Positions 1 through 64,000 of a stretch of DNA of 64,000 nt are shown here, one piece after another. The position numbers were made by a program, and so were the translations under genes. Numbering within the stretch: the stretch's first letter is position 1; each line of letters starts with the position of its first letter. The notes beneath the pieces are model-generated. The model did not search any database. It worked only from the letters and a program-made list of their open reading frames with translations, and was not told the origin of the DNA. This DNA is from Candidatus Zymogenaceae bacterium (GTDB taxonomy: Bacteria > Desulfobacterota > Zymogenia > Zymogenales > Zymogenaceae). The stretch is from positions 62,001 to 126,000 of the forward strand of contig JAFGAS010000035.1 of NCBI GenBank assembly GCA_016933535.1. Direction: 5' to 3'.

Positions 1-2
1 CC

Positions 3-2258
3 ACTATCAGTATGAACGCAAGCTTCGCCACGGCCATGCCTGCCGCCGGGAGCGTGGCTGTCATATCCCAGTCGGGAGCGCTGTGTACGTCTCTTCTGGA
101 CTGGGCGCTGGAAGAGGGGATCGGATTTTCGTATTTTGTATCTATCGGCAACAAGGCCGATATAGAATTCGGCGATCTCATCGACTACTTCGGTGGAGAC
201 TCCAAGACAACCTCTATCATCCTCTATATAGAATCGGTGCGCTCGGTTCGGGAGTTTATGTCAGCGGCCCGGGCCTTTTCTAAGACCAGGCCGATCGTCG
301 CCTTTAAGTCGGGGAGGTTCGCCGAATCGGCCAAGGCCGCCGGATCTCATACCGGGGCGATGGCGGGAGCCGACGACGTCTATGACGCGGCGTTTCAGCG
401 GGCGGGGATCGAGCGGGTGATGGAGATCGACGATATCTTCGATTGCGCCGAGCTCCTGGGGCGCGTAAAACCCCCGCAGGGCGCACGGCTGGCCATCGTT
501 ACCAACGCCGGCGGCCCGGGTGTCATGGCTACCGACAGCCTGATAGAGCATCACGGGGTTCTCGCCCGGCTCGGCGATGACACGCTCGATGCCCTTAATA
601 AGGAGCTGCCTCCGTTCTGGTCGCATGGAAATCCGGTGGATGTCCTCGGGGACGCTCCGGCGCAACGGCTGGCCCGGGCGACCGAGATCACCCTGTCTGA
701 CCCGGGGGTGGATGCGTCACTGGTCATCCTTACGCCCCAGGCGATGACCGACCCATCGGGCACGTCCATAGAGATCGGAAGATTGGTCAGAAAATTCGAT
801 AAACCCATCCTGGCGGCGTGGATGGGGGGACTCAAAGTACGGGAAGGTATCCGGATCCTCAATCAGTCCAAGGTCCCGACGTATACGACGCCGGAACAGG
901 GGGTGCGTGCCTTCATGCATCTGGTCTCATATAAGAGAAATCTCGAGATACTCTACGAGACACCTAAAAACGTCCCGGTACGGTTTACGCTTAACCGGCA
1001 GGAAATACGTGATCGGATGAAGTATCTCTTTAACGGGGGAGAGCGGGTCCTTTCCGAGATAGAATCAAAGGATCTGGTAGGCGCCTACGGTATTCCGGTC
1101 ACCAAGACGGTCATGGCGGGGACGGCCGACGAAGCGGTCAAGGCGGCCGGAGAGATCGGCTATCCCGTGGTCCTCAAGATTTACTCCCCCGATATCACCC
1201 ATAAGACGGACGCGGGGGGCATTGCGCTCAATCTGCATACCGAGCAGGACGTGAGTGAGGAGTATGACCGAATTATGGCGTCGTCCCGGTCTGTGTTTCC
1301 GAAGGCCGTGATTGACGGAGTGACCGTGCAACCGATGGTATCCATGAAGAGCTCAACCGAGCTAATTCTCGGTGCCAAGCGTGACGTTACCTTCGGATCG
1401 GTCATCATGCTGGGAATGGGGGGGATTACCGCGGAGCTCCTTCGCGACAGAGTACTTGAATTACCGCCGCTTAACGAGCGGCTGGCCCGAAGGATGCTTG
1501 AATCGCTGGCGTCTTACCTCCTGCTCGTGGGCTATCGGGGGAGGCCCCAGGCCGATATAGATGGGCTTATCGAAATTCTTATCAGGTTTTCGTATCTCAT
1601 CGCCGACTATCCCGAGATCAAGGAGCTCGATATAAACCCGTTGGTCGTTTCCCCGGACGGCGCGATTGCGCTGGATGCGCGCGTCATCGTCGATGAGGGT
1701 ATGCCGGGAAGGACCCAGGATCCCTACTATCACCTGGCAATCCGGCCGTACCCGGAGGAATACGAGCGGCCGATCACCCTGGCCGACGGCACGAATGCCC
1801 TCATGCGGCCGATAAAACCGGAGGACGAGCCGCTCTGGATAGACCTGCTCAATTCATTTTCGAAAGAGACAATTCGTTTTCGATTTTTCCACCCGATTCG
1901 GGAGATCACCCACGAGATGGCGACGCGCTACTGCTACATCGATTACGACCGGGAGATCGGCGTCGTTGTGGAGGTCGAGGAGAAGGGAGAGAAACATTTT
2001 GTCGGGGTTGGCAGGCTCATACTCTTTATGGACAAAGAATCGGGTGAATTTGCGGTGGCGGTTACCGATGCATGGCAGCGGAAGGGCGCGGGCTCCCAGA
2101 TGATCGACTTCTGTATCGAGATGTCCCGCCGACGCGGGGTCAAACGGATCAGCACGGTGATGCTGCCCGATAATACGGTTATTATTAAGATGTTCGAGAG
2201 ACGGGGATTTACCCTCACGAGAGACGGAGACCTCGTGAAAGGGGAACTGGTATTTTAA
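3..2258 (+). CDS. ADP-forming acyl-CoA (acetyl-CoA) synthetase fused to a C-terminal GNAT domain, 5' partial
   Basis: The frame is open to the window edge, so the N-terminal CoA-binding domain lies upstream; the first Met (base 12) is internal to the family. Visible residues 1-310 are the succinyl-CoA-ligase-like domain, with the phospho-histidine motif GSHTGA (His about residue 113). Residues 345-565 are an ATP-grasp_5 domain (GYPVVLKI, HKTDAGG). Residues 595-748 are a GNAT acetyltransferase ending in VKGELVF. The family makes acetate or another acid plus ATP from acyl-CoA, ADP and Pi, and can run in reverse. Fusions of this order include the Pat-type protein acetyltransferases, in which the synthetase part is usually dead. 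Here the histidine is kept, so the synthetase half may be active. It lies 106 bp upstream of the ECF operon. Function assignment is firm; substrate is unknown. Confidence 0.9.
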   Translation, partial: TISMNASFATAMPAAGSVAVISQSGALCTSLLDWALEEGIGFSYFVSIGNKADIEFGDLIDYFGGDSKTTSIILYIESVRSVREFMSAARAFSKTRPIVAFKSGRFAESAKAAGSHTGAMAGADDVYDAAFQRAGIERVMEIDDIFDCAELLGRVKPPQGARLAIVTNAGGPGVMATDSLIEHHGVLARLGDDTLDALNKELPPFWSHGNPVDVLGDAPAQRLARATEITLSDPGVDASLVILTPQAMTDPSGTSIEIGRLVRKFDKPILAAWMGGLKVREGIRILNQSKVPTYTTPEQGVRAFMHLVSYKRNLEILYETPKNVPVRFTLNRQEIRDRMKYLFNGGERVLSEIESKDLVGAYGIPVTKTVMAGTADEAVKAAGEIGYPVVLKIYSPDITHKTDAGGIALNLHTEQDVSEEYDRIMASSRSVFPKAVIDGVTVQPMVSMKSSTELILGAKRDVTFGSVIMLGMGGITAELLRDRVLELPPLNERLARRMLESLASYLLLVGYRGRPQADIDGLIEILIRFSYLIADYPEIKELDINPLVVSPDGAIALDARVIVDEGMPGRTQDPYYHLAIRPYPEEYERPITLADGTNALMRPIKPEDEPLWIDLLNSFSKETIRFRFFHPIREITHEMATRYCYIDYDREIGVVVEVEEKGEKHFVGVGRLILFMDKESGEFAVAVTDAWQRKGAGSQMIDFCIEMSRRRGVKRISTVMLPDNTVIIKMFERRGFTLTRDGDLVKGELVF

Positions 2259-2364
2259 CCCGATGGAAAGGCTATGAGCCTCCAAAGGTGTATATAAGGG
2301 ACTGTCGTAGGAAAAGGGGGTTGTCTCTCGGACGCTGTTTTGAGTAGATAAGGAGAGGTGTCGG

Positions 2365-3168
2365 ATGAAAGAGGTCTTTACCCAGTGGAAATACACCAAG
2401 ATGGTCGTCCTTACGGCGCTGACGGCCGCCGTTTACGCCGCGGTTATGATTCCCTTTAAGATCGCAACGATCGTTCCCGGCTTCACCGAGATCCGTCCCG
2501 CCGTGGCCATTCCCATCGTCTTCGGTCTCTTTTTCGGTCCGGCCGGTGCGTGGGGCGCGGCGATGGGTAATATGATCGGTGACGTTTTCGGCGGGATGCT
2601 GACGATTATCTCTCTGTTCGGATTCATCGGAAACTTCTTCCTTGGATTTATAGGTTACAAGCTCCGAGAGAAATGGGAATTGCTTACCGTGGATGAGCGA
2701 ATGGACATTCGTTCACTTAAGGGATACATGCAGTTTTTTTTCATCGTTCTCGTTTCGGCTGCGGCATGCGCCACCATTATATCATGGGGAATGGATGCCT
2801 TTAGGATATTCCCGTTTGCGGTGTTTGTGAGCATTGTATTTCTCAATAACCTCATCATGCCGGCCGTGATTGGTCCGTTCCTTTTCTGGCTCCTCAATCC
2901 GCGGCTCGAACGCTGGGACCTCATATGGACCGACATCATAGATAAGAAGGATCGATCCGTATCGCGAATCCCGACGGTCGGTGGTGCCCTGATATGTATC
3001 GGTGCCGTCGGAGGGTTAGTAGTCGGGTTTCTTCTCTCGATCGGGGTCTATTCCTTTGATATACTCGGCAATGTTGCGCCCGGCAGTTACGAAGGACTCG
3101 GAAACCCCGCAATTATCATTACGGGGGCCGTGTCGCTCCTCCTCATGATTGTGGGGGCGCTGTTGTAG
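2365..3168 (+). CDS. ECF transporter substrate-specific (S) component
   Basis: A 267-residue integral membrane protein with about seven or eight hydrophobic segments. The N-terminal two thirds match the ECF S-component fold: a short cytosolic start, an early helix (TALTAAVYAAVMIPF), a Pro/Gly-rich loop (PGFTEIRPAVAIP) and a GAWGAAMGNMIGDVFGG segment. The last 65 residues add two more hydrophobic helices, making it longer than the usual 180-200 residues. Start ATG follows a good ribosome-binding site (AAGGAGAGGTGTCGG). It is followed within 7 bp by the fused ATPases and then by EcfT, giving a dedicated (group I) ECF importer. The ligand cannot be named from sequence; the family imports vitamins, queuosine precursors or metals. 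Confidence 0.8.
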   Translation: MKEVFTQWKYTKMVVLTALTAAVYAAVMIPFKIATIVPGFTEIRPAVAIPIVFGLFFGPAGAWGAAMGNMIGDVFGGMLTIISLFGFIGNFFLGFIGYKLREKWELLTVDERMDIRSLKGYMQFFFIVLVSAAACATIISWGMDAFRIFPFAVFVSIVFLNNLIMPAVIGPFLFWLLNPRLERWDLIWTDIIDKKDRSVSRIPTVGGALICIGAVGGLVVGFLLSIGVYSFDILGNVAPGSYEGLGNPAIIITGAVSLLLMIVGALL

Positions 3169-3175
3169 AACACCC

Positions 3176-4867
3176 ATGACGCACCCGCACCTCCTTTCAT
3201 TTGAAAACTACGGATTCAGGTACAGAAGGGCCCGGGAATGGGCGCTGGTCGACATCGATTTCGCGGTGGCCGAAGGCGAGCTTATCGGGATCGTGGGTCC
3301 TTCCGGTGCCGGGAAATCGACGCTGGCCGCCTCGGTCGGTGCCTTTATACCCAACCTCATTCGGGGAGAAATCACGGGGAGGCTTGTCGTTGACGGAATG
3401 GAAACGGCGGTCACCTCCCCGAGGGACCTGGCCGGTATCGTCGGGACGGTCTTCCAGGATTTCGAATCCCAGATATTTTCGTCACGGGTCGATATCGAGA
3501 CGGCCTTCGGTCCCGAGAACCTGGGGATTTCCCGAACCGAGATTCTCTCCCGGGTTCGCAAGTCGCTGGCGTCGGTCTCGTTGACCGAGAAGAAAGGCCG
3601 CGTTCCCTCCGACCTGTCGGGAGGGGAAAAACAGCGACTTGTCATCGCCTCGATCCTCGCGATGGAGCCGAAAATCCTGGTCTTCGACGAGCCGATAACC
3701 GATCTGGATCCCGAGGGACAGCGTGACGTGCTGCTCCTCCTTGATCGGCTTCTGACGGATAAGCGGGTAACGGCCGTTCTGGTCGATCATGAGAGCGACC
3801 ACCTCGTTAGCGCCGACAGGGTCGGGGTATTGGCCGAGGGAAGACTCGTGGCGGTCGGTACGCCACGGGAGATATTCTCCAACGGGAAACTCCTCACGAA
3901 ATACCGACTCAAACCGCTGGCGCACATCGAGATTCTATCGGCCCTCGGTATAGACAACGGGCCGTTGTTGCTTGCCGATACCATACCCATCCTTAAAGGC
4001 CTGGATCGGTCTTTTGACCGGGATAAGATAAAGCGCATCACGAAGCGGGATAATGAGCGCGCGGAGGTGTACGGTCCCCCCGTCATCGAGATGGATAACA
4101 TCTCGTTTTCATACGGAAAAAACCGGTTAATCTCCAACCTCGATCTTACTATCAGGCAACGGGAATTCGTGGCGCTTGTTGGGCCGAACGGATCGGGCAA
4201 GACCACGCTCGTCAAACAGATAAACGGGTTTCTTTCTCCACAAACGGGCAGGGTTCTGATCTCCGGAAGGCCGCCAAGATCATACAGCGTCCGGGAGATC
4301 TCGGAGACGGTTGGATTCGTTCATCAAAACCCGGACCGGATGATCTTTGCGGAACGGGTATTCGATGAGGCAGCCTTCGGACTTGTCGTCAGAAACACAA
4401 ACGCCCGAACGATACAACAGAAGGTTTCACAGGTGCTTTCGGTGGTGGGGCTCGACGACAAGGCGGAAGAAGACCCGTTTCTCCTCACGAAAGGAGAGCG
4501 GCAGCGTCTTGCCGTAGCGGCGACGCTGGCCGTCGGACCAAAGGTGCTTATCCTCGACGAGCCGACGACCGGCCTGGATTACGGTGAAATTATCGACATG
4601 ATGAACCTGCTCAAGTCCCTCAACGAGCACGGCCACACCGTTATATGCATCACCCACAATATGGACGTGGTGGCCGGATATTGTCACCGGATGATCATCC
4701 TGGAGTCGGGGTCGGTGATCGCCGACGGATCGGTGCGGGAGGTCTTCTCACGGCAGGCGGCTCTTGAACGGGGCATGATCGTGGCACCGTCGGCCGTTCG
4801 GATGGGAATCGCCAACGGGTTCGTTACGCTTACCTCCCGGGAATTCATTGAATGTATAGGCGCGTAA
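3176..4867 (+). CDS. ECF transporter energy-coupling ATPase, tandem fusion of two ABC domains (EcfA-EcfA')
   Basis: 563 residues holding two complete ABC ATPase domains. Domain 1 has Walker A GPSGAGKS, signature LSGGEKQRL and Walker B ILVFDEPITDLD. Domain 2 (from about residue 300) has GPNGSGKT, the signature variant LTKGERQR that is usual in ECF ATPases, and VLILDEPTTGLD. I place the start at ATG 3176 (MTHPHLL), 7 bp after the S-component stop; the frame is open 27 bp further up, but that start would lie inside the preceding gene. The two halves would form the ATP-hydrolysing heterodimer on the cytosolic face of the importer. The stop codon is one base before the ecfT start, implying translational coupling. 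Confidence 0.92.
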   Translation: MTHPHLLSFENYGFRYRRAREWALVDIDFAVAEGELIGIVGPSGAGKSTLAASVGAFIPNLIRGEITGRLVVDGMETAVTSPRDLAGIVGTVFQDFESQIFSSRVDIETAFGPENLGISRTEILSRVRKSLASVSLTEKKGRVPSDLSGGEKQRLVIASILAMEPKILVFDEPITDLDPEGQRDVLLLLDRLLTDKRVTAVLVDHESDHLVSADRVGVLAEGRLVAVGTPREIFSNGKLLTKYRLKPLAHIEILSALGIDNGPLLLADTIPILKGLDRSFDRDKIKRITKRDNERAEVYGPPVIEMDNISFSYGKNRLISNLDLTIRQREFVALVGPNGSGKTTLVKQINGFLSPQTGRVLISGRPPRSYSVREISETVGFVHQNPDRMIFAERVFDEAAFGLVVRNTNARTIQQKVSQVLSVVGLDDKAEEDPFLLTKGERQRLAVAATLAVGPKVLILDEPTTGLDYGEIIDMMNLLKSLNEHGHTVICITHNMDVVAGYCHRMIILESGSVIADGSVREVFSRQAALERGMIVAPSAVRMGIANGFVTLTSREFIECIGA

Positions 4868-4868
4868 T

Positions 4869-5639
4869 ATGAGTGCGAACGAGAATCGGTATACCGTGCT
4901 TGACCCGAGGACAAAATTCCTCGTGCTCGTGTCGAGTTTTGCCGCACTCCTTATTATATGGAATATCTCTTATCTTCTGGTAATCGGTATCATGATCATA
5001 CTCTACGGATATTTTACGGGGGGATTGGGGCTGGTTATCCGCTTCTGGTGGGTGCTTCTGATCATCACGACTTTCACCGTGATCATCTGGGCGGTATATC
5101 TGCGGGGTGAGACTATCCTGTTCTGGATAGTGAGCAGTCAGTCGGTCATGTACGGTGTTACGACGGCGGTTAAGCTCGATCTTATGATTTGTTCAAGCAT
5201 CTTCTATTTAACACGGATTACTCCGGATGAGATGGCTGCCGGATTTGTCCGGATGGGAATACCCTTTCCCGTGGCCTTTTCCTTTTCGTATGCGATGCGG
5301 CTGTTTCCTCTTATCCTGGTCGAGGCGAGAGAGATCGCGCGCATTCAGGAGAGCAGGGGGCTTGATCTGAAGAGCGGAAGCCCGTCGGCCAGGTTTCGTA
5401 AGTATATCCCATTGTTGACGCCGATATTCCTGACGACCATCAGGAACACGAACCATCTGGCAATGGCCCTCGAATCCCGGGGATTTGGCAGGAAACGGGT
5501 GCGGGACGGATACCTGCGGCTTCGCCTGGGGAAACAGGATTGGTCGCTGATCATCGCCTCGTTTGGGGTTCTTGCCGTTCTGGTTGTCCTGCGGGTGATG
5601 GGATACGGTACAATTGAGGGTGCCGTACGCAGATGGTAG
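4869..5639 (+). CDS. ECF transporter transmembrane coupling protein EcfT
   Basis: 256 residues. The first about 125 residues are strongly hydrophobic with several membrane spans. The C-terminal half carries the two coupling-helix motifs of the T component: QESRGLDLKSG and ALESRGFGRKR, each with the x-Arg-Gly core that docks onto the ABC ATPases. A final hydrophobic helix (ASFGVLAVLVVLRVMGY) follows. It completes an S-AA'-T operon. The ATG is one base after the ATPase stop. The known role is to transmit ATP-driven motion to the S component. Last gene of this operon; the following 570 bp hold only a gene remnant. Confidence 0.9.
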   Translation: MSANENRYTVLDPRTKFLVLVSSFAALLIIWNISYLLVIGIMIILYGYFTGGLGLVIRFWWVLLIITTFTVIIWAVYLRGETILFWIVSSQSVMYGVTTAVKLDLMICSSIFYLTRITPDEMAAGFVRMGIPFPVAFSFSYAMRLFPLILVEAREIARIQESRGLDLKSGSPSARFRKYIPLLTPIFLTTIRNTNHLAMALESRGFGRKRVRDGYLRLRLGKQDWSLIIASFGVLAVLVVLRVMGYGTIEGAVRRW

Positions 5640-5666
5640 ACCGGGCGGGGGTGCAAGACATGACCG

Positions 5667-5930
5667 TCAGAAGATATCCTCCGCTTCCTGCATAAAATCG
5701 GCTGACCGCTCAAAGGCTCTCGAATAGAGGGTATCGGGACGGCCGTCGTAGGTGAAAAGGCTCTCGACGCCGTCGGCCGAAAGCATACGCTTCGTGGTGG
5801 GGAGGAAGATCAGAGCGGTAATGCCGGTCGAATCGCCATTCTCGATGGTAACCGTGCCGCCGTTTGCCTTGGTGAGGGTTTTCGCCACGACAAGTCCGAT
5901 CCGGATAGCCGGCGGCTTGGTCGTAAAATA
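5667..5930 (-). pseudogene. C-terminal remnant of a sensor histidine kinase (ATPase domain)
   Basis: Reading the minus strand, the last 87 codons of an open frame match the end of a histidine-kinase ATPase domain. An F-box-like YFTTKP is followed by IGLVVAKTLTKANGGTVTIE and NGDSTGITALIFLP. This is the usual pattern of FFTTKP, GLGLAIVKKIVEAHGG and GTTFTIRLP. Upstream of YFTTKP the frame turns into low-similarity sequence that runs through an inverted repeat and into the next gene. The dimerisation domain, N box and most of the ATP site are absent, and the glycine-rich G2 box is degraded. I read it as a decayed fragment, not a gene. The frame is technically open to 6263 because no stop interrupts the junk. 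Confidence 0.6.
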
Positions 5931-5976
5931 TACCATTAATCTAATAATCCTATACAAATCAACCGGATAAATCAAT

Positions 5977-6014
5977 CTAACTACCCCCTTTGCGCCGGCA
6001 AAGGGGGTAGTTAG
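5977..6014. repeat. Perfect 17-bp inverted repeat, 4-nt loop
   Basis: The arm CTAACTACCCCCTTTGC (5977-5993) is repeated exactly as its reverse complement at 5998-6014, with loop GCCG. It sits at the point where histidine-kinase similarity has ended and about 200 bp before the kbp-like gene. No T-run follows on either side, so it is not a standard intrinsic terminator. It may be a small mobile or REP-like palindrome, or a protein-binding site. Confidence 0.8.
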
Positions 6015-6126
6015 GTAAACGGGAAACCGGAATATCTGTCTGTATAGGTTATGAGTTCCGAACGGCCGCGGCCGATGACGGGAAAGACACAACCCAGGTA
6101 ATCTTATTGGGTTGGGGGGGTTCTTC

Positions 6127-6154
6127 TTGATTATTTTCAGAATTGTTATATAAT
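6127..6154 (+). promoter_or_regulatory. Sigma-70-like promoter for the BON-LysM gene
   Basis: TTGATT at 6127-6132 and a consensus TATAAT at 6149-6154 are separated by 16 bp. An imperfect dyad (ATTAGA-N6-TCTAAT, 6178-6195) lies between the -10 box and the ribosome-binding site AGGGAGGT, and could be an operator. Confidence 0.55.
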
Positions 6155-6212
6155 TATTCAGGTAATACAGGCATCGGATTAGACAATAATCTAATTTTAG
6201 AGGGAGGTACGT

Positions 6213-6701
6213 ATGGGACTTTTTGAATTCGTTAAAAGCGCGGGAGAGGCGATCCTCAATCAAAAGAATCCGAATTCAGGAGACGTTGAAAACCACATCA
6301 AGGACGGTCTTGGCGGCGCCGTCAAAGATATCGCCGTCGATCTGATCGGGAACATGATAAAGCTCAAGGGTAACGTCGATTCGAATGATCTCCTCGAAAA
6401 GGCAATCCTGCTGGCAGGCAATATCAAGGGGGTAGAAAAGGTCGACACGAGCGGCCTTAACGTCGCGGGTGCACCGGTAGGAGGACAGCAGCAGATGGGC
6501 ACGAAGCCTGGAGGGGGTGCATCGGGACCGGGAGAGAGCACATTTTACACGATAGTCAAGGGAGACACCCTGTCGGGTATCGCAAAAAAATTCTACGGGG
6601 ACGGCAATAAATACCACCAGATCTTCGAGGCAAACCGGGGTATTATTAAGAACGCCGACCTCATCTATCCCGGACAGACCATTCGGATTCCGAAGGTATA
6701 G
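6213..6701 (+). CDS. BON-LysM protein, Kbp (YgaU) family
   Basis: 162 residues. It starts MGLFEFVKSAGE, close to the E. coli K+-binding protein Kbp (MGLFNFVKDAGE). Residues 30-85 form a BON-like domain with the expected hydrophobic pattern (LKGNVDSNDLLEKAILLAGNI, then VEKVDT). A Gly/Pro/Gln linker covers about 86-110. Residues 112-161 form a LysM domain (YTIVKGDTLSGIAKKFYG ... IYPGQTIRIP). There is no signal peptide, so like Kbp it should be cytosolic. Kbp senses potassium and helps cells survive high K+; whether this one binds K+ is inferred from architecture only. RBS AGGGAGG is 6 bp from the ATG. Single-gene unit with its own promoter. Confidence 0.88.
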   Translation: MGLFEFVKSAGEAILNQKNPNSGDVENHIKDGLGGAVKDIAVDLIGNMIKLKGNVDSNDLLEKAILLAGNIKGVEKVDTSGLNVAGAPVGGQQQMGTKPGGGASGPGESTFYTIVKGDTLSGIAKKFYGDGNKYHQIFEANRGIIKNADLIYPGQTIRIPKV

Positions 6702-7432
6702 TGGAGGATCGATGGGGCGAATTTACTCACGCCGACGGCACCGTGTGGGGTGCGGGTAGGCGCGAAGCGATATTCGCGTAAGATCCTCCGCTCGGCCGAA
6801 AACGCCCATTGATTGACAAACCGAAGCCGGGGGACTTTCCTCCGGCTTCGGTCGTTACAGCCGGATCGGCTATCGATCGGACCGATTTCGCCGGGGCCGG
6901 ATTATAGATATGCCGACGATATCGAGTATCAGAACCAAATAAACGGCCCGGCCGTAACGTGCCGGCCGTTCACGAACTGGGACGTGCGCAATAAGATCAC
7001 CAATCAATAACTCGAAAAAGACCTTTCGTCGGGCGAAAAGACACGAAGAAGCACTTCGTTGATTTTCGGAAAGCCAACGCCCTAAAATCCTGTTTCATAT
7101 ATAGCTGGCCGTTAATTTCCAAAAAGCTCCGGTGATGGTCGGGTCCTCCGTGCATGTGCCTTGAGTTGAAAGCCGCGCATAACGGGAAGTCAAAACGAGA
7201 CAAGGGAGAACATCCGTTAGGCACGTGTCACTATTGGAAAAATACCGTAAGGATCTACTTTCTCCTTTACATTGGCTCAAATTGGTTTTACAGTATGAAT
7301 AACTTGTAGTAACGCCGACCGACATCTTGAATCACTGCGGATAAAAAAATAAGCAAATCATTTCAAAATAATCCAGGTACATAATACCGAGCGAACGTTT
7401 CCGTAGGAAGGTATAATTTCTTGGAGTCTCAG
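6702..7432. other. 730-bp intergenic stretch without a supportable gene
   Basis: It holds one clear hairpin (11-bp arms ACCGAAGCCGG at 6820-6830 and its complement at 6842-6852) and one bulged hairpin near 6943-6969 (AACGGCC-C-GGC against GCCGGCCGTT). Neither has a downstream T-run. Three short open frames of 65-76 codons on both strands show no recognisable composition or start signals, and I reject them. Base composition looks more A+T-rich from about 7200 to 7420, fitting a promoter region for plsC, but no convincing -35/-10 pair stands out. Confidence 0.5.
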
Positions 7433-8176
7433 ATGAGAAAGTTGCTTAGTATCCTCTATCAGCCGTATAAGTGGCTCATTGTTTTCCCTTTCCTGGTTGT
7501 CACCACACTGATGTGCGGATCTCTTGCCGTCTTTCTGCTGTCGGTGTCGGTATCACCAAAGTTCGTCAGCAACCTGTGCGGGGCGCGATGGTCACGAATA
7601 AACAGCTTCATGGTCCCAATGAGGGTCTCCGTATTTGGCAGGGAGAATATCGATCCCGCCTGTTCGTACGTCATCGTATCCAACCATCAGAGCCATTATG
7701 ACGTCTTTGTACTCTATGGCTGGCTCGGGATCGATTTTAAATGGGTTATGAAGAAAGAGTTGAGAAACATACCGGCGCTCGGGGTTGCCTGCGAGAAGCT
7801 GGAGCACATCTATATCGATCGTTCGGACAAGCAAACAGCTCTCAAGTCCCTCAATGACGCCAAAAGAATAATCAGGGACGGAACGTCCGTGATATTCTTC
7901 CCGGAAGGGACGCGCACCAGAACGGGTCAAATGGGAGAATTTAAAAAAGGTGCCTTTATCATGGCGCTTGACCTGGGGATACCGATCCTTCCGGTAACGA
8001 TAACGGGCACCAGTAAGATCCTGCCCCCGGGGACGATAAACCTGCTGCCGGGCCGGGCCGTAATGACGATCCACCGTCCCATTTCCGTAGAGGGATACAC
8101 CCTGGAAAACGTGGGTGATCTGATGGGTAAGGTACGATCCGTAATTCAAGGGACTCTGGACGCGAGCGCTTCTTAG
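7433..8176 (+). CDS. plsC: 1-acyl-sn-glycerol-3-phosphate acyltransferase (PlsC family)
   Basis: 247 residues with an N-terminal membrane helix (LIVFPFLVVTTLMCGSLAVFLL) and the acyltransferase motifs in order: NHQSHYD (NHx4D), then a VMKKELRNIPALG block, FFPEGTRTR, and a late PILPVTITGT block. It transfers an acyl chain to lysophosphatidic acid to make phosphatidic acid at the inner membrane. I choose ATG 7433 because GGAG lies 6 bp upstream. A TTG at 7421 in the same frame would add four residues and is possible. Stands alone, followed by a tRNA on the opposite strand. Confidence 0.85.
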   Translation: MRKLLSILYQPYKWLIVFPFLVVTTLMCGSLAVFLLSVSVSPKFVSNLCGARWSRINSFMVPMRVSVFGRENIDPACSYVIVSNHQSHYDVFVLYGWLGIDFKWVMKKELRNIPALGVACEKLEHIYIDRSDKQTALKSLNDAKRIIRDGTSVIFFPEGTRTRTGQMGEFKKGAFIMALDLGIPILPVTITGTSKILPPGTINLLPGRAVMTIHRPISVEGYTLENVGDLMGKVRSVIQGTLDASAS

Positions 8177-8265
8177 CGGATTTTGTGTGTTGAGATTTTC
8201 GGGAAGGACGGGGGTTCCGTAGGAAGAGCGATTACCCAATAAACGGGGGATATTTTAGAAATCAA

Positions 8266-8340
8266 TGGAGCCGGAGGGGAGATTTGAACTCCCGACCTGA
8301 TGATTACGAATCAACTGCTCTACCACTGAGCTACTCCGGC
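8266..8340 (-). tRNA. tRNA-Thr (anticodon CGU)
   Basis: On the minus strand the sequence folds as a full cloverleaf. The acceptor is GCCGGAG pairing with CTCCGGC. The D arm is GCTC/GAGC with AGTGGTA in the loop. The anticodon loop is TTCGTAA, anticodon CGT at 8306-8308. The T arm is GGGAG-TTCAAAT-CTCCC, with discriminator U and an encoded CCA. The anticodon stem has one T-T mismatch. It decodes ACG. Confidence 0.95.
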
Positions 8341-8359
8341 CACAAAAACAATGTGATAA

Positions 8360-8386
8360 CGTATACCTTTTAGTATATTTTGTCAA
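8360..8386 (-). promoter_or_regulatory. Possible promoter of tRNA-Thr
   Basis: On the minus strand TTGACA (8386-8381) is followed after 15 bp by TATACG (8365-8360), about 20 bp upstream of the tRNA 5' end. The -35 box is consensus; the spacer is short, and an alternative -10 (TACGTT, 17-bp spacing) overlaps. Confidence 0.45.
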
Positions 8387-8622
8387 GAGTTAGGTGAATA
8401 AAAAGGCTCAAAATATTCTCTATCGTCTCGAAAGTTTTAAGGATATCCTAAGATAAAGGCTGTTCGAACCGCGGTGCAGAAAAGACCTGAGAAGAAATCG
8501 CCTTATTGGACGGACGCCGACGCCCCATTCTTATAGGGGAAAAAAGACCGCGAAGAACCCCTTATGGATTCCGTATCCTTAGTATATCGAGCAATTCAAT
8601 AGGTCCGGGTCAGGAGCGATAC

Positions 8623-9072
8623 ATGGAATCGATTGCGTCCCCGTATGTTTCGAGAGGCTATCGCGCCTTTATCCTTTGCGCCGGGATCTACGATATACTT
8701 GTAGGCCTCTCGTCCTTTTTCTTCTATCCAATCCTATACGTGTTGATGAGCGCGTTTGATACGGGGCTCCCCATGACGGCTTGTGGGTCCGTGGAGATGA
8801 TGCACCTGAAGATGAACGGCATCTTCATGTTCTTCGCCGGTTTCGGCTATATCTTCCCGTACCTGAACTACGAAAAGTTCAAGTTCTACATTCCGGTCTT
8901 CGGAATCGGTTTGAGGACATGGGGCGGCGGATTTCTTCTCTACACGAGCCTGTTCTGGACGACCCCGCTCAGCTATGGAATCCTCGGGGCCGTCGATTTG
9001 GCTATTGCGCTCTGTTTCGTCCTTTTTCTCCTCAATTATCGAAGAAAACGAATCCACATCCGCAACTACTGA
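8623..9072 (+). CDS. Small four-helix membrane protein, unknown function
   Basis: 149 residues with four predicted membrane spans at about 14-40, 60-82, 90-108 and 112-136, and a basic C-terminal tail (NYRRKRIHIRNY). No catalytic motif is visible and I do not recognise a named family; it resembles small DoxX-like or DUF membrane proteins only in size. The start at ATG 8623 has CAGGAG 7 bp upstream. The frame is open for another 39 codons upstream, but that part looks like non-coding sequence. It converges on the MscS gene with 2 bp between the stops. Confidence 0.65.
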   Translation: MESIASPYVSRGYRAFILCAGIYDILVGLSSFFFYPILYVLMSAFDTGLPMTACGSVEMMHLKMNGIFMFFAGFGYIFPYLNYEKFKFYIPVFGIGLRTWGGGFLLYTSLFWTTPLSYGILGAVDLAIALCFVLFLLNYRRKRIHIRNY

Positions 9073-9074
9073 GT

Positions 9075-10124
9075 TTACACCCTGGCAATCGGAGACGCGA
9101 GCCGCACACCCGCCTCTTCCAGGGCCTTCTTTATTGCCGTATTGGCGCTGTGGCGCAGGCTAAAATACTGAGGTATATCCTCGATCCAGTAGACGACACG
9201 AAACGTTATCGAGTAGCTGACGAAGTCGTAAAGATCGCAGCTCGATCCCTTCCTAACGCCGGGGGTCTTGTCCAACGCCTTCGTAACAAGATCCGAACAG
9301 TGCTGCAGGGTTTCGGCGTTTGTTTCGGGCGCCACGGCCAGATATAACAGCGCGCGGCGGGCCCTCCGGGCGGACAGGTTCTCCATGAGGCTGTTGGAGA
9401 TCTCGCTATTGGGGATCATGACACGCGTATCCTCAAAGGTACGCATCGTCGTCATGCGCAGTCCAACCTCTTCTACCTTCCCCTCGATCCCCTTATAAAC
9501 AATGGTATCGTCCATCTGGTAGGGTTTGTTCATAAAGATATTGAAACCGCCGAACATCTGACCCAGGCTTTCCTTGGCGGCGATGGCAATGGCGGCGCCC
9601 CCGACGCCAAGGCCCGTGATCAGCGAAAGGACATCATAGCCCATCTCGGACAGCAGCACGATAATGACCATGACCCAGATGCTGACCTTGACCATCGCGC
9701 TGATGATCGGGATAATCTGGTCGTCCAGCTTCGTCTCGGTCTTGGAGGCCAGCGGTCTGAGAAAGGCCTCCACGAGAACGTCAAACATCCTGGTGACGAG
9801 CCAGGTTACAGCCACCAGGAAGACAATAATAATGACCTGACCGACGAACTTGTTAACCGGCGGGGTCATGACAAGGATCTTGAGGGCAAGATAAACGCCT
9901 CCCACGAGAAACAGCAGGGTTATTGGTTCTTCGACGAAGTCGATGATCACGTCGTCCAGGCTCGTTTTTGTTTTTTTGGCCATCTTCCTGGCGCCGTTCT
10001 TAAAGAGGTAGTAGATCATCCGTGCGAGAACAGCGGCGCCGATGACGATCAAGAAGAAGTAGAGGTAGCGATCCACTGTGTTTCCGAAATAGACCTGCGA
10101 CATGAAATTACTCAGCGATGTCAT
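9075..10124 (-). CDS. Small-conductance mechanosensitive channel (MscS family)
   Basis: 349 residues. There are three N-terminal membrane spans (about 17-40, 68-90 and 97-120), then the pore-lining helix GLGVGGAAIAIAAKESLGQ, which has the Gly/Ala packing pattern of MscS TM3. The beta domain follows (FNIFMNKPYQMDDTIVYKGI ... GKVEEVGLRMTTMRTFEDTRVMIPNSEISN), with its PN(S/A) motif, and then a C-terminal alpha/beta domain. It opens under membrane tension to release solutes on osmotic downshock. RBS TAAGGAG is 9 bp before the ATG. Likely monocistronic. Confidence 0.93.
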   Translation of the reverse strand: MTSLSNFMSQVYFGNTVDRYLYFFLIVIGAAVLARMIYYLFKNGARKMAKKTKTSLDDVIIDFVEEPITLLFLVGGVYLALKILVMTPPVNKFVGQVIIIVFLVAVTWLVTRMFDVLVEAFLRPLASKTETKLDDQIIPIISAMVKVSIWVMVIIVLLSEMGYDVLSLITGLGVGGAAIAIAAKESLGQMFGGFNIFMNKPYQMDDTIVYKGIEGKVEEVGLRMTTMRTFEDTRVMIPNSEISNSLMENLSARRARRALLYLAVAPETNAETLQHCSDLVTKALDKTPGVRKGSSCDLYDFVSYSITFRVVYWIEDIPQYFSLRHSANTAIKKALEEAGVRLASPIARV

Positions 10125-10184
10125 GGGGCAATACTCCTTACAGGGTGCATAACGATAAATACTACACGAGCGTAGTGCTGCTGT

Positions 10185-11348
10185 CTATATCCGAATGGGA
10201 TATCTTCCATATTCTTTGACCGCCTCCATCATGAAGCGGATATTGTCGACCTTAATATCGGCATGAGAGTTACAGGGGCCGAGGATCAACCCGCCGCCTT
10301 CCCCGGCCTTGCCGATAACCTCCCTGACGTGAGCATGTACTTCTTCCCGTGTTCCATGGGAAAGGACGTGAGCGATATCGAGGTGTCCGAGCAGCGAGAG
10401 CTTGTGACCGGCTATACTGCGCACTTCGGCAAGGTCCACGCCGGCCGTCGGCTCCAGAGAGTGGTGTCCGTCAAATCCCCATTTAATGAAGTAGGGCAAC
10501 AGAGGAATCGTCCAGCCGTCGGTATGAATAACGATCTTCAGGCCCTTCCGATGGGCCCGATCGGTAATCTCGGTAAAAGCCTTTCCGTACAGTTCGTCCA
10601 TCAGCTTCGGGTTTAACATAGGCCCGGATTTATAGGCCATGTCATCGGAATAGATGATGCCGGGAAGGCCCGCGTCGGCCGAGGCGTCGACGCATTTAAG
10701 ATACCAGTTCTTGTTGTATTCGATGGCCTCTTCGATGAATGAGCGTTCCTTCTTGAGAAGCCGTGTAAACGTCGGAAACCCGAACGGCTGCCAGATGTTC
10801 TCCGAAATACCGTAGAGGTGAGATCCGAAGAGGTAGATGTCGTTTCCGAATTCCTTCTTGATCGTTTTGTTGAATTGGAACATTTTTTCAGGAAAGCGCT
10901 CCCAGTTCTTCTTGGGCAATCGCCGCCAGTCCTCGGGAGTCCTGAGCATTCCGTCTATGTACATCGGGGTGTCCATATTACCATAGCCGTCGTCAACTAT
11001 CTTATAGAGGCGGCCGAAGATGTCGGTCATGTGTCGGGAATCCTTGATGAGGAATATATTGGCATAAAGGGCCCAGGTTGCGTCATATCCCATGAGCACG
11101 TCGGAGGTCAGCTTCTTAAACATGAATTCCCGCACGTCCCGTTCAAAAAGGCCCATCCTGTTAAGAAGGGGGGCCGTGGCGGTGATGATCGGTGCGGTGA
11201 TTGGGTTTATAAAATACTTGTAGGAATTATCGGGTGTCTCGCCGAGGATGTCGTAGATGTGTTTCTGCACATCGATACAAGAGATGGTGGGAACGACATC
11301 GGGTTCCCGATGGGCCAACGCCGTTTTGACGCGTTCGATCCTGTCCAT
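10185..11348 (-). CDS. Uroporphyrinogen-decarboxylase-family protein (MtaA/CmuA-like)
   Basis: 387 residues with the UroD TIM-barrel pattern: an N-terminal MDRIERVKTALAHREPDVVP, a middle YSDDMAYKSGPMLNP, and a C-terminal HTDGWTIPLLP...DGHHSLEP...GHLDIA...GLILGPCNSHAD. It is not HemE: the substrate-binding arginines of true decarboxylases are not evident. Such proteins in anaerobes mostly act in methyl transfer with corrinoid proteins. The HTDG and GPCNSH motifs could supply zinc ligands, but the HxC of MtaA is not conserved. No corrinoid protein lies nearby; a RamA-like ASKHA protein lies 44 kb away. Start: ATG 11348 has GAGG 8 bp upstream; an in-frame ATG 12 bp earlier overlaps that site. 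Confidence 0.8.
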   Translation of the reverse strand: MDRIERVKTALAHREPDVVPTISCIDVQKHIYDILGETPDNSYKYFINPITAPIITATAPLLNRMGLFERDVREFMFKKLTSDVLMGYDATWALYANIFLIKDSRHMTDIFGRLYKIVDDGYGNMDTPMYIDGMLRTPEDWRRLPKKNWERFPEKMFQFNKTIKKEFGNDIYLFGSHLYGISENIWQPFGFPTFTRLLKKERSFIEEAIEYNKNWYLKCVDASADAGLPGIIYSDDMAYKSGPMLNPKLMDELYGKAFTEITDRAHRKGLKIVIHTDGWTIPLLPYFIKWGFDGHHSLEPTAGVDLAEVRSIAGHKLSLLGHLDIAHVLSHGTREEVHAHVREVIGKAGEGGGLILGPCNSHADIKVDNIRFMMEAVKEYGRYPIRI

Positions 11349-11447
11349 GGAGCACCTCATAAGAAATATAGTATAGATAAGGCCTGACTTTTTTCTTGAT
11401 CGGACCGGGCAATAACCGCGGGCCGATCAAGGGCGAACACAGTATCG

Positions 11448-12563
11448 TCAATCCCTAAAAAACCAGCGCCGGGCCACAAGGTGTCGGCGGGTGGTACGGC
11501 TTGTGACGGCGGACAACCGAACAAGGGGGGATAGAAACCCGGGTATCAACGAGAGCGCGGAAATCAGTTTTTCGGGATAAGGCGCGCCGAAACGTGCGTA
11601 AAGGAGGCGCGGGTAGTCCGTGAGTGATCGCGGGGAGTAGTCGCCGTTTGCCGCGAGGATCGTTTCGGCGGCACAAAGGCCCGAGAAGACGGCGGGTCCT
11701 ATTCCTTCTCCGGACATGTTGTAGGCTATTCCGGCGGCGTCACCGGCAAGCAAAATCCCGCCCGAGCAGAGCCTGCGGGGACTGATCCGCATAAGCTTGT
11801 AGGCATGGCCGGTAAAGGCGTTAAGAGGATAGCGCTTACGATCGGGGAGCATGCCCCCTTTTTTAAGTCGGAGCATGAGGGCATCCCGATGGGATGTGAG
11901 ACGTTCGGCCGAGGTGGTTCCGACGCCGATATTCAGGTAATCGCCTTTTGGAAAATACCAACCGTAGCCGGTAAAATCGTCGTGGAAAATTACCTGGGGG
12001 ATATCGGGATGCGGGGTTAGAGAGTTGATCACGTCACGACCGAGGCGGGTCTCTGAGACGACGGCGGTGACGTAACGCTCATCCGGACGAATCCGTCCGA
12101 ATTTTCGGGCAACCGGACAGTTATGCCCCCCGGCGCCGATGACGACGGGGGCCCTATATCGACCGTTGATAGTGACGGTGCCGGTATGACGGGTAATATC
12201 TCGGACCGGCGAGTCCTCCGCAAACCGTACGTTTTTCATGAGCGAGACAAGGGAGGCGTCGAATTCCGAGCGAATAATGCCGTACCCCTTGATTTGATCG
12301 AATTTGACCTCGCGGCCGACGTTGCGACCGTCCCAAACGATCAGGGAAGAAAACGAGACGAGCGTCCCACGGTTTGCGTATTGATCGGGCGTTACGCCGA
12401 TCAGCTCAAGGACCCAGGGAGATATCCATCCGGCACAGGGTTTGGAGCGGGGAAATGAATACCGTTCCATAACCAGGACCGAAAGACCCCGGGCGCCGAG
12501 GGTACGGGCGGCCGTAGCCCCGGCAGGTCCCGCGCCAACAACGATTACATCAAAAAGTTCCAT
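11448..12563 (-). CDS. FAD-dependent oxidoreductase, geranylgeranyl-reductase (GGR) family
   Basis: 371 residues. The N-terminal Rossmann motif VVGAGPAGATAARTLGARG binds FAD, followed by a PCAGWISP block in the position of the GGR active-site Cys motif. The FAD phosphate motif ILLAGDAAGIAYNMSGEGIGPA is near residue 270. The family saturates isoprenoid double bonds in lipids or quinone tails. The start overlaps the end of the cyclopropane synthase by 19 bp, so the two are co-translated. This suggests a joint lipid-modifying role: the flavoprotein may reduce an alkene or a methylene intermediate made by its partner. That is inference. Confidence 0.82.
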   Translation of the reverse strand: MELFDVIVVGAGPAGATAARTLGARGLSVLVMERYSFPRSKPCAGWISPWVLELIGVTPDQYANRGTLVSFSSLIVWDGRNVGREVKFDQIKGYGIIRSEFDASLVSLMKNVRFAEDSPVRDITRHTGTVTINGRYRAPVVIGAGGHNCPVARKFGRIRPDERYVTAVVSETRLGRDVINSLTPHPDIPQVIFHDDFTGYGWYFPKGDYLNIGVGTTSAERLTSHRDALMLRLKKGGMLPDRKRYPLNAFTGHAYKLMRISPRRLCSGGILLAGDAAGIAYNMSGEGIGPAVFSGLCAAETILAANGDYSPRSLTDYPRLLYARFGAPYPEKLISALSLIPGFLSPLVRLSAVTSRTTRRHLVARRWFFRD

Positions 12564-13762
12564 TGTGCTCGATCGGGCTTGTTTGAGTAGAGATATTCGC
12601 GCGTCAACTCCTCGGTATTGTCAAGCCCGTTAGTGAAGATGATCTGGTAGAGGGCAAGGCCGCCCCATTTAAAGCCGGCCGATGAACAGTTGAGGTAAAA
12701 TCGCCACATCCGGATAAAACGCTCGTCGAATGTTTCCCTAATGGTATCGATTTCATTTTCAAACTGCCGGGCCCAGTGATCGAGAGTTTGCGCGTAGTGA
12801 AGGCGCAAGTTCTCCACGTCCCGGACATTAAGGCCCGTTTTTTCAAACGGGATCAAGACCTCGGACAGGGCAGGCGAATAACCACCGGGGAAGATATATT
12901 TCGCTACCCATGCGTCGCCCTTCTTGGGGGTGACCTTGCCGATGAAATGGATTACTCCCCGACCGCCCTTTTTAAGCGTTCTCTTTATAACATCGACAAA
13001 TGTCCGGTAGTTTTCTTTGCCGACGTGCTCGAGCATTCCGATTGAGATGAACCGATCGTAGCTCCCCTCGGCATTGCGGTAGTCCGCGTCGAGAAAGCAA
13101 ACGCGGTCCCCAACCTCGGCCTCATCGGCAAGTCTTCTCGCATACGAGATCTGCTCGCCGGATATGTTGTACGCCGTTACATGTACCCCATAGCGTTTTG
13201 CAGCGTACACCGCCAGCCCACCCCAGCCGCAGCCGGTCTCGATAACGGTCTGGCCCTCCTTGAGGTCGGCTTTCTTGCAGATATAGTCCATCTTCTTCAA
13301 TTGAGATGAGTTGAGATCCACGGACGGATCGGTAAAGTAGGAACAGGTATACTGCAGGTTATGATCAAGCCAGAGCCGGTAAAAATCATTTGATATGTCG
13401 TAATGGTGGGAGACGTTCTTGCGGGATCCGGAGAGCGCGTTCCTGTTCCTGAAGGAGGCGGCCCACTCGGAAAGCGCAGTAAAAAAGGAGAGCCGGCCGT
13501 TTCCGGAGCCGAATTGCGATGGAAGAGACAGCAATTGTTGCAGGTCGCCCTCTACCTCAATCTCTCCGTTCATATAGCCCTCGCCAAATCCAAGAGAGAT
13601 CCCGGTAAGGAGCCTCCTAACGGCGGCGGCGCTCTTAAAGGTAACCCGATGCTGCGGGCATCCGTTCCCGTACTGCGAAACGGTGCCGTCCCAATACACG
13701 ATTTCAATAGGCATCGGGCTGCCGGTAAGCAACGAGTTGATGATATACCGTGATATGTCCAT
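12545..13762 (-). CDS. cfa: Cyclopropane-fatty-acyl-phospholipid synthase family methyltransferase
   Basis: 405 residues. An N-terminal SCP2-like lipid domain (about 1-100, with FGEGYMNGEIEVEGDLQQLL) precedes the SAM methyltransferase. NVSHHYDISNDFYRLWLD, YTCSYF, GQTVIETGCGWGGLAVYAAKRYG (SAM site), ISIGMLEHVG and a C-terminal LRLHYAQTLDHWARQFE are all typical of Cfa. It adds a methylene or methyl to unsaturated acyl chains in the membrane. RBS GAGGAG is 6 bp before the ATG. It is the first gene of a two-gene unit with the overlapping flavoprotein. Homologues paired with an oxidoreductase in actinobacteria make 10-methyl fatty acids, but that partner is of a different flavoprotein family. Confidence 0.9.
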   Translation of the reverse strand: MDISRYIINSLLTGSPMPIEIVYWDGTVSQYGNGCPQHRVTFKSAAAVRRLLTGISLGFGEGYMNGEIEVEGDLQQLLSLPSQFGSGNGRLSFFTALSEWAASFRNRNALSGSRKNVSHHYDISNDFYRLWLDHNLQYTCSYFTDPSVDLNSSQLKKMDYICKKADLKEGQTVIETGCGWGGLAVYAAKRYGVHVTAYNISGEQISYARRLADEAEVGDRVCFLDADYRNAEGSYDRFISIGMLEHVGKENYRTFVDVIKRTLKKGGRGVIHFIGKVTPKKGDAWVAKYIFPGGYSPALSEVLIPFEKTGLNVRDVENLRLHYAQTLDHWARQFENEIDTIRETFDERFIRMWRFYLNCSSAGFKWGGLALYQIIFTNGLDNTEELTREYLYSNKPDRAQWNFLM

Positions 13763-13923
13763 CGTTTTCTCCTCTATGAATGGTGTTCAGAGAGGTGAAG
13801 AAACGTGCATAGTATATCATTACTCGCTGAAACATACAAATAATTTACCAGCGGTGTCTCAAACGGTCGAGGGGAAGGAGTAGATACGGCTGCGGTGAAA
13901 ATATTTATAAGATGTAAAACTGT

Positions 13924-13951
13924 TTGACATATTTTTTATTTCGTATACTAT
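13924..13951 (+). promoter_or_regulatory. Likely promoter of the structured leader / aldehyde dehydrogenase
   Basis: Consensus TTGACA (13924-13929) with -10 candidates TACTAT (13946-13951, 16-bp spacer) and TATGAT (13949-13954, 19-bp spacer). A start near 13960 would place the stem-loop array at the very 5' end of the transcript. Confidence 0.55.
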
Positions 13952-13965
13952 GATATTAGTTCTCC

Positions 13966-14075
13966 GAGCCACATCACCTGTGGATCGCCGGCGTACGGTG
14001 CGCCGGTAGCTCTATGGTGACTGGCCGATAGGGTTCGGTTGGAAACGGCCGGGCCTCCCGTGTTTGGAAAGGAGG
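13966..14075 (+). ncRNA. Candidate structured cis-regulatory leader RNA
   Basis: Downstream of a good promoter the sequence can form GAGC/GCTC (13966-13969 with 14009-14012) closing two hairpins: CCACA/TGTGG (13969-13983) and CCGGCG/CGCCGG (13988-14006). A hairpin GGCCG/CGGCC (14023-14050) and a final hairpin CCTCC/GGAGG (14054-14075) follow. The last stem pairs the ribosome-binding site of a 24-codon reading frame. The layout, a three-way junction followed by an RBS-sequestering stem, is that of a translational riboswitch or protein-responsive leader. I do not recognise a known class. The pairings are read by eye. Confidence 0.4.
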
Positions 14076-14081
14076 AAAACC

Positions 14082-14156
14082 ATGATGTCGAGACTCGCCT
14101 CGCGTAGGAAGCATTCCAAGGGCCTTAACAAGTATTATTTCCCACCTCCGATATGA
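14082..14156 (+). CDS. Possible 24-residue leader peptide
   Basis: Met-Met-Ser-Arg start, then a basic stretch (LASRRKHSKG) and an end YYFPPPI, stop TGA at 14154-14156. It has a strong ribosome-binding site (AAAGGAGG, 6 bp upstream) that can be covered by a stem in the leader. No family is recognised. It lies 270 bp before the aldehyde dehydrogenase. It could be a regulatory leader peptide or a chance frame behind a strong Shine-Dalgarno sequence. Confidence 0.3.
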   Translation: MMSRLASRRKHSKGLNKYYFPPPI

Positions 14157-14428
14157 TATCGGGCTCTCCAGAAAACCTGACATAACAGGGCATTTCAGAC
14201 GATGAAGGAGCGTCGGTAATCGACCGAACGTTAAAGGGAAGTTGTGTGTCCGAAACATCGGCTCACACCAAAATTCCGATGGCGCTTCCTTGTTAATTCG
14301 AATATGAAATGCGGATAGGTAGTTCTGCCCTCGATGTGACCGTATGATTGATCGCCTGAAAAGACCAATGAATCATCGGTGTGCATGCGGCGCAGACTTT
14401 TATAGACGATCACATGGAGAGTAATACT
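14157..14428. other. Intergenic remainder before the aldehyde dehydrogenase
   Basis: 272 bp with no convincing gene, terminator or repeat. It would be the distal 5' untranslated region of the aldehyde dehydrogenase mRNA if the promoter at 13924 is the real one. Confidence 0.4.
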
Positions 14429-16036
14429 ATGAGCCATACATCTGCCAGAAAGACAGTCGATGAAGATAAGAGCAAAGAATTTGTCGTCTCTAAGAGCCCG
14501 GCAACGGGTCAGAAACTGGGCGTGTCTCAGTTGAATACTCCCGACGACGTTCTCATCGCCGTTGAGACAGCGAAAAAAATTCAACCCCTCTGGGCGGCAA
14601 CACCGATCAAGGAGCGGTCACGCGCGATGATACGGGTTCGCGACTATATTGTCCAACATGCCGATGAAATCGCGCAAACAGTCAGCCTCGATAACGGCAA
14701 GACGCTGACGGACGCCATGGTCGCCGAGGCATTTGGGGCGGCTCTGGCGGCAGACTATTATGCTAAAAATACGAAGCGCCTGATCAAGGATAAGGGCATA
14801 AGGCCCGGCCTTATGATGATGGCGTATAAGAAGAGCAAGATTATACGAGTGCCCTACGGCGTTATCGGGATCATTTCACCATGGAATTACCCGTTTACGA
14901 TCCCGTTTGTCGAGATCGTCATGGCACTTATGGCGGGAAATGCGGTAGTACTAAAGGTCGCTACCGAGACGCAGCAGGTAGGTCGGGAACTTGAGAAGTG
15001 CTTTAACTCGGTCGGACTTCCCGAAGGACTCTTCACGCACGTCAACCTCCCGGGAAGGATCGCGGGGGACGCGTTTCTGTCGGCCGGAATCGATAAGCTC
15101 TTTTTTACCGGGAGCGTCGGTGTCGGCAAGCAGTTAATGGCCCTGGCCTCCCGTACACTGACGCCGCTCTCGCTTGAGCTGGGTGGAAATGATCCCATGC
15201 TGGTATGTCCCGATGCAAACCTGTACCGGGCCGCAACGGGTGCGGTATGGGCAGGGTTGTCAAACAGCGGGCAGACCTGCGCCGCGGTCGAAAGGATCTA
15301 TGTTCATAAGGATGTCTATGATTCCTTCATGGACCTGCTCGGGAAACAGGTGGAATCGATTAGGGTGGGAAAGGACGGCTTTAACGTCGATATCGGGGCA
15401 ATGACCACCACGCAGCAAATGGAGACGGTCAAACAGCATATCACGGACGCCCTCGATAAGGGAGCGGTTATCGCCGCGCAGTCCGCGTATCCGAAAGACT
15501 CCGGCGGCAACTTCCTGCCGGCTACGATCCTGGCCAACGTTGACCACTCGATGGTCGTCATGCGGGAGGAGACCTTCGGGCCGGTCCTCGGGGTGATGAA
15601 GGTCGATGATATGGAACAGGCCGTTGCCCTGGCCAACGATTCAAATCTCGGTCTGACCGCATCGGTCTGGTCAAGAAATCGAAGGTATGCCGAATCCCTG
15701 GCCCGGAGGATTCAGTCGGGTGTCGTGATGATCAATGATCATCTGATGAGCAACGGTCTTGCCGAAACACCCTGGGGCGGGTTCAAGGAATCCGGAATCG
15801 GCCGAACGCACGGAGAGCTTGGGATGATGGAGATGACCCAGCCGATATGTATTGTCCATGATTACCTGCCCGGAGTTCAAAGGAATATGTGGTGGTATCC
15901 AGCCGGTAAAGAGATATACGACGGGATAAAGGGGATGATGGACTTCCTGTTTTCCCATAACATCGGAAAACGTATGTCGGGAGGGATCAGGCTTACAAGA
16001 CTATTTATGCGTTCCTTCACGAAAGAACGTCACTAA
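14429..16036 (+). CDS. NAD(P)-dependent aldehyde dehydrogenase family protein
   Basis: 535 residues. Cofactor and catalytic motifs are in order: SPWNYPF, FFTGSVGVGKQ (GxxxxG), general base Glu in LELGGND, nucleophile Cys in SGQTCAAVERIYV, then EETFGPVLGV and the bridging motif PWGGFKESGIGR. It oxidises an aldehyde to its acid. The C-terminal extension after about residue 465 (WWYPAGKEIYDGIKGMMDFLFS) is longer than in most members and resembles the membrane-proximal tail of some fatty-aldehyde dehydrogenases; that point is weak. ATG 14429 is chosen for its GGAG 9 bp upstream; GTG 14381 and ATG 14414 in the same frame lack one. The hydrogenase follows 283 bp later with its own promoter. Confidence 0.88.
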   Translation: MSHTSARKTVDEDKSKEFVVSKSPATGQKLGVSQLNTPDDVLIAVETAKKIQPLWAATPIKERSRAMIRVRDYIVQHADEIAQTVSLDNGKTLTDAMVAEAFGAALAADYYAKNTKRLIKDKGIRPGLMMMAYKKSKIIRVPYGVIGIISPWNYPFTIPFVEIVMALMAGNAVVLKVATETQQVGRELEKCFNSVGLPEGLFTHVNLPGRIAGDAFLSAGIDKLFFTGSVGVGKQLMALASRTLTPLSLELGGNDPMLVCPDANLYRAATGAVWAGLSNSGQTCAAVERIYVHKDVYDSFMDLLGKQVESIRVGKDGFNVDIGAMTTTQQMETVKQHITDALDKGAVIAAQSAYPKDSGGNFLPATILANVDHSMVVMREETFGPVLGVMKVDDMEQAVALANDSNLGLTASVWSRNRRYAESLARRIQSGVVMINDHLMSNGLAETPWGGFKESGIGRTHGELGMMEMTQPICIVHDYLPGVQRNMWWYPAGKEIYDGIKGMMDFLFSHNIGKRMSGGIRLTRLFMRSFTKERH

Positions 16037-16094
16037 GACTGATCCGACCGAGAGGGGGGAACGAAGGGATTCACCGCGAGCATCAATCAAAAAG

Positions 16095-16123
16095 TTAACA
16101 TGATTTAGAGGTTCTTGTATACT
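16095..16123 (+). promoter_or_regulatory. Promoter of the [FeFe]-hydrogenase gene
   Basis: TTAACA (16095-16100) and TATACT (16118-16123) with an ideal 17-bp spacer. The predicted 190-nt 5' untranslated region contains a strong bulged hairpin: CCCC-G-GCCGTTAT at 16146-16158 against ATAACGGCGGGG at 16162-16173. Confidence 0.6.
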
Positions 16124-16319
16124 ATAAATTTATATTTCGATTCGACCCCGGCCGTTATTGGATAACGGCGGGGACGGATCCGTATATTGATTGGGCGCGG
16201 GAATCGGGCTTCCCGGGGGAAAACGATCCATTTTACTGTAATGGGGTGTATAAAACGGTGCGCTAAATCCTCACGAATCGATCGGACTGTAAAAATAATG
16301 TAATTAAGGAGGATATCTG

Positions 16320-18074
16320 ATGTCTCTGGTGAACGTGACGATTGACGATATTGACGTATCTGTGGAAAAGGGAAGCACCATCCTCTCTGCCGCGAAGAAG
16401 GCGGGCGTACAAATACCGACTCTCTGCGCATCGCAGGAAATCGGCCATACTCCCGGAGTATGTCGTGTCTGCGTGACGGAAGTTGTCGGGGCAAAAAATC
16501 TCGTGGCGTCCTGCGTGCACCCCGTTACAGAGGGTATGGTGATCAATACGAATACGCAGCGCGTTCGTAGCGCACGCAAGCTCGTGGTTGAGTTGTTGCT
16601 CAGCAACCATCCGGCGGAATGTACTTACTGTGTTCGCAACGGTAATTGTGAGCTCCAGAAGGTTGCCGAACAGGTCGGCCTTAGGGAAGTACGCTTCGAA
16701 AATACCGCGCCCCCCAAAGAGGGTATGATTGACGATTCAAGCACGTCGATCGTTCGCGATAGCAGAAAATGTATTAACTGTCATCGTTGTGTGACGGTGT
16801 GCCAATCCATCCAGACGGTCAGTGTTCTCGGGCCTGCCTGGAGGGGGAGCAACGCTATGGTGGTGCCGGCATTTGACCTGCCGCTTTCCGAATCTACCTG
16901 CATCAACTGCGGCCAGTGCATTATGGTATGTCCCGTTGGGGCTATCTACGAAAAGGACCAGGTACAGGAGGTATGGAAGGTCCTGCAGGACCCGACGAAG
17001 CACGTCGTGGTTCAGGAAGCGCCGGCAATCAGGGCGGCTCTCGGCGAGGAATTCGGCATGCCCCCGGGTTCGCTGGTAACCGGAAAGATGATCGCCGCAC
17101 TGAGAAGACTCGGATTCGATAAGGTATTCGACACGAACTTCACCGCGGACCTCACGATCATCGAGGAGGGCAACGAGCTTCTTAAAAGGGTAAAGACTGG
17201 CGGCGTGCTGCCGATGATCACCTCCTGCAGCCCCGGCTGGATCAAATTCTGCGAACATTTTTACCCGGACCTGCTGCCCCATCTGTCCACCTGCAAATCG
17301 CCGCAGCAGATGTTTGGCGCCCTGGCAAAGACCTACTACGCCAAGATTGCCGGAATCGACCCGAAAGACATGATCGTGGTATCGATCATGCCGTGTACGG
17401 CAAAGAAGTTCGAATCCCAGCGTCCCGAAATGAACGCCAGCGGATACCGTGACGTTGACTATGTCCTGACCACCAGAGAGCTTGGGCGGATGATTAAGGA
17501 GGGGGGAATTGATTTCCTCGGCCTGGCCGACGATGAATATGACTCCCCCATGGGTCAATACACCGGTGCGGGGACGATCTTCGGAGCCACCGGCGGCGTC
17601 ATGGAGGCGGCACTGCGAACGGTGTATGCGGTAGTTACGGGTGAAAACCTCCCGGATCTGAACATTACCCCTGTCCGTGGACTTGAAGGCGTAAAAGAGG
17701 CCGCCATAACGGTCGGCGCCCTGGGAGAAGTCAAGGTAGCGGTGGCCCACGGGCTGGGAAACGCGCGCAAGCTCATGGATAAGATTCTTGAAGGCAAGGC
17801 TGATTATCACTTCATTGAGATCATGGCGTGTCCGGGGGGATGCATAGCCGGCGGCGGCGAGCCGATCCCCACGAATAACGAAGTCAGGTCCCTGCGCTCC
17901 AACGCGCTCTACAAAGACGACGAGTCGGTGCAGCGATTCCGCCAGTCCCATGAAAATCCGGCCATCAAGGAGATCTATGATACGTTTCTCAAGGAGCCGC
18001 TTGGACATATGTCTCATGAGCTGCTTCATACCAATTACGTGAAACGGGGTTCGGGTATGCCGCAGGAAAAGTAG
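16320..18074 (+). CDS. [FeFe]-hydrogenase, group A, four-FeS-domain (M3-like) catalytic subunit
   Basis: 584 residues, close in size and order to clostridial CpI. A plant-type [2Fe-2S] domain has Cys36, 48, 51 and 65. A His/Cys [4Fe-4S] site has His97, Cys101, 104 and 110. Two ferredoxin clusters have Cys151/154/157/161 and Cys194/197/200/204. The H-cluster domain has L1 TSCSPGW (Cys303), L2 MPCTAKKFE (Cys359) and L3 MACPGGCIAGGGEP (Cys504, Cys508). GAGTIFGATGGVMEAALRT is typical of group A enzymes of the HndD/HydA type. In L1 a Ser stands where CpI has the proton-relay Cys299. It reversibly makes H2. No NuoE/NuoF-like partner or HydEFG maturase is in the window. RBS TAAGGAGG is 6 bp before the ATG. 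Confidence 0.95.
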   Translation: MSLVNVTIDDIDVSVEKGSTILSAAKKAGVQIPTLCASQEIGHTPGVCRVCVTEVVGAKNLVASCVHPVTEGMVINTNTQRVRSARKLVVELLLSNHPAECTYCVRNGNCELQKVAEQVGLREVRFENTAPPKEGMIDDSSTSIVRDSRKCINCHRCVTVCQSIQTVSVLGPAWRGSNAMVVPAFDLPLSESTCINCGQCIMVCPVGAIYEKDQVQEVWKVLQDPTKHVVVQEAPAIRAALGEEFGMPPGSLVTGKMIAALRRLGFDKVFDTNFTADLTIIEEGNELLKRVKTGGVLPMITSCSPGWIKFCEHFYPDLLPHLSTCKSPQQMFGALAKTYYAKIAGIDPKDMIVVSIMPCTAKKFESQRPEMNASGYRDVDYVLTTRELGRMIKEGGIDFLGLADDEYDSPMGQYTGAGTIFGATGGVMEAALRTVYAVVTGENLPDLNITPVRGLEGVKEAAITVGALGEVKVAVAHGLGNARKLMDKILEGKADYHFIEIMACPGGCIAGGGEPIPTNNEVRSLRSNALYKDDESVQRFRQSHENPAIKEIYDTFLKEPLGHMSHELLHTNYVKRGSGMPQEK

Positions 18075-18424
18075 ACGCGGTGATAGGCCATATAACTTGA
18101 TGAAGGGTAAGCGTTTATCGGCGTCGATGGAAAAATGACGCTTCTTGAATAGTATGAAGGGGTTGGTCTGGTATGATCAAACCCTTTTCCATGAGAGACG
18201 CCGATTGAGTATCTGCCGGGCACACATATTGAAAAGATCATATGAAGGCAATGGAAGGACCTGCCGGTAGTAGGGGATCGGGGCGGGTGTGCCGCTTAGA
18301 ATAGAACCGTCGCGGTTTCGGGGATGTGAAATAACCGTATCAGGAGATCTCCCGCCGTTTCATGAAGGAATGATTCGGCACGGTTACGCGTTATGACGCG
18401 GAAAATGCCTGCCGCCGGTTTGCG
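18075..18424. other. 350-bp intergenic stretch after the hydrogenase
   Basis: The two flanking genes converge here. Around 18155-18186 an imperfect hairpin (AAGGGGTTG against CAAACCCTT, one mismatch) followed by TTCC could act as a weak terminator for the hydrogenase. No reading frame in the stretch is supportable. Confidence 0.4.
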
Positions 18425-19327
18425 TTATTCCGGCAGCACGAAGGCCTCCTTCGGGACGATGTTGACGATCAGGATACCCACGGCCACAAAAAACAGGCTC
18501 ACGAAGAGCTTCATCGAGAAGGGATCGTTCAGAAATATAATCCCGAGGACCACCGCTGCTACCGGCATGATGAACACGAAAACCGACAGGTGGCTCGCCT
18601 TGTACGTGAGCAGCAGCTTCGTCCAACCGATATAGCCGTATCCCGCCACGATTACCGACTGATAGAAGAGGGAAATCAGGACGGTGGTATCGAGTACCTG
18701 GACGGTGTGTATCTCGAAGATAAGGTAAAAAACCAGGAAGATATATATACTGATGACCATCGGGTGAAGGACCAGCGGTATGGAATGCCAATGATCCGTG
18801 AACCGTTTTATATAGATTGTCTGAGTCGCCCAGAGAAAGGAAGAGGACATTATGAGGGAGTCGCCGAGAAGACTACCCGACCTCAAGTCGCCGCGGCCCG
18901 AGAAGAGTATGGAAACTCCGATAAAGGCAAAGACAATCCCGAAGATCTTGCGTATCGTCAGGCGGTCGTCAGGAAGAAGGAAGTGAGCCATGATCGCAAC
19001 GAAAAACGGCTGGGTATTCATGAGGACGCCCGCGTGCGATACTGTCGTGTAGGTAATCCCGACGTAGAAGACGGCCATTTGAACGCCGAAGATGATCCCC
19101 ATCGCCGTAGCATGCCCCCATTCGAGACGGGAAAGCGCCGTGGTGATTCCCTTGAATCGAGCGTATACCAGGATGATTAGTGAGGCAACCAGAAAGCGAA
19201 TCATCACACAGGCATAGGGAGAAAGGCCGAAAAGGGAGACCTTAATGGCCAGGGCGTTGGAGCCGAACAGCAGGCACAAAAAAATCGCCAGAGCGGCGCC
19301 CTTGGCGTCCATGGATTTCTCGATCAT
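18425..19327 (-). CDS. EamA/DMT-family transporter
   Basis: 300 residues from ATG 19327, with ten hydrophobic segments arranged as two EamA repeats (about 10-140 and 155-290). Features of the drug/metabolite superfamily are seen: FGSNALAIKVSLFGLSPYACVMIRF in helix 1-2, YTTVSHAGVLMNTQPFFVAIMAHFLL at the end of repeat 1, and ASHLSVFVFIMPVAAVVLGIIFLND in repeat 2. It is an inner-membrane exporter of amino acids or metabolites; the substrate is unknown. The open frame extends 57 codons upstream through the PBP terminator, which argues against the longer form. ATG 19312 is an alternative start. Confidence 0.88.
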   Translation of the reverse strand: MIEKSMDAKGAALAIFLCLLFGSNALAIKVSLFGLSPYACVMIRFLVASLIILVYARFKGITTALSRLEWGHATAMGIIFGVQMAVFYVGITYTTVSHAGVLMNTQPFFVAIMAHFLLPDDRLTIRKIFGIVFAFIGVSILFSGRGDLRSGSLLGDSLIMSSSFLWATQTIYIKRFTDHWHSIPLVLHPMVISIYIFLVFYLIFEIHTVQVLDTTVLISLFYQSVIVAGYGYIGWTKLLLTYKASHLSVFVFIMPVAAVVLGIIFLNDPFSMKLFVSLFFVAVGILIVNIVPKEAFVLPE

Positions 19328-19390
19328 TGGGTTCTCGCACCACACGTAAGATAGGGGAGCAAAAAAAAAGAGCCGAATTAAAAGCGGCGT

Positions 19391-19420
19391 AAAAAAAGGG
19401 AGGGGATAATCCTCCCCTTT
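19391..19420 (-). terminator. Intrinsic terminator of the ponA operon
   Basis: On the minus strand AAAGGGGAGG-ATTAT-CCCCTCCC is followed directly by TTTTTTT, 20 bp after the penicillin-binding protein stop. A GC-rich stem plus a seven-T run is a classic rho-independent terminator. Confidence 0.85.
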
Positions 19421-19439
19421 CACATAGGCCGGCCGATTC

Positions 19440-21884
19440 CTACAGGCCGAGGTCTTCCTTCCAGAATCGGCTTCCTTCGGAAGGCCTACCGTAGGCACCG
19501 CCGTCGGTCGGCAGACTGTCCGACTTGAAGCACTCCATCTGGGTGCCTAATGAATCGCCGGAGGCAAGATCCCCGGTCTCCGGGTCAATCGGCTCGAAGA
19601 CGACGTCCTCCGGTATGGGGAATGTTTCAATCGGCATACCCTTGACGGCGTCCTCCATGAAATCGAGCCAGATGGGGGCGGCGGCCCGTGCGCCGGTTTC
19701 ATAACGTCCGATCGTTTTTTCGTCGTCGAAGCCGACCCAGACGCCGGTCGTCAATTGAGGGACATAGCCCATGAACCAGGCGTCTATAAAATCGTCGGTC
19801 GTGCCGGTCTTGCCGGCGCAGGGGCGTCCTATGGCCTTGACGCGGGTACCCGTTCCCGTCTGTACGACGCTCTCCATGAGGCTCGTCATGATGTAGGCAG
19901 TGGCGGGAGAAATAATCGGTTCAGATTTCGGGAGATTTTCCTCGAGTACTTTTCCGTCACGATCCACGATTTTGGTTATATATATCGGCTCTACACGGCT
20001 ACCGCCGTTACTGAAGACGCAATATACGCCGGTAAGCTCCTCTAAGGAAACGCCGATAGAACCCAGTGCGATGGAGGGTACCGGGGATAGGGGCGACGTA
20101 ATGCCAAGGCGCTTGGCATAATCCACGACATAGTCCGGCCCGATGTCCAGGATAATCTTGACCGTTACGATATTGCGTGACAGCATCAAGGCCTTGCGGA
20201 ATGAGGTGGGGCCGTAGAACTCTCCGTCGTAATTCTTCGGTTTCCATACACCCCCCCGGGAATACTTGTCCTTATAGACGATCGGTGAATCGTAGATGAT
20301 TGTCGCGGGGGTGTAGCCCTTGTCGAGGGCCGCAGAATAAATAATTGGCTTAAACGAAGAGCCGGGCTGGCGGCGCGCCATAATAGCCCGGTTAAATTCG
20401 CTCCGGTTGAAATCATAGCCGCCGGCCATTACCCTGACGTAACCGGTATCGGGCTCCATTGCAAAGACAGCGCCTTCCACGAGAGGTTCCTGGTCAAGGG
20501 CCAGACGATAGAGACCGCTGCCTTCATCGCGGCCCTTGACGGTCACGAGAATAACGTCACCTTTTCTAATGGCCGAGGAGGGTTTACTGATGGAATATGA
20601 CGGAACCGCCGGGTTGAAATCCCTGGCCCAGCTCATGTCCGAAAGGGAAATCGTTCCTTCCGTGTTGCCGAGATTAACGGTAACGAGGTTTTTTGCGTCA
20701 TCCACCCTGGCGACAAGGCCTTTGTAGCTGTTTCCGGTTGTCAAAGGCTGTGAGCCGTATTTCTCCTGAAGACCGGCGATAAAATTCTGGGCGTCCTCTC
20801 CGGACAGGTTATCAATGGAGCCGCGCCAACCCTGCCGCTTATCGAGCTCCTTGAGCCCCCTCTTCAGGGCCTCGTCGGCATAGCGATGCATGTTCACGTC
20901 GGCCGTGGTGTAAACCGTGAGGCCTTCGCGATAGAGGGCGGTCGAGCCGTATTTATCTTCAACATACCTGCGGACATATTCCGAGAAATAGGGGCATTTC
21001 TCTTTCGTCGGATTATCGATCGGTTTGAGGGTGATATCGGTGGCAAGGGCCTCATCCATCTCTTGTTTGGTGATAAATTTTTCCTTGACCATCATGGAGA
21101 GGACGTACCGCTGGCGCTCCTTTGCCTTTTCCCAGTGCTTATAGGGAGAAAAGGCGTCGGGAGCCTTGGGCAGCCCTGCCAGCAGGGTACACTCCGCAAG
21201 ATTGAGCGATTCGACCGGCTTCCCAAAATAGACGGCCGATGCCGCCTCAACCCCGTAGGCGCCATAGCCGAGATATATCTGGTTGAGGTAAAGGTACAGG
21301 ATCTCTTCCTTTGTCAGATAGTTCTCTATTCGATAAGCAAGGATCGCCTCTTTGATCTTCCGCGTGAAGTCGACGTGGGGAGTCAATAGGAGCGTCTTGA
21401 TGAGCTGCTGGGTGATAGTACTGCCGCCCTCTACGATACGACCCGCCTCAAGGTTGTGAATAAAGGCCCGGATGATTCCACGGATATCGATGCCGGGATG
21501 CCTGAAAAAGCCGCCGTCCTCGGCCGAGACGAACGCCAGGACAAGGACCTTGGGCATTTTATCATAGGGTACGACAATGCGTCGCTCTACGAAATATTCC
21601 CCAATAAGGTCTCCCTTGTCGCCATAGACTTTAGTAATGATGCTCGGACGATAGTCCTTTAAGGCCGACTCGCTCGGGAGGTCGCTGGAAAAGAAGAAGT
21701 ATATCCCGAGGGCAACCGAGGAAGTAAGCACCAAAAAAATAAGGGCGATGAAAAGGAAGATGGACAGGGCCATCTTCCTTTTGGCGGACTTGGTGTCGGA
21801 GAGTATCATCAGGCTCTCTTCCGAAGAGAGGTAACCCTTCGGTTTGGACGTGTCGCGCTGCGGTAGTCTGAACTTAAGTTTCAA
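19440..21884 (-). CDS. Class A penicillin-binding protein 1A (transglycosylase/transpeptidase)
   Basis: 814 residues. A basic cytosolic tail and a membrane anchor (ALSIFLFIALIFLVLTSSVAL) come first. The GT51 transglycosylase follows, with EDGGFFRHPGID, EGGSTITQQLIKTLLL, RKIKEAILAYRIE and LNQIYLGYGAYGVEAA. A linker/OB-like region covers about 330-450. The transpeptidase has SSFK (in RQPGSSFKP), SRN (LSRNIV) and KTGT. It polymerises and crosslinks peptidoglycan in the periplasm. The 814-residue form starts at a TTG (21884) with a weak RBS; ATG 21809 (MILSDTKSAKR), preceded by GAAGAGAG, is an equally good start and gives 789 residues. Last gene of the mfd-ppi-surA-ponA block. Confidence 0.95.
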   Translation of the reverse strand: MKLKFRLPQRDTSKPKGYLSSEESLMILSDTKSAKRKMALSIFLFIALIFLVLTSSVALGIYFFFSSDLPSESALKDYRPSIITKVYGDKGDLIGEYFVERRIVVPYDKMPKVLVLAFVSAEDGGFFRHPGIDIRGIIRAFIHNLEAGRIVEGGSTITQQLIKTLLLTPHVDFTRKIKEAILAYRIENYLTKEEILYLYLNQIYLGYGAYGVEAASAVYFGKPVESLNLAECTLLAGLPKAPDAFSPYKHWEKAKERQRYVLSMMVKEKFITKQEMDEALATDITLKPIDNPTKEKCPYFSEYVRRYVEDKYGSTALYREGLTVYTTADVNMHRYADEALKRGLKELDKRQGWRGSIDNLSGEDAQNFIAGLQEKYGSQPLTTGNSYKGLVARVDDAKNLVTVNLGNTEGTISLSDMSWARDFNPAVPSYSISKPSSAIRKGDVILVTVKGRDEGSGLYRLALDQEPLVEGAVFAMEPDTGYVRVMAGGYDFNRSEFNRAIMARRQPGSSFKPIIYSAALDKGYTPATIIYDSPIVYKDKYSRGGVWKPKNYDGEFYGPTSFRKALMLSRNIVTVKIILDIGPDYVVDYAKRLGITSPLSPVPSIALGSIGVSLEELTGVYCVFSNGGSRVEPIYITKIVDRDGKVLEENLPKSEPIISPATAYIMTSLMESVVQTGTGTRVKAIGRPCAGKTGTTDDFIDAWFMGYVPQLTTGVWVGFDDEKTIGRYETGARAAAPIWLDFMEDAVKGMPIETFPIPEDVVFEPIDPETGDLASGDSLGTQMECFKSDSLPTDGGAYGRPSEGSRFWKEDLGL

Positions 21885-21965
21885 TTATATCACTCTTTCT
21901 GTCGATGGTTCAATCAGTATATTCTGACATCTATCGTGCTGTCTGTGTTCCCTCGAAAGAGGCCG

Positions 21966-22946
21966 TTAGAGCATTTTTTGAACGAAGGCGGAAGCCCTGA
22001 GATCACTCATCCAGCGGTCAAAAAAGGTTATGGTCTTTCCCCGCTTGATAATAGCGGTAATTTCCGATTTCACGTCATTTACGGTAATGTTGGTGATAGG
22101 TCGCGTATCGGTGAGCTTAAATATTATGAAACCGTTCTCCGTCGCGATTACGTCACTGACTTGGCCGATTTTCATCTTATTGAGAAGAGAGACAAATCCG
22201 GGATCGAGAGTGGCGGGTTGAATGAAGCCCATATCGCCGCCTTTTTCGGCATCGGGTACCATCGAGTATTCCTTTGCCATTGTTTCAAACGAGGCCCCTG
22301 ATTTCAATTTGTTGTGAACCATATCGGCCCTATTACGGGTCTCAACGGCGATTGATTCCGTCGCGTTGGCAGGGATAGGCAAAACGATCTCACTGACACG
22401 GTATTCTTTTCGGTCCTTGTATTCGGCCTGATGTTCTTTGAAATAGGCGTCGATCTCGTCATCGGTCACGATAATATGGGAAGAGAGCCTTCGGGAAATC
22501 ATCCGTTCCTTCTTGATCGAGTAGTCGATTTCACTCTTGTATTCCTCATAGGTCTTGCCCTCTTTGGCAAGAAGTTGCATCAAGTCCTGCCGACTCATCC
22601 CGTTCATTTTCAATTGTTCGGCTATTACGCGGTCGATATCGATCGAAGTAACATCCAGCCCATATTCCTTAACTGACTGATCGAGAAGTCTCCTCATAAT
22701 AAGCTGTTCCAGAACTATGTCCTGGGCCTCTCTAACAGTCATGCCGTTGCCGAGAATGCTGTCAGGATCTCCTTTTACGTTATCGCCACCCTCTGCGATA
22801 AGCTCGCTCATAGTGATCACATCATCATTGACGATAGCGATTACTTTATCTCTGACCTCAACGGAATATGCCATTGAGGGAAAAAGAGCGCCGATAAAAA
22901 CAAAGGCATATACGGCGCCGTACAGGAATATCTTACCTCTATCCAT
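21966..22946 (-). CDS. surA: SurA-type periplasmic peptidyl-prolyl isomerase/chaperone
   Basis: 326 residues. A signal peptide ends near PSMAYS-VEV. A SurA_N domain (about 28-160) starts with VRDKVIAIVNDDVITMSEL, a near-perfect SurA signature. A single PpiC parvulin domain follows (about 172-275, YRVSEIVLP ... EKGGDMGFI ... GQVSDVIATENGFIIFKL). E. coli SurA has two parvulin domains; one is common in other phyla. It escorts outer-membrane proteins through the periplasm. ATG 22946 is chosen because GGAGGT precedes it by 4 bp; an in-frame ATG 12 bp upstream overlaps that site. Third of three consecutive PpiC genes, 45 bp after the previous stop. Confidence 0.9.
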   Translation of the reverse strand: MDRGKIFLYGAVYAFVFIGALFPSMAYSVEVRDKVIAIVNDDVITMSELIAEGGDNVKGDPDSILGNGMTVREAQDIVLEQLIMRRLLDQSVKEYGLDVTSIDIDRVIAEQLKMNGMSRQDLMQLLAKEGKTYEEYKSEIDYSIKKERMISRRLSSHIIVTDDEIDAYFKEHQAEYKDRKEYRVSEIVLPIPANATESIAVETRNRADMVHNKLKSGASFETMAKEYSMVPDAEKGGDMGFIQPATLDPGFVSLLNKMKIGQVSDVIATENGFIIFKLTDTRPITNITVNDVKSEITAIIKRGKTITFFDRWMSDLRASAFVQKML

Positions 22947-22991
22947 GAACACCTCCATTGTCTCATTTTGCGGGATTTGGCCGGCCCGTTG

Positions 22992-23951
22992 TTACATCTT
23001 GATCTTTTCCAGGACCGACGGATTTACCTCGATCTTCTTGTTTTTTCGAATCTGTTCAAACCACGCCCCGTACTTCTCTTCTGATTTCAGTCGGCTCAGT
23101 CTTTCTTCTATCTCGGGCCGGGCTTCCTCGAGAGAAAGCATTTTAGCCTCTCGACGATCAATGATCTTGAACAGATGAAAACCATATTCGCTTCGCACTA
23201 CTTCGGAGAGTTCCCCGGGTTTCATGTTAAAAACGACCGAGAAAGAAGGCGGCATCTCATCTTCGCTGAAAAAACCAAGATCACCGCCCTTTTCGGAGTC
23301 CGGAGAGATAGAATAGGTATTGGCGAGTTCCGAGAAGTCGGCTCCCGCATTTATCTCATCGAGGATCGTTTGGGCCTGTTCCTTAGTTTCGAGCATGATC
23401 TGAAGCGCCCTGACGCGCGTCGGGTAATTGTATTGATCAAGGTGATCGTCATAGTACTTCTTGATCTCTTCGGGTGTTACGGTAACGTCGGATCCCGCAA
23501 CGGTTCTAACAAGCTTATCGAGCATTATCTGGTACTCGATTTCTTTCTTCCATGACGGGATATCGATGTTTTCTTCCTTCATCCGTGAATTGAAGGTATC
23601 GGAATCGGGGTATTCGCCGACGATCTTGTTGATATGGTCATTAATTTCAGCCTCCGAGACGGTAATCCCGAGTTTTGCGGACTCAGTCATGAGGATCTTT
23701 TTTTCGATAAGCTGGTTTAAAAGGTTCATCTTCAGGGTCTTGACCCCTTCCGGGTCAAGGGAATCTCCCTTGGGAAGCTGTGATTTGAGCTTTTCGAAGG
23801 CGGCTTTGTATTCGGAAAGCGTGACGGTGGAGCCGTCGACCGATGCAATGACTTCGTTATCTTCGCTTGCTTTCTCCCGCAGGCCGCACCCCATCATGAG
23901 AGATAGCAAAATACACGGAAAAAGGGCAAGAAGTATTACGCTTTTTTTCAT
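22992..23951 (-). CDS. PpiC-family peptidyl-prolyl isomerase lipoprotein (PrsA-like), second of three
   Basis: 319 residues. The signal peptide ends in lipobox LMMGC (Cys22). The SurA_N-like segment begins NEVIASVDGSTVTLSEYKAAFEKL. The parvulin domain (about 180-275) shows VRALQIML, ADFSELANTYSISPDSEKGGDLGFF and GELSEVVRSEYGFHLFKI. It should be lipid-anchored in the periplasm and fold secreted proteins. The gap to the preceding gene is 7 bp, so the two are co-transcribed and probably coupled. Confidence 0.9.
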   Translation of the reverse strand: MKKSVILLALFPCILLSLMMGCGLREKASEDNEVIASVDGSTVTLSEYKAAFEKLKSQLPKGDSLDPEGVKTLKMNLLNQLIEKKILMTESAKLGITVSEAEINDHINKIVGEYPDSDTFNSRMKEENIDIPSWKKEIEYQIMLDKLVRTVAGSDVTVTPEEIKKYYDDHLDQYNYPTRVRALQIMLETKEQAQTILDEINAGADFSELANTYSISPDSEKGGDLGFFSEDEMPPSFSVVFNMKPGELSEVVRSEYGFHLFKIIDRREAKMLSLEEARPEIEERLSRLKSEEKYGAWFEQIRKNKKIEVNPSVLEKIKM

Positions 23952-23958
23952 GTCTTTC

Positions 23959-24789
23959 TCACAATTCTTTCAGCAGGTCGTCATTTATTTCAATGGTAGT
24001 CCCTTTTTCGAGTTTTTCCACGAAGTTCTCGAAGAATCTCTTTTCTTTCTGATCCGTCAAGAGTTCACGAATCTTTTTTGATGCTTCATCAAAGGGGACC
24101 GTTTTGACCGTCTTGGGCTTATCAAGCCGTATGATATGGTATCCGAAATCGGTTTCGATTATGGGGCTCATGTCACCCGGTTTATTAAGGGAGAAGAGGG
24201 CATCCTCGAACTCGGGTATCATCTGACCATGAGTAATCTCACCGATGCTTCCACCCGATTCGGCCCCCGGGCCGATGGAGAATTTCTTGGCCAGCTCCGA
24301 AAAGCTTTCGCCCCGTTTGAGGAGTGCCATGATCATCTCGGCATCTTCCCGGGTGCGAACCACGATATAACTTGCTTCCACCGTCTCGGTTGTGAATTGG
24401 CTCTTATGGGTTTCGTAATAGACCTTCACCTCTTTGTCGGTAACAACGGTTTCTCCTTCAACCTGCCGGCTGAGGAGCTCATTGATCAAGAGGTTACGGC
24501 GATAATTTTCGATTTTATATCTTATTGTCTCGTTATTCTGGAATCCCAGCCTGAGCGCTTCCTGAAGAAGCATCTCGCGGATGATGATCTTGTTGAGAAA
24601 CTCCTTCTTATCCTCAATGGTTCTGAGACTGTTCCTCTGAGCTTCCGGGAGGTTATCCTTTTCCCAGAGATATTCTTCGACAGTTATCGTATGGCCGTTA
24701 AAACGAGCCAATACCTTTTCGTCGCTGCAACCCGAGAAATACAGCACGAGAAAAAGGATAAAGAAAAATGTTATCGCCCGACGATTCAT
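23959..24789 (-). CDS. PpiC-family peptidyl-prolyl isomerase lipoprotein, first of three
   Basis: 276 residues. The signal peptide ends in lipobox YFSGC (Cys21). The chaperone part starts KVLARFNGHTITVEEYLWEKDNLPEAQR. The parvulin domain (about 130-235) shows VEASYIVV, ESFSELAKKFSIGPGAESGGSIGEI and GDMSPIIETDFGYHIIRL. Its role is likely as for the next gene. Starts 22 bp after the mfd stop, an arrangement (mfd then PpiC genes) that I recall from other anaerobic Gram-negatives. Confidence 0.9.
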   Translation of the reverse strand: MNRRAITFFFILFLVLYFSGCSDEKVLARFNGHTITVEEYLWEKDNLPEAQRNSLRTIEDKKEFLNKIIIREMLLQEALRLGFQNNETIRYKIENYRRNLLINELLSRQVEGETVVTDKEVKVYYETHKSQFTTETVEASYIVVRTREDAEMIMALLKRGESFSELAKKFSIGPGAESGGSIGEITHGQMIPEFEDALFSLNKPGDMSPIIETDFGYHIIRLDKPKTVKTVPFDEASKKIRELLTDQKEKRFFENFVEKLEKGTTIEINDDLLKEL

Positions 24790-24811
24790 TTAGGATTAAA
24801 AACGATATTCT

Positions 24812-27800
24812 TTAAAGCGTAACATACCGGGCCAGCCTTTGCAATACATTTTTCAGATCATGTAGAAGCTCCTCTCCGTACGCATTTCCCAGACGATATC
24901 GAAAGACTCCTTCGGGAGAAACGGCATAAGTCTGGGGCTGTTCTTTGACTAACGAAACGATAGCGTCCGTGTCGATGCGGGCCTTTTCGAAGAACGTCAG
25001 GGCGGCGATTCCCTTTTGATACTTGATACCGGTAATCAGGGAGTCTCGGGCCGTTATCCTCAGATCCATGAGGCCGATAAGGTTCTTCACCTCGATTGGA
25101 GGGGGGCCGAATCTGTCCGTGATTTCGGCGGCGATCTCGTTAAGATGGGCCGTGTTCTTAATGCCGATGATCCGCCGATAGAGTCCCAGGCGGATATCGG
25201 AGTCGGATATATAGCCGGAGGGAATATAGGCCGTCAACGGGATCTGGATATCCGGTTGGATCTCGACGGGCACGGTGTCGCCCTTGATCTGATCGAGCGC
25301 CTGTTCCACCATTTCCTTATACATTTCATAGCCGACGGCGTTTATATGTCCCGATTGATCGGCGCCCAACAGGTTTCCCGCACCGCGGATCTCGAGGTCG
25401 TATTCAGCGATCCTTATACCGGAACCAAGGTGAGAGAATTCATTGATCACCGAAAGGCGCTTTCGGGCATCGGGGGTCAGGGCAAGCGAACTGGGGATGA
25501 GGAAATAGGCGTACGCCCGTACCGACGAACGACCGACCCGGCCCCGGATCTGGTACAGCTGGGCCAGACCGAAGGTATCGGCTCGATTGACGATGATGGT
25601 ATTGGCCGACGGAATATCCAGACCCGATTCGATGATGGCGGTTGAGAGGAGTACGTCGATATGCTTATCCACGAAATCGAGCATCACCCGTTCAAGCTCG
25701 TGCTCCTCCATCTGGCCGTGGGCGATGCCGATCCTTACCTCGGGGATGAGCCGCTCGAGGTATTTCCTTATCGCTGGCATGCTCTTGATTCGGTTATGGA
25801 CGAAGAAAACCTGGCCGCCCCGCGAAATTTCCCTGGTGACGGCCTCTTTGATTACCTCCGGATCGAAGTCGGAGATGTAGGTCTTGACGGAAAGCCGGTT
25901 GGGAGGCGGCGTGTTGATGATCGAGATATCACGAATTCCCATGATCGACATCGAGAGGGTTCTCGGAATCGGTGTTGCGGTCATAGCCAGGACGTCGACC
26001 TGTGTCTTTATTTTCTTTATTTTTTCCTTATGCGATACTCCGAAGCGATGCTCTTCGTCCACGATGAGGAGTCCAAGATTGGAGAACACGATATCTTTAC
26101 TGATCAGGCGATGGGTGCCGATTACGATATCGACCGTACCGCGGGCAAGTCCCTCGATAACCTCTTTCTGCTCTTTCTTGGAGAGAAACCGGGAAAGCAT
26201 TCGCACCTGAACCGGGTGGTCGGCAAACCGCTCCCTGAAAGTGTTGAAGTGTTGCTCGGCCAGGATCGTCGTGGGTACGATGAGCGCCACTTGTTTGTTG
26301 TCCATGGCGGCAATATATGCGGCCCGCATAGCCACCTCGGTCTTTCCGTAACCCACGTCGCCGGCAATCAGCCGGTCCATCGGGGTTGGGCTTGTCATAT
26401 CGGTAATGATATCGCTGACGGCCGACAACTGGTCGGGCGTCTCCTCAAAGGCAAAGAGGGCTTCAAATTCGGCGAAGTCCGTTCCCGGGGCCGAAAACGA
26501 ATGTCCGGGAAGGGCCCTGCGGGAGGCGTAGAGCCCGGCTAGCTCCTGGGCCATCGCAAAGATTTCCGCTTTTACTTTTTTCTTCGATCGCTCCCATGAC
26601 GGGCTGCCGAGCCTATCCAGGGCCGGCGGTTCGCCGTTTGAGCCCCGATAACGATGGATCAGAGATATTTTATCGACCGGGACATATAGCCTGTCGTTAC
26701 CATCGTATTCGAGATGAACGAAGTCTCCCGTGACGCCCATCACCTTCAGATTGACCAATCCGATAAATTTTCCGATCCCGAAACGGGAATGGGCCACAAA
26801 ATCTCCCGGAGAAAGCATAGTCGCCGTTTCGATCGCCTCCCCGGTGTCCTGTTTCCTGGGGCGTCGGATCTTGGCCTTAATCCCGAATATTTCCTCTTCC
26901 GTAATCACCGAGAGTTTTCTGGCGGGGTCCTCGAATCCCTCGCGCAGGGCCCCGATAATGAGGCCGGTCCGGTGCCTGTTTTCCAGCCAGGGCCAAAAGG
27001 CCGTATCGGCCGTTTCGAGGTCAACACCGTAAGAAGAGAGAAGGGCCTTCATCCTCTGTGCCTGGGACGGTGTGAGGCAGACGAGGGCTGCAGTGCCCCC
27101 TTCGCCGGTGACTTCGGTGATTTTTTTTACGAGGGGCGTAAGGATGGTCTCACCGCGCCGGTCTTTGCCTATTTTTGCCCGAAGCTCCCCGTGGTCGGAT
27201 GTCAGGGCGTTTATCGGGTGGTCATCGGGAGTGGTTCGGAAAGGATTTAATTCGATTATTGTTCTTGAAGAGAGAATATCTCGAATATCATCAGCGTTCA
27301 GGAACACCGATTGGGGGGGGGCAACGGGCTCTTTCTTTTCAAGCGACCTCAGGTACAGATCATGGGTGGATGCCGCGAAGCGATAGGCCTCTTCCCACAC
27401 GAGATCGGGCTCTTCGATAAAAAAGGGGGAGGTGTTGGATATGTAATCGAAGATCGTATCGAGTTTTCCAAAAAACGAACCCGCCGACCAGTGTACCCCC
27501 GGGGGTATCCGGTATCCCTCGAGCTCTCGGATTGTCTCCCTGATACGATTGACGGGAGTAGCAAGCTCGGCGCCCCGACGGCGTATCCAGCGAAGACCGT
27601 GGGTGAGCGTTTCTTTCGTGAGGATCAGTTCGGAAACGGGAATGATCTCAACCGATTCGATGTGAGCGATGGACCGCTGGGTGAGCGGGTCGAACGTCCT
27701 CATGGACTGGATCGTGTCACCGAAAAATTCAATCCTGAGGGGGGTCGTCTCATTCGGTGAAAAGAGATCAAGAATTCCGCCTCGGGTCGAGAAGTAGCCC

Positions 27801-28309
27801 GGATTTACAACAAGCCCGGCTTCGGAATAGCCCGATTGGAGTAGGAAGGTGATGATCGATTCAGGGGTTTGCTCTCGATCGGTCTGAAGGATAAGTCGTG
27901 AGTCGACAATCATCCGTTTGGGCATAACCCGTGTCATGAGGGCGGTGACGGGCGCCACAAGGATAAAGGGTCCGGCACCCTCGGCCAGGGACCGGAGGGA
28001 TTTTATCCGGGTAATAGAGATATCCATCTGGGGCGAAAGCCGTTCATAGGGTGCAAATCCCCATCCGGGAAAGGGGAGGACCGTGTGACCCGCGGGGGAG
28101 TTCTGGATGTAAAATTCGATATCTTCGGTGCTTTGCTCGAACTTTTTTTCGGAAGTGACCAGGACTGCTGAAACGGCCGATCGTACGGCTGAAGCCGCCA
28201 GGAGATACTGCGCAGACGAGCCGGACAGTCCCGTAATCTTCAGGCCGTGTTTCGATTGGGCGATAGAGTCGACGATCTGGTCGAGGCTTCTCTTCTGGTC
28301 TTCTTCCAT
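24812..28309 (-). CDS. mfd: Transcription-repair coupling factor Mfd
   Basis: 1165 residues, the normal Mfd length. The UvrB-like N-terminal region includes the FPGWGFAPYERLSPQMD block. The RNA-polymerase-interacting CarD-like domain is near 460-560 (GDFVAHSRFGIGKFIGL). The RecG-like motor has GDVGYGKTEVAMRAAY (Walker A), VDEEHRFG (DEEH box), TATPIPRTLSMS and a QIRGRVGRS motif VI. The TRCF C-terminal domain closes the protein. It removes stalled RNA polymerase from lesions and recruits UvrA. A C9 run (27313-27321) lies inside the gene in frame. I choose ATG 28309, 37 bp after the argC stop, though its RBS is poor; a TTG at 28390 would add 27 residues and overlap argC. Confidence 0.95.
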   Translation of the reverse strand: MEEDQKRSLDQIVDSIAQSKHGLKITGLSGSSAQYLLAASAVRSAVSAVLVTSEKKFEQSTEDIEFYIQNSPAGHTVLPFPGWGFAPYERLSPQMDISITRIKSLRSLAEGAGPFILVAPVTALMTRVMPKRMIVDSRLILQTDREQTPESIITFLLQSGYSEAGLVVNPGYFSTRGGILDLFSPNETTPLRIEFFGDTIQSMRTFDPLTQRSIAHIESVEIIPVSELILTKETLTHGLRWIRRRGAELATPVNRIRETIRELEGYRIPPGVHWSAGSFFGKLDTIFDYISNTSPFFIEEPDLVWEEAYRFAASTHDLYLRSLEKKEPVAPPQSVFLNADDIRDILSSRTIIELNPFRTTPDDHPINALTSDHGELRAKIGKDRRGETILTPLVKKITEVTGEGGTAALVCLTPSQAQRMKALLSSYGVDLETADTAFWPWLENRHRTGLIIGALREGFEDPARKLSVITEEEIFGIKAKIRRPRKQDTGEAIETATMLSPGDFVAHSRFGIGKFIGLVNLKVMGVTGDFVHLEYDGNDRLYVPVDKISLIHRYRGSNGEPPALDRLGSPSWERSKKKVKAEIFAMAQELAGLYASRRALPGHSFSAPGTDFAEFEALFAFEETPDQLSAVSDIITDMTSPTPMDRLIAGDVGYGKTEVAMRAAYIAAMDNKQVALIVPTTILAEQHFNTFRERFADHPVQVRMLSRFLSKKEQKEVIEGLARGTVDIVIGTHRLISKDIVFSNLGLLIVDEEHRFGVSHKEKIKKIKTQVDVLAMTATPIPRTLSMSIMGIRDISIINTPPPNRLSVKTYISDFDPEVIKEAVTREISRGGQVFFVHNRIKSMPAIRKYLERLIPEVRIGIAHGQMEEHELERVMLDFVDKHIDVLLSTAIIESGLDIPSANTIIVNRADTFGLAQLYQIRGRVGRSSVRAYAYFLIPSSLALTPDARKRLSVINEFSHLGSGIRIAEYDLEIRGAGNLLGADQSGHINAVGYEMYKEMVEQALDQIKGDTVPVEIQPDIQIPLTAYIPSGYISDSDIRLGLYRRIIGIKNTAHLNEIAAEITDRFGPPPIEVKNLIGLMDLRITARDSLITGIKYQKGIAALTFFEKARIDTDAIVSLVKEQPQTYAVSPEGVFRYRLGNAYGEELLHDLKNVLQRLARYVTL

Positions 28310-28346
28310 AGGGGTTTTCCGGCTGGGGCCGGACCGTATAACGGGA

Positions 28347-29384
28347 TCAGGGGAAAATGGGCGGCGCGGTAATACCGGTTGTCTCCTCAAAGTCCAACAG
28401 GAGATTCATGTTCTGGATGGCCTGCCCGGCGGCCCCCTTGACGAGATTGTCGATGGCGGTGATGACGATGATTCTTCGGGTATCGGGATCCGTAAAGAGT
28501 CCGATATCGACGAAATTGGATCCCCGAACCCATGCGGTATCGGGGAACACCCCGTCGGGGAGCAGCCTGATGAACGGCTCCTTTTCGTAATAGTCGGAGT
28601 ATATCATGCGGATTTTCCGTGGGTCGGCGGTGCGGGATGCGGTCGTATAGATAGTGGAGAGAATCCCCCGATTCATCGGGATCAGGTGAGGGGTAAAGGT
28701 GATACCGACCCGTGTTCGGGCGATGTCGGACAGTCTCTCCTCGATTTCAGGGGCGTGACGGTGACTTCCCACCTTATAGGCATGAAGGCCCTCGCTGATC
28801 TCGGTATAGAGGGTGGAAAGCGACGGGCCCCTCCCGGCCCCCGAGACCCCTGACTTGGCGTCGATGATAATATGAGCGGGGTCAACGGCCGTTTCCGAAA
28901 GGAGGGGATAGAGCCCGATGATGGCGCCCGTGGGGTAACAACCGGGATTTCCAACAATACGGCTTGCGCGGATCGCATCCCGGTATACCTCTGGCAGGCC
29001 GTAGACCGATTTTGCAAGCAGGTGCGGGTGTGAATGGACGGCATAGTGGGCGGCGTAGACATCGGCATCGGTAAAACGAAAATCGGCGGATAGATCGACA
29101 ATGGGGATATCGGAAGTCACCAGTTCGGCCACGGCCTGGATAGAGGCCTGGTGTGGAAGGGCCGTGAATGCGGCATCCACCCGGCCGCGAATCACCGGGT
29201 AATCAGGCGCCTCAAAGACGAGGTCGTTATATCCCCTGAGGTGGGGAAAAACCTCGCCGAGGGGTTTGCCCTGATGTTCCCGGGAGGTAATGACGCGGAC
29301 GTCCATGCCGGGATGGCCGGCAAGGATTCTGAGAAGCTCGCCGCCGGTATAACCGCTTGCCCCTATAATTGCTATCTTTTTCAT
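28347..29384 (-). CDS. argC: N-acetyl-gamma-glutamyl-phosphate reductase
   Basis: 345 residues. The Rossmann start IAIIGASGYTGGELLRIL binds NADP. VGNPGCYPTG holds the catalytic Cys, and GVSGAGRGP and HRHAPEIEE are the other family signatures. It reduces N-acetylglutamyl phosphate to the semialdehyde in arginine synthesis. I start at ATG 29384 (MKKIAIIGASG) by comparison with the family; a further ATG 30 bp upstream is possible. No other arg gene is in the window. Lies 250 bp after the rpsI terminator and directly before mfd. Confidence 0.96.
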   Translation of the reverse strand: MKKIAIIGASGYTGGELLRILAGHPGMDVRVITSREHQGKPLGEVFPHLRGYNDLVFEAPDYPVIRGRVDAAFTALPHQASIQAVAELVTSDIPIVDLSADFRFTDADVYAAHYAVHSHPHLLAKSVYGLPEVYRDAIRASRIVGNPGCYPTGAIIGLYPLLSETAVDPAHIIIDAKSGVSGAGRGPSLSTLYTEISEGLHAYKVGSHRHAPEIEERLSDIARTRVGITFTPHLIPMNRGILSTIYTTASRTADPRKIRMIYSDYYEKEPFIRLLPDGVFPDTAWVRGSNFVDIGLFTDPDTRRIIVITAIDNLVKGAAGQAIQNMNLLLDFEETTGITAPPIFP

Positions 29385-29521
29385 AGGACGTTCACTGACG
29401 GAAATGGAGAGCATCGTTACAGTATTGAATGCCGCTGTCTATGATAAAATCGACGGAACAGTAAAATATCCGGACGGAAGCGAGCATGTGCAAAATACTG
29501 TGTACGCCTTTTGAACCATGC

Positions 29522-29567
29522 AAAAATAAACGGGCCGTCTTTCCCGTATACGCGAAAAACGGCCGTT
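29522..29567 (-). terminator. Intrinsic terminator of rplM-rpsI
   Basis: On the minus strand AACGGCCGT (29567-29559) pairs with ACGGCCCGTT (29538-29529) with one bulged base, followed by TATTTTTG. It lies about 70 bp after the rpsI stop and separates the ribosomal operon from argC. Confidence 0.65.
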
Positions 29568-29633
29568 AATACATCTGTGGCAGAGAGCCATGCAGCAATT
29601 CGATAGATCCGGTCAGGGTTTGATAACCGCCGT

Positions 29634-30029
29634 CTACCGTTTGGAGAACTGGAATCGAGCCCGCGCACCCCGCTGTCCGTATTTCTTACGTTCCTTGATG
29701 CGGGAATCCCTCGTGATGAAACCGGCCCTTTTGAGGACCTGACGACATTCCGGGTCGTATTCAAGGAGGGCCTTGCTGATGCCGTGTTTTACCGCTCCGG
29801 CCTGACCGGTGATACCGCCTCCGGTGACAGTGACAGAGATGTCAAATTTATCGAGGGTTTTGGTCAGTTCGAGGGGCTGAAAGACGACCATCTTGGCGGT
29901 CTCCCGGGAGAAGTATTCGCCGATATCTTTATCATTTACGGTGATCTTTCCGGCACCCGGTCTCATAAAAACCCGGGCGATGGATGTCTTTCTTTTTCCC
30001 GTCGCGTAATACATTGGTGCGCTTTCCAT
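29634..30029 (-). CDS. rpsI: 30S ribosomal protein S9
   Basis: 131 residues with [39 protein letters not shown] and the conserved basic end [12 protein letters not shown], whose last residues reach the P site in the ribosome. Start ATG 30029 has GAGGGA 9 bp upstream. Follows rplM by 21 bp in the universal L13-S9 order. Confidence 0.98.
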
Positions 30030-30050
30030 TTACAGGATTCCCTCTGTTAT

Positions 30051-30503
30051 TTATTGAATATTGAGTAATTTGGGGTTCTGAGCGGTATGGGGATGCTCGG
30101 GACCGGCATATATCTTGAGTTTCTTGATCAATTGCCGACCGAGCCTGTTCTTGGGAAGCATACCCCGAACCGCCTTGATGAGAACCCGCTCGGGTTTCTC
30201 GCTGAGGAGCTTGCCCGCGGTTATTTCTTTAATTCCTCCCGGATAGCCGGTATGGGAGTAGTATTTCTTATCTGTGAGCTTGTTGCCGGTAAGCCTAACC
30301 TTTTCGGCATTGATAACGATAACGAAATCTCCCGTATCCATATGGGGAGTGAAAATCGGTTTGTTCTTACCCCTGAGGATCATGGATATCGAGGATGCGA
30401 GCCTGCCGAGGACCTTGCCGTTAGCGTCAACGACGTACCAGTTGCGCTCGATATCCGATAGCTTTGCGCTGAATGTCTTTGTGGTCAATGTTTTTATGGT
30501 CAT
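30051..30503 (-). CDS. rplM: 50S ribosomal protein L13
   Basis: 150 residues from ATG 30503 ([14 protein letters not shown]), with [54 protein letters not shown] and [11 protein letters not shown], all L13 signatures. An ATG 12 bp upstream in the same frame is less likely because the weak GGAA site lies between the two. Driven by a near-consensus promoter 30 bp upstream. Confidence 0.97.
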
Positions 30504-30533
30504 TACTAATTCCATTTTGTGTCAAATTTTCTA

Positions 30534-30562
30534 TTTATAGAATATTTTCAAGAGTTTGTCAA
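30534..30562 (-). promoter_or_regulatory. Near-consensus promoter of rplM-rpsI
   Basis: On the minus strand TTGACA (30562-30557), a 17-bp spacer and TATAAA (30539-30534). The surrounding sequence is A+T-rich. The leader to the rplM start is only about 25 nt. Confidence 0.8.
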
Positions 30563-30726
30563 GCTTTTTTCGGTTTTACGAAATAAAAACTTTGCCGTGG
30601 TGATCACGGGCCGCAAACACCCTTGAATCGGTTAGATTCCATGAGACGAAAGGACGTACGCCCTTGCTTCTTTTCGCATTTCAGAGTCGGCATCTGCCGA
30701 TTTGTTAGTGGAAGGATTATCGGGAT

Positions 30727-31761
30727 TTACGGGGCGGCCGGTTCATCGCCGTTGCGCTCTAAAAAGAGCCGGCGCTGATAGTCCGTCCATTCCGCAAAGT
30801 TGGCCTTAATCGTCTCGAATTCGTAATCGCTGTCTATATCCAACGCGGCGCCGCCGTAGGTCGTCTCGACGGATTTCAGGCGCGTACCGAGTACGAGACC
30901 GACGGTCGGCTCGACCTGTTTGTTCAGGCTCACGAGTCTCCTGAGCCTCTCGACAAGGGAGGGGAAGCGCAGGTTGGACAATAGGAGGCACGACTGGAGA
31001 ATAAAAAAGTAGTAGAGGGATTTCCAGCTTCCCTTTTCGGTCCTGAGTATCTCGAAAGCCAGCTTTACGATGTCGTTCCATTCCCGTTGATGACGATACT
31101 CGTACATCTTTTCGACGTAGATTATATTGGAAAGGGCAAAGGGCCTGCCGATGTGCATGTTGTTCTGGCGAAAGAGGCCTTCGGCAAAGTGAAAGTAGGC
31201 GTGTTTGATTCCCCGTTTCTTCTTCTTCCCCTTTTTTCTCCTCTGAGGATAATAGTAGGTGAGCGAGGTGTTCGAAGTGGTTCCGGGAAAGTAATCGTAG
31301 TGTTCGATGTCGGCCTTTCGGAACATCTCGTCAACTTCGTAGGGAGTCAACAACGGGATATCGCCGGATAGAGCCAGCATTACCTTGTTCCAGTACGGGG
31401 TGCCCCGATATGATTCAGGATCTGTCGAAGGTTTGTGGCCCGGGATCGTGGAAAGAAATCCGTTCCATATGTTTTCGAAAAGGTTATCCCATTGTTCGAG
31501 AACTATAACTCTCTTGGACGAAGCTTTAACGCGTCCGGCGGCCAGGGCAGCTTCGATTCGGTCTTTTGGCCCGACAACATAGACATCATTGATATATCGT
31601 GAGCCCGCCACCGCCTCGACGACGTAGCAGATAACGGCGCGATTGTTGATTACCAGGAGGGATTTGTTTTTGCCCTTGACCTTTCTGCTGGCCTTTCTAT
31701 CTCCCGCCAAGATCAGGGCATCGTAGCGTTCAGGTATGTCCTGTGTGTCTTTAAGAGTCAT
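30727..31761 (-). CDS. MobA-like NTP transferase domain protein
   Basis: 344 residues. The first about 170 have the nucleotidyltransferase fold: ALILAGDRKASRKVKGKNKSL in place of the usual LAGGxSxRMGxxK, VVEAVAGSRYINDVYVVG, and ALSGDIPLLTPYEVDEM with the metal-binding Asp. A Lys/Arg-rich loop (PQRRKKGKKKKRGIKH, about 180-195) and a helical C-terminus of unknown role follow. The family transfers GMP, CMP or UMP to cofactors or sugars; the glycine-rich loop is degenerate, so activity is unsure. Stands alone. The RBS is weak. Confidence 0.7.
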   Translation of the reverse strand: MTLKDTQDIPERYDALILAGDRKASRKVKGKNKSLLVINNRAVICYVVEAVAGSRYINDVYVVGPKDRIEAALAAGRVKASSKRVIVLEQWDNLFENIWNGFLSTIPGHKPSTDPESYRGTPYWNKVMLALSGDIPLLTPYEVDEMFRKADIEHYDYFPGTTSNTSLTYYYPQRRKKGKKKKRGIKHAYFHFAEGLFRQNNMHIGRPFALSNIIYVEKMYEYRHQREWNDIVKLAFEILRTEKGSWKSLYYFFILQSCLLLSNLRFPSLVERLRRLVSLNKQVEPTVGLVLGTRLKSVETTYGGAALDIDSDYEFETIKANFAEWTDYQRRLFLERNGDEPAAP

Positions 31762-31949
31762 AGTTGGTGAAAACTATAGCAATGTCGATATCCTAAGTCA
31801 AGGAGTATATGAGCTTTTTATTGACATCCGTTGGATTTATGATAGGTTAGCTGAGGATTGACCGAGGCTCGTACGAACGGCAGAGCCGGTGAAAAGTGTA
31901 ACACCGGTCTACCGAGTTTCCATGATGGAATATTATTTCGGGTATCGTA

Positions 31950-33011
31950 ATGGCTCATACGAAGATTGGACTGATCGGGGCGGGGCTCCTGGGCCTGGCC
32001 CATGGAGCTTCGCTGGCAATCCTGAGAAATGCCGGGATCTGTGATCTTGAGCTTGTTTCGGTATTTGACCCAAACGGTGCGGCGGCCGAATCTCTTGTAA
32101 AGAATATCGGTTTTCGAAGCGCGGCGGACTCGGCTGAAGAGATCATCGCCAACGAGGAAATCGATACGGTCTTTATCTCTTCCCCGACCCGCTTCCACAA
32201 GGACTGCGTGGTGGCCGCCGCGTCTAGGCGTAAGAATATCTTCTGCGAAAAACCGCTTGCCGTCGACGTCTCCGGCGCGCGTCTTATGGGCGATGCGGTA
32301 AAACGGGCCGGCGTGACGGCGGGTGTGGGACTGGTGCTCCACTATTCCCCAACGTACCGGTTTATCAAGAACACGGTCGCCGCGGCCGATACGGGACCCC
32401 CGATCATCGTGACCCTTCGCGATGATCAGTGTTTTCCCATTCGCGGACTTCATCATACGTCGTGGCGGGCCGACCCTTCGATATCGGGCGGCGGGGCGCT
32501 GATCGAGCACAGCATCCATGACCTTGACCTCCTCGCATGGCTGTTCGGACGGCCGCGGATTGCCGATGCCTGCGTCCGATACCGGACGAAACGGCAGGGG
32601 ATCGAGGATTATGCGCGGGTTACCATGGAGTTCGATAACGGAATGGAGGGATTTCTGGCCTCCGTCTGGCACGATATGGTAACGCGGGCCTCAAACCGGC
32701 GTCTCGAAATAATGTATGAGCGGCTCTTTGTCGCGACGGATCACGACATCATCGGCCCCGTCGAGTATACCCGGGGAGACGAGGGGCGGGTCGTCGTCGA
32801 TTCCGACCATGTCCTTGCGGCCTTCCTTGAGGATCTGGGGCTCTCGGAACCGTTCTTTAGGACCCTTGACTATCAAACCTTCGGGGCGTATACCGTCGAG
32901 GACTATTTCTTCATCAAGGCCGTGCAGGAACAAACGGACTATTGCCCTGGATTTGACGACGCGGTGATTGCCCACGAACTCGTGGATGAGGTTTATCGGG
33001 CGGCATCATAA
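31950..33011 (+). CDS. Gfo/Idh/MocA-family NAD(P)-dependent oxidoreductase
   Basis: 353 residues. The N-terminal Rossmann motif IGLIGAGLLGLAHGASLA is followed by DTVFISSPTRFHKD and the EKP motif (FCEKPLAVDVSGA), whose Lys is catalytic. The C-terminal half is the GFO_IDH_MocA_C alpha/beta domain, with GGALIEHSIHDLDLLAWLFG carrying the metal or catalytic His. The family oxidises or isomerises sugars and inositols. The substrate is unknown; no sugar operon surrounds it. The Nudix gene follows 60 bp later. Confidence 0.9.
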   Translation: MAHTKIGLIGAGLLGLAHGASLAILRNAGICDLELVSVFDPNGAAAESLVKNIGFRSAADSAEEIIANEEIDTVFISSPTRFHKDCVVAAASRRKNIFCEKPLAVDVSGARLMGDAVKRAGVTAGVGLVLHYSPTYRFIKNTVAAADTGPPIIVTLRDDQCFPIRGLHHTSWRADPSISGGGALIEHSIHDLDLLAWLFGRPRIADACVRYRTKRQGIEDYARVTMEFDNGMEGFLASVWHDMVTRASNRRLEIMYERLFVATDHDIIGPVEYTRGDEGRVVVDSDHVLAAFLEDLGLSEPFFRTLDYQTFGAYTVEDYFFIKAVQEQTDYCPGFDDAVIAHELVDEVYRAAS

Positions 33012-33071
33012 AAAAGATAATTGTCCGGCCGTGGCTTAGCGGCCGATAACGCTATCGTATAGGCAGGGTGT

Positions 33072-33968
33072 ATGAGTATTCAGCGTATCGACGCTCCCGA
33101 TATCCTATTTAAGAGGGATGAGTTTCCCCGGCTCGTACAGCAGCGGCTCCGGGAATACCCGCACGGTTTTGCCGACAGGAGACAAGAGATTCAGGATCAG
33201 GAGGCGATGGGCGTGCGTATATCGACATCCGGCGTGATCCTCCTCCTCCGGTTTTCCGAGTCCAACGGCTATGAGATAATCCTCACGAAGCGCTCCGCCC
33301 ATGTGGTACAGCCGGGCGACCTGAGTTTTCCCGGGGGGCATACCCATGCCCTGGATAAGTATCGGGGTTTTTTAATCGCCGCGGGGCTGCTGCCCTGCAT
33401 CGGAGGAAAGGGACTCTCTGAGGGAAGACGGTCGGCCGACAGGGAAGGGTTTCGCATCGCCACCGATTACCTTGCGACGGCGCTCAGGGAGACTCGGGAG
33501 GAAACGGGGATTCGCCCCCGCGCCATCAGGTATCTGGGCGCTCTGCCGTCCTACGGGATGGTATCGTTCAGGAGGGTTATCTATCCCGCCGTGGGAGTTG
33601 TGGTGGGGCCATTTGCCGAATGCCTGAGCTGGGAGGTGGAGCGCCTAGTCATTATTGGATTGGCCCAGTTGTACGACCCGGACCGCTTTGCATGGATAAG
33701 GTTTGACGTCCCCGACGACATCAGGGACGCTTCGGGGAGATCGGAGTGGAACTTCCCCTGCTTTGTGAGCGGACAGGGCCGGGAACGGGAGATACTGTGG
33801 GGCGCTACGTTCAACATGATACTCACCTTTCTCTGGATTGTTCTGGGATTTCCGATTCCCGATATCCCGGGAGACCGTCAGGTGACCAAGGAGATACCCG
33901 GCAATTACTTTACGGGGAGCTTCAGACGGGATCTGAAAGAGGGTTTGATTCGGGAGAAGAAGAAGTAA
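33072..33968 (+). CDS. Nudix hydrolase, CoA-diphosphatase-like, with an insertion before the Nudix helix
   Basis: 298 residues. ILTKRSAHVVQPGDLSFPGGH (about 70-90) is the CoAse signature that precedes the Nudix box. The Nudix helix ATALRETREETGI is at about 135-147. In typical NudL/YeaB proteins about 17 residues separate FPGG from the REx2EE core. Here the gap is 50, so about 33 residues (including AAGLLPCIGGKGLSEGRRSA) are inserted. The catalytic Glu residues are present. It probably hydrolyses CoA or its thioesters to phosphopantetheine plus 3',5'-ADP. The C-terminal 60 residues include a hydrophobic helix (FNMILTFLWIVLGFPI). Likely co-transcribed with the upstream oxidoreductase. Confidence 0.85.
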   Translation: MSIQRIDAPDILFKRDEFPRLVQQRLREYPHGFADRRQEIQDQEAMGVRISTSGVILLLRFSESNGYEIILTKRSAHVVQPGDLSFPGGHTHALDKYRGFLIAAGLLPCIGGKGLSEGRRSADREGFRIATDYLATALRETREETGIRPRAIRYLGALPSYGMVSFRRVIYPAVGVVVGPFAECLSWEVERLVIIGLAQLYDPDRFAWIRFDVPDDIRDASGRSEWNFPCFVSGQGREREILWGATFNMILTFLWIVLGFPIPDIPGDRQVTKEIPGNYFTGSFRRDLKEGLIREKKK

Positions 33969-34120
33969 ACGGATGACGCCTATCGGACGGGACGGACACT
34001 CAGTAAGGCCTTAACGCCGCTACACTATAGCGCGGCAAAACCGTTTAAGATGAGAATCGGCCTTTGAAGATCGAGCCACGGGCGTTCGGCAAGGCGGCGA
34101 GGTTTTGATTTACGTGATGG

Positions 34121-34139
34121 TCGTCACATAATGTGACGA
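34121..34139. promoter_or_regulatory. Perfect palindromic operator candidate
   Basis: TCGTCACAT-A-ATGTGACGA: 9-bp arms around one base, followed by an A+T-rich tract with a -10-like TATAGT (34150-34155). It lies about 110 bp before the lipoprotein gene. The size and TGTGAC halves suggest a dimeric regulator site; it is an inverted order of the CRP/FNR half-sites, so the family is unclear. Confidence 0.5.
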
Positions 34140-34252
34140 TTTTAATATATATAGTAAAACTTATTGATAGGTAATAGTGGCGTACGTTCGTTTAGTCCGG
34201 GAGGATTGACTCCCGCAATGGGTTTAGGTGTTTCCGGCCGGTGAGAAGAAAT

Positions 34253-34738
34253 ATGGGTGGATTGATAAGAGTAGTCTCCCTTTTTCTCCTATCAACGGGT
34301 ATCATGATTCTCGCGATGGCGTGCTGTGGCGAGCCGAGGGATACCGAAGAGTATCTGGAGTTTAGCAGCGGCGGAGAGTATCATCCGTCGGGATGCGGCC
34401 AATGGCGCATAAAGCTCTGCGGCGACGGGTCGCTGATAGTCTCTCACACCGTTGGGGGCAGGGTGAAATCGTCGGACGTCTTCATGCTCACCAAATTCGA
34501 ATCAAGAAGGCTATTCAGCCTCTTCTGCGCCGCTGACATCAAGCGGATGAAATCGTCGGTTCGCCCGGGAGTTCCCGACGAGGTTCGATACTCGTTTGGC
34601 CTCAAAGACGGGTCGGGCACCTGCAACAAATCGGTTTGGATCAACGACGCCCGGGAAAACCCCGCGATCGAGGATCTCGTCGCCTACCTCGAAACGATCG
34701 TTGAAAAGTATACCGGCGAAAAGCCGGTGATGAGGTAA
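34253..34738 (+). CDS. Hypothetical lipoprotein
   Basis: 161 residues. The signal peptide (LIRVVSLFLLSTGIMILAMACC) has lipobox LAMAC. The mature part, about 135 residues, begins with a short acidic stretch and then beta-rich sequence (GQWRIKLCGDGSLIVSHTVGG), two or three further Cys, and a C-terminal helix (NPAIEDLVAYLETIVEKYTG). The pattern, with DVFMLTKFESRRLFSLFCAADI and a final run of helix, resembles small DUF lipoproteins with a jelly-like beta core. I recognise no family. ATG 34253 has GAGAAG upstream; the frame is open to GTG 34241. Confidence 0.7.
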   Translation: MGGLIRVVSLFLLSTGIMILAMACCGEPRDTEEYLEFSSGGEYHPSGCGQWRIKLCGDGSLIVSHTVGGRVKSSDVFMLTKFESRRLFSLFCAADIKRMKSSVRPGVPDEVRYSFGLKDGSGTCNKSVWINDARENPAIEDLVAYLETIVEKYTGEKPVMR

Positions 34739-34891
34739 AGGGCCCGCGGGCCGGCAGCCCTGATGACCTCAGACTGAGGTAGGGTGGGTGTCTGCGGGGA
34801 GAAATGTCGAAAATCGTGCAAGGTGAATGCTCATAAGACCCCTGGATACAGTCCGGGTGCTTTGGCGGTCGTGACATCCTTTTGGAGCTGA

Positions 34892-35434
34892 TCATAAGAG
34901 ACTCGTGAGGGTGTCGTCCCATCCGAACGCCAGATCATGGACCCGCTTGTTTCCGATCATGGCCTGCCGCCGTCCAACGATCCGCCCGCCCAGACGCGGG
35001 TAAAAGGAATTGGACGCGTATCCGTCAAACGTCCACAACATCATAGACCTGACGCCCCGGGAGGCAAGGCCCCGCGCGGCCGCCCGGACAAGTTCGCGTC
35101 CCACGCCCGATGTGCGCGCGTCGGCGGCGACGTAAAGGTTATAGAGCTCCGCCGAATATTCCCCATCGAGGAGGGCCCCCTCATCGCGGTACGGCCCGCA
35201 GGTCGACAGGCCCACGACGCGTGGTGCGCAGTCTTCGGCGACAAAGGCCATTGTCTCGGGACCGCCGATAATATCTTCGTAGAAGCGTTGTTCATCGGTG
35301 ATAGATAGGGCGGCCAGGTAGTCGTCCGGGGCAAAGCCCCGATAGTCGCTGCGCCAGGTAGCTATGTGCACATGGGCCATGGCCGGGGCATCGGCAGGTC
35401 GGGCGGGTCTGATGCGGGGTTGGTTTTCGCTCAC
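34892..35434 (-). CDS. GNAT-family N-acetyltransferase
   Basis: 180 residues starting at GTG 35434, one base after the stop of the YmdB-like gene (TGAC-GTG). It has an N-terminal RIRPARPADAPAMAHVHIATWRSDYRG, and the acetyl-CoA-binding motif A AELYNLYVAADARTSGVGRELVRAA (R-x-x-G-x-G). MMLWTFDGYASNSFYPRLGGRIVG is the C-terminal strand/helix pair seen in aminoglycoside- or protein-acetylating members. The acceptor is unknown. Third gene of a tightly coupled trio with two phosphoesterase-fold genes. Confidence 0.85.
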   Translation of the reverse strand: MSENQPRIRPARPADAPAMAHVHIATWRSDYRGFAPDDYLAALSITDEQRFYEDIIGGPETMAFVAEDCAPRVVGLSTCGPYRDEGALLDGEYSAELYNLYVAADARTSGVGRELVRAAARGLASRGVRSMMLWTFDGYASNSFYPRLGGRIVGRRQAMIGNKRVHDLAFGWDDTLTSLL

Positions 35435-35435
35435 G

Positions 35436-36233
35436 TCAGGTCTCGATGATCTCGGAGATTCTCTTAATGGAAAGGGCCCAGCCCGTATCGGGGTCAACCT
35501 CGCAGAGCACGGCGTCGACGCGTGCGCGTCCCTCGGCGGTGCGCGGGAAACTCTTCATGGAGGTGGTGAACCTCTTGATCTCTCCGTCCTTCTCGAAACC
35601 GACAACGGAGTCATAGGCCCCGACCATTCCCACGTCGGTGATGGAGGCGGTTCCGGTCTTGCTGATTTGTTCGTCGGCGGTCTGGACGTGTGTTCCGGTT
35701 CCAACCAGAAGGCTGATCATTCCGTCAAGGTGATATCTCATTGCCGCCTTTTCCGCGGTGGGAACGGCAAAAAAATCCATAACGGTCACCCGGGTCCTGG
35801 CGGAAACGTCCTTGACGATATCGTGGATGATGGGAAAGGGATTATCGGGGAGAATCCTTCCGATAAAGGTGTATCCCGAAATATTGATGATGCCGACGGG
35901 GACCCTGCCTATCCCGACCTCGGTGATCAAGGTGCCTCGTCCGGGGCTTGTCCCGGGAAGATTAAAGGGACGAAGGATATCCGGGCGTTTATCTAAGACG
36001 GATTCGATATCGGCCTGGCCCCAGACGTTTTGGCCGAGCGTAATAATATCCGCGCCCGCGCCCAGCAGCTCCCCGGCGGTATCTCCGGTAAGCCCCGAGC
36101 CCTCGGTAGCGTGGTCGCCATTGACGATAATAAGCTCGGGCCTGTTGTTTTCGGCCGTAAACTTGGAGATGAATCGCGCGGCGGCGCGCCTGCCGGTCTT
36201 GCCCATGATGACGCCGAGAAAGAGGATATTCAT
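35436..36233 (-). CDS. YmdB-family (TIGR00282) metallophosphoesterase homologue, metal site degraded
   Basis: 265 residues, the usual YmdB length and full-length alignable by eye: NILFLGVIMGKTGR, LIIVNGDHATEGSG, ADIITLGQNVW, RPFNLPGTSPGRG, LDGMISLLVGTGTHVQTADEQI, ASITDVGMVGAYDSVVGF. In B. subtilis YmdB the corresponding motifs are GDVVG, NGENAA, TMGNHTWD, DFHAEATSEK and GTHTHVQTAD. Here the metal-binding Asp8 is Val, Glu39 is Asp, Asn-His is Gln-Asn, the His of DFHAE is Phe (MDFFAV), and the first His of GTHTH is Gly. It therefore probably lacks the di-iron/manganese phosphodiesterase activity. ATGA overlap with the upstream active phosphoesterase. Confidence 0.85.
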   Translation of the reverse strand: MNILFLGVIMGKTGRRAAARFISKFTAENNRPELIIVNGDHATEGSGLTGDTAGELLGAGADIITLGQNVWGQADIESVLDKRPDILRPFNLPGTSPGRGTLITEVGIGRVPVGIINISGYTFIGRILPDNPFPIIHDIVKDVSARTRVTVMDFFAVPTAEKAAMRYHLDGMISLLVGTGTHVQTADEQISKTGTASITDVGMVGAYDSVVGFEKDGEIKRFTTSMKSFPRTAEGRARVDAVLCEVDPDTGWALSIKRISEIIET

Positions 36234-37039
36234 AGTCGTTGTTCCTGCAATTGCATCGTAGATACGACAACGCGCGTTACCGTCCTGGTTTTTTTGAAAA
36301 AACCGAGATTGACGGCCGTTGTAGCGCCGATCCTCATGCTCTTTTGTTTCGGGTTGTGAACGTGGCCGAAAAAGGCGTAAGTGGGCCGATAATGGTCAAT
36401 GTAGTCCAGCAGGGCGTCGCTGGACGGCTCCTGGCGCTTTGCGATCACGTCATAGGTCAGTTCGGGGACCTTCGGCGGTATATGCGTGACGATAATATCG
36501 ACGGGTCCCAGGGAGAATATCCGTTGACGGAAGGTGTCGGCGGGGATCTCTCCGGCAAGGCCAATGGTGTGGTCCCCCTCGGGCATCCCGGAAACAAGGC
36601 CGATCGAAAGTCCTCCCGCCCTGACGATCCCCGACTCGACGATCCGGGCCTTTCCGTCGAGCTTCGCCTTCAGGATTTGAGGATAGTCATCGTTGCCGAA
36701 AAGGATATAGGTATTACCCGAGAGGCCGCGCGAAAGGCGCTCATAGCTGTCCTCGATAAGGGGGCGGACCCGCTCATAGCGGTGATGTCCCGGTGTCGAT
36801 ATTTCGCGTATACCCTCACGGACCCGGTCGAGATTTCCCCGGGCATACTCCTTGAGGCCCTCGGCCAACTCCTCCGGGGTAAACGCGTGATAGAGGATGC
36901 CCTTGGTGATATCGGTAAAATCCATGAAGTTGAGGAGATCCCCGGCAATGAAGAGAGTATCGTCGCCGGAAACGAGGTCCCGGAGGGCGTCGAACTCCCC
37001 GTGTATATCGCCCGCAAAGACGAGAGTTTGCGCGTTCAT
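36230..37039 (-). CDS. Calcineurin-like metallophosphoesterase
   Basis: 269 residues. All core motifs are present: LVFAGDIHGEFDAL (GDxHG), LFIAGDLLNF (GD), ILFGNDDYP (the GNxD/E motif), IIVTHIPPKVPE (H) and YAFFGHVHNP (GHxH). It should be a cytosolic di-metal phosphoesterase; the substrate is unknown. I place the start at ATG 37039 (MNAQTLVFAGD); the frame is open 84 codons further but that region overlaps the feoB end and lacks family similarity. Its stop overlaps the YmdB-like start by four bases (ATGA). Confidence 0.85.
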   Translation of the reverse strand: MNAQTLVFAGDIHGEFDALRDLVSGDDTLFIAGDLLNFMDFTDITKGILYHAFTPEELAEGLKEYARGNLDRVREGIREISTPGHHRYERVRPLIEDSYERLSRGLSGNTYILFGNDDYPQILKAKLDGKARIVESGIVRAGGLSIGLVSGMPEGDHTIGLAGEIPADTFRQRIFSLGPVDIIVTHIPPKVPELTYDVIAKRQEPSSDALLDYIDHYRPTYAFFGHVHNPKQKSMRIGATTAVNLGFFKKTRTVTRVVVSTMQLQEQRL

Positions 37040-37118
37040 CGTCAGTCGCTCCGTGTGGAAAAAGGCATTGTAACCTATTTTCGGCGCGGGGTACATGAAA
37101 AAAAGGAATCGATCGGTT

Positions 37119-39254
37119 TTACCCGAGACCGGCAAGGATACCGATCCGGTAGGCGATGAATGAAACGATCCACGCCAGCACAAGAGAATAGCCGACAGAA
37201 AACGACGCGATAGTGGGGGAGGTCTCCTTTTTGATAGCCGCGATTGTCGCCAGACAAGGGGTATAGAGAAGGACGAAGACCATGAAGGCATAAGCCGCCG
37301 CCGGCGTCCATCCGCCCCGAATCATCGCTTTCCCGATCGACTTTTCTTCGCCCACGCCGTACAGCACGCCGAAGGTGGAAACGACGATCTCTTTTGCGAC
37401 GAATCCGGAAAGGAGCGCCACCGACGCCTGCCACGGAAAGCCAAGGGGAACGAAGATCGGCTCAATCGAAAAACCAATTTTCTCAAGGTAGGTCATGGAA
37501 TTCGGCCGGACGTCCCCGTTGGAGACCGTCCCATCCGAAGGGGAGGGGGGAGCCGTGCTGGAGTCCCGGACGGTGATCGTCTCTACTGCCGTGGTCTTTG
37601 TGGGGGTGGGTGGGTTGCCCCGATCCGGGGCCGCGGGATAGGTGGAGAGAAACCAGATTACCACCGCCCCGAGGAGAATAACGGTCGTCATCTTTTTCAG
37701 GAACAGGGAACCTTGTTCCCACATATGTATCAGTGTCCCCCGAAGCGTCGGGAGGCGGTACGGCGGAAGCTCCATGACGAAGGGAGGATTGTCGCTTCGG
37801 AAGATCGTCTTTTTGAAGAGCCTGCCAATGACAAACGCCAGGGCGATCCCCAGGAGATATATGGAAAATATGACGTTTCCCGCATGGCGGGGGAAGAATG
37901 TTCCGGCAAGCAGGATATAGACGGGCAGCCGGGCGCTGCAGCTCACCAGGGGATTAATGAGTATGGTGATAATACGGTCCTGTTTCGATTTAAGGGTTCG
38001 GGTGGCCGCGATGGCCGGGACGTTGCACCCGAATCCCATGATCATCGGGATGAAAGACTTGCCGTGGAGGCCGAGCTTGTGCATGACCTTGTCCATGATA
38101 AAGGCGGCGCGGGCCATGTAGCCGGAGTCCTCGAAAATAGAAATGATGAAATAGAGGATGAAGATATTTGGAACGAAGACGGCCACCCCGCCGACACCGG
38201 GAACAATGCCGTCGGCCAGGAGGTTAGAGAAAACACCCGCGGGAAGGGCAGTACGGAGGAAATTGCCGAGCCAGTCGACGCCGAGAGCGATCAGGCGGGT
38301 GGGATAATGGCCGACGGTGAACGTGAGCTGAAACATCAGCCAGATAGAGAAGAAAAGTATCGGAAAACCGAGCAGACGATGGACGAGTATCGAGTCGATC
38401 CGCCTGGTTATATCGATCCGGGGCATCGTTTCCCGTCTTACCGATTCCCTGACGGCCCCTGCAACGAAACCGTAGCGCCGGTCAACGATGAGTCCCGATG
38501 GGTCGTCGTCAAAGAGGGATTCGGTTAGCTGCTTGGCGGCGGCCGCCAGATCAAGGGCCTCTGTGGCGGTGAAGGTACTTTCCCTGACTAGTGTCTGGAT
38601 CTCGGGGTCTTCCTCCAGGAGCTTGAGGGCGGTCCATCGCGAGGGATGTGTGGCGGAGAAGGCCGCGTCTTTTTCGAGCACGGATTGAATCGTTTCTAGC
38701 TGCTGTTCAATCTCCTTGACGTGACGAACCTCGATGTGCCGCCGGGACGGTTCGGTTTGGTGGGCGGTGTCCACCACGGCCTGGAGCAGATCGTCCAGTC
38801 CCTTGCCCGTCGTCCCTACCAGCGGGACAATCCGGGCGTTGAAAAGTTCCGAGAGGTGGTCTGTATCGATGATCAATCCGGCGTCGTGGGCGATATCCAT
38901 CATGGAGAAGGCAAGAACGAGTTTGGTGTCCAACTCGATCAGTTGGGTGGTGAGGTAAAGATTACGATCCAGGTTGGACGCGTCCACGACGTTTATGACG
39001 ACGTCCGGCTTCTGATTGAGGATGTAATTGCGGGCGATAATCTCTTCGATGGAATATGCCGTAAGGCTGTAGGTTCCCGGCAGGTCGATAAGGTGTATCG
39101 TATACCCTTTGAAGTTGACGGTGCCTTCCTTCTTATCGACGGTTACGCCGCCCCAATTGCCGACCTTTTGGCGGGAACCGGTCAAGCGATTGAAGATGGT
39201 GGTCTTACCCGCGTTTGGATTTCCCGCTAAGGCGACCGTTATTTCGTGTGCCAT
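37119..39254 (-). CDS. feoB: Ferrous iron transporter FeoB
   Basis: 711 residues. The N-terminal G domain has G1 GNPNAGKT, switch region NWGGVTVDKKEG, G3 DLPGTYSLTAYS and G4-like VVDASNLDRN. The guanine-dissociation-inhibitor region is at about 150-265. The membrane part has two Gate domains and the FeoB C region, including MIMGFGCNVPAIAATRTL and VALLSGFVAKEIVVSTFGVLYG. A Pro/Thr-rich loop (about 545-590, PPTPTKTTAVETITV) sits between late helices. It imports Fe2+ across the inner membrane. The start overlaps feoA by 16 bp; no feoC is seen. Confidence 0.97.
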   Translation of the reverse strand: MAHEITVALAGNPNAGKTTIFNRLTGSRQKVGNWGGVTVDKKEGTVNFKGYTIHLIDLPGTYSLTAYSIEEIIARNYILNQKPDVVINVVDASNLDRNLYLTTQLIELDTKLVLAFSMMDIAHDAGLIIDTDHLSELFNARIVPLVGTTGKGLDDLLQAVVDTAHQTEPSRRHIEVRHVKEIEQQLETIQSVLEKDAAFSATHPSRWTALKLLEEDPEIQTLVRESTFTATEALDLAAAAKQLTESLFDDDPSGLIVDRRYGFVAGAVRESVRRETMPRIDITRRIDSILVHRLLGFPILFFSIWLMFQLTFTVGHYPTRLIALGVDWLGNFLRTALPAGVFSNLLADGIVPGVGGVAVFVPNIFILYFIISIFEDSGYMARAAFIMDKVMHKLGLHGKSFIPMIMGFGCNVPAIAATRTLKSKQDRIITILINPLVSCSARLPVYILLAGTFFPRHAGNVIFSIYLLGIALAFVIGRLFKKTIFRSDNPPFVMELPPYRLPTLRGTLIHMWEQGSLFLKKMTTVILLGAVVIWFLSTYPAAPDRGNPPTPTKTTAVETITVRDSSTAPPSPSDGTVSNGDVRPNSMTYLEKIGFSIEPIFVPLGFPWQASVALLSGFVAKEIVVSTFGVLYGVGEEKSIGKAMIRGGWTPAAAYAFMVFVLLYTPCLATIAAIKKETSPTIASFSVGYSLVLAWIVSFIAYRIGILAGLG

Positions 39255-39538
39255 CCGCGCCTGCGTCTCCTTTGTCCCATCCGGCCGGTAAAGGCGGCTC
39301 CGTCACCTTCGGCGGAGGGCAATACCACGTCGACGAACGCCGCGTCCTCCCGACGGAGGCTCACATGATAATGCTTGATGACGAATTCCACCGGGTCTCT
39401 GAGGGGTGCATATCGCTGGACGAAGACCGTTTCTCCGGGGACGAAGCCCATCTCCATAAGCCTCCTCCTGAAAGGACCGGAGCCCCTGACCCGGACGATT
39501 TGCGCCGTCTGCCCCTCTTCAATATCTCTGAGCGTCAT
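39239..39538 (-). CDS. feoA: Ferrous iron transport protein FeoA
   Basis: 99 residues, an SH3-like FeoA domain: LRDIEEGQTAQIVRVRGSGPFRRRLMEMGFVPG is the signature, followed by APLRDPVEFVIKHYHVSLRREDAAFV. It ends in an unusual Arg-rich tail (RMGQRRRRRGWHTK), in the part that overlaps feoB. It is a cytosolic partner of FeoB. It is first in the operon, controlled by the promoter-operator at 39587-39633. Confidence 0.95.
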   Translation of the reverse strand: MTLRDIEEGQTAQIVRVRGSGPFRRRLMEMGFVPGETVFVQRYAPLRDPVEFVIKHYHVSLRREDAAFVDVVLPSAEGDGAAFTGRMGQRRRRRGWHTK

Positions 39539-39586
39539 GTCTGCAGCCGATTCGATAGGGTGATAAAATAAGACATGCCATATAAA

Positions 39587-39633
39587 ATTAGTTGTACCTA
39601 ACTAATAGTATATTCATCTACGCGTTTTGTCAA
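39587..39633 (-). promoter_or_regulatory. feoAB promoter with overlapping DtxR-type operator
   Basis: On the minus strand TTGACA (39633-39628), a 17-bp spacer and TACTAT (39610-39605). Overlapping the -10 box and start site is the palindrome ATTAGTT-N6-AACTAAT (39587-39606), of the TTAG...CTAA type bound by DtxR/IdeR/MntR-family metalloregulators. Iron-bound repressor there would block transcription. Confidence 0.75.
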
Positions 39634-39730
39634 GGTCATTTTACATCGGTCCGGACCATTTACGCCGTTACGCTCTACTTAACCACGGTCGTTCTTGACA
39701 ACACCCGATGGGTCGGCTACAATGAGCGTC

Positions 39731-40447
39731 ATGAAACGATTCATGTTCGTTGCCGATGATTTTGGTATTTCCAAGGAGGCAAACAGTGCGATTGAGCTGG
39801 CCCACCGGGCGGGCGTGGTCAAGCTCGTGTCTATTATGGTATCGGAACGTGCGGCCGGCGATGCGGTGGCGACGGCCCGGAAGAATCCGGACATGATTGT
39901 TGGCCTTCACCTTCAGGTCGACAATCTGATTGGAGTCGACCCCGCCGTTTGGGCGGGAGCGCGATGTCCGGATCTATTGAACCGCATCAAGAGGCCGGAA
40001 CTCGGTCAAGAGATTAGAAACGAATGCGAACGACAGATACAGACCTATCTCTCTCACGGCTTTACCCCGACTTTTCTTAACAGCCACTTCAGCGTCCACG
40101 CGATCCCGGCGCTTTTTGATATCTTCGTTGATCTTGCCGAAACGCACGGATTTGAATTTATGCGCTTCTCACGCAATGATGCGCTCCTGGACCATCCCGA
40201 TCTGATGATTTCCGACAAAGACCTTAAGAAGATGGCGGACAAATTGGCCGATCGGGGTATCGATCACGCCGATTGGTATAGACCGACGTTCTGCTATTTC
40301 TATCCGCCCGAGCTCTCCGCGGGAGTGACGGAGATCGCGTTTCATCCGGCATGGCAGGATTCCGAAATCGGTTATCTCGATCTGGCCAGGCTCCTCTCAT
40401 GGGGAAGTATCATGCAATCGGCGGGCGCCAAACCGGCCGTCATCTGA
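39731..40447 (+). CDS. ChbG/HpnK (YdjC) family carbohydrate deacetylase
   Basis: 238 residues. The metal motif ADDFG (residues 7-11) is at the N-terminus, followed by MIVGLHLQVD and NSHFSVHAIP, which supply the histidines of the catalytic site, and a C-terminal EIAFHPAW. The family removes N-acetyl groups from chitooligosaccharides or hopanoid-linked sugars. ATG 39731 gives the standard family start (MKRFMFVADDFG); ATG 39722 is also possible. Divergent from feoA; the zincin gene follows after 6 bp. Confidence 0.85.
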   Translation: MKRFMFVADDFGISKEANSAIELAHRAGVVKLVSIMVSERAAGDAVATARKNPDMIVGLHLQVDNLIGVDPAVWAGARCPDLLNRIKRPELGQEIRNECERQIQTYLSHGFTPTFLNSHFSVHAIPALFDIFVDLAETHGFEFMRFSRNDALLDHPDLMISDKDLKKMADKLADRGIDHADWYRPTFCYFYPPELSAGVTEIAFHPAWQDSEIGYLDLARLLSWGSIMQSAGAKPAVI

Positions 40448-40453
40448 GACCAA

Positions 40454-40825
40454 ATGAATACATCGACACGGATATTCGAAGATTATGTGAAACAGGCCCT
40501 CACGCTGCTTCCGGATGAGTTTCGGGAACGTATGGATAACATCGTTATCTCCGTGGAGCCGTATCCCACCCGGGAAGACCTTAGATCGGTGGGTGTGAGC
40601 AACAAACGGCACCTCCTCGGAATTTTCCGGGGTATTCCCTTTAATACGGTCAGCCCCTTCTATTCCGGCCCGGTAATGCCGTCGGAAATCGTCCTGTTTC
40701 AGAAGAACATCGAGGCCGTCGCCGAGACCCGGGAAGACCTTATCGATCAGATCCGCATTACGCTCCTGCACGAAATCGGTCACTATTTCGGTATGAGCGA
40801 AGAGGACCTCAAACACTTTCATTGA
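40454..40825 (+). CDS. Zincin-like metallopeptidase (PF06262-type)
   Basis: 123 residues. The C-terminal motif LLHEIGHYFGMSEEDL is the minimal zincin HExxHxxGxxEE typical of this short family. The N-terminal part (FEDYVKQALTLLPDEFRERMDNIVISVEPYP) and GIFRGIPFNTVSPFYSGPVMPSEIVLFQKNIE also fit the family. It is cytosolic, without a signal peptide. The physiological substrate is unknown; activity of the family is poorly established. Likely co-transcribed with the YdjC-type gene. Confidence 0.88.
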   Translation: MNTSTRIFEDYVKQALTLLPDEFRERMDNIVISVEPYPTREDLRSVGVSNKRHLLGIFRGIPFNTVSPFYSGPVMPSEIVLFQKNIEAVAETREDLIDQIRITLLHEIGHYFGMSEEDLKHFH

Positions 40826-40958
40826 TTGCCCGGCGACAGATACGACGAATAACGGCGAGAGGGCGACAGCGGGTACCATTCGGCGCAGCGCGGTGTTCGG
40901 GATTCTCTTTATCATCGGTATCCTTGTCTTCATCGGATCGATATTTTCTTCGGGATAG

Positions 40959-41291
40959 GTGGGGGGGGGCGGCCCGGCGAATGACCCCTTGGTTACGGAT
41001 GATATCGGGTATACCGAGATCGCCGCGGACGATATCCTTGTCACGATAATATGTCCCATGGGAGAAACGACGGGCATATCGCTGGACGCGGTCATCGGGG
41101 ACGGTACGCGATACGGAAAGATGGATAATCTGATGTCGAGGGGATTGACTGCAGACGAGTGTGCCGATCGCATCGTCAGGGCCGTTGCCGCCGGGAAACA
41201 AGAAATCATCATCGGCAAGGGACTTATCAAATACTCCGCATATGTTCGCCGCTTTTTCCGCGTATCTACTCACGGCTTATCAGAAGAATGA
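40959..41291 (+). pseudogene. C-terminal remnant of a short-chain dehydrogenase/reductase
   Basis: Residues 25-110 of this frame look like the last third of an SDR of the DHRS7 type: DDILVTIICPMGETTGISLDAVIGDG, MDNLMSRGLTADECADRIVRAV and KGLIKYSAYVRRFF. The NAD-binding half and the catalytic YxxxK are missing. The same frame continues upstream of an amber stop (TAG 40956-40958) into a hydrophobic stretch (SAVFGILFIIGILVFIGSIF) unlike any SDR. A G9 run at 40961-40969 marks the junction. I read it as a truncated relic; a new small fusion is less likely. Confidence 0.55.
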
Positions 41292-41398
41292 AGGTAACCT
41301 GATACCGAGGCCGACGTAATCCGCCTGGTCTTTCGGGTCCGGAGATCTCGGGTAGAGCATGTCATTCGCCCGGAAAAGGAAAGGTGCCGTGTAGGTAT

Positions 41399-42146
41399 AT
41401 GGATGAAAAACTGATTATCTTGATGGGCATCGTATTGCTCTCGTTCACGTCGCAGGCCCTGTCGGGTTTCGGCAGCATCATCATCGCGGTGGCGCTGGGA
41501 TCCAATGTCTATCCGATCAAGACCCTCCTGCCGATCCTGGTGCCGCTGGACGTAATAATAAACGGGTACCTCGTGACGCGGTATCGCTCGAAGGTGGACG
41601 TACCGTTGATTGTCAAGAAGATATTTCCGTCGATGGGCATGGGATTTGTCGCCGGGGTGATCCTCTTCAGCCTCCTGGAAGGCTCCACATTAAAGGGGAT
41701 GTTCGGCGTCTTCGTGGTCATCATGTCGGTCCGCGAGCTGTTTCTGACCGTGCGGCGCTCCGAAACTAGGGAAATCTCGCCGATAACGCAGGCCGCTTAC
41801 CTGGCCCTGGGGGGGGGTCATACAGGGGGTATTTGCCTCGGGGGGACCGCCGGTGGTATACGCGGTCAGCCGGTCCATCCGGGACAAGACCGTTTTCCGA
41901 AGCACGCTGGCGGCGGTCTGGCTTTCGATCAATTCCGTGCTTATCGCGACCTACGTGATAACGCATCGGATGACGGTCGAAACAATAAAGCATTCGGCAG
42001 TGATGCTGCCGATGGTGGTGTTGGGGATCGTCATCGGTGAGGTGCTGCACCGGTACATAAACGAGAAACATTTCAGGATCGCTATATTCTGTATCCTGAT
42101 CGTCGCGGGTCTCTCGATTCTGTTTCAATTGATGAGGGGGATATAA
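41399..42146 (+). pseudogene. TauE/SafE-family anion exporter, frameshifted at a G9 run
   Basis: The first frame encodes TSQALSGFGSIIIAVALGSNVYPIKTLLPILVPLDV and further helices up to QAAYLALGG, then reaches G9 at 41809-41817. With one G fewer the protein would continue GVIQGVFASGGPPVVYAVS, the second TauE repeat, which is present in the next frame to 42146 (IRDKTVFRSTLAAVWLSINSVLI ... LSILFQLMRGI). As written, the first frame instead runs on to a false end at 42040. The rejoined product would be about 248 residues with eight helices, full length for the family. Either a real inactivating or phase-variable slip, or a homopolymer error. Confidence 0.8.
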
Positions 42147-42203
42147 ATCGAGGCCGAATACGACGGGATGAGGATGGCGCTGAAGAAATGAGAATCATAA
42201 AAA

Positions 42204-42943
42204 CTAAAGAAGGCAGTACCGGCTATCGGGCTTTCCGATGTCCGGCATCTCGCTGTAGATCCTTCCGTCCAGCATCCGTCCTGATTTCTTCTTATTGGTT
42301 CCGCCCCACTGTTTGAAGAAGAAGGCAACACCTGCGCTTTCGCATTGATCCCGCACATCGATGACCCATTTTTTTTTCATGGGCCTGGCCTTTGGGCCCG
42401 ACTCCCCGCCGACGACGACCCAGTCGATACCGGTGAGGTTAAGGGAAGGGATGGACGAAAGGAGCGGTTCCAGGGAAAGGAATCGTACGGAAGCACCGGT
42501 CTTTCTCAGTTCGTCGATTCGGAAGGTGTAGTCGGTGTGCTCTACGGTAACTCCCGTCCAGACGTTTTTGGGCCAGGGCAAAGTTTGGCTCAGTTCAGCA
42601 AGACGAGTCGATCGCTTCGTGGGAGTTGAAAGACATGATGGTCAGCTCGAGCCATAACGGAAAAGACTCTTTGAATGAAATCAAGAGGAATCTCATCGTG
42701 AAAAAGATCACCCATCGAATTGACGAAGATCATGCGCGGTTTCTTCCACGAGAGGGGAAGACAGAGGGTGTCGGGATGGGTCGTGGGGGCAAAGCCGTTT
42801 CGGTACTTCGGTTGCCCCATCTCTTTGAGGCGAAGCGCCATCCGTTCGGCGTAGCAGTGGGCGCAGCCGAGGCTCGTTTTCGTACAGCCGGTGACGGGGT
42901 TCCAGCTTGATGATGTCCATTCGATTTTTGAGTTATGGGACAA
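42204..42943 (-). pseudogene. DUF5131 (phage Gp37/Gp68-like) family gene, single-base frameshift
   Basis: The 5' part encodes [16 protein letters not shown] and the Cys cluster [18 protein letters not shown], then [18 protein letters not shown] and ADHHVFQL. The frame then breaks. In the next frame [21 protein letters not shown] and GVTVEHTDYTFRIDELR ... SLEPLLSSIPSLNLTGIDWVVVGGESG continue the protein to 42204. Restoring one base near 42635 would make about 245 residues, the normal length. The family has radical-SAM-like cysteines and is common in phages and mobile islands. The start is probably a TTG. Here it is broken in this sequence. Confidence 0.8.
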
Positions 42944-43060
42944 AAAAGGGTTGCCTTCTTTCTATACTTACTAAATAGGTGAGTTAGAAAATTCCATCAA
43001 CGGGCTTATGCGAGGGAAAATAAAGATAATACAAAAGTCTATTCATAGAATTTAACATAG

Positions 43061-43624
43061 TTATCCTTTCTCCTCGATCTTAGCACCCGCGGGTGCGAAA
43101 CGGCGGATCGACTCGATCGTTTTTTTGATGGAGGTGCCCATGTACCGGCGGTCCAGCCAGAGGACATAGTCCGCGTAGTAGATGCCCGCCGACGTGGCCA
43201 GCCCCGCGGGTATTTCGGGCGACTTCTTGAATCTCACCTCGAGGCCCACGGCGGCATCGGGGCTTGCCGAGAGCATCCGGTAGCCGATACCGTAGACGGC
43301 CTTCTCGAAGTAGTCCCAAGAAAAGAGCCGCTGTTCGTAGCCCATCCCTGTTCCGAATGAGATCCCGCCCGACGAGACGCGCATCATCACGGGCGGTCGA
43401 ACAAGGTAGATACCCTCTTTCCAGACGATAAGCCCCCCAATTACAACGAAAAAGAGCTTAAAGAAAAAATAGAGGACTTCCCGACCCGGGTGCGGGGGAT
43501 AGTTTAGTATCGTTTTGAAAATCAGGGCGTCGAGCCCGACGATCAGGAAGACCAGACCGATGATGAAGAAAATTAGCAGGCTCAGCCGAAAGACCCTGAC
43601 CTCGAAAACATCCTGACGTGCCAC
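43061..43624 (-). CDS. Two-helix membrane protein with a PH-like C-terminal domain
   Basis: 187 residues. There are two membrane spans (about 11-36 and 50-72), a short KEGIYLVRPPVMMRVSSGGISFG strand pair and a beta-rich C-terminal half ending in a helix (TSIKKTIESIRRFA). This arrangement resembles bacterial PH-like/STM3941-type proteins, in which the second half folds on the inner face of the membrane. The function is unknown. GTG start with GGAGG 11 bp upstream. Single gene. Confidence 0.65.
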   Translation of the reverse strand: MARQDVFEVRVFRLSLLIFFIIGLVFLIVGLDALIFKTILNYPPHPGREVLYFFFKLFFVVIGGLIVWKEGIYLVRPPVMMRVSSGGISFGTGMGYEQRLFSWDYFEKAVYGIGYRMLSASPDAAVGLEVRFKKSPEIPAGLATSAGIYYADYVLWLDRRYMGTSIKKTIESIRRFAPAGAKIEEKG

Positions 43625-43853
43625 GACAACAAGCCTCCACTTCGATGGTTAACGGCATGTACTATAGCATAAAAGGGTGCGGTCGTGAAGGGGATTGATC
43701 GAAGAGAGCCGGGTAACGGGACCGATAAATCTGAGGGTCGGCCGCGGTACGTAGTTGAAATATAAACGGATATCTGCTATAGTTCAAAAAAGATGAGCGG
43801 GAGCGACAACCGCGACCAGGACCAAATACCATACCACACAAGGAGGCTATACT

Positions 43854-44066
43854 ATGTCGGATGAGAGAGTGGCAAGAGTCACGGAGGTAATCTGCGGCTC
43901 GTCCATCAGCTTCGATGATGCCGTCAAGAAGGGGATTAAACGGGCATCCGCAACCCTGAGGAATATCGTCGGCGTGAAGATCAAGGAATTCCGGGTTCAT
44001 GTGGAGAACAACGATATCGAGGAGTACCGGGTCAATATGGAGATTGTCTTTCTGCTCGACGAATAG
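43854..44066 (+). CDS. Dodecin family protein
   Basis: 70 residues with the dodecin pattern: RVTEVICGSSISFDDAVKKGI, RASATLRNIVGVKIKEF and VENNDIEEYRVNMEIVF. Dodecins assemble into hollow dodecamers that store riboflavin, FMN or CoA. The conserved flavin-stacking Trp is not present (Val at the VGVKI position), so the ligand may differ. An excellent RBS (AAGGAGG) lies 7 bp before the ATG. Single gene, converging on the glycerophosphodiesterase. Confidence 0.88.
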   Translation: MSDERVARVTEVICGSSISFDDAVKKGIKRASATLRNIVGVKIKEFRVHVENNDIEEYRVNMEIVFLLDE

Positions 44067-44084
44067 CTTTGCCATCGGCCGGAT

Positions 44085-44166
44085 CGAAAAGGCAGCCTTT
44101 CGATCGGTCCGTCCGGGTGGGATATACGATCGGTGTTATCGTATCGGGGGCCTTTAACGGCCCCCG
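44085..44166. terminator. Hairpin cluster between convergent genes (bidirectional terminator)
   Basis: Three stems lie in a row: GATCGAAAAGG with CCTTTCGATC (about 44085-44107), ATACGAT/ATCGTAT (44124-44144) and a perfect CGGGGGCC-TTTAAC-GGCCCCCG (44145-44166), the last followed by TAACTTTATGTATTT on the + side. They end the dodecin transcript and the glycerophosphodiesterase operon. Confidence 0.6.
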
Positions 44167-44171
44167 TAACT

Positions 44172-44930
44172 TTATGTATTTCCTTTCAACACCGAAACAA
44201 GGCGCTCGGGGTAGTTCGAGAGTATACCCGTAACTCCCAGGGCGTCCATTCGTTTCATCTGGTCTTCACCGTCCACCGTCCAGACGTTCACAAAAAAGCC
44301 CGCGGCCCGGGCGGCCGAAACGAGGTCCTCACGAACCCAGCTGTATTCGGGATGGAGGCCGTCGGCACCGGCCAGCCGCGCGGGGGTAATCGGGTCCATG
44401 AAGGCGCCCGAAAAAAGAATCCCGCACATGATATCGGGCGCGATCTCTTTTGTCCGCTTGACGGCCGCATGGTCAAACGACGAGACAATAACCCGGTCGG
44501 CTGCGGAAAGATCGTTGAGAACGGTGACGACTTTTTCTTCTATCCCTTCGTATATCCGGGGGCCGTTCTTTATCTCGATATTGAGGGCGACATCACGCTC
44601 TTTGGCCAAATCGAGAAGTTCCTCCAGCGTCATGATTTCCTCACCCGAAAAGGCCGGCCCCATCCACGAGCCGAAATCGAGCCGCCGGATCTCGGCAAGT
44701 GTGTATGAAAAAACTTCCCCCTTTCCGTTGCTGGTGAAGTCGACAATCTGGTCATGAATGATGACGAGATGCCCGTCCTTGGTCATGTTTATGTCGGTCT
44801 CGATCATATCGATATCATAATCGAGGGCCGAAAGAAAAGACGACCGTGTGTTCTGAGGCTTGGCCATTGGGTCGCCCCGGTGAGCTACGGCAAGAGGTCG
44901 CCGTTTCAGGAGGTCTCGTATCATGATCAT
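44172..44930 (-). CDS. Glycerophosphodiester phosphodiesterase
   Basis: 252 residues with the GDPD TIM-barrel motifs AVAHRGD (catalytic His17), DMIETDINMTKDG (metal-binding Glu and Asp), LVIIHDQ (second catalytic His), LNIEIKNG and VNVWTVD. It splits glycerophosphodiesters into sn-glycerol-3-phosphate and an alcohol. There is no signal peptide, so the cytosolic UgpQ type is likely. Starts 7 bp after the ccsB stop and ends the operon. Confidence 0.92.
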   Translation of the reverse strand: MIMIRDLLKRRPLAVAHRGDPMAKPQNTRSSFLSALDYDIDMIETDINMTKDGHLVIIHDQIVDFTSNGKGEVFSYTLAEIRRLDFGSWMGPAFSGEEIMTLEELLDLAKERDVALNIEIKNGPRIYEGIEEKVVTVLNDLSAADRVIVSSFDHAAVKRTKEIAPDIMCGILFSGAFMDPITPARLAGADGLHPEYSWVREDLVSAARAAGFFVNVWTVDGEDQMKRMDALGVTGILSNYPERLVSVLKGNT

Positions 44931-44937
44931 TACCCCG

Positions 44938-45756
44938 CTAAAGGTAAGAATGGAGTCCCGACAAGACGAAATTTACTCCCAAGAAGGTAAAGGCGACACA
45001 GAAAAAGCCGACGATGGAAAGGACGGCGCTCCTGGTTCCCCTCCATCCCCGGATAAGACGGGCATGGAGAAACAATGCGTAGACAATCCAGGTAATCAGC
45101 GACCACGTCTCCTTGGGGTCCCACGACCAATAAGATCCCCAGGCAAAATGCGCCCAGAAGGCGCCGGTTATGATCCCGATGGTCAGAAGCGGCATCCCCG
45201 CCAGTATCCCCCGGTAGATCAGCTCGTCAAGCGTCTCGCGGTTCGGAAGAGAACCCCCCTTGCGCTTACCCTTGAAAAGGTAGATGACGGCCACAACAAA
45301 CGAGAAGGCGAACGAGGCGTAGGACAGAAAGCAGGTCATCACGTGCACGGTGAGCCAGTTGCTCTGCAGTGCGGGAATAAGGGGCCGAATGGATTGATCA
45401 ACGTCTGGCGACAGTGAGGCGTAGGCGAGGGTGAGCACGGAAAGGGGGATCATGAAAACGCCCAGGAAGGTGTACCTGAAGACGAACCGAAGCACAAGGT
45501 AGATAAACGTGATCACCAGTGAAAAGAAGATAAGGGACTCGTAGAAGTTCGTCAGCGGGATATGTCCGATGCCGATCCGATAGCTTTCTATCCATCTCAG
45601 GATTATGGCCGCAAGGTGGACGACAAAAGAAATACCGACGATAATCTCGCCAAGGGTTCTGGCCGTGTCTTTTTTCAGCATCCAGTTGAGGATGAAGCAG
45701 ATAAAGGCCGCGCCGTAGGAAAACGTAACCCAGCTCAGAATAACGGAACTCAGCAT
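44938..45756 (-). CDS. System II cytochrome c biogenesis protein CcsB/CcsA (ResC)
   Basis: 272 residues, eight membrane spans. The haem-handling WWD-type motif WGSYWSWDPKETWSLITW lies near residue 195-212. External histidines for haem (for example in LTVHVMTCFLSY and VVHLAAIILRW) are conserved. With ResB it exports haem and ligates it to apocytochromes outside the inner membrane. Overlaps the end of resB by 7 bp. Confidence 0.93.
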   Translation of the reverse strand: MLSSVILSWVTFSYGAAFICFILNWMLKKDTARTLGEIIVGISFVVHLAAIILRWIESYRIGIGHIPLTNFYESLIFFSLVITFIYLVLRFVFRYTFLGVFMIPLSVLTLAYASLSPDVDQSIRPLIPALQSNWLTVHVMTCFLSYASFAFSFVVAVIYLFKGKRKGGSLPNRETLDELIYRGILAGMPLLTIGIITGAFWAHFAWGSYWSWDPKETWSLITWIVYALFLHARLIRGWRGTRSAVLSIVGFFCVAFTFLGVNFVLSGLHSYL

Positions 45757-47066
45757 AGACTTTTCCTTATACCGTCAACAAGACGTTTAAACAGCGCATC
45801 GAAACCGACCTTGAGCTTTCCCGGCGCTCCCTGGACGATAATCTCGGTGGTTTTAGCGCCCGGGGAGACCCGCACGCTGAACCTGCCCATCGAGGAGGCA
45901 ATGGGAAACAAGAATCCGATGCAGATGAGGATAAACCCGGCAAAAACCAGCCCAAGCCCGGGCTCCTTGACGGCGGTAATTCCGGAGTAGGGAACTTCGT
46001 GGTAATTTTTAAGGACGAAGACAAGATCGCCGTCCCGTTCCCGGTCGAAATCCGGGTAGTTGACAAAGGACCAGAGGTCGTACTGTTCTTTTCCGTCGGT
46101 AACCAGCAGTTGAACCGCAGGGCCAAGATCCATAAATTCGGAAGAATTCCTGACGATGGTAAACGTCATATCCCTACCGGGCACCGTAATGGGGATAGAC
46201 CAGTAAGCATCCCCGGTAAAAATCGACTTCCCCTCGCGATTCAGTATTTCAATGGTGGCGTAGTCCATCTCCATGCCGAAGCTCGTCTGATAGAATCGGA
46301 CGCCGTTGTGTTTGGCAGGGTGATTGACGGTCAGGGATGAGTCGGTCCGATTTTCTCCGTCGATAATCGTTATATCACTTCGGTATTCCCGGGGAGTTCC
46401 GTCCGCGTAGCGGTCAAAGGTGAATCGGTTGAGCTCGACGGAAAAATCGAGCATCACTAGATGTTTCCGGTCTATAACGACCTCACGGGAAATGCCGCCC
46501 TCGATGATAACCATGTCTCCCGAAAAACCGAAGAGCGATGATATCAACCCGCCGATGATGATAATGAGGATGCTGATATGGACGATGATCGCCCCGAGAG
46601 AGAAGACCGGGTGCGGCGCGGAGACGACAACCGTCTCTGCCCCACGGCTCGTTACCGTTGTCCGGCACAGGGGGCGTCTCACGGACTTCACGACGCCGCC
46701 CAGCACCTCATCTTCCGCGCGGGAAGAGACCAAGGACTCCGAAAAGGGGTAGCCCGATTCTTTTGCCGGCTTTTTCCAGAGGGCCGTGATCCTCTTTGGG
46801 GCAAAAGAAAGGGTACACAGGGTGATGTTTACAACCAGCAGCATCAGCAGGGCATTAAAATAGACGCTGTGGTAGATATCGGTTACCGAAAGCAGCGAAA
46901 GGACTCTGTAGGCGGTATGTCCGAAACGCATAACATATTCTTCGGGCAGGCTGTTCTGGCCCACCAGGGTGCCGATAGCCGCGAGCACGGCGACAGCTAT
47001 CAGGATAACGGCGGTCAATCGAACCGACGAGAGGTAGTCAACGGTGTCCTTAATTATCTGATTCAT
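45750..47066 (-). CDS. resB: Cytochrome c biogenesis protein ResB
   Basis: 438 residues. Three N-terminal membrane spans (LTAVILIAVAVLAAIGTLVGQ, YFNALLMLLVVNITLCTLSFAP and VFSLGAIIVHISILIIIIGGLISSLFG) precede a large periplasmic beta domain (about 170-370). A last helix (EPGLGLVFAGFILICIGFLFPIAS) follows. This is the ResB layout; it forms the haem-delivery complex with CcsB. The start is 3 bp after the stop of the tetraheme cytochrome gene, which is a likely client. Confidence 0.92.
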   Translation of the reverse strand: MNQIIKDTVDYLSSVRLTAVILIAVAVLAAIGTLVGQNSLPEEYVMRFGHTAYRVLSLLSVTDIYHSVYFNALLMLLVVNITLCTLSFAPKRITALWKKPAKESGYPFSESLVSSRAEDEVLGGVVKSVRRPLCRTTVTSRGAETVVVSAPHPVFSLGAIIVHISILIIIIGGLISSLFGFSGDMVIIEGGISREVVIDRKHLVMLDFSVELNRFTFDRYADGTPREYRSDITIIDGENRTDSSLTVNHPAKHNGVRFYQTSFGMEMDYATIEILNREGKSIFTGDAYWSIPITVPGRDMTFTIVRNSSEFMDLGPAVQLLVTDGKEQYDLWSFVNYPDFDRERDGDLVFVLKNYHEVPYSGITAVKEPGLGLVFAGFILICIGFLFPIASSMGRFSVRVSPGAKTTEIIVQGAPGKLKVGFDALFKRLVDGIRKSLC

Positions 47067-47069
47067 TGA

Positions 47070-47501
47070 TTATCTTTCGGGCATATGGCAAAAGTCACAG
47101 GCAAGAGAGATGCGCTTGTCGCCGCGCTCGATCTCTGACTTGTGACAGCCAATGCAGAGTTTGTGGAAGGAAACGGTATCTGTCGGGGCATTGATATCCT
47201 CCACGGGCATGTGGCACGTCGAGCACTTCGGGGGGATCTGATCCCAGGCCGTCGTGTGGTGACAATCGGAACAACCCGGCTTATTTTCACCTGTGCTCCC
47301 GTGATCCTTATGAACGAAGGTAACAGAACCCGCCGTCCGGTTATATTCCGAAAGGCTGATCGGGTCCGGGACGGCGCCGGTCTCGGCGGCCCGTGAGAAG
47401 ATCAGACCCCAGGTCAGGATAGATAAGAAAATAACGGCAAGGATCAGGGTCGCGGGGCCGATGACGCCCTGTCTCTCATGGTGGTTCGTGCCGTGGTGCA
47501 T
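47070..47501 (-). CDS. Membrane-anchored tetraheme c-type cytochrome
   Basis: 143 residues. There is an N-terminal anchor (IGPATLILAVIFLSILTWGLIF). Four CxxCH haem sites follow in about 70 residues: CSDCH, CSTCH, CIGCH and CDFCH, with extra His (FVHKDH, SFHKLC) as distal ligands, a c7/class III-like arrangement. It would carry electrons on the outer face of the inner membrane. The start is set at ATG 47501, 2 bp after the purE stop; an in-frame GTG at 47507 would overlap that stop. It sits between purE and the resB-ccsB maturation genes. Confidence 0.9.
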   Translation of the reverse strand: MHHGTNHHERQGVIGPATLILAVIFLSILTWGLIFSRAAETGAVPDPISLSEYNRTAGSVTFVHKDHGSTGENKPGCSDCHHTTAWDQIPPKCSTCHMPVEDINAPTDTVSFHKLCIGCHKSEIERGDKRISLACDFCHMPER

Positions 47502-47503
47502 AT

Positions 47504-48001
47504 TCACGTCTTTGAGATTTCCCGATCGGCTTTTTTTACTTCCTCGACCATCTCGGCCCGAAAGGCGGCCAGACGTTCGGAAAGCCCCTGGTCTGAAAGG
47601 GCAAGGATTTGCGCGGCGAGGATGGCCGCATTTTTTGCCCCCGGCTGGCCGATACCCACCGCGGCCACCGGTATTCCGGGGGGCATCTGAACGGTGGAAA
47701 GCAGGGCGTCGATACCCAGGAGGCTTGAAGAAGGGATGGGAACGCCGATGACCGGAAGCATGGTATGGGAGGCGATGACGCCGGCAAGGTGGGCCGCAAA
47801 GCCCGCCCCGGCGATGATGACGCCGATTCCACGATCGGACGCCGTTTGGGCCAGCTCACGGACGACCTCGGGCGTACGGTGGGCCGAGGCTATACGAAGC
47901 TCTGTCTCGATGCCGAAGCCTTCGAGGCGGTCCCGTGCGGGCTTCATTACCTCGATGTCGGATTTACTCCCCATAACGATGAGCACCTTATGTCTGGTCA
48001 T
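47504..48001 (-). CDS. purE: N5-carboxyaminoimidazole ribonucleotide mutase
   Basis: 165 residues. VLIVMGSKSDIEVMKPA (phosphate/substrate loop), RIASAHRTPEVV with the catalytic His, IIAGAGFAAHLAGVIASHTMLPVIGVPI and PVAAVGIGQPGAKNAAILAAQIL are all PurE signatures; the class I (mutase) type fits. It makes CAIR in the sixth step of purine synthesis. No purK is in the window. Overlaps purD by 14 bp. Confidence 0.97.
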   Translation of the reverse strand: MTRHKVLIVMGSKSDIEVMKPARDRLEGFGIETELRIASAHRTPEVVRELAQTASDRGIGVIIAGAGFAAHLAGVIASHTMLPVIGVPIPSSSLLGIDALLSTVQMPPGIPVAAVGIGQPGAKNAAILAAQILALSDQGLSERLAAFRAEMVEEVKKADREISKT

Positions 48002-49265
48002 AGCGCAGCCCCTTTGCTCCGATATCTTTTCGGTAGTACGCCCCCTCCCACGCGATCCGGTCGACGGCGGTATACGCCCGGTCGATGGCCGCCGTTAGGT
48101 CGCGACCTACTGCGGTTACACCGAGAACGCGGCCGCCCGACGTAACGAGGCTGTCGCCCTCGCGTTTGGTTCCGGCGTGAAAAACCACCACGTCGGAGAG
48201 CTTCTCGGCATCCTGGATGCCCGTGATTACCTTCCCCTTTTCATAGGCGCCCGGATAGCCGCCGGAGGCCATTACCACGCAGACGGCGGGGCGCTCATCC
48301 CAGTCCAGGGTGACCTCGGAAAGCCTTCCCTCAACGGCCTTGGTCATGACCTCAGACAGGCTGCCTTTCATCCTTATTAGGAGCGGCTGGGCTTCGGGGT
48401 CGCCAAAACGGGCGTTGAACTCGAGGACCTTGGGGATGCCGTTCTTGATCATGAGCCCGGCATAGAGTATGCCAAGGTAGGGGTGTCCCTCCTGCTCCAT
48501 GGCGTTTACCGTAGGAATCATGATATCGTCCATGATACGGGAAAAGAGGGCGGCGGTAACCACCGGGGCGGGGGAATAGGCGCCCATCCCGCCGGTGTTC
48601 GGCCCCGTGTCGCCGTCATAGATTGCCTTGTGATCCTGGGATGTAGCCAGCGGGACGACATGTTTTCCGTCCGTGAAGGCCAGGAAGGACGCTTCCTCGC
48701 CGGTCAGAAATTCCTCTACGACGACCTTGTTGCCGGCGTCCCCAAACTCTCGGGCCACCATGATTCGGTCGACGGCGGTGAGCGCCTCCGGGACGGTTTG
48801 CGCAAGTATCACTCCCTTTCCGGCCGCCAGGCCGTCGGCCTTGACGACGAGTGGAGCACCTTTTTCTTCGATATAGGCAACGGCCGATTTTCGGTCGATA
48901 AATTCAGCGAATTCGGCGGATGGAATGTCGTATTTTCTCATGAGGTTCTTCGAGAACGACTTGGACCCCTCGATTTGGGCAGCCTGCCTTGTGGGACCGA
49001 AGACCGGCAGACGCTTCTGGACGAAAAGGTCAACGATGCCGAGAACAAGGGGCGCCTCAGGTCCGACGATGGTCAGGTCGATGTGTTCCTTTACGGCAAA
49101 TGAAGAGAGTGCCGGGACGTCTTCGGCGGAAATCGGCACGTTTGTGCCGAGATCAACCGTACCCCCGTTTCCGGGGGCGCAGTAGACTCGTACGCCTTTT
49201 TCGCTGGCCAGTTTCCACGTGAGGGCGTGTTCCCTTCCGCCTCCGCCGACGATGAGTATTTTCAT
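47988..49265 (-). CDS. purD: Phosphoribosylamine--glycine ligase (GAR synthetase)
   Basis: 425 residues. The N-terminal domain starts MKILIVGGGGREHALTWKLA. The ATP-grasp part has APLVVKADGLAAGKGVILA and FLTGEEASFLAF. GGMGAYSPAP and LEFNARFGDPEAQ are PurD signatures. It condenses phosphoribosylamine and glycine. It follows purH after 122 bp and is translationally coupled to purE. Confidence 0.98.
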   Translation of the reverse strand: MKILIVGGGGREHALTWKLASEKGVRVYCAPGNGGTVDLGTNVPISAEDVPALSSFAVKEHIDLTIVGPEAPLVLGIVDLFVQKRLPVFGPTRQAAQIEGSKSFSKNLMRKYDIPSAEFAEFIDRKSAVAYIEEKGAPLVVKADGLAAGKGVILAQTVPEALTAVDRIMVAREFGDAGNKVVVEEFLTGEEASFLAFTDGKHVVPLATSQDHKAIYDGDTGPNTGGMGAYSPAPVVTAALFSRIMDDIMIPTVNAMEQEGHPYLGILYAGLMIKNGIPKVLEFNARFGDPEAQPLLIRMKGSLSEVMTKAVEGRLSEVTLDWDERPAVCVVMASGGYPGAYEKGKVITGIQDAEKLSDVVVFHAGTKREGDSLVTSGGRVLGVTAVGRDLTAAIDRAYTAVDRIAWEGAYYRKDIGAKGLRYDQT

Positions 49266-49387
49266 GAAGGCCTCATAACGCTATGATAGTACGGTAGCTC
49301 ACCGTTCCCGTACATGAAGATTCCACTATCGATTCCAGCCGCCGTGTAACGGAGACCGAAAAACACGATCCGCCTTTTGGATATCCA

Positions 49388-50950
49388 TTAATGCCTGAAA
49401 TGGCGCCTCCCGGTAAAGATCATGGCGATGTTATGCTGATCGGCCGCCTTGATCCCGTCATCGTCCTTGATGCTGCCCCCGGGCTGGACAATGGCCGTCA
49501 CACCGGCCTCGGCCGCCGCTTCGATCCCGTCCGGCTGGGGGAAAAAGGCGTCAGACGCCAGGACGCACCCCTTGGTGGGGAACTGCGCCTTCATCCGGGC
49601 TATATTGACCGAATCGACACGGCTCATCTGGCCGGCCCCCACGCCGATGAGCATATTTTCCTTGGCAAAAATGATCGCGTTGGATTTGACGTGTTTGGTT
49701 ACCTTCCACGCGAATTCGAGGGCGCGCATCTCGTCGGCGGTGGGCGCGCGTTTGGTCACGACCTTGGCGTCTTTCACGGACATATCCACGTTATCCCAGT
49801 CCTGAACGAGGATTCCGCCATGAACGCGCCGAAGGTTGAAGGTCTCCTCATCGGACGGCCTTTCGCTGGGAACCACGATGAGCCTGAGGTTTTTCTTGGC
49901 CGCCAATATATCCAGCGCCCCGGGGGTAAAGCCGGGTGCGACGATTACTTCCAGGAAGGTCTCGGCGAGCACGTCGGCGGTATCCTGATCGACCTCCCGG
50001 TTAAGCGCTACGATGCCGCCGAAGGCCGATACCGGGTCGGTCTGACGGGCCATCTTGTACGTCTCGGCGAGGGTCTTGCCGCCGACAGCCACACCGCACG
50101 GGTTGGCGTGTTTTATAATTACGGCGGCGGGCTCGTCAAATTCCCGCACCACGTCCAGGGAGGCGTCCGTGTCCATGATATTGTTGTAAGAAAGCTCTTT
50201 ACCCTGCAGGACCCGGGCCGAAGGGAGGGTGTCGGGAACGGCAACGGCGTCACGATAGAATGCCGCCTGCTGATGGGGGTTTTCACCGTAGCGGAGGCCG
50301 TAAATCCGGTTGAACTGAAGCGTAAGGGTTTCGGGAAATCTTGCCCGATCGTTATTCTCGTCTAGAGAGGTAAGGTAGTTGGAGATGGCGCCGTCATAGG
50401 CGGCCGTACGCACAAAGACCTTCTTGGCGAGCGTGAAATTGGTCTGCTCGGAAATAGTTCCTCCGGTCTTTTCCATTTCCTTTATGATGAGATGATAGTC
50501 CTGGGGATCGGTGACAACCGTTACATATTTATGGTTTTTTGCGGCCGCCCGGATCATCGTCGGTCCGCCGATGTCGATGTTTTCAATGGCGTCGGCAAGC
50601 GTCACGCCGGGGTTTGCCACGGTCTGCTCGAAGGGGTAGAGGTTAACCACGACCATATCAATAGGTATCATCCCATGCTCGTCCATCTTTTTGGTATGCT
50701 CCTGGTTATCCCTCACGGCAAGGAGTCCGCCGTGAACCTTGGGATGCAGGGTCTTCAATCTGCCGTCCATCATCTCAGGGAATCCGGTATATTCTGATAT
50801 GTCCATTACGGTAAGGCCGCCCTCGGCCAGGAGTTTCTTCGTGCCGCCGGTGGAGATAAACGAAACGCCCATCGGGGCGAGCTTTTTTGCGAACTCGAGG
50901 ATTCCTGTCTTGTCCGATACACTGATGAGTGCCGTCTTAATTTTTCCCAT
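49388..50950 (-). CDS. purH: Bifunctional AICAR formyltransferase/IMP cyclohydrolase
   Basis: 520 residues. The IMP cyclohydrolase (MGS) domain has ALISVSDKTGILEFAKKL, FISTGGTKKLLAEGG, EMMDGRLKTLHPKVHGGLL and NLYPFEQTVA. The AICARFT domain has LRYGENPHQQAAFYRD, the catalytic KHANPCGVA and DAFFPQPDGIEAAAEAGVTAIVQPGGS. It performs the last two steps to IMP. ATG 50950 follows GGAGG by 6 bp; an ATG 12 bp upstream overlaps that site. First gene of the purH-D-E-cytochrome-resB-ccsB-gdpd unit. Confidence 0.98.
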   Translation of the reverse strand: MGKIKTALISVSDKTGILEFAKKLAPMGVSFISTGGTKKLLAEGGLTVMDISEYTGFPEMMDGRLKTLHPKVHGGLLAVRDNQEHTKKMDEHGMIPIDMVVVNLYPFEQTVANPGVTLADAIENIDIGGPTMIRAAAKNHKYVTVVTDPQDYHLIIKEMEKTGGTISEQTNFTLAKKVFVRTAAYDGAISNYLTSLDENNDRARFPETLTLQFNRIYGLRYGENPHQQAAFYRDAVAVPDTLPSARVLQGKELSYNNIMDTDASLDVVREFDEPAAVIIKHANPCGVAVGGKTLAETYKMARQTDPVSAFGGIVALNREVDQDTADVLAETFLEVIVAPGFTPGALDILAAKKNLRLIVVPSERPSDEETFNLRRVHGGILVQDWDNVDMSVKDAKVVTKRAPTADEMRALEFAWKVTKHVKSNAIIFAKENMLIGVGAGQMSRVDSVNIARMKAQFPTKGCVLASDAFFPQPDGIEAAAEAGVTAIVQPGGSIKDDDGIKAADQHNIAMIFTGRRHFRH

Positions 50951-51042
50951 GAGAACCTCCATTTACGTTTCTGGGGAGTGCTTGGACCGACTAAAAAAGT
51001 ATGGCAATGAACATCGGCGATGAAGTCGTTACGGATATTTGG

Positions 51043-51071
51043 TTTATAGCAATTTCCGCCGAGAAAATCAA
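51043..51071 (-). promoter_or_regulatory. Promoter of the purH operon
   Basis: On the minus strand TTGATT (51071-51066), a 17-bp spacer and TATAAA (51048-51043), about 90 bp before the purH start. I see no purine-riboswitch core in the leader. Confidence 0.6.
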
Positions 51072-51078
51072 TACTATT

Positions 51079-52344
51079 TCATTGTTTTGATTCTCCGGCC
51101 AAGCGTATCATCATACGAATGATAATCCCCCCGAGTATCAGGATCATCAACGCAATAGCACCCCAGAGGATGAACGGGTATCGTTCGGTCATCGGAAGGT
51201 CGGAGCCGGGTTTGTAGTCCGGATTCTCGATGATCGGTCCGAGAGAAACCGGCAAAAAAGAATTCCTGTCGATGTAGGAAAAAACCTGTACGATGTCGTA
51301 TAATGGGCTCTCGATACGTGGATTGCCTAAATAGAGCACATATTCCTTGCCCGGATTCGCCGAAAAAGTGATCTTCTGGGGGACACCGGAAACGGTTACC
51401 CCGGAAATCGTCAGAGGGGTATTATTCTCGTCTTCTATGATGAGTTTCAAATACCGGGCCTGTGTACGGGGGTAATCGATGGTTGTGTTTGAACGCGAAA
51501 ACCGGGATGTCTTGATGGAATATATGGATGTGGTCAACGTCTCCTTGTAATCCTTTGGTGTATCGACATTAGCCGAAAGGAGCGTCACGTCCCGTTTGAA
51601 GTTCGTATCGGATACCAGAAGTGCAATCGTCGATGTGGGGATGTTCTTGTATGCAAGGTCGACGGTGATCTCTGTGATGGGTTTCGGCGTTTTCACCTCA
51701 CGGACCTTCATGGCGCTCGGGATGACCTCGGATTCCCCCTTGATGTCCTCAACGAGGTAAATATTACCTCCGACCTCAACGAGTGGTTCTTCGCCGTCAT
51801 CCCAGAGCGTGACTTTCAAGTACCGATAATCCGTCATGGGGTAGGAGATGGAAAGGTTTTTGATATTGTGGTCGCTCGTAAGGTCGAAGACGTAATCATT
51901 CTCCTTTAGAACGGCGAATTTTCTGTTGTCGGGCGAGCCCTCGACGGTAATTCTCCTGACAAAATCGGTGCTCCCGGTGGTAATGGTGATACTGTTAGTC
52001 CTGATACCCGTGTCCCCCACATCGAGGGTAAAGGTAGTGTAACTCTGGGGAATGTAGGAGGTGTTGAGGACCTGGGTTTCTATCTTCTTGCGTTCACTCG
52101 TTCGGGAATTGCTCCAGATAACGTAAGGAACCTCGATGGCATCGACGGTTGATATCCGCAGGTCCGACAGGTTCGGTTTGGCCTTGTCATAGACGTCCGG
52201 GAGGATATTGAAAAAGACGTATCCCGGTGCAGTTACCTCTATATGAGCGAGATATCTGTAAACGGACGAATCGAGCGACGGGCCAGCACCTGATAGAAAC
52301 AGGGCCGCGATAAGGATTGATAAGCCTGCTCTACGAACCGTCAT
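51079..52344 (-). CDS. DUF3999-like membrane-anchored exported protein
   Basis: 421 residues. A signal peptide (AGLSILIAALFLSGAGPSLD) is followed by a long beta-rich periplasmic part with repeated jelly-roll-like strands (DVGDTGIRTNSITITTGSTDF, ARYLKLIIEDENNTPL). One C-terminal membrane helix (YPFILWGAIALMILILGGIIIRMMI) ends it. This agrees with DUF3999, which is commonly encoded beside DUF2339, as here (14-bp overlap). The function is unknown; a role in the cell surface or polysaccharide handling is a guess from the fold. Last gene of the mla-region transcript. Confidence 0.7.
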   Translation of the reverse strand: MTVRRAGLSILIAALFLSGAGPSLDSSVYRYLAHIEVTAPGYVFFNILPDVYDKAKPNLSDLRISTVDAIEVPYVIWSNSRTSERKKIETQVLNTSYIPQSYTTFTLDVGDTGIRTNSITITTGSTDFVRRITVEGSPDNRKFAVLKENDYVFDLTSDHNIKNLSISYPMTDYRYLKVTLWDDGEEPLVEVGGNIYLVEDIKGESEVIPSAMKVREVKTPKPITEITVDLAYKNIPTSTIALLVSDTNFKRDVTLLSANVDTPKDYKETLTTSIYSIKTSRFSRSNTTIDYPRTQARYLKLIIEDENNTPLTISGVTVSGVPQKITFSANPGKEYVLYLGNPRIESPLYDIVQVFSYIDRNSFLPVSLGPIIENPDYKPGSDLPMTERYPFILWGAIALMILILGGIIIRMMIRLAGESKQ

Positions 52345-54178
52345 TTTTTACCTCCTTTTGATCTCCTATGACAGCAACCATAATCTGATCCTTGAACCTG
52401 GTATAGAGGAATGACACGGCAAGCAGGATGATTCCCAGGCCGATGAACGAAATGATCCGGTAGATATTTTCAAGAGACGAGAGGTCGAAGATAAAGACCT
52501 TGAAAATGGTGACAAAGAAGAGGGCTATGGCAAATATCCGCGAGGGCGCGTGCCTCTTGATAAACCCGATCACGATAAGCACCGCCGAATAGATTGCCCA
52601 GAGGCCTGAAAGGGAAAGGCGTTGGGCATAGAGGTATCGGTTGTAGAGATCGACAAACTGAAGCTCGTAGTCGTATTCGGTCAGCATTCTTCCCTGTATT
52701 TTTGAAAGGCTAATAGCGAAGTAGCCGTAGATCTCCACCGAAAGGGCGATCAGGAGTATGAGGTGCCCGGAAATGAAGAGAATCAGAGATACGGGATTCC
52801 AATGGGGAGTATCCTTACGCCGCGAAAAGATATAGGAGCAAAAGAACGTGGCCGCCATTACCACAATGGCCGTGAGGAATCTATCGTTAATGAATGAGTG
52901 AAATCCGGCCCGATAGATATCGGCCGAAAGGTCGAAGAAGAAGAGCTTTCCTATCGCAACAATCAGGAGCGACATGCCGGCAAGGAGAATCGAGCGGCTG
53001 TCGGTTTTCGTTCCGATCCAGACCAGCGCCGCGGCCAGCACCGCCCAGCCGACCGTAATCCAGTTTTTCTCGAGCTGAATGGGAACCATGATCACCAGGA
53101 AGCCCAGGGCCACGGCGAGAAACGTGAGGACGAGCCTCGTCTCGGCGGCGACACGTTTATAGCTGATAAGCGCCAGGCCTAAGTAGACGGCGGCCATTGT
53201 CCCGGAAAAAATACCCATCAGATCCGAGTAGTGATCCTTCAGGTTCGCGTAGCTCGCCCCAAAAAATACGGAGGCCACAAGAAAGATAAAGATGAGATCC
53301 AGGACGGTGGTCTTTGCCTTATGGATGATGTTGTAGAATATCGACAGAGAGGCAAAGATGATGAAAAAGAGGGTAAGGAAGATCTGGGTTGTACCGTACG
53401 GAACCGGTTTGATGTGGTAAAACTCTGTCGCCCAGCCGCCGAAAATGGCGACGGTGGCGATAAAGGCGAAGATGTTGAGCCACTTCCAGTTCTTGAAGAA
53501 GGCCACGGTGAGTACGCCGAGATCGAGGATAATAATATAGGTCAGGAGGGGCACTTGCTGATTCTGCCCGGTCGACAGGAGGATTGGATTGATATAGCCG
53601 CCGAGAAAACCCATAAAGGCGATGGAAGACGCGTTGTATCTAATCGAAAGCAAGACGGAAAAGACGGTCACGATGATAAAGAGAATCCGCCCGATATCCA
53701 TCGGAATGACCTCGTAGTAGCTGGCGGCGCCGAAGAGGGCCAGAAAGAGAATGGCGATACCTCCGCCTGCTAATCCCTGGGAATAGTATTTATATTTCTT
53801 GTTCCAGAACTCACCCCAGGCAATGAAGGCGAGGCCCACCAGCATCCCGAGGACGACCCTTCCGGTCGGGCCGATCCATTCGTTCTCAAAGGCATATTTG
53901 ATAAAGAAACCTATGCCGATAACGACCGCCACGATTCCAATGTAGTTGAGCCACTTGCCGCCGATCTTGGCCTCGATCTCTTTTGTGCTGCGGGCGGGCT
54001 TCTTTGGGGCGGACTCAGGTATCGGGGGAGGGGCCGCCCTTTCGATTGGCGCGGCGACGGGCGTGGGCTTCCCCTCGATTGTGTCCAGCCGAGACTTCAC
54101 GGTCAGGACCTCGCGTTGGAGAGCCTCCAGTCGCTCGATAATTCGATCAATCTTCTTGTCTCGATCGTTTTCGTTCAT
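52331..54178 (-). CDS. DUF2339 polytopic membrane protein
   Basis: 615 residues. An N-terminal coiled coil (about 3-40, IDRIIERLEALQREVLTVKSRLDTIEG) and a Pro/Ala linker lead to about 18 membrane helices. The first is preceded by the DUF2339 signature IEAKIGGKWLNYIGIVAVVIGIGFFIKYAFENEWIGPTGR, with GAASYYEVIP further on. The family is a large, uncharacterised membrane protein. Overlaps the ASKHA gene by four bases and the DUF3999 gene by 14. Confidence 0.9.
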   Translation of the reverse strand: MNENDRDKKIDRIIERLEALQREVLTVKSRLDTIEGKPTPVAAPIERAAPPPIPESAPKKPARSTKEIEAKIGGKWLNYIGIVAVVIGIGFFIKYAFENEWIGPTGRVVLGMLVGLAFIAWGEFWNKKYKYYSQGLAGGGIAILFLALFGAASYYEVIPMDIGRILFIIVTVFSVLLSIRYNASSIAFMGFLGGYINPILLSTGQNQQVPLLTYIIILDLGVLTVAFFKNWKWLNIFAFIATVAIFGGWATEFYHIKPVPYGTTQIFLTLFFIIFASLSIFYNIIHKAKTTVLDLIFIFLVASVFFGASYANLKDHYSDLMGIFSGTMAAVYLGLALISYKRVAAETRLVLTFLAVALGFLVIMVPIQLEKNWITVGWAVLAAALVWIGTKTDSRSILLAGMSLLIVAIGKLFFFDLSADIYRAGFHSFINDRFLTAIVVMAATFFCSYIFSRRKDTPHWNPVSLILFISGHLILLIALSVEIYGYFAISLSKIQGRMLTEYDYELQFVDLYNRYLYAQRLSLSGLWAIYSAVLIVIGFIKRHAPSRIFAIALFFVTIFKVFIFDLSSLENIYRIISFIGLGIILLAVSFLYTRFKDQIMVAVIGDQKEVKNDGS

Positions 54179-55782
54179 ACCGATGAATCCTCAAATAAGA
54201 GACTTGAAATAAACAGGTCATTAAACCTTCGGTCCGCAGAAAGCTCAATATAGTCGACCCGACCGGCGAGGTCCTCGATGCCTTCCTTGGCGCCGTCGGA
54301 CCGAGCGGCCTCGATAGCCCCCGAAAGGGCGGCGTCGCCCACGAAGACGATCTTTTCTACGAGCGAGGCCGGCAGCATACCAACGCCCACGATGCTTTCC
54401 GGCTTCAGATAATTGCCGAAGGCACCGGCCACGAGGATCCGGTCTATGTCATTCCATTGGACGCCCATCTCGGTAAGAAGCACCCTCATGCCCGCGTGCA
54501 TCGCACCCTTGGCCAACTGTATCTCCCGGATGTCCTTCTGGCTGATCCCGATGGATCGCGACCGATCAGTCGATAAGATAAAGCGGGTCGTTCCATTGTC
54601 GCGGACGACTCTCTTCCTCAGACCCCGGGACGCGGTGTCAGACGTTATCCTCCCGGTGCGGTCGATAAGTCCGTTTCGCCTCATTTCGGAGACGGCGTCA
54701 AACAGGCCGGAGCCGCAAATTCCGCGGGGGCTTGTTTTCCCCTTTACCGCAAGGTTGACTTTGTCTCGCTGGATTGCCACGGCCTCGATCGCGCCGAAAT
54801 CGGCCCGCATCCCGTCCATAATATGAGAGCCCTCGAAGGCGGGGCCGGCGGCGGTCGAGCAGGCCAGAAGCCTTTTCCTGTTTCCGAGGACGATCTCGCC
54901 GTTTGTCCCGATGTCAAGCCCGAGAATCATCTCATCGGATTCGTGAATACGGGACGACCAAATGAAAGCCATCGTATCCCCCCCCACGTACCCGGAAAGG
55001 ACGGGGAATACCCATACAGACGGTGCCGGTTGGATATCGAATCCCAATCGGGATGCGTCGGATCTTTGGGCCTTGAGGAAACCCGGGGTAAAGGGGGCGT
55101 AGGCGATCGGGGTGGGGTCTTGGCCGAGGAAGAGGTGTTCCATCGTCGGGTTCCCGGCGACCACCACCTCGTGAATGTGAGCGGCGGAAAAACCAAGCCT
55201 TCGGGAGAGTTTTTCCAGAAGCTCGGCTATCGCATCGGCCGCCATCCGCTGCTGGCGTGAGAGGGTAGCGTGGTCTTTGATGACGGCGTTGATACGGGAG
55301 ATAACGTCGGCACCAAAGGCGGCCTGCGGATTGAGGGCAGAGGCGTGGGCCAGGACGTCTCCATCCGGGCGTGAAATAAGCGCCGCGGCGATGCTCGTCG
55401 TTCCGAGGTCTACGGCAAGGGACAGGCCGTCGGCGGGTACGGGCCGGTCCGAGAGGACATGTACCTCATCCCACGAGGCCCCCGTTCCTGCCACCCGGGC
55501 CGAAGCCGGGATTTCCACCACCATATCGCCCGTCACGATAAGGCGGCAGGCAAGCCGCACCCCCTTGTCAATTTCCGGCCTCGGGATGTGCCTGATGTCT
55601 TCAGGTGTGGGGGGCGCGGCGCCGTCGATTACCGTAACCCGGCATCCGCCGCAGCGGCCCTCGCCTCCGCAAGGCAGGTTGACGAGGATGTCGCTTCCTC
55701 TCATGATATCCAGAAAGCCGGCCCCCCGTTTCGCAACACGGCGCGAGCCTTCCGGTCGAATCGTAATGGTGTAATGGGACAT
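54175..55782 (-). CDS. ASKHA-domain ferredoxin (RamA-like corrinoid-protein reactivase family)
   Basis: 535 residues. An N-terminal [2Fe-2S] ferredoxin domain has Cys38, Cys44, Cys47 (LPCGGEGRCGGC) and Cys79. The linker is followed by the DUF4445/ASKHA ATPase fold: LSLAVDLGTTSIAAALI, FGADVISRINAV, EVVVAGNPTMEHLFLG, LGLDIGTNGEIVLGN, ACSTAAGPAFEG, GICGSGLFDAVSEM and ILVAGAFGNYL. Homologues use ATP to reduce Co(II) corrinoid proteins back to Co(I). No corrinoid protein or methyltransferase is adjacent, and its place in an mla-type operon is unusual. The start ATG overlaps the preceding stop (TAATG). Confidence 0.9.
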   Translation of the reverse strand: MSHYTITIRPEGSRRVAKRGAGFLDIMRGSDILVNLPCGGEGRCGGCRVTVIDGAAPPTPEDIRHIPRPEIDKGVRLACRLIVTGDMVVEIPASARVAGTGASWDEVHVLSDRPVPADGLSLAVDLGTTSIAAALISRPDGDVLAHASALNPQAAFGADVISRINAVIKDHATLSRQQRMAADAIAELLEKLSRRLGFSAAHIHEVVVAGNPTMEHLFLGQDPTPIAYAPFTPGFLKAQRSDASRLGFDIQPAPSVWVFPVLSGYVGGDTMAFIWSSRIHESDEMILGLDIGTNGEIVLGNRKRLLACSTAAGPAFEGSHIMDGMRADFGAIEAVAIQRDKVNLAVKGKTSPRGICGSGLFDAVSEMRRNGLIDRTGRITSDTASRGLRKRVVRDNGTTRFILSTDRSRSIGISQKDIREIQLAKGAMHAGMRVLLTEMGVQWNDIDRILVAGAFGNYLKPESIVGVGMLPASLVEKIVFVGDAALSGAIEAARSDGAKEGIEDLAGRVDYIELSADRRFNDLFISSLLFEDSSV

Positions 55783-57101
55783 TATCGTGCATGCCGTCGA
55801 AAATAAAACGGGACATCAAGAGTCTTGACGTCATCCTTGACTTCACGGATCAACAGGTGGTGGAGTATCGTGAGCGTGTCCGTACCGTCCGCGGCGGTTT
55901 CGTGTCGAACTATCTCGAAGAGGGGGAGGAGGTTTCTCTTAAATCCGTCATCATACAGGGGGAGCGGATAGAAAACGACGGATGAATCATCTCCGGTTTT
56001 CAGTCTTCGTCGATCATACAACGGAAAGAGATAGATCCAGAGGTCGTCGGCGCCGTCCGCATAGGCCGTCCTGCTATACTTATCGATGAGCATGAAACGG
56101 AGGCTCTCCTCGGTCTTCTCCGACGAGATGAAGCGGCTCCGTGAATAAATCGGGTAAAGAATATACATGCGCTCATCGATCGTGCTATCTTCCGTCGTCA
56201 CCCGTTTTCTGTAGAAGGGGGCAAGCTGGATAAGAGAAAGCGTGTCGGATTGGGCAAATGAGATCAAGGGCCATGGGGCATCGACCTTTTTATAATTACC
56301 TCTTTCGCTGGTGGAAACGGTAAAAAAGGGCCAGAGATACGAGGTCGAGCGGGAATGCGGCGTCTGGCGGTTGACATAGAAGGGAATAATGATGGTATCG
56401 ATCACGGGAGATTGGGTATCGAGATATTTCCCGCTCAACGTGACCAGCGGAAAGAGCACGAAAGTCCTGTAATCCTTTCCCGTTGTTTCTTCGTGTCCCC
56501 AGAGCGGGAATATTCGTAATCCCCGGCCGGCATCTCCTGACGTCTTGTTGAAAAACGGCCAGAGGACGGTATGGGAGACCGTTGAATCCTCGACCGTTCT
56601 CGAATAGACCGGCCAGAGGAGGAAAAAGATATCGTCCTTCCCGAAGCGGTTATTTACCGTTCCATATACCGGAAAGAGCCCGCCGTACGCACGGCCGTCT
56701 TCGGATCTTCCCCAGTAGAGGGGGAAATGGTCGTGGGCGGTTCTGGTCTTATCCGGGACTACTTCGACGGTCTCATCCTTCATGATTGGAAAGACGCGAA
56801 ACTTCTCGTCGATGCCCCTTTTTCTGTATTTTATGAGTGGATAGAGGATATCGATAACGGTGGAGTCGTCCGACGAGTCCTTCTTGATGGAGAAGACGGG
56901 CCTGATGGAAAACTCACGCGCCTCTTTGCCCCGATGATAGTAGACGATGGGAGTGAGTATCGAAAGGGTCTTCGTGTCGTTCCGATTATCATCATTGTAG
57001 TAGACGAGGGGCCAGATATTGACGTGTCGCGGGCCGGTAGAGGCACAGGCGGAACACAAAAGGATGATAAATGCCGGGAGAATGAGAGCCGATCTTTTCA
57101 T
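55782..57101 (-). CDS. Lipoprotein built of about 20 copies of a 19-residue WP/FP repeat
   Basis: 439 residues. The signal sequence (SALILPAFIILLCSACAS) has a probable lipidated Cys19. From residue 28 to the end the chain repeats a unit x-hydrophobic-hydrophobic-[WFYL]-Pro-hydrophobic-aromatic. The Pro residues are at 31, 51, 68, 88, 105, 127, 144, 164, 182, 199, 218, 240, 258, 278, 295, 317, 360, 379, 393 and 431 (spacing 17-22, one unit lacking Pro near 337). Examples: NIWPLVYY, LLWPVYSR, VLWPFFNK, YLWPFFTV, YLFPLYDR. Between repeats are polar, Asp/Ser/Thr/Lys-rich turns. The pattern suggests stacked beta hairpins (solenoid, propeller or barrel). I recognise no named family. It lies 4 bp after mlaD and is coupled to the ASKHA gene. 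Confidence 0.8.
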   Translation of the reverse strand: MKRSALILPAFIILLCSACASTGPRHVNIWPLVYYNDDNRNDTKTLSILTPIVYYHRGKEAREFSIRPVFSIKKDSSDDSTVIDILYPLIKYRKRGIDEKFRVFPIMKDETVEVVPDKTRTAHDHFPLYWGRSEDGRAYGGLFPVYGTVNNRFGKDDIFFLLWPVYSRTVEDSTVSHTVLWPFFNKTSGDAGRGLRIFPLWGHEETTGKDYRTFVLFPLVTLSGKYLDTQSPVIDTIIIPFYVNRQTPHSRSTSYLWPFFTVSTSERGNYKKVDAPWPLISFAQSDTLSLIQLAPFYRKRVTTEDSTIDERMYILYPIYSRSRFISSEKTEESLRFMLIDKYSRTAYADGADDLWIYLFPLYDRRRLKTGDDSSVVFYPLPLYDDGFKRNLLPLFEIVRHETAADGTDTLTILHHLLIREVKDDVKTLDVPFYFRRHAR

Positions 57102-57105
57102 CTCT

Positions 57106-57912
57106 TTAGAAAATCAGGCCGAAGATTGTGGACATGACCGAGATAGGCGTTTGTTCCTCGATTCCCTCGGCCGCTTTTCTGAATTCCCGTATGGTATTCT
57201 CGGATTCCGTATAGAGACTGTCGTCCTGGACAAGCCGGCCCAGCGTACCCTCGCCCTTGTTGATCTTATCGGCTACGTCTTTCATGGTCTTGGAAGATTC
57301 CTTCACGTCGGTATAGAGGGTATCATCGTTCATCAGTTTGCCGAGCGTTCCCTCGCCGCGGTTTATCTTGGCGGTGATGCTCGAAAGGTTGGATGTGGTA
57401 TCCTTCATGTTAGAGACAATATCCTTGAGATCCTCTTTCGTTTCGGGGCTCCCCACGGCCTCGTTGATGGAAGCGGAGATTTCCGCGAGGTTCTTGACGA
57501 TGTCGCTTATATCGGCTTCGGCTATTGTGGTGGCTATGGTATCACCGTCGGAAAGGAGCCCGCTGGCCGGGGTGCCCGGGTAGATCATGATATATTTATC
57601 CCCGAGGGCGCCGTAGGCCTTGATTTCAACCTTGGCGTCCCGATATACGGCGGTGTCGGGAAAGATGGTCATGACCACCCTGGCCCTGTCACCGTCCAGG
57701 GTAATGTCCTGGACATCTCCGACCTCGACGCCAGCGATACGCACCGATCCCATAATATTGAGACCTGAAACGTTGGTGAATTCGGCGTTGAGGGTATAAC
57801 CATGACCGGTTGTCACGCGGTATTGCCCGATAAAGAGGGTTATGAGGCTGATTATGGCAATTCCCAGGAGAACAAAGAGCCCGACCTTAATCGGTAATGA
57901 TGAATCTTTCAT
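57106..57912 (-). CDS. mlaD: MCE-domain lipid-transport protein MlaD
   Basis: 268 residues. A membrane anchor (IKVGLFVLLGIAIISLITLFIG) is followed by the MCE domain (about 38-115): YTLNAEFTNVSGLNIMGSVRIAGVEVGDV, VKIKAYGALGDKYIMIYPG with a slight variant. A helical C-terminus (about 130-265) contains two copies of a 34-residue unit beginning KIN[R/K]GEGTLG[K/R]L and ending before the next. It should form hexamers with a lipid pore in the periplasm and bind MlaE-F. The gap to mlaF is 16 bp. Confidence 0.93.
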   Translation of the reverse strand: MKDSSLPIKVGLFVLLGIAIISLITLFIGQYRVTTGHGYTLNAEFTNVSGLNIMGSVRIAGVEVGDVQDITLDGDRARVVMTIFPDTAVYRDAKVEIKAYGALGDKYIMIYPGTPASGLLSDGDTIATTIAEADISDIVKNLAEISASINEAVGSPETKEDLKDIVSNMKDTTSNLSSITAKINRGEGTLGKLMNDDTLYTDVKESSKTMKDVADKINKGEGTLGRLVQDDSLYTESENTIREFRKAAEGIEEQTPISVMSTIFGLIF

Positions 57913-57928
57913 GGTTCAACTCCCAATG

Positions 57929-58672
57929 TTACCCGTGCATTATTTCGTTGAGATTCCCTGAAACGTACCCCGAAATCAGGGGATCCCGTGACTTCTGGAA
58001 CTGCGCAGGGGTCCCCTCGGCGTAAATCTTTCCCTTATGGAGCATGGCGATCTTATCGGCCACGGCCAGGGCGAACTTTATGTTATGGCTGATTATGACG
58101 TAGGTGATCTTCTCGATCTCGTGGGTCTTGAGTATGAGATCGGTGATGGAGTTTTCCGTGATGGGATCGAGCCCCGATGTCGGTTCGTCAAACAGGACGA
58201 TTTTCGGGTCCGTTACCAGCGCCCGGGCGAGTCCTACCCGTTTTTTCATCCCTCCCGAGAGCTCGGAGGGCATCTTATCGTCCATGCCGGTCAGTTCTAC
58301 CTGATCGATCTTTTTAGCCACCCGTGTCCTGATCTCTGCCTTGGGGAGGTGCTCGCGCTCCACCAGAGGGAAGGCGACGTTTTCCCAGACCGATAATGAG
58401 TCAAAGAGGGCCCCTTCCTGAAAGAGCATTCCAAAATCAACCCTGATTCGATTAAGCTCCTTTTCGGTCATGGAGGTGATCTCATCGCCGTTAACGAATA
58501 TCTTGCCGTCGTCGGGTTTCGTCAGGCCGATAATGTGCTTGAGGAGAACCGATTTTCCGGCACCGCTCCTGCCGAGGATCACGGTGATCTCGCCGTCCTG
58601 TATGGTTAGATTCAGTCCGTTGAGTACCTCTTCTTTTCCGAACGACTTTTTTAGATCAAGAATCTTTATCAT
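57929..58672 (-). CDS. mlaF: Phospholipid ABC transporter ATPase MlaF
   Basis: 247 residues. Walker A GRSGAGKS, Q-loop MLFQEGALFDSLSVWENVAFPL (the MlaF-specific 'EGALFDSL' block), signature ELSGGMKKRVGLARAL (SGGM, typical of Mkl/MlaF), Walker B IVLFDEPTSGLDP and switch His in ISHNIKFA. It powers lipid transport between the membranes with MlaE and MlaD. No MlaB, MlaC or MlaA is present. Confidence 0.96.
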   Translation of the reverse strand: MIKILDLKKSFGKEEVLNGLNLTIQDGEITVILGRSGAGKSVLLKHIIGLTKPDDGKIFVNGDEITSMTEKELNRIRVDFGMLFQEGALFDSLSVWENVAFPLVEREHLPKAEIRTRVAKKIDQVELTGMDDKMPSELSGGMKKRVGLARALVTDPKIVLFDEPTSGLDPITENSITDLILKTHEIEKITYVIISHNIKFALAVADKIAMLHKGKIYAEGTPAQFQKSRDPLISGYVSGNLNEIMHG

Positions 58673-58688
58673 GAAACGCGGCCATCCT

Positions 58689-59462
58689 CTATTTGAACAT
58701 CATCGCCGATAAGATATAATCCGAGACAATTACCGTAACGCTGGCCACCACAACCGCCCTGGTGGTAGCCTTGCCAATTCCTTCGGCCCCGCCCGTTGCA
58801 TAGTAGCCGTAGTAGCAGCCGATCAGGGTCAGGAAAAAGCCGAAAAAGACCGACTTGATCAAACCGTTTGTATAATCGTTCATTTCCAGCAGGTCGTGGA
58901 CGTGGTAGATAAAGTCGCCTCCGCTGATGTGGAGGACGGCAACGCTTATGAAATAGGACGCGATAAAGCCCGCCAGCGAAAAGAGCGAGGCCAGGATAGG
59001 CATCATGGTAATGCCGGCAATAATCCTCGGGACTACCAGGTATTGAACCGGATTAATCGACATGGAGGTGAGAGCGTCGATCTGCTCGGTGATCCGCATG
59101 GTTCCGATCTCCGCGGCCATGGCCGAGCCAACGCGCCCGACAACCATAATGGCGGCGATGACCGGACCCATTTCACGTGCCATCCCCACGGCGACGGTAG
59201 CGCCCACGAGGCTCTCGGCGTTGAAGTGGCGAAATGTCAGGTATCCATGAAGCGCCAGCACCATTCCCGTAAATGCGCCCGTCGTGATTATGATAGACAG
59301 GGATTTCGTCCCGACGAAGTCCATCTGACGCAGGATGTTCATAATGCGGTAGGGCGGGCGCACGGCCCATCGTACGGCGTCTAAAAACAGGAGGGTGATC
59401 CTCCCAAAATGGAGGACCTTCTCGGATATCCAATCCAGTACCAGGGACGGCACGCGAAACAT
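58689..59462 (-). CDS. mlaE: Phospholipid ABC transporter permease MlaE
   Basis: 257 residues from ATG 59462, with AGGAGG 7 bp upstream; the frame is open 19 codons further to a GTG without an RBS. An amphipathic N-terminal helix and five spans follow. Motifs of the MlaE family: GTKSLSIIITTGAFTGMVLALHGYL, GATVAVGMAREMGPVIAAIMVVGRVGSAMAAEIGTM (core), EQIDALTSMSINPVQYLVVPRIIA and YYATGGAEGIGKATTRAVV. It binds MlaD and MlaF in the inner membrane. Starts 62 bp after the cyclase stop. Confidence 0.95.
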   Translation of the reverse strand: MFRVPSLVLDWISEKVLHFGRITLLFLDAVRWAVRPPYRIMNILRQMDFVGTKSLSIIITTGAFTGMVLALHGYLTFRHFNAESLVGATVAVGMAREMGPVIAAIMVVGRVGSAMAAEIGTMRITEQIDALTSMSINPVQYLVVPRIIAGITMMPILASLFSLAGFIASYFISVAVLHISGGDFIYHVHDLLEMNDYTNGLIKSVFFGFFLTLIGCYYGYYATGGAEGIGKATTRAVVVASVTVIVSDYILSAMMFK

Positions 59463-59523
59463 TAAGAAGCCTCCTGAAATAGCAGCAAAGGTTCGCTGAG
59501 TATATCCCGACAACGCCACTATT

Positions 59524-61746
59524 TCAACTTAAAAAGACCCCATCCCAATCGGCGGGGGGAGGATCAGCGAGCGCCTTCTCGATCCGGGAAAGGTAGAGCC
59601 GGATGGGAACATCGTCGGCAAGCTCCTTTTTCAGCGCCTCGAATATTCTGAAGGCATCTTCCCATCGCTGAGACCTCACGAGGGCAAGCCCGTGTTCAAA
59701 TTGCCCGGCTGCCGCTTCCCGATCAGGAAACTGTCCCTTCTTTCCGATCATTTCATATATTTTTTCGGGAATGTTTTTACCCCGGACGCGCACCAGATCG
59801 AGTTCCCGAAAAGAGATAGCGTCCGCAACCCGCCGGTAGGTATACTCGGTGACCAGACAGGTCGTTTCATACTGCTTGTTGAGATTTTCGAGCCGAGAGG
59901 CAAGGTTAACGGCGTCTCCCATAACCGTATAGTCAAAGCGTTTCTTTGAACCCATGTTGCCGACGGCGGCAAACCCGGTATTGATCCCTATCCGTATAGA
60001 AAGGGCGGGCCGTCCCATTGCCTTCCAGCGAACCATGAGTCGATCCAACTCGGCTATCATATCGAGGGCCGTCATGCACGCCTGCATCGGGTGATCCGGC
60101 TGGGGAAGGGGGGCACCGTAAACCGCCATAATGGCGTCGCCGATATATTTATCCAGGAGCCCTCGATGCGAGAAGACGACGTCAGTCATGGCGCTCAGGT
60201 ATTCGTTGAGGATATTGACCAGATCCTCCGGAGAGAGCTCTTCGGAAAGCGACGTGAAACCCTTAATGTCCGAGAAAAGGACGGTGATTTCTTTACGGTC
60301 GCCGCCCAGCGTCAGCATGGACGGGTTCTTGAGGATCTCGTGCACGACAAGCTCGGGAACGTAATACTGAAATGCCTCCCTGATCTGTTTACCGGTCCGT
60401 TCGACCGTTATATATCGAATCAGGTTGAGTACGGTATAGCCGACGGCTATGGTCAAGAGCGGCGGGAGAACGGCGATCCAGATGTTTTTATTGGCAAACA
60501 TATATTGGGTGAACATAATCCACCCTCCGGTCATCACGACGCCGATGACCGCCCCGAACCACGCCGAGACGCGGGGGATGATAAGACCCAGCAGGATACC
60601 GAACAGTAAGACCACGAGAAAATCGAGATACTGCACCCACGCCGGCATGGAGATAAAGCGTCGGTGCAGGATGTTGTCTATGATAGTCGCGTTGATCTCA
60701 GTTCCGGGAAAATCGCTTCCTATGGGCGTGACCCTGAGGTCGTAGGTGCCCACAGCCGATGTGCCGATAACGGCTATTCTGCCGTTGATCTTTTCTTTGT
60801 CGACGCGCCCCTTGAGGATATCGACAAAGGAGTAGTAGGGGAACGTCCTGACCGGCCCGCGGTAATTGATGAGGAGCTCCCCCTTTGCGTTCGTGGGTAT
60901 CTCGATATCGCCGATGACAACCTTGTATACGCCGTCCTCCGAGATGTAGATATCCGGCGCGGGCGCCTTCAGATAGGCCCGCGACAGCTCCAGGGCAAAT
61001 GAGGGGTAGAGGGTATCGCGGCACTTAACGGCCAGCGGCGACCATCGGATGGTGCCGTCACCGTCGGGAAAGACGTTAAAGTAGCCGAATCCCTCGGCGG
61101 CACGTGAAATGACCGGGATATTTGTTTCCGGTGCGATCATCTCGAAGAAGGAGACCCGTTTGGCCTCCTCTGAATCGTACGATATGAGCCTGTACCGGGA
61201 TGTGCCGATGTCCGTGAGGCTTTTCTCGATATCGGGCTCGCTCATGTGCTGGATGTCTTTTTGCTTAACGTGGAAGAAATAACCGAGGATTACCCCGGGG
61301 GTCTGGGAGAGGGCGTGCGCGAGACGGTCGTCGTTGTCGAGTCGGTCACGCGTCTCATCATAAAACTCGAGCAATTTGGGGTCGGTAAAGCCCTGTTGCT
61401 GCCCCTGCCGTTTGATATAGTCTATGGTGCTGATTCCGGAGTAGATATCGGGCTCGGAAAAAACCATGTCAAAACCGACGGCCCGGATACCCATCTTATT
61501 CAGGTTCTCTACTACGTCGACGAAATAACTCCGGGGGAACGGCCAACGTCCCACCTCGTCGAGGGTCTTCTCGTCGATAGCGATGATCACGACCTCATCG
61601 CCGGGAGTCATTTTTCCCCGGAGAAGGAAACGGTAGTCGAGGATCTTGTTCTCTATTACGGGAATAAAGCCGAAGCCGAACCTGCCGAGGAAAATGACAA
61701 GGATGGAGATAAGAATGCCTATGATGATTCCGGTGATCTTTTTCAT
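59524..61746 (-). CDS. CHASE2-domain adenylate cyclase (class III)
   Basis: 740 residues. The first helix (IIIGILISILVIFLGRFGFGFIP) is followed by a periplasmic CHASE2 sensor (about 30-330: EVVIIAIDEKTLDEVGRWPFPRS, GFDMVFSEPD, VIGTSAVGTYDLRVTPIG). Two or three helices (about 375-455) follow, then the cyclase (about 485-660). The metal Asp residues are in VLFSDIKGFTSLSEEL and DKYIGDAIMAVYG. DKYIG (Lys) and TVMGDAVNLASRLE (Asp, Asn, Arg) fit ATP as the substrate. A short TPR-like helix pair (about 685-735) ends it. It makes cAMP in response to an unknown extracytoplasmic signal. Seventeen bp follow the K+ channel stop. Confidence 0.94.
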   Translation of the reverse strand: MKKITGIIIGILISILVIFLGRFGFGFIPVIENKILDYRFLLRGKMTPGDEVVIIAIDEKTLDEVGRWPFPRSYFVDVVENLNKMGIRAVGFDMVFSEPDIYSGISTIDYIKRQGQQQGFTDPKLLEFYDETRDRLDNDDRLAHALSQTPGVILGYFFHVKQKDIQHMSEPDIEKSLTDIGTSRYRLISYDSEEAKRVSFFEMIAPETNIPVISRAAEGFGYFNVFPDGDGTIRWSPLAVKCRDTLYPSFALELSRAYLKAPAPDIYISEDGVYKVVIGDIEIPTNAKGELLINYRGPVRTFPYYSFVDILKGRVDKEKINGRIAVIGTSAVGTYDLRVTPIGSDFPGTEINATIIDNILHRRFISMPAWVQYLDFLVVLLFGILLGLIIPRVSAWFGAVIGVVMTGGWIMFTQYMFANKNIWIAVLPPLLTIAVGYTVLNLIRYITVERTGKQIREAFQYYVPELVVHEILKNPSMLTLGGDRKEITVLFSDIKGFTSLSEELSPEDLVNILNEYLSAMTDVVFSHRGLLDKYIGDAIMAVYGAPLPQPDHPMQACMTALDMIAELDRLMVRWKAMGRPALSIRIGINTGFAAVGNMGSKKRFDYTVMGDAVNLASRLENLNKQYETTCLVTEYTYRRVADAISFRELDLVRVRGKNIPEKIYEMIGKKGQFPDREAAAGQFEHGLALVRSQRWEDAFRIFEALKKELADDVPIRLYLSRIEKALADPPPADWDGVFLS

Positions 61747-61762
61747 AATGGTTTCACTACTA

Positions 61763-62776
61763 TCAGGATACGGCCGACGAGAGGGCCTTCAGGTTTTGTA
61801 TCTGGCCGAGCGCGATAAGGGTATCGTTTTCATTGATGACTGATTGAGGCGGAGGATTGAAGACCATCTTTTCGCTGGGCCTCAGGATGGCCACAATGAT
61901 GACGCCGAATCTGGTGCGAATCTCCGAATCGATGATCGTCTTTCCGATGAGGTAAGATCCGTGTTGTACCTTCATCTCCTCGATGGCAAGTTCGAGGTCT
62001 CTTTTACCCACCGTCAGATCCAGAAACTCGACTACCGCGGGGCGGAGGATGATGTTGGCCATGCGGCGGCCCCCGATTGAATAGGGGCAGACCACCTGAT
62101 CGGCCCCCGCCGAGCGCAGCCTCTTTTCTCCCGTATCGTCGTGGGCCCGTCCCATCACGAAGATATCGGGTTTGAGCGCCTTGGCGGAAATCGTGATGTA
62201 GACGTTATCCGCGGGTGATCCAACGGCGGCGATGAGCCCCTTGGCATGCATGATTCCTGCGGCAAGCAATACCTCATCGTTGACAGAGTCCCCGTTATAA
62301 GCAGGATACCCCTTTTTGGAAACCTCATCTGTTTTCAGAGGGGAGGAATCGACGACGACAAACGGAACATGGTGCTCATGAAGCTCGTCGGCGATTACCC
62401 TTCCGATTCTTCCGTAGCCGCAGATGATATAATGGTTCTTGAGTCGACTGACCTCACGCTTGCTTCGTCGTTTCTCCATAACGTTGCGAATCTCCCCTTC
62501 GATAACAAAACGGGCAAACGAGCCCAATACGATAGAGAACACCACGATACCGGAGAAGATGAGGACCATGGTGAGTATCATTCCCGGGGGATTGAGCGAA
62601 TGAATCTCGCCGTATCCCACGGTAGACAGCGTAATGACGGTCATATAAAGGGCGTCGAGGATCGGCCACCCTTCGATGAGCGCATATCCCGCTGTGCCGC
62701 AGGTGATTACCAGAATGAGAAGGAGTAGACTTGCGATGAGTCTCAGTTCGGTTTTTGCTTCCGATCTGTCTATAAT
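61763..62776 (-). CDS. Two-helix potassium channel with RCK (TrkA-N/TrkA-C) domains, non-AUG start
   Basis: The filter TLSTVGYGE, an outer helix (MILTMVLIFSGIVVFSIVLGSF), TrkA-N with YIICGYGRIGRVIADEL, and TrkA-C (VQHGSYLIGKTIIDSEIRTRFGVIIVAILRP) are clear. The first ATG (62644) lies inside the pore helix and would remove TM1. Reading upstream in frame gives DRSEAKTELRLIASLLLLILV and ITCGTAGYALIEGWPILDALY, a proper TM1 and pore helix, back to a stop in frame 5' of 62780. No ATG, GTG or TTG occurs there. ATT 62776 (GGAG 4 bp upstream) or CTG 62746 are the possible starts. It would be about 337 residues. Overlaps the beta-glucosidase stop by 7 bp. Confidence 0.8.
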   Translation of the reverse strand: MIDRSEAKTELRLIASLLLLILVITCGTAGYALIEGWPILDALYMTVITLSTVGYGEIHSLNPPGMILTMVLIFSGIVVFSIVLGSFARFVIEGEIRNVMEKRRSKREVSRLKNHYIICGYGRIGRVIADELHEHHVPFVVVDSSPLKTDEVSKKGYPAYNGDSVNDEVLLAAGIMHAKGLIAAVGSPADNVYITISAKALKPDIFVMGRAHDDTGEKRLRSAGADQVVCPYSIGGRRMANIILRPAVVEFLDLTVGKRDLELAIEEMKVQHGSYLIGKTIIDSEIRTRFGVIIVAILRPSEKMVFNPPPQSVINENDTLIALGQIQNLKALSSAVS

Positions 62777-64000
62777 GCAACTCCGTACTTCTTAAGCATG
62801 GCGGGCGAAAGAACGCCGGTTTTCGCGATTTCCGAAAATAGCTTTCCCGACGGCTTGATTGTCCGCTTCTGCGTTTCATAATCGACGTGTATCATGCCGA
62901 ACCGCATGGTGTAGCCTTCGGCCCACTCGAAGTTGTCGAAACTTGACCAGAAGAGATACCCCCGGATATCCATACCGTCCTTAAGGGCCTTTCCTACCTC
63001 GTATATATGGGCGGCCATGTACTCACGGCGGTAACGGTCGTCTTTTTCCTTTTCATCCAAGACCGTGGCAACGCCGTTTTCGGTAACGTAGAGCGGAACA
63101 CCGTATTGAGAGATGGTCGAAAGCAACCGGTATATCCCGTGGGGATAATATTCGCCCACGTCGAAGTGTGAAGTCTTCATGCCCGGGGGGGGCGGAACCG
63201 TTTTGCCGAAGAGGGTGCTCGGTGAAAGAAGGGAGAACTTAACGCTGTCCCGGGCGTAATAATTCAGGCCGATAAAGTCGCAGTTGCCCTTGACCAGCTC
63301 TTTTTCGCTCGGTTTTACCTTTATATTTCCGGAAGATTCGCCGGTGAAGAGGGCGTCAATAAAGTCCATGTTGAAGGCCTTGTCCTGGTTACGGGCGATC
63401 TTTGCGTCCCAGGTGTTGTCCTGCCGATAGGGCTCGAAGACCCGCATGTGTTTGGCAAATCCGACCTGAGCAGTGGGATCGATTTCTTTGATGGCGTGAT
63501 AGGCACGGGCGTGGGCCAGAAGCATGTTTCGGGCTACCCGAAATCCCTTTAACGGGCTCTTGACCCCCGGGGCGTGCTCACCGGTAATGTATGCGAAAAA
63601 TGCGTATACCATCGGCTCGTTGATCGTCATCCAGAGCCGCACGTCTTTTCCAAGTGCCGATGCAACGGCCTTCGTGAATATAGCGAACCGGTCAATACAC
63701 GCGGGATTCAGCCACCCGCCTTCCCGGGCCATCCAGAGAGGAGTGGAAAAATGGTGCAGGGTGACGATCGGGGTGATCTTGAGCCGTTTGAGCTCTTTGA
63801 TAACCTCGATGTAATGTTCGATGGCCGCCGCGGAGAAGTAGCCCTTGGCGGGCTCTATTCGGCTCCATTCCAACGAGAGGCGGTGGGCATTGTGGTTGAG
63901 GCCTTTTAAAAGTGCGAAGTCTTCCCGAAAACGATGATAATGATCGCAGGCGTCCCCTGAAATCTTACCGTCTATAATATGTCCGGGGACCTGTTCAAAG
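62770..64000 (-). CDS. GH1 beta-glucosidase, 5' partial
   Basis: The frame is open to the window edge; the visible 410 residues lack the first about 30. FEQVPGHIIDGKISGDACDH begins the visible part, followed by HRLSLEWSRIEP, TPIVTLHHFSTPLWM, acid/base Glu in MTINEPMVYAF, nucleophile Glu in PLYVTENGVAT and the late WSSFDNFEWAEGY (aglycone/glycone site). It hydrolyses beta-glucosides, beta-galactosides or related sugars in the cytosol (no signal seen in this part). The stop overlaps the start of the K+ channel. First visible gene of the long minus-strand transcript ending at 51079. Confidence 0.95.
   Translation of the reverse strand, partial: FEQVPGHIIDGKISGDACDHYHRFREDFALLKGLNHNAHRLSLEWSRIEPAKGYFSAAAIEHYIEVIKELKRLKITPIVTLHHFSTPLWMAREGGWLNPACIDRFAIFTKAVASALGKDVRLWMTINEPMVYAFFAYITGEHAPGVKSPLKGFRVARNMLLAHARAYHAIKEIDPTAQVGFAKHMRVFEPYRQDNTWDAKIARNQDKAFNMDFIDALFTGESSGNIKVKPSEKELVKGNCDFIGLNYYARDSVKFSLLSPSTLFGKTVPPPPGMKTSHFDVGEYYPHGIYRLLSTISQYGVPLYVTENGVATVLDEKEKDDRYRREYMAAHIYEVGKALKDGMDIRGYLFWSSFDNFEWAEGYTMRFGMIHVDYETQKRTIKPSGKLFSEIAKTGVLSPAMLKKYGVAL

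Follow-up and report, generated by a model that had tools for sequence, protein, structure and literature searches.

A YmdB paralogue with replaced metal-site residues, translationally coupled to an intact phosphoesterase in Zymogenia and a candidate non-catalytic subunit

A degenerate YmdB and its intact paralogue

The DNA that we analysed, a stretch of 64,000 nucleotides from a Candidatus Zymogenaceae bacterium (hereafter the window), encodes a YmdB homologue whose metal and catalytic site has been almost entirely replaced, and whose gene overlaps that of a second, intact metallophosphoesterase (MPE). We give roughly even odds (a probability of about 0.5) that this protein, here called pseudo-YmdB, is a duplicated YmdB-family pseudoenzyme that serves as a non-catalytic partner subunit of the MPE, a reading drawn from sequence comparison. 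An erased centre in a protein that otherwise preserves much of its family's features, constantly overlapping an intact MPE, suggests the recruitment of a dead enzyme into the role of partner subunit. The features of the pair and its neighbour are listed in Table 1; the coordinates, the reading frame and the ATGA overlap reported for the two genes in an earlier note on this DNA were all correct.

Table 1. Positions in the window of the gene pair, its overlap, the replaced site codons and the adjoining acetyltransferase gene. Residue series separated by slashes run over the four genomes, the window first.
Feature	Position	Strand	Remarks
GNAT acetyltransferase	34892..35434	-	PF00583, 38.2 bits (scanned with two extra leading codons); local neighbour only
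Pseudo-YmdB	35436..36233	-	265 aa; metal/catalytic site erased; identified by PF13277, TIGR00282 and site residues
ATGA overlap, partner stop/pseudo-YmdB start	36230..36233	-	4 of 4 genomes examined of the class
Partner MPE	36230..37039	-	269 aa; motifs DxH, GD, GN, H and GHxH intact; PF00149
Val8 codon (canonical Asp8)	36210..36212	-	Val in 4 of 4
Asp40-His41 codons (canonical Glu39-Asn40)	36111..36116	-	D/N/N/N and H/F/Y/H
Gln68-Asn69 codons (canonical Asn67-His68)	36027..36032	-	Q/E/E/E; N in 4 of 4
Phe155 codon (canonical His150)	35769..35771	-	F/F/F/Y
Gly180 codon (canonical His175)	35694..35696	-	Gly in 4 of 4
His182 codon (canonical His177)	35688..35690	-	H/L/L/L; only site residue retained in the window

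Homology to YmdB extends over the full length of the protein, as had been claimed before: the Pfam YmdB family PF13277 matched residues 4–259 with 250 bits, and a phmmer comparison with Bacillus subtilis YmdB (PDB 4b2o) gave 179 bits over residues 1–259. The frame ends with a TGA at 35436-35438 on the minus strand. Its score against TIGR00282 was 207.6 bits, below the curated cut-off of 254.15, and the same was true of all four pseudo-YmdBs in the genome search (203.7–224 bits). An AlphaFold model computed from a two-row alignment reached a pLDDT of 38 and was left unused.

For YmdB, an Fe(II) centre has been reported, and the environment of this site in the B. subtilis protein comprises Asp8, Glu39, Asn40, Asn67, His150, His175, His177, His68 and Asp71, of which His68 and Asp71 are termed catalytic (PMC10406935). 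Since Asp71 varies among otherwise intact YmdBs, we omitted it and scored a set of eight residues, namely the seven others of this environment and the catalytic His68. Indeed, among 118 distinct YmdB sequences, position 71 was Asp with the other eight residues intact in 68, and another residue or a gap in 46; in the window pseudo-YmdB its equivalent is Gly. Seven of the eight are replaced in the window (D8V, E39D, N40H, N67Q, H68N, H150F and H175G in B. subtilis numbering), leaving His177 as the sole survivor. The earlier note had listed changes at these positions, every one of which we confirmed, but it had missed N40H. The three orthologues, 49–54% identical to the window protein, retain none of the eight residues. 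Residues that might act as substitute ligands in the window are poorly shared as well: the equivalents of Asp40 and His182 are Asn and Leu, respectively, in all three orthologues, and His41 is common to only one of them. Pseudo-YmdB is presumably metal-free. At the replaced positions, the four proteins agree on the new residues (V, D/N, Q/E, N, F/Y, G) about as well as they agree elsewhere, with a mean conservation of 0.81 compared to 0.73 for the rest. We rejected a sequencing or frame error because the corresponding changes are present in three other genomes.

A second, intact ymdB, which the earlier note had suggested looking for, was found on another contig of the window genome (283 bits), flanked by a gene for RNase Y with an HD domain and a gene for a tyrosyl-type tRNA synthetase. 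According to Pfam, the intact copy stands in the same order in all four genomes examined of the class, each of which carries both ymdB copies, and searches at the level of the family and of the class returned the same four genomes, every one positive for both pseudo-YmdB and the partner. A 10,543-base stretch of JAUWME010000033.1, from Candidatus Zymogenus sp., which NCBI places in Candidatus Zymogenia, lies letter for letter within a contig of one of them. In a tree of 59 sequences, a long stem led to a single clade of the four pseudo-YmdBs (support 100/100). This clade and the four canonical copies from the same family made up one side of a branch with a support of only 57/22, in a bootstrap that had yet to converge; a duplication of ymdB within the Zymogenia lineage is therefore no more than likely. 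The description of pseudo-YmdB as a paralogue devoid of metal ligands therefore holds, given the intact copy in the same genome and a degenerate lineage that is a single clade under constraint. As the four genomes belong to one class, they count as a single evolutionary event.

Family-wide comparison and constraint

To place the site loss in the family, we read 147 distinct YmdB sequences, which represent part of the 235 genomes of the phylum with a YmdB match and which came from the loci of our searches, from 60 stretches taken from the matches listed and from 29 matches in 30 mostly low-scoring genomes. All eight site residues were present in 139 sequences. Four more were incomplete, ending at a contig edge or entering masked sequence, and kept every residue that they covered; the remaining four were the pseudo-YmdBs. 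Site loss was thus found in no other complete YmdB among the 147, nor was there recurrent loss elsewhere in the phylum within this set from part of the 235 matching genomes. Outside the class, three genomes had two YmdB matches. In one of them (G321; loci L100 and L101), both copies have the full set of site residues. The second match in G096 is a contig-end piece that spans five of the site residues and keeps them all. In G100, the second match is weak (18 bits), contains two stops and has none of the motifs. Because the same positions were lost in three orthologues and in no other complete YmdB that we read, chance or decay is an unlikely source of the loss.

We then considered the 53 columns that are conserved at ≥95% in 55 canonical YmdB sequences. 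In the four pseudo-YmdBs, 36 of these columns were kept in all, and the 17 that were not comprised 6 kept in some and 11 lost in all. Seven of the 11 were site residues, the others being the canonical Tyr92, Glu157, Ile211 and Pro227 (numbered as in the window protein). Loss in all four proteins thus affected 7 of 8 site columns compared to 4 of 45 others (Fisher's exact test, p = 1.6e-5, a value that ignores relatedness, as neither columns nor taxa are independent). Conversely, 14 positions were invariant in the pseudo-YmdBs and present in ≤5% of the 55 canonical sequences. All four also had a 2-column insertion relative to the canonical copies of the class.

Pairwise dN between the pseudo-YmdBs was 0.19–0.46, and dS was at least 1.47 or undefined by saturation; with dS near or beyond saturation, the dN/dS ratio was unusable. 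Identities for 18 pairs over three genes of the same four genomes ranged from 49 to 72% for pseudo-YmdB, from 51 to 71% for the partner and from 61 to 78% for canonical YmdB. Pseudo-YmdB hence diverges about as fast as its partner, and canonical YmdB is the better conserved of the two copies. Taken together, the single clade, the partner-like rate of divergence and the retention of 36 of the 53 columns argue that pseudo-YmdB is constrained for something other than the YmdB metal centre. With its catalytic residues lost in a constrained sequence frame, it has the hallmarks by which we define a pseudoenzyme, and it is predicted to be inactive.

The partner phosphoesterase and the shared locus

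Pfam assigns the partner to the calcineurin-like phosphoesterases (PF00149, 37.1 bits), whereas the NCBIfam families contained no match. It carries all of the motifs DxH, GD, GN, H and GHxH, which we take to be the metal-ligand motifs of class III metallophosphodiesterases, and its ligand positions D11, H13, D34, N116, H186, H226 and H228 are invariant in all four orthologues. In metallophosphoesterases, the motif at the Asn position is usually GNH. The partner has GNDD there, with an Asp after the Asn that is invariant in all four genomes, so its general acid may differ. A search of PDB structures with Foldseek, using an AlphaFold model from a two-row alignment (pLDDT 55), gave no match at E ≤1e-3. 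Among the best 16 matches were the phosphodiesterases Rv0805, 1s3l, GpdQ and LpxH, which share metallophosphoesterase motifs with the partner; however, the best E-value with this pLDDT 55 model was only 1.7e-3, and the partner differs from them in having no NCBIfam match. PADLOC matched the partner to PDC-S10 (E 6.2e-11) over residues 180–259 only, which we took as general phosphoesterase similarity.

Pseudo-YmdB had been described as coupled to an intact phosphoesterase, and relatives were expected to share this pairing. Both proved right: an ATGA overlap joins the degenerate ymdB to the same partner gene in all four genomes, and the seven partner ligand positions are unchanged. Across 395 sampled genomes of the phylum, a profile of the partner scored 496–510 bits in these four and ≤38 bits elsewhere, and a profile of pseudo-YmdB scored 479–497 bits in the four, the next best among the matches listed being ≤261 bits and starting with canonical copies. 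Hence, no close match to either protein was found outside the four among the 395 sampled phylum genomes (for pseudo-YmdB, among the matches listed). A strict peptide-pattern scan of genome contigs returned nothing for pseudo-YmdB and, for the partner, one locus on JAUWME010000033.1, which lies inside the contigs of one of the four genomes. Viral contigs yielded no match to profiles of pseudo-YmdB, the partner or canonical YmdB, and phages none to the partner. Plasmids searched with pseudo-YmdB gave 36 records, all at <60% identity (15 of the 36 were looked at).

Around the pair, a glycerophosphodiester phosphodiesterase (GDPD) gene is common to the wider locus in all four genomes. The GNAT gene does begin one base after the pseudo-YmdB TGA, with a GTG at 35432-35434, as the earlier note had pointed out, but this linkage has no counterpart in the three other loci, and we rejected the gene as part of a conserved unit. 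The iron transport genes feoAB (37119-39538, minus strand), directly upstream of the partner on the same strand, were rejected on the same grounds, as none of the three other loci has them. In three of the four genomes, genes for a YdjC-like protein and a Zincin_1 metallopeptidase stand side by side near the pair (39695-40825, plus strand, in the window); Pfam identified the YdjC-like gene and, for the window copy, the zincin. Further along, at 44172-49265 (minus strand), genes for GDPD, cytochrome c assembly (CcsA-type), a ResB-like protein, a small frame (47070-47507), PurE (AIR carboxylase) and PurD (GARS) follow in a row, all but the small frame assigned by Pfam. Counterparts of this block stand beside the pair in two other loci (L033 and L034), and counterparts of its GDPD and assembly genes in L032. 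Two adjacent frames at 42204-42943 (minus strand) match positions 125–243 and 1–108 of DUF5131, as if one gene had been split.

A possible role as partner subunit

Most likely, ymdB was duplicated before the four examined genomes of the class diverged. The canonical copy would have stayed with RNase Y, whereas in the second copy the di-iron centre would have gone in one block together with the catalytic His68, much of the conserved frame of the family being kept; this copy would have become translationally coupled to the intact MPE of the same genomes. What points to a non-catalytic subunit of the MPE is the block-wise loss of the metal centre, together with a frame largely retained, the coupling and a partner left intact. 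From this genetic coupling, we infer a physical complex with binding and regulation, most likely a hetero-oligomer in which the MPE would be the catalytic subunit and pseudo-YmdB would position, stabilise or gate it. That the demetallated pocket holds a nucleotide-like ligand is a guess, and gating is likewise.

The gene overlap could also reflect shared expression alone. In that case, the two proteins would share an operon and a pathway without binding each other, and pseudo-YmdB would act on its own as a sensor or binder of nucleotides or RNA ends via the old substrate pocket. The conservation of the site positions in their new state and of 36 of the 53 family columns would fit such a role, which we nevertheless consider rather unlikely, as a loose operon would require neither coupling in four of four genomes nor, among the genomes sampled, the confinement of both genes to the class. 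Decay of a duplicate heading for loss, which might explain why pseudo-YmdB is less conserved than the canonical copy, we reject as highly improbable: the frame is open and the ATGA overlap present in four genomes whose proteins have diverged by about 50% (the closest two share 72% identity), the same 36 columns are kept, and dN is low against a saturated dS.

Two further explanations are, in our view, both improbable. Pseudo-YmdB could enter mixed oligomers with intact YmdB and, as a dominant-negative subunit, tune YmdB and with it RNase Y; an intact YmdB is encoded beside the RNase Y gene in all four genomes, and pseudo-YmdB retains a large share of the frame conserved in the family, yet in the same genomes the pseudo-YmdB gene shows linkage to the other phosphoesterase and none to the RNase Y-ymdB locus. 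Alternatively, by analogy with the lasso-peptide epimerase MslH, a rebuilt pocket might perform metal-free or single-metal chemistry, for which the 14 positions specific to the pseudo-YmdBs could be cited. According to PMC10406935, MslH has a YmdB-like fold (16% identity to YmdB) with a rearranged metal site that serves a different reaction; however, it keeps one metal and several site residues, whereas three of the four pseudo-YmdB orthologues retain none of the eight.

Compared to known systems, pseudo-YmdB resembles the metallophosphodiesterases of TIGR00282 and PF13277 (4b2o; also 1t70, 2cv9 and 1t71) in its full-length homology and in 36 of the 53 columns. It differs from them in that 7 (window) or all 8 site residues are replaced, in that the window copy scores under the TIGR00282 cut-off, and in the linkage of its gene, which is with a different phosphoesterase and not with RNase Y. 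A phosphoesterase fold used without catalysis has been described for the B-subunits of eukaryotic replicative polymerases, converted to a scaffold (PMC4996933), and for the retromer assembly subunit VPS29 (from titles cited in PMC7539009). Both differ from pseudo-YmdB in belonging to other families and in being eukaryotic. To our knowledge, the partner of neither is a phosphoesterase. Among the papers listed by our searches of the open-licence literature, we noticed no inactive YmdB, and these searches found no papers on Zymogenus or Zymogenia.

The bacteria that carry the pair are a small group known from fragmentary genomes. Tentatively, their pair may represent a two-component phosphoesterase, so far only in Zymogenia, in which a metal-stripped YmdB would be the obligate, translationally coupled regulatory subunit of an MPE of another subfamily. 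What YmdB acts on at the molecular level has yet to be settled even in B. subtilis, where suppressors of a ymdB deletion all hit the expression or activity of SinR, revealing no nucleotide (PMC6123443). A natural YmdB that lacks the catalytic centre and largely keeps its frame could separate binding from cutting by this fold. It also provides a bacterial test case for the idea that a metallophosphoesterase, once dead, can turn into the partner subunit of one that is live; if our reading is true, Zymogenia would offer a bacterial example of two such metallophosphoesterases, one live and one dead, forming a pair.

Follow-up and report, generated by a model that had tools for sequence, protein, structure and literature searches.

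Exported beta-sheet repeat proteins of an unnamed family accompany one kind of MlaEFD transporter, probably in place of MlaC and MlaA

What forms the outer-membrane end of an MlaEFD transporter whose genome encodes neither MlaC nor MlaA? The question bears on phospholipid movement between membranes in most diderms without these two proteins. Types of MlaD have been described for Veillonella and other diderms, and no outer-membrane end was assigned to long MlaDs without a recognisable barrel, among them all of those from the PVC group (PMC10665443). The locus examined here encodes a repeat protein (hereafter “WP”) directly after mlaD, and the class of system to which it belongs was not recognised in that work. 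The window, meaning the whole stretch of 64,000 nucleotides that was analyzed, contains the following features:

58689..59519, minus strand: mlaE, permease, GTG start (PF02405, E=7e-81; TIGR00056 over its cut-off)
57929..58672, minus strand: mlaF, ABC ATPase (PF00005, NF008809)
57106..57912, minus strand: mlaD, 268 aa, with a TM helix, an MCE domain and a helical region with GEGTLGKL repeats (PF02470, E=3e-18; AlphaFold2; Foldseek)
57109..57156, minus strand: MlaD C-terminal signature EQTPISVMSTIFGLIF-end, predicted to be a tip helix, where WP is proposed to dock (motif counts; helix 258-267)
55782..57101, minus strand: coding sequence of the WP-repeat protein, 439 aa (open reading frame and sequence, ATG start; homologues in 114/395 genomes of the phylum)
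57042..57101, minus strand: signal peptide of WP, residues 1-20, with a possible non-canonical lipobox C-S-A-C20 (sequence; AlphaFold2 helix 4-17; lipobox count in homologues)
55788..57029, minus strand: repeat domain of WP, residues 25-438, about 42 short beta strands (AlphaFold2 pLDDT 93.8; listing of strands and turns; proline-centred hydrophobicity profile of 76 homologues)

The initial annotation had read MlaE, MlaF and MlaD as one operon without MlaC or MlaA, and both parts of this reading were borne out. The three core components were confirmed by Pfam (PF02405, PF00005 and PF02470). PF05494 (MlaC) and PF04333 (MlaA) were absent from the whole window genome, which is 89% complete, and also from G001 and G002, two relatives in the same family that are 99% complete. 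The window system thus has the MlaEFD core and, with no MlaC or MlaA, is not of the six-component E. coli type. The gap of 4 nt between mlaD and the WP gene was confirmed as well.

About 20 hydrophobic-proline repeats at regular spacing had been claimed for the WP protein. We counted 19 hydrophobic-P-hydrophobic sites, whereas 5000 shuffles of the same protein gave 4.7 on average and never exceeded 14, and the sites are spaced more evenly than chance would give (P about 0.0008). Across 76 homologues, in which identity falls as low as about 20%, twelve of the prolines do not vary. The repetition is therefore real, but the proposed unit of 17 to 22 residues was corrected to paired strands of about six residues flanking a proline turn.

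This correction comes from the structure predicted for WP alone, using AlphaFold2 with the 76 homologues as input (mean pLDDT 93.8, pTM 0.79). The repetitive beta architecture expected by the initial annotation was obtained as a repetitive all-beta fold (pLDDT 94). The model has about 42 strands, each of about six residues, and its sole long helix is the signal peptide. Joints between strands alternate between a proline turn (LWPF, LYPL, FPI) and a polar turn (GKE, DS, NRND). Across the 76 homologues, residues at positions −2, −1, +1 and +2 from the proline are hydrophobic in 83-99% of cases, and this value drops below 35% past about five residues. Due to this alternation of turns and the hydrophobicity around the prolines, the predicted sheet would be hydrophobic along one edge and polar along the other. 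Foldseek returned no global match of the model to any solved fold, leaving the repeat fold without a global match in the PDB. The best local match was the single-layer sheet of Borrelia OspA (TMt 0.45, TMq at most 0.23); this likeness is local, antiparallel and single-layer at about 10% identity, and reflects architecture, not homology. A Foldseek search against viral structures gave local beta-sheet likeness and nothing more.

WP had been called a lipoprotein. The signal peptide stands, and an anchor at C20 is plausible in the window protein, where the candidate lipobox reads C-S-A-C20 with a non-canonical residue at −3. The anchor is not general, however: a lipobox pattern was matched in 21/76 homologues, and many others have ordinary signal peptides. 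Since the lipobox is confined to a minority, a lipid anchor cannot serve the family at large as a tether to the outer membrane. Judged from these signal sequences, WP is exported to the periplasm and is probably lipid-anchored in some lineages.

No Pfam-A or NCBIfam model scores meaningfully on the window protein, and a plausible Pfam match was obtained for 0/76 homologues. PF05494 (MlaC), PF04333 (MlaA) and the ABC_trans_aux (PqiC) domain gave no match in WP or in the 76 homologues, and no relative was found among PDB sequences by phmmer and profile searches. The Leptospira model NF047486 (LA_1737_Cterm) was matched by 13/76 homologues at E<0.01 (best E 1e-6); the window protein itself scored 12.1 bits (E 0.14), short of the curated cut-off of 60 bits. 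From these sequence matches, the Leptospira LA_1737 family is probably a distant relative. A literature search for LA_1737 returned unrelated tomato accessions only, and the WP family is not described in the literature searched on Mla systems of these phyla (subscription journals fell outside the search). No described family of another function matches WP, its sole named relative being functionally undescribed. WP and its homologues form a family that has no name; its members are exported and built of beta-sheet repeats. The LA_1737 family gains a functional lead from them.

By profile search, the WP gene was found in 114/395 Thermodesulfobacteriota genomes, nearly always as a single copy, and, in the Verrucomicrobiota-type phylum to which a Kiritimatiellae record belongs, in 65/145 genomes. 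Named relatives were found by a pattern scan made from sub-alignment A2; these carriers belong to Thermodesulfobacteriota, Nitrospinota, one Myxococcota and Verrucomicrobia/Kiritimatiellae. Gene neighbours were listed for 110 WP loci, and three at contig edges were set aside, leaving 107 assessable. Most homologues adjoin mla genes (94/107). The WP gene lies immediately downstream of mlaD in 82 of the 107 loci (median gap 8 nt), immediately upstream of mlaE in nine and within five genes of mla in three; in the other 13, including that of Thermodesulfobacterium, it is apart from mla genes. The Myxococcota order is mlaE-mlaD-WP. In the Verrucomicrobiota-type group the usual order is WP-mlaE-mlaF-mlaD (WP-mlaEFD in Kiritimatiellae), and mla synteny is kept in about 17/19 loci.

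One family (f32; L039 and L143-L152) carries an mlaD-WP pair inside an fmt-rpe-TPR cluster, with mlaE elsewhere in the genome. Because the pair lies away from mlaE, the mla operon appears to be split there into the permease on one side and the needle plus WP on the other. Long WP reading frames in three loci looked like fusions, but none is claimed: that in L129 crosses runs of N, and the N-terminal extensions in L115 and L227 look like frame extension.

WP occupies the operon slot after mlaD that MlaC and MlaA occupy elsewhere, and no MlaC was found in WP loci. MlaC was found in 227/395 genomes of the phylum. WP and MlaC co-occur in 20 of these 395 genomes versus 66 expected (Fisher p 3e-25, a value inflated by related genomes), and the anticorrelation persists over 107 families (p 7e-6). 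In 198 genomes, WP and MlaA co-occur in 9 versus 31 expected; MlaC and MlaA tend to occur together in the same genome-level test. Genomes with both WP and MlaC had at least two copies of mlaE in all 12 examined, and of the WP genomes that have just one mlaE, 21 in number, none has MlaC. Two genomes (G049 and G141) carry an mlaE-F-D-MlaC-MlaA operon plus an mlaE-F-D-WP operon on another contig. Because WP sits in the MlaC/MlaA slot and is anticorrelated with both, it apparently does the same job for the transporter. That WP stands in for these proteins, as had been proposed, is supported by the mla synteny, by the anticorrelation and by a coupling to a motif in MlaD that holds even where the genes are unlinked.

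The MlaD paired with WP differs from that paired with MlaC. Median MlaD length is 152 aa in MlaC genomes, 342 aa where WP is adjacent and 500 aa in genomes with neither; MlaC adjoins 27/30 short MlaDs of MlaC genomes, whereas WP goes with long ones. By Foldseek, the window MlaD resembles E. coli MlaD in fold (TMt 0.87), and also mycobacterial Mce1. Its AlphaFold2 model comprises a TM helix, the MCE domain, helices (pLDDT 50-70) and a short terminal helix at 258-267. A C-terminal beta-barrel of the Veillonella type was not found in this model, whose last helix runs to residue 267 of the 268. In genomes with neither WP nor MlaC, the best MlaDs are mostly about 500 aa long with an extra C-terminal domain. 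These MlaDs (L251-L278) share a terminal “..FxGxGhxFxDEDLKxLL..”, which is probably the Veillonella-type barrel. Apart from the WP class, the kinds of MlaD seen here agree with those already described for Veillonella and other diderms (PMC10665443).

A proline-containing hydrophobic motif ends 106/106 distinct WP-adjacent MlaDs (EQTPISVMSTIFGLIF-end in the window), a count that is partly circular due to the motif pattern having been built from these same MlaDs. The weight therefore rests on the unlinked genomes and the negative sets. In 28/30 genomes where WP lies away from mla, or where no mla gene was seen next to it, an MlaD ends in the motif; the motif was found in 0/30 MlaDs of MlaC genomes, 0/30 of genomes with neither and 0/1276 background open reading frames. 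A profile match reached the motif in 50/198 genomes, and all 50 are WP genomes. Note that some Verrucomicrobiota MlaDs carry the motif in a looser form only. The MlaD C-terminal motif predicts WP in a genome, also when the two are unlinked, and this 16-residue tip is a diagnostic for WP-class systems.

Two further observations concern MlaD. The helical part of motif-type MlaDs consists of a variable number of GxGTLGKLxxDDxLY units of about 34 aa each (alignment A4), so needle length may be tuned by repeat count. A second mlaE-F-D operon in the window genome (contig C57, locus L243:6357-8875) encodes a 285-aa MlaD without the motif, and neither MlaC nor WP adjoins it.

We consider it very likely that the WP protein is a partner of MlaEFD. 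It would be a dedicated partner of the MlaEFD class in which a medium-long needle MlaD (TM helix, MCE domain and helices) ends in a hydrophobic tip helix, not in a beta-barrel. Coupling to the last MlaD residues, exclusion of MlaC and MlaA, and export together point to the far end of the MlaD needle as the position of WP. Docking at the needle tip by the outer membrane is our favored arrangement and is held with some confidence, the membrane location and the tip contact both being inferred. Since WP travels with one kind of Mla pump in place of MlaC and MlaA, the family probably replaces the MlaC shuttle and the MlaA part, and is probably the missing outer-membrane end of these pumps. With the position at the outer-membrane end taken as the most likely one, the aromatic, hydrophobic proline-turn edge may meet the inner leaflet, receive the MlaD tips, or both.

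Known systems offer a parallel. PqiC receives the C-terminus of PqiB (PMC10897342), and the Mpc system of Brucella combines an MlaEFD-like needle and a PqiC-like lipoprotein (PMC12436622). Like PqiC with PqiB and like Brucella MpcA, WP is exported and is encoded with an MCE needle transporter. PqiC and MpcA are outer-membrane lipoproteins at the C-terminal end of the needle, and the same place is proposed for WP. Hand-over of the lipids moved by MlaEFD might then take place at WP with no need for MlaC or MlaA, in an arrangement like that of PqiC capping PqiB; both this step and its direction are conjectural. WP differs from PqiC in being about twice as long, repeat-built, all beta, mostly without a lipobox and without a Pfam match in the 76 homologues, and would do a PqiC-like job with an unrelated fold. 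The Veillonella-type system is similar in having MlaEFD without MlaC or MlaA and a long MlaD thought to reach the outer membrane. It differs in that the WP-class MlaD is barrel-less, ends in a hydrophobic motif and is accompanied by a separately encoded protein. For the long MlaDs that lack a recognisable barrel, WP is a concrete candidate for the missing outer-membrane end, and it is so in at least four phyla.

Whether WP itself conducts lipid is a matter on which we are doubtful. Transport of lipid along its hydrophobic edge can be suggested only tentatively. The same low confidence applies to a reading of WP as a lipid-transfer protein of a new class. In it, the molecule would be a long, single-layer beta ribbon, with a continuous Trp/Phe-Pro edge serving as a hydrophobic track that phospholipids follow, in either direction, between the outer membrane and the MlaD needle tip. 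If the hydrophobic-track reading were true, WP would add to the known ways of completing Mla at the outer membrane one not seen before, and would do so in several phyla.

Alternatively, WP might carry lipid in the manner of a shuttle or slide, either soluble or anchored, and so replace MlaC, with the ribbon edge binding acyl chains and ferrying or conducting phospholipid between MlaD and the outer membrane. Consistent with a carrier, WP takes the MlaC gene slot and excludes MlaC, most homologues lack a lipobox and the hydrophobic edge is continuous; 42 strands at 4.8 Å, if laid flat, would span about 200 Å, which is near the width of the periplasm. We nevertheless regard it as unlikely, as WP-type MlaDs are long needles, unlike the short shuttle-type MlaD, and the conserved extreme tip of MlaD suggests docking. 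A structural or regulatory envelope protein of the Mla complex that makes no lipid contact (a needle stabiliser, an assembly factor or a peptidoglycan spacer) is quite improbable. Single-layer beta sheets are good scaffolds, WP matches OspA locally and PqiC has been proposed as a needle stabiliser (PMC10897342), but the hydrophobic edge of WP and its anticorrelation with both MlaC and MlaA speak for a role in the lipid path. It is highly improbable that WP is an outer-membrane beta-barrel, the C-terminal barrel of a long MlaD split off as its own gene: MlaDs of about 500 aa in genomes with neither WP nor MlaC do have an extra C-terminal domain, and the equivalent Veillonella part has been modelled as an outer-membrane barrel (PMC10665443), but strands of about six residues are too short for a membrane barrel, no barrel is among the top structural matches of WP, and the profile match in barrel-type MlaDs stops before the tip motif.

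Neighbors of the operon other than mla genes were also recorded. The ASKHA-ferredoxin gene placed beside WP by the initial annotation is present in the window, its reading frame (54175-55782) starting at the last base of the WP stop codon, but this neighbor is not conserved; a link to WP was dropped, there being only four matches over all loci. After the ferredoxin gene, 51079-54178 of the window encodes a DUF2339 membrane protein and a DUF3999 protein, a cluster that, among the loci read, is kept in one family only (f1). The purH gene follows the WP gene directly or a few genes on in many loci (L024, L033, L072, L073, L078, L161 and others). In at least two families, the mla-WP operon has a gene for a CHASE2 adenylate/guanylate cyclase at its 5' end or close to it (window 59524-61746; also L022, L023, L033, L078, L080, L082, L168 and L169).
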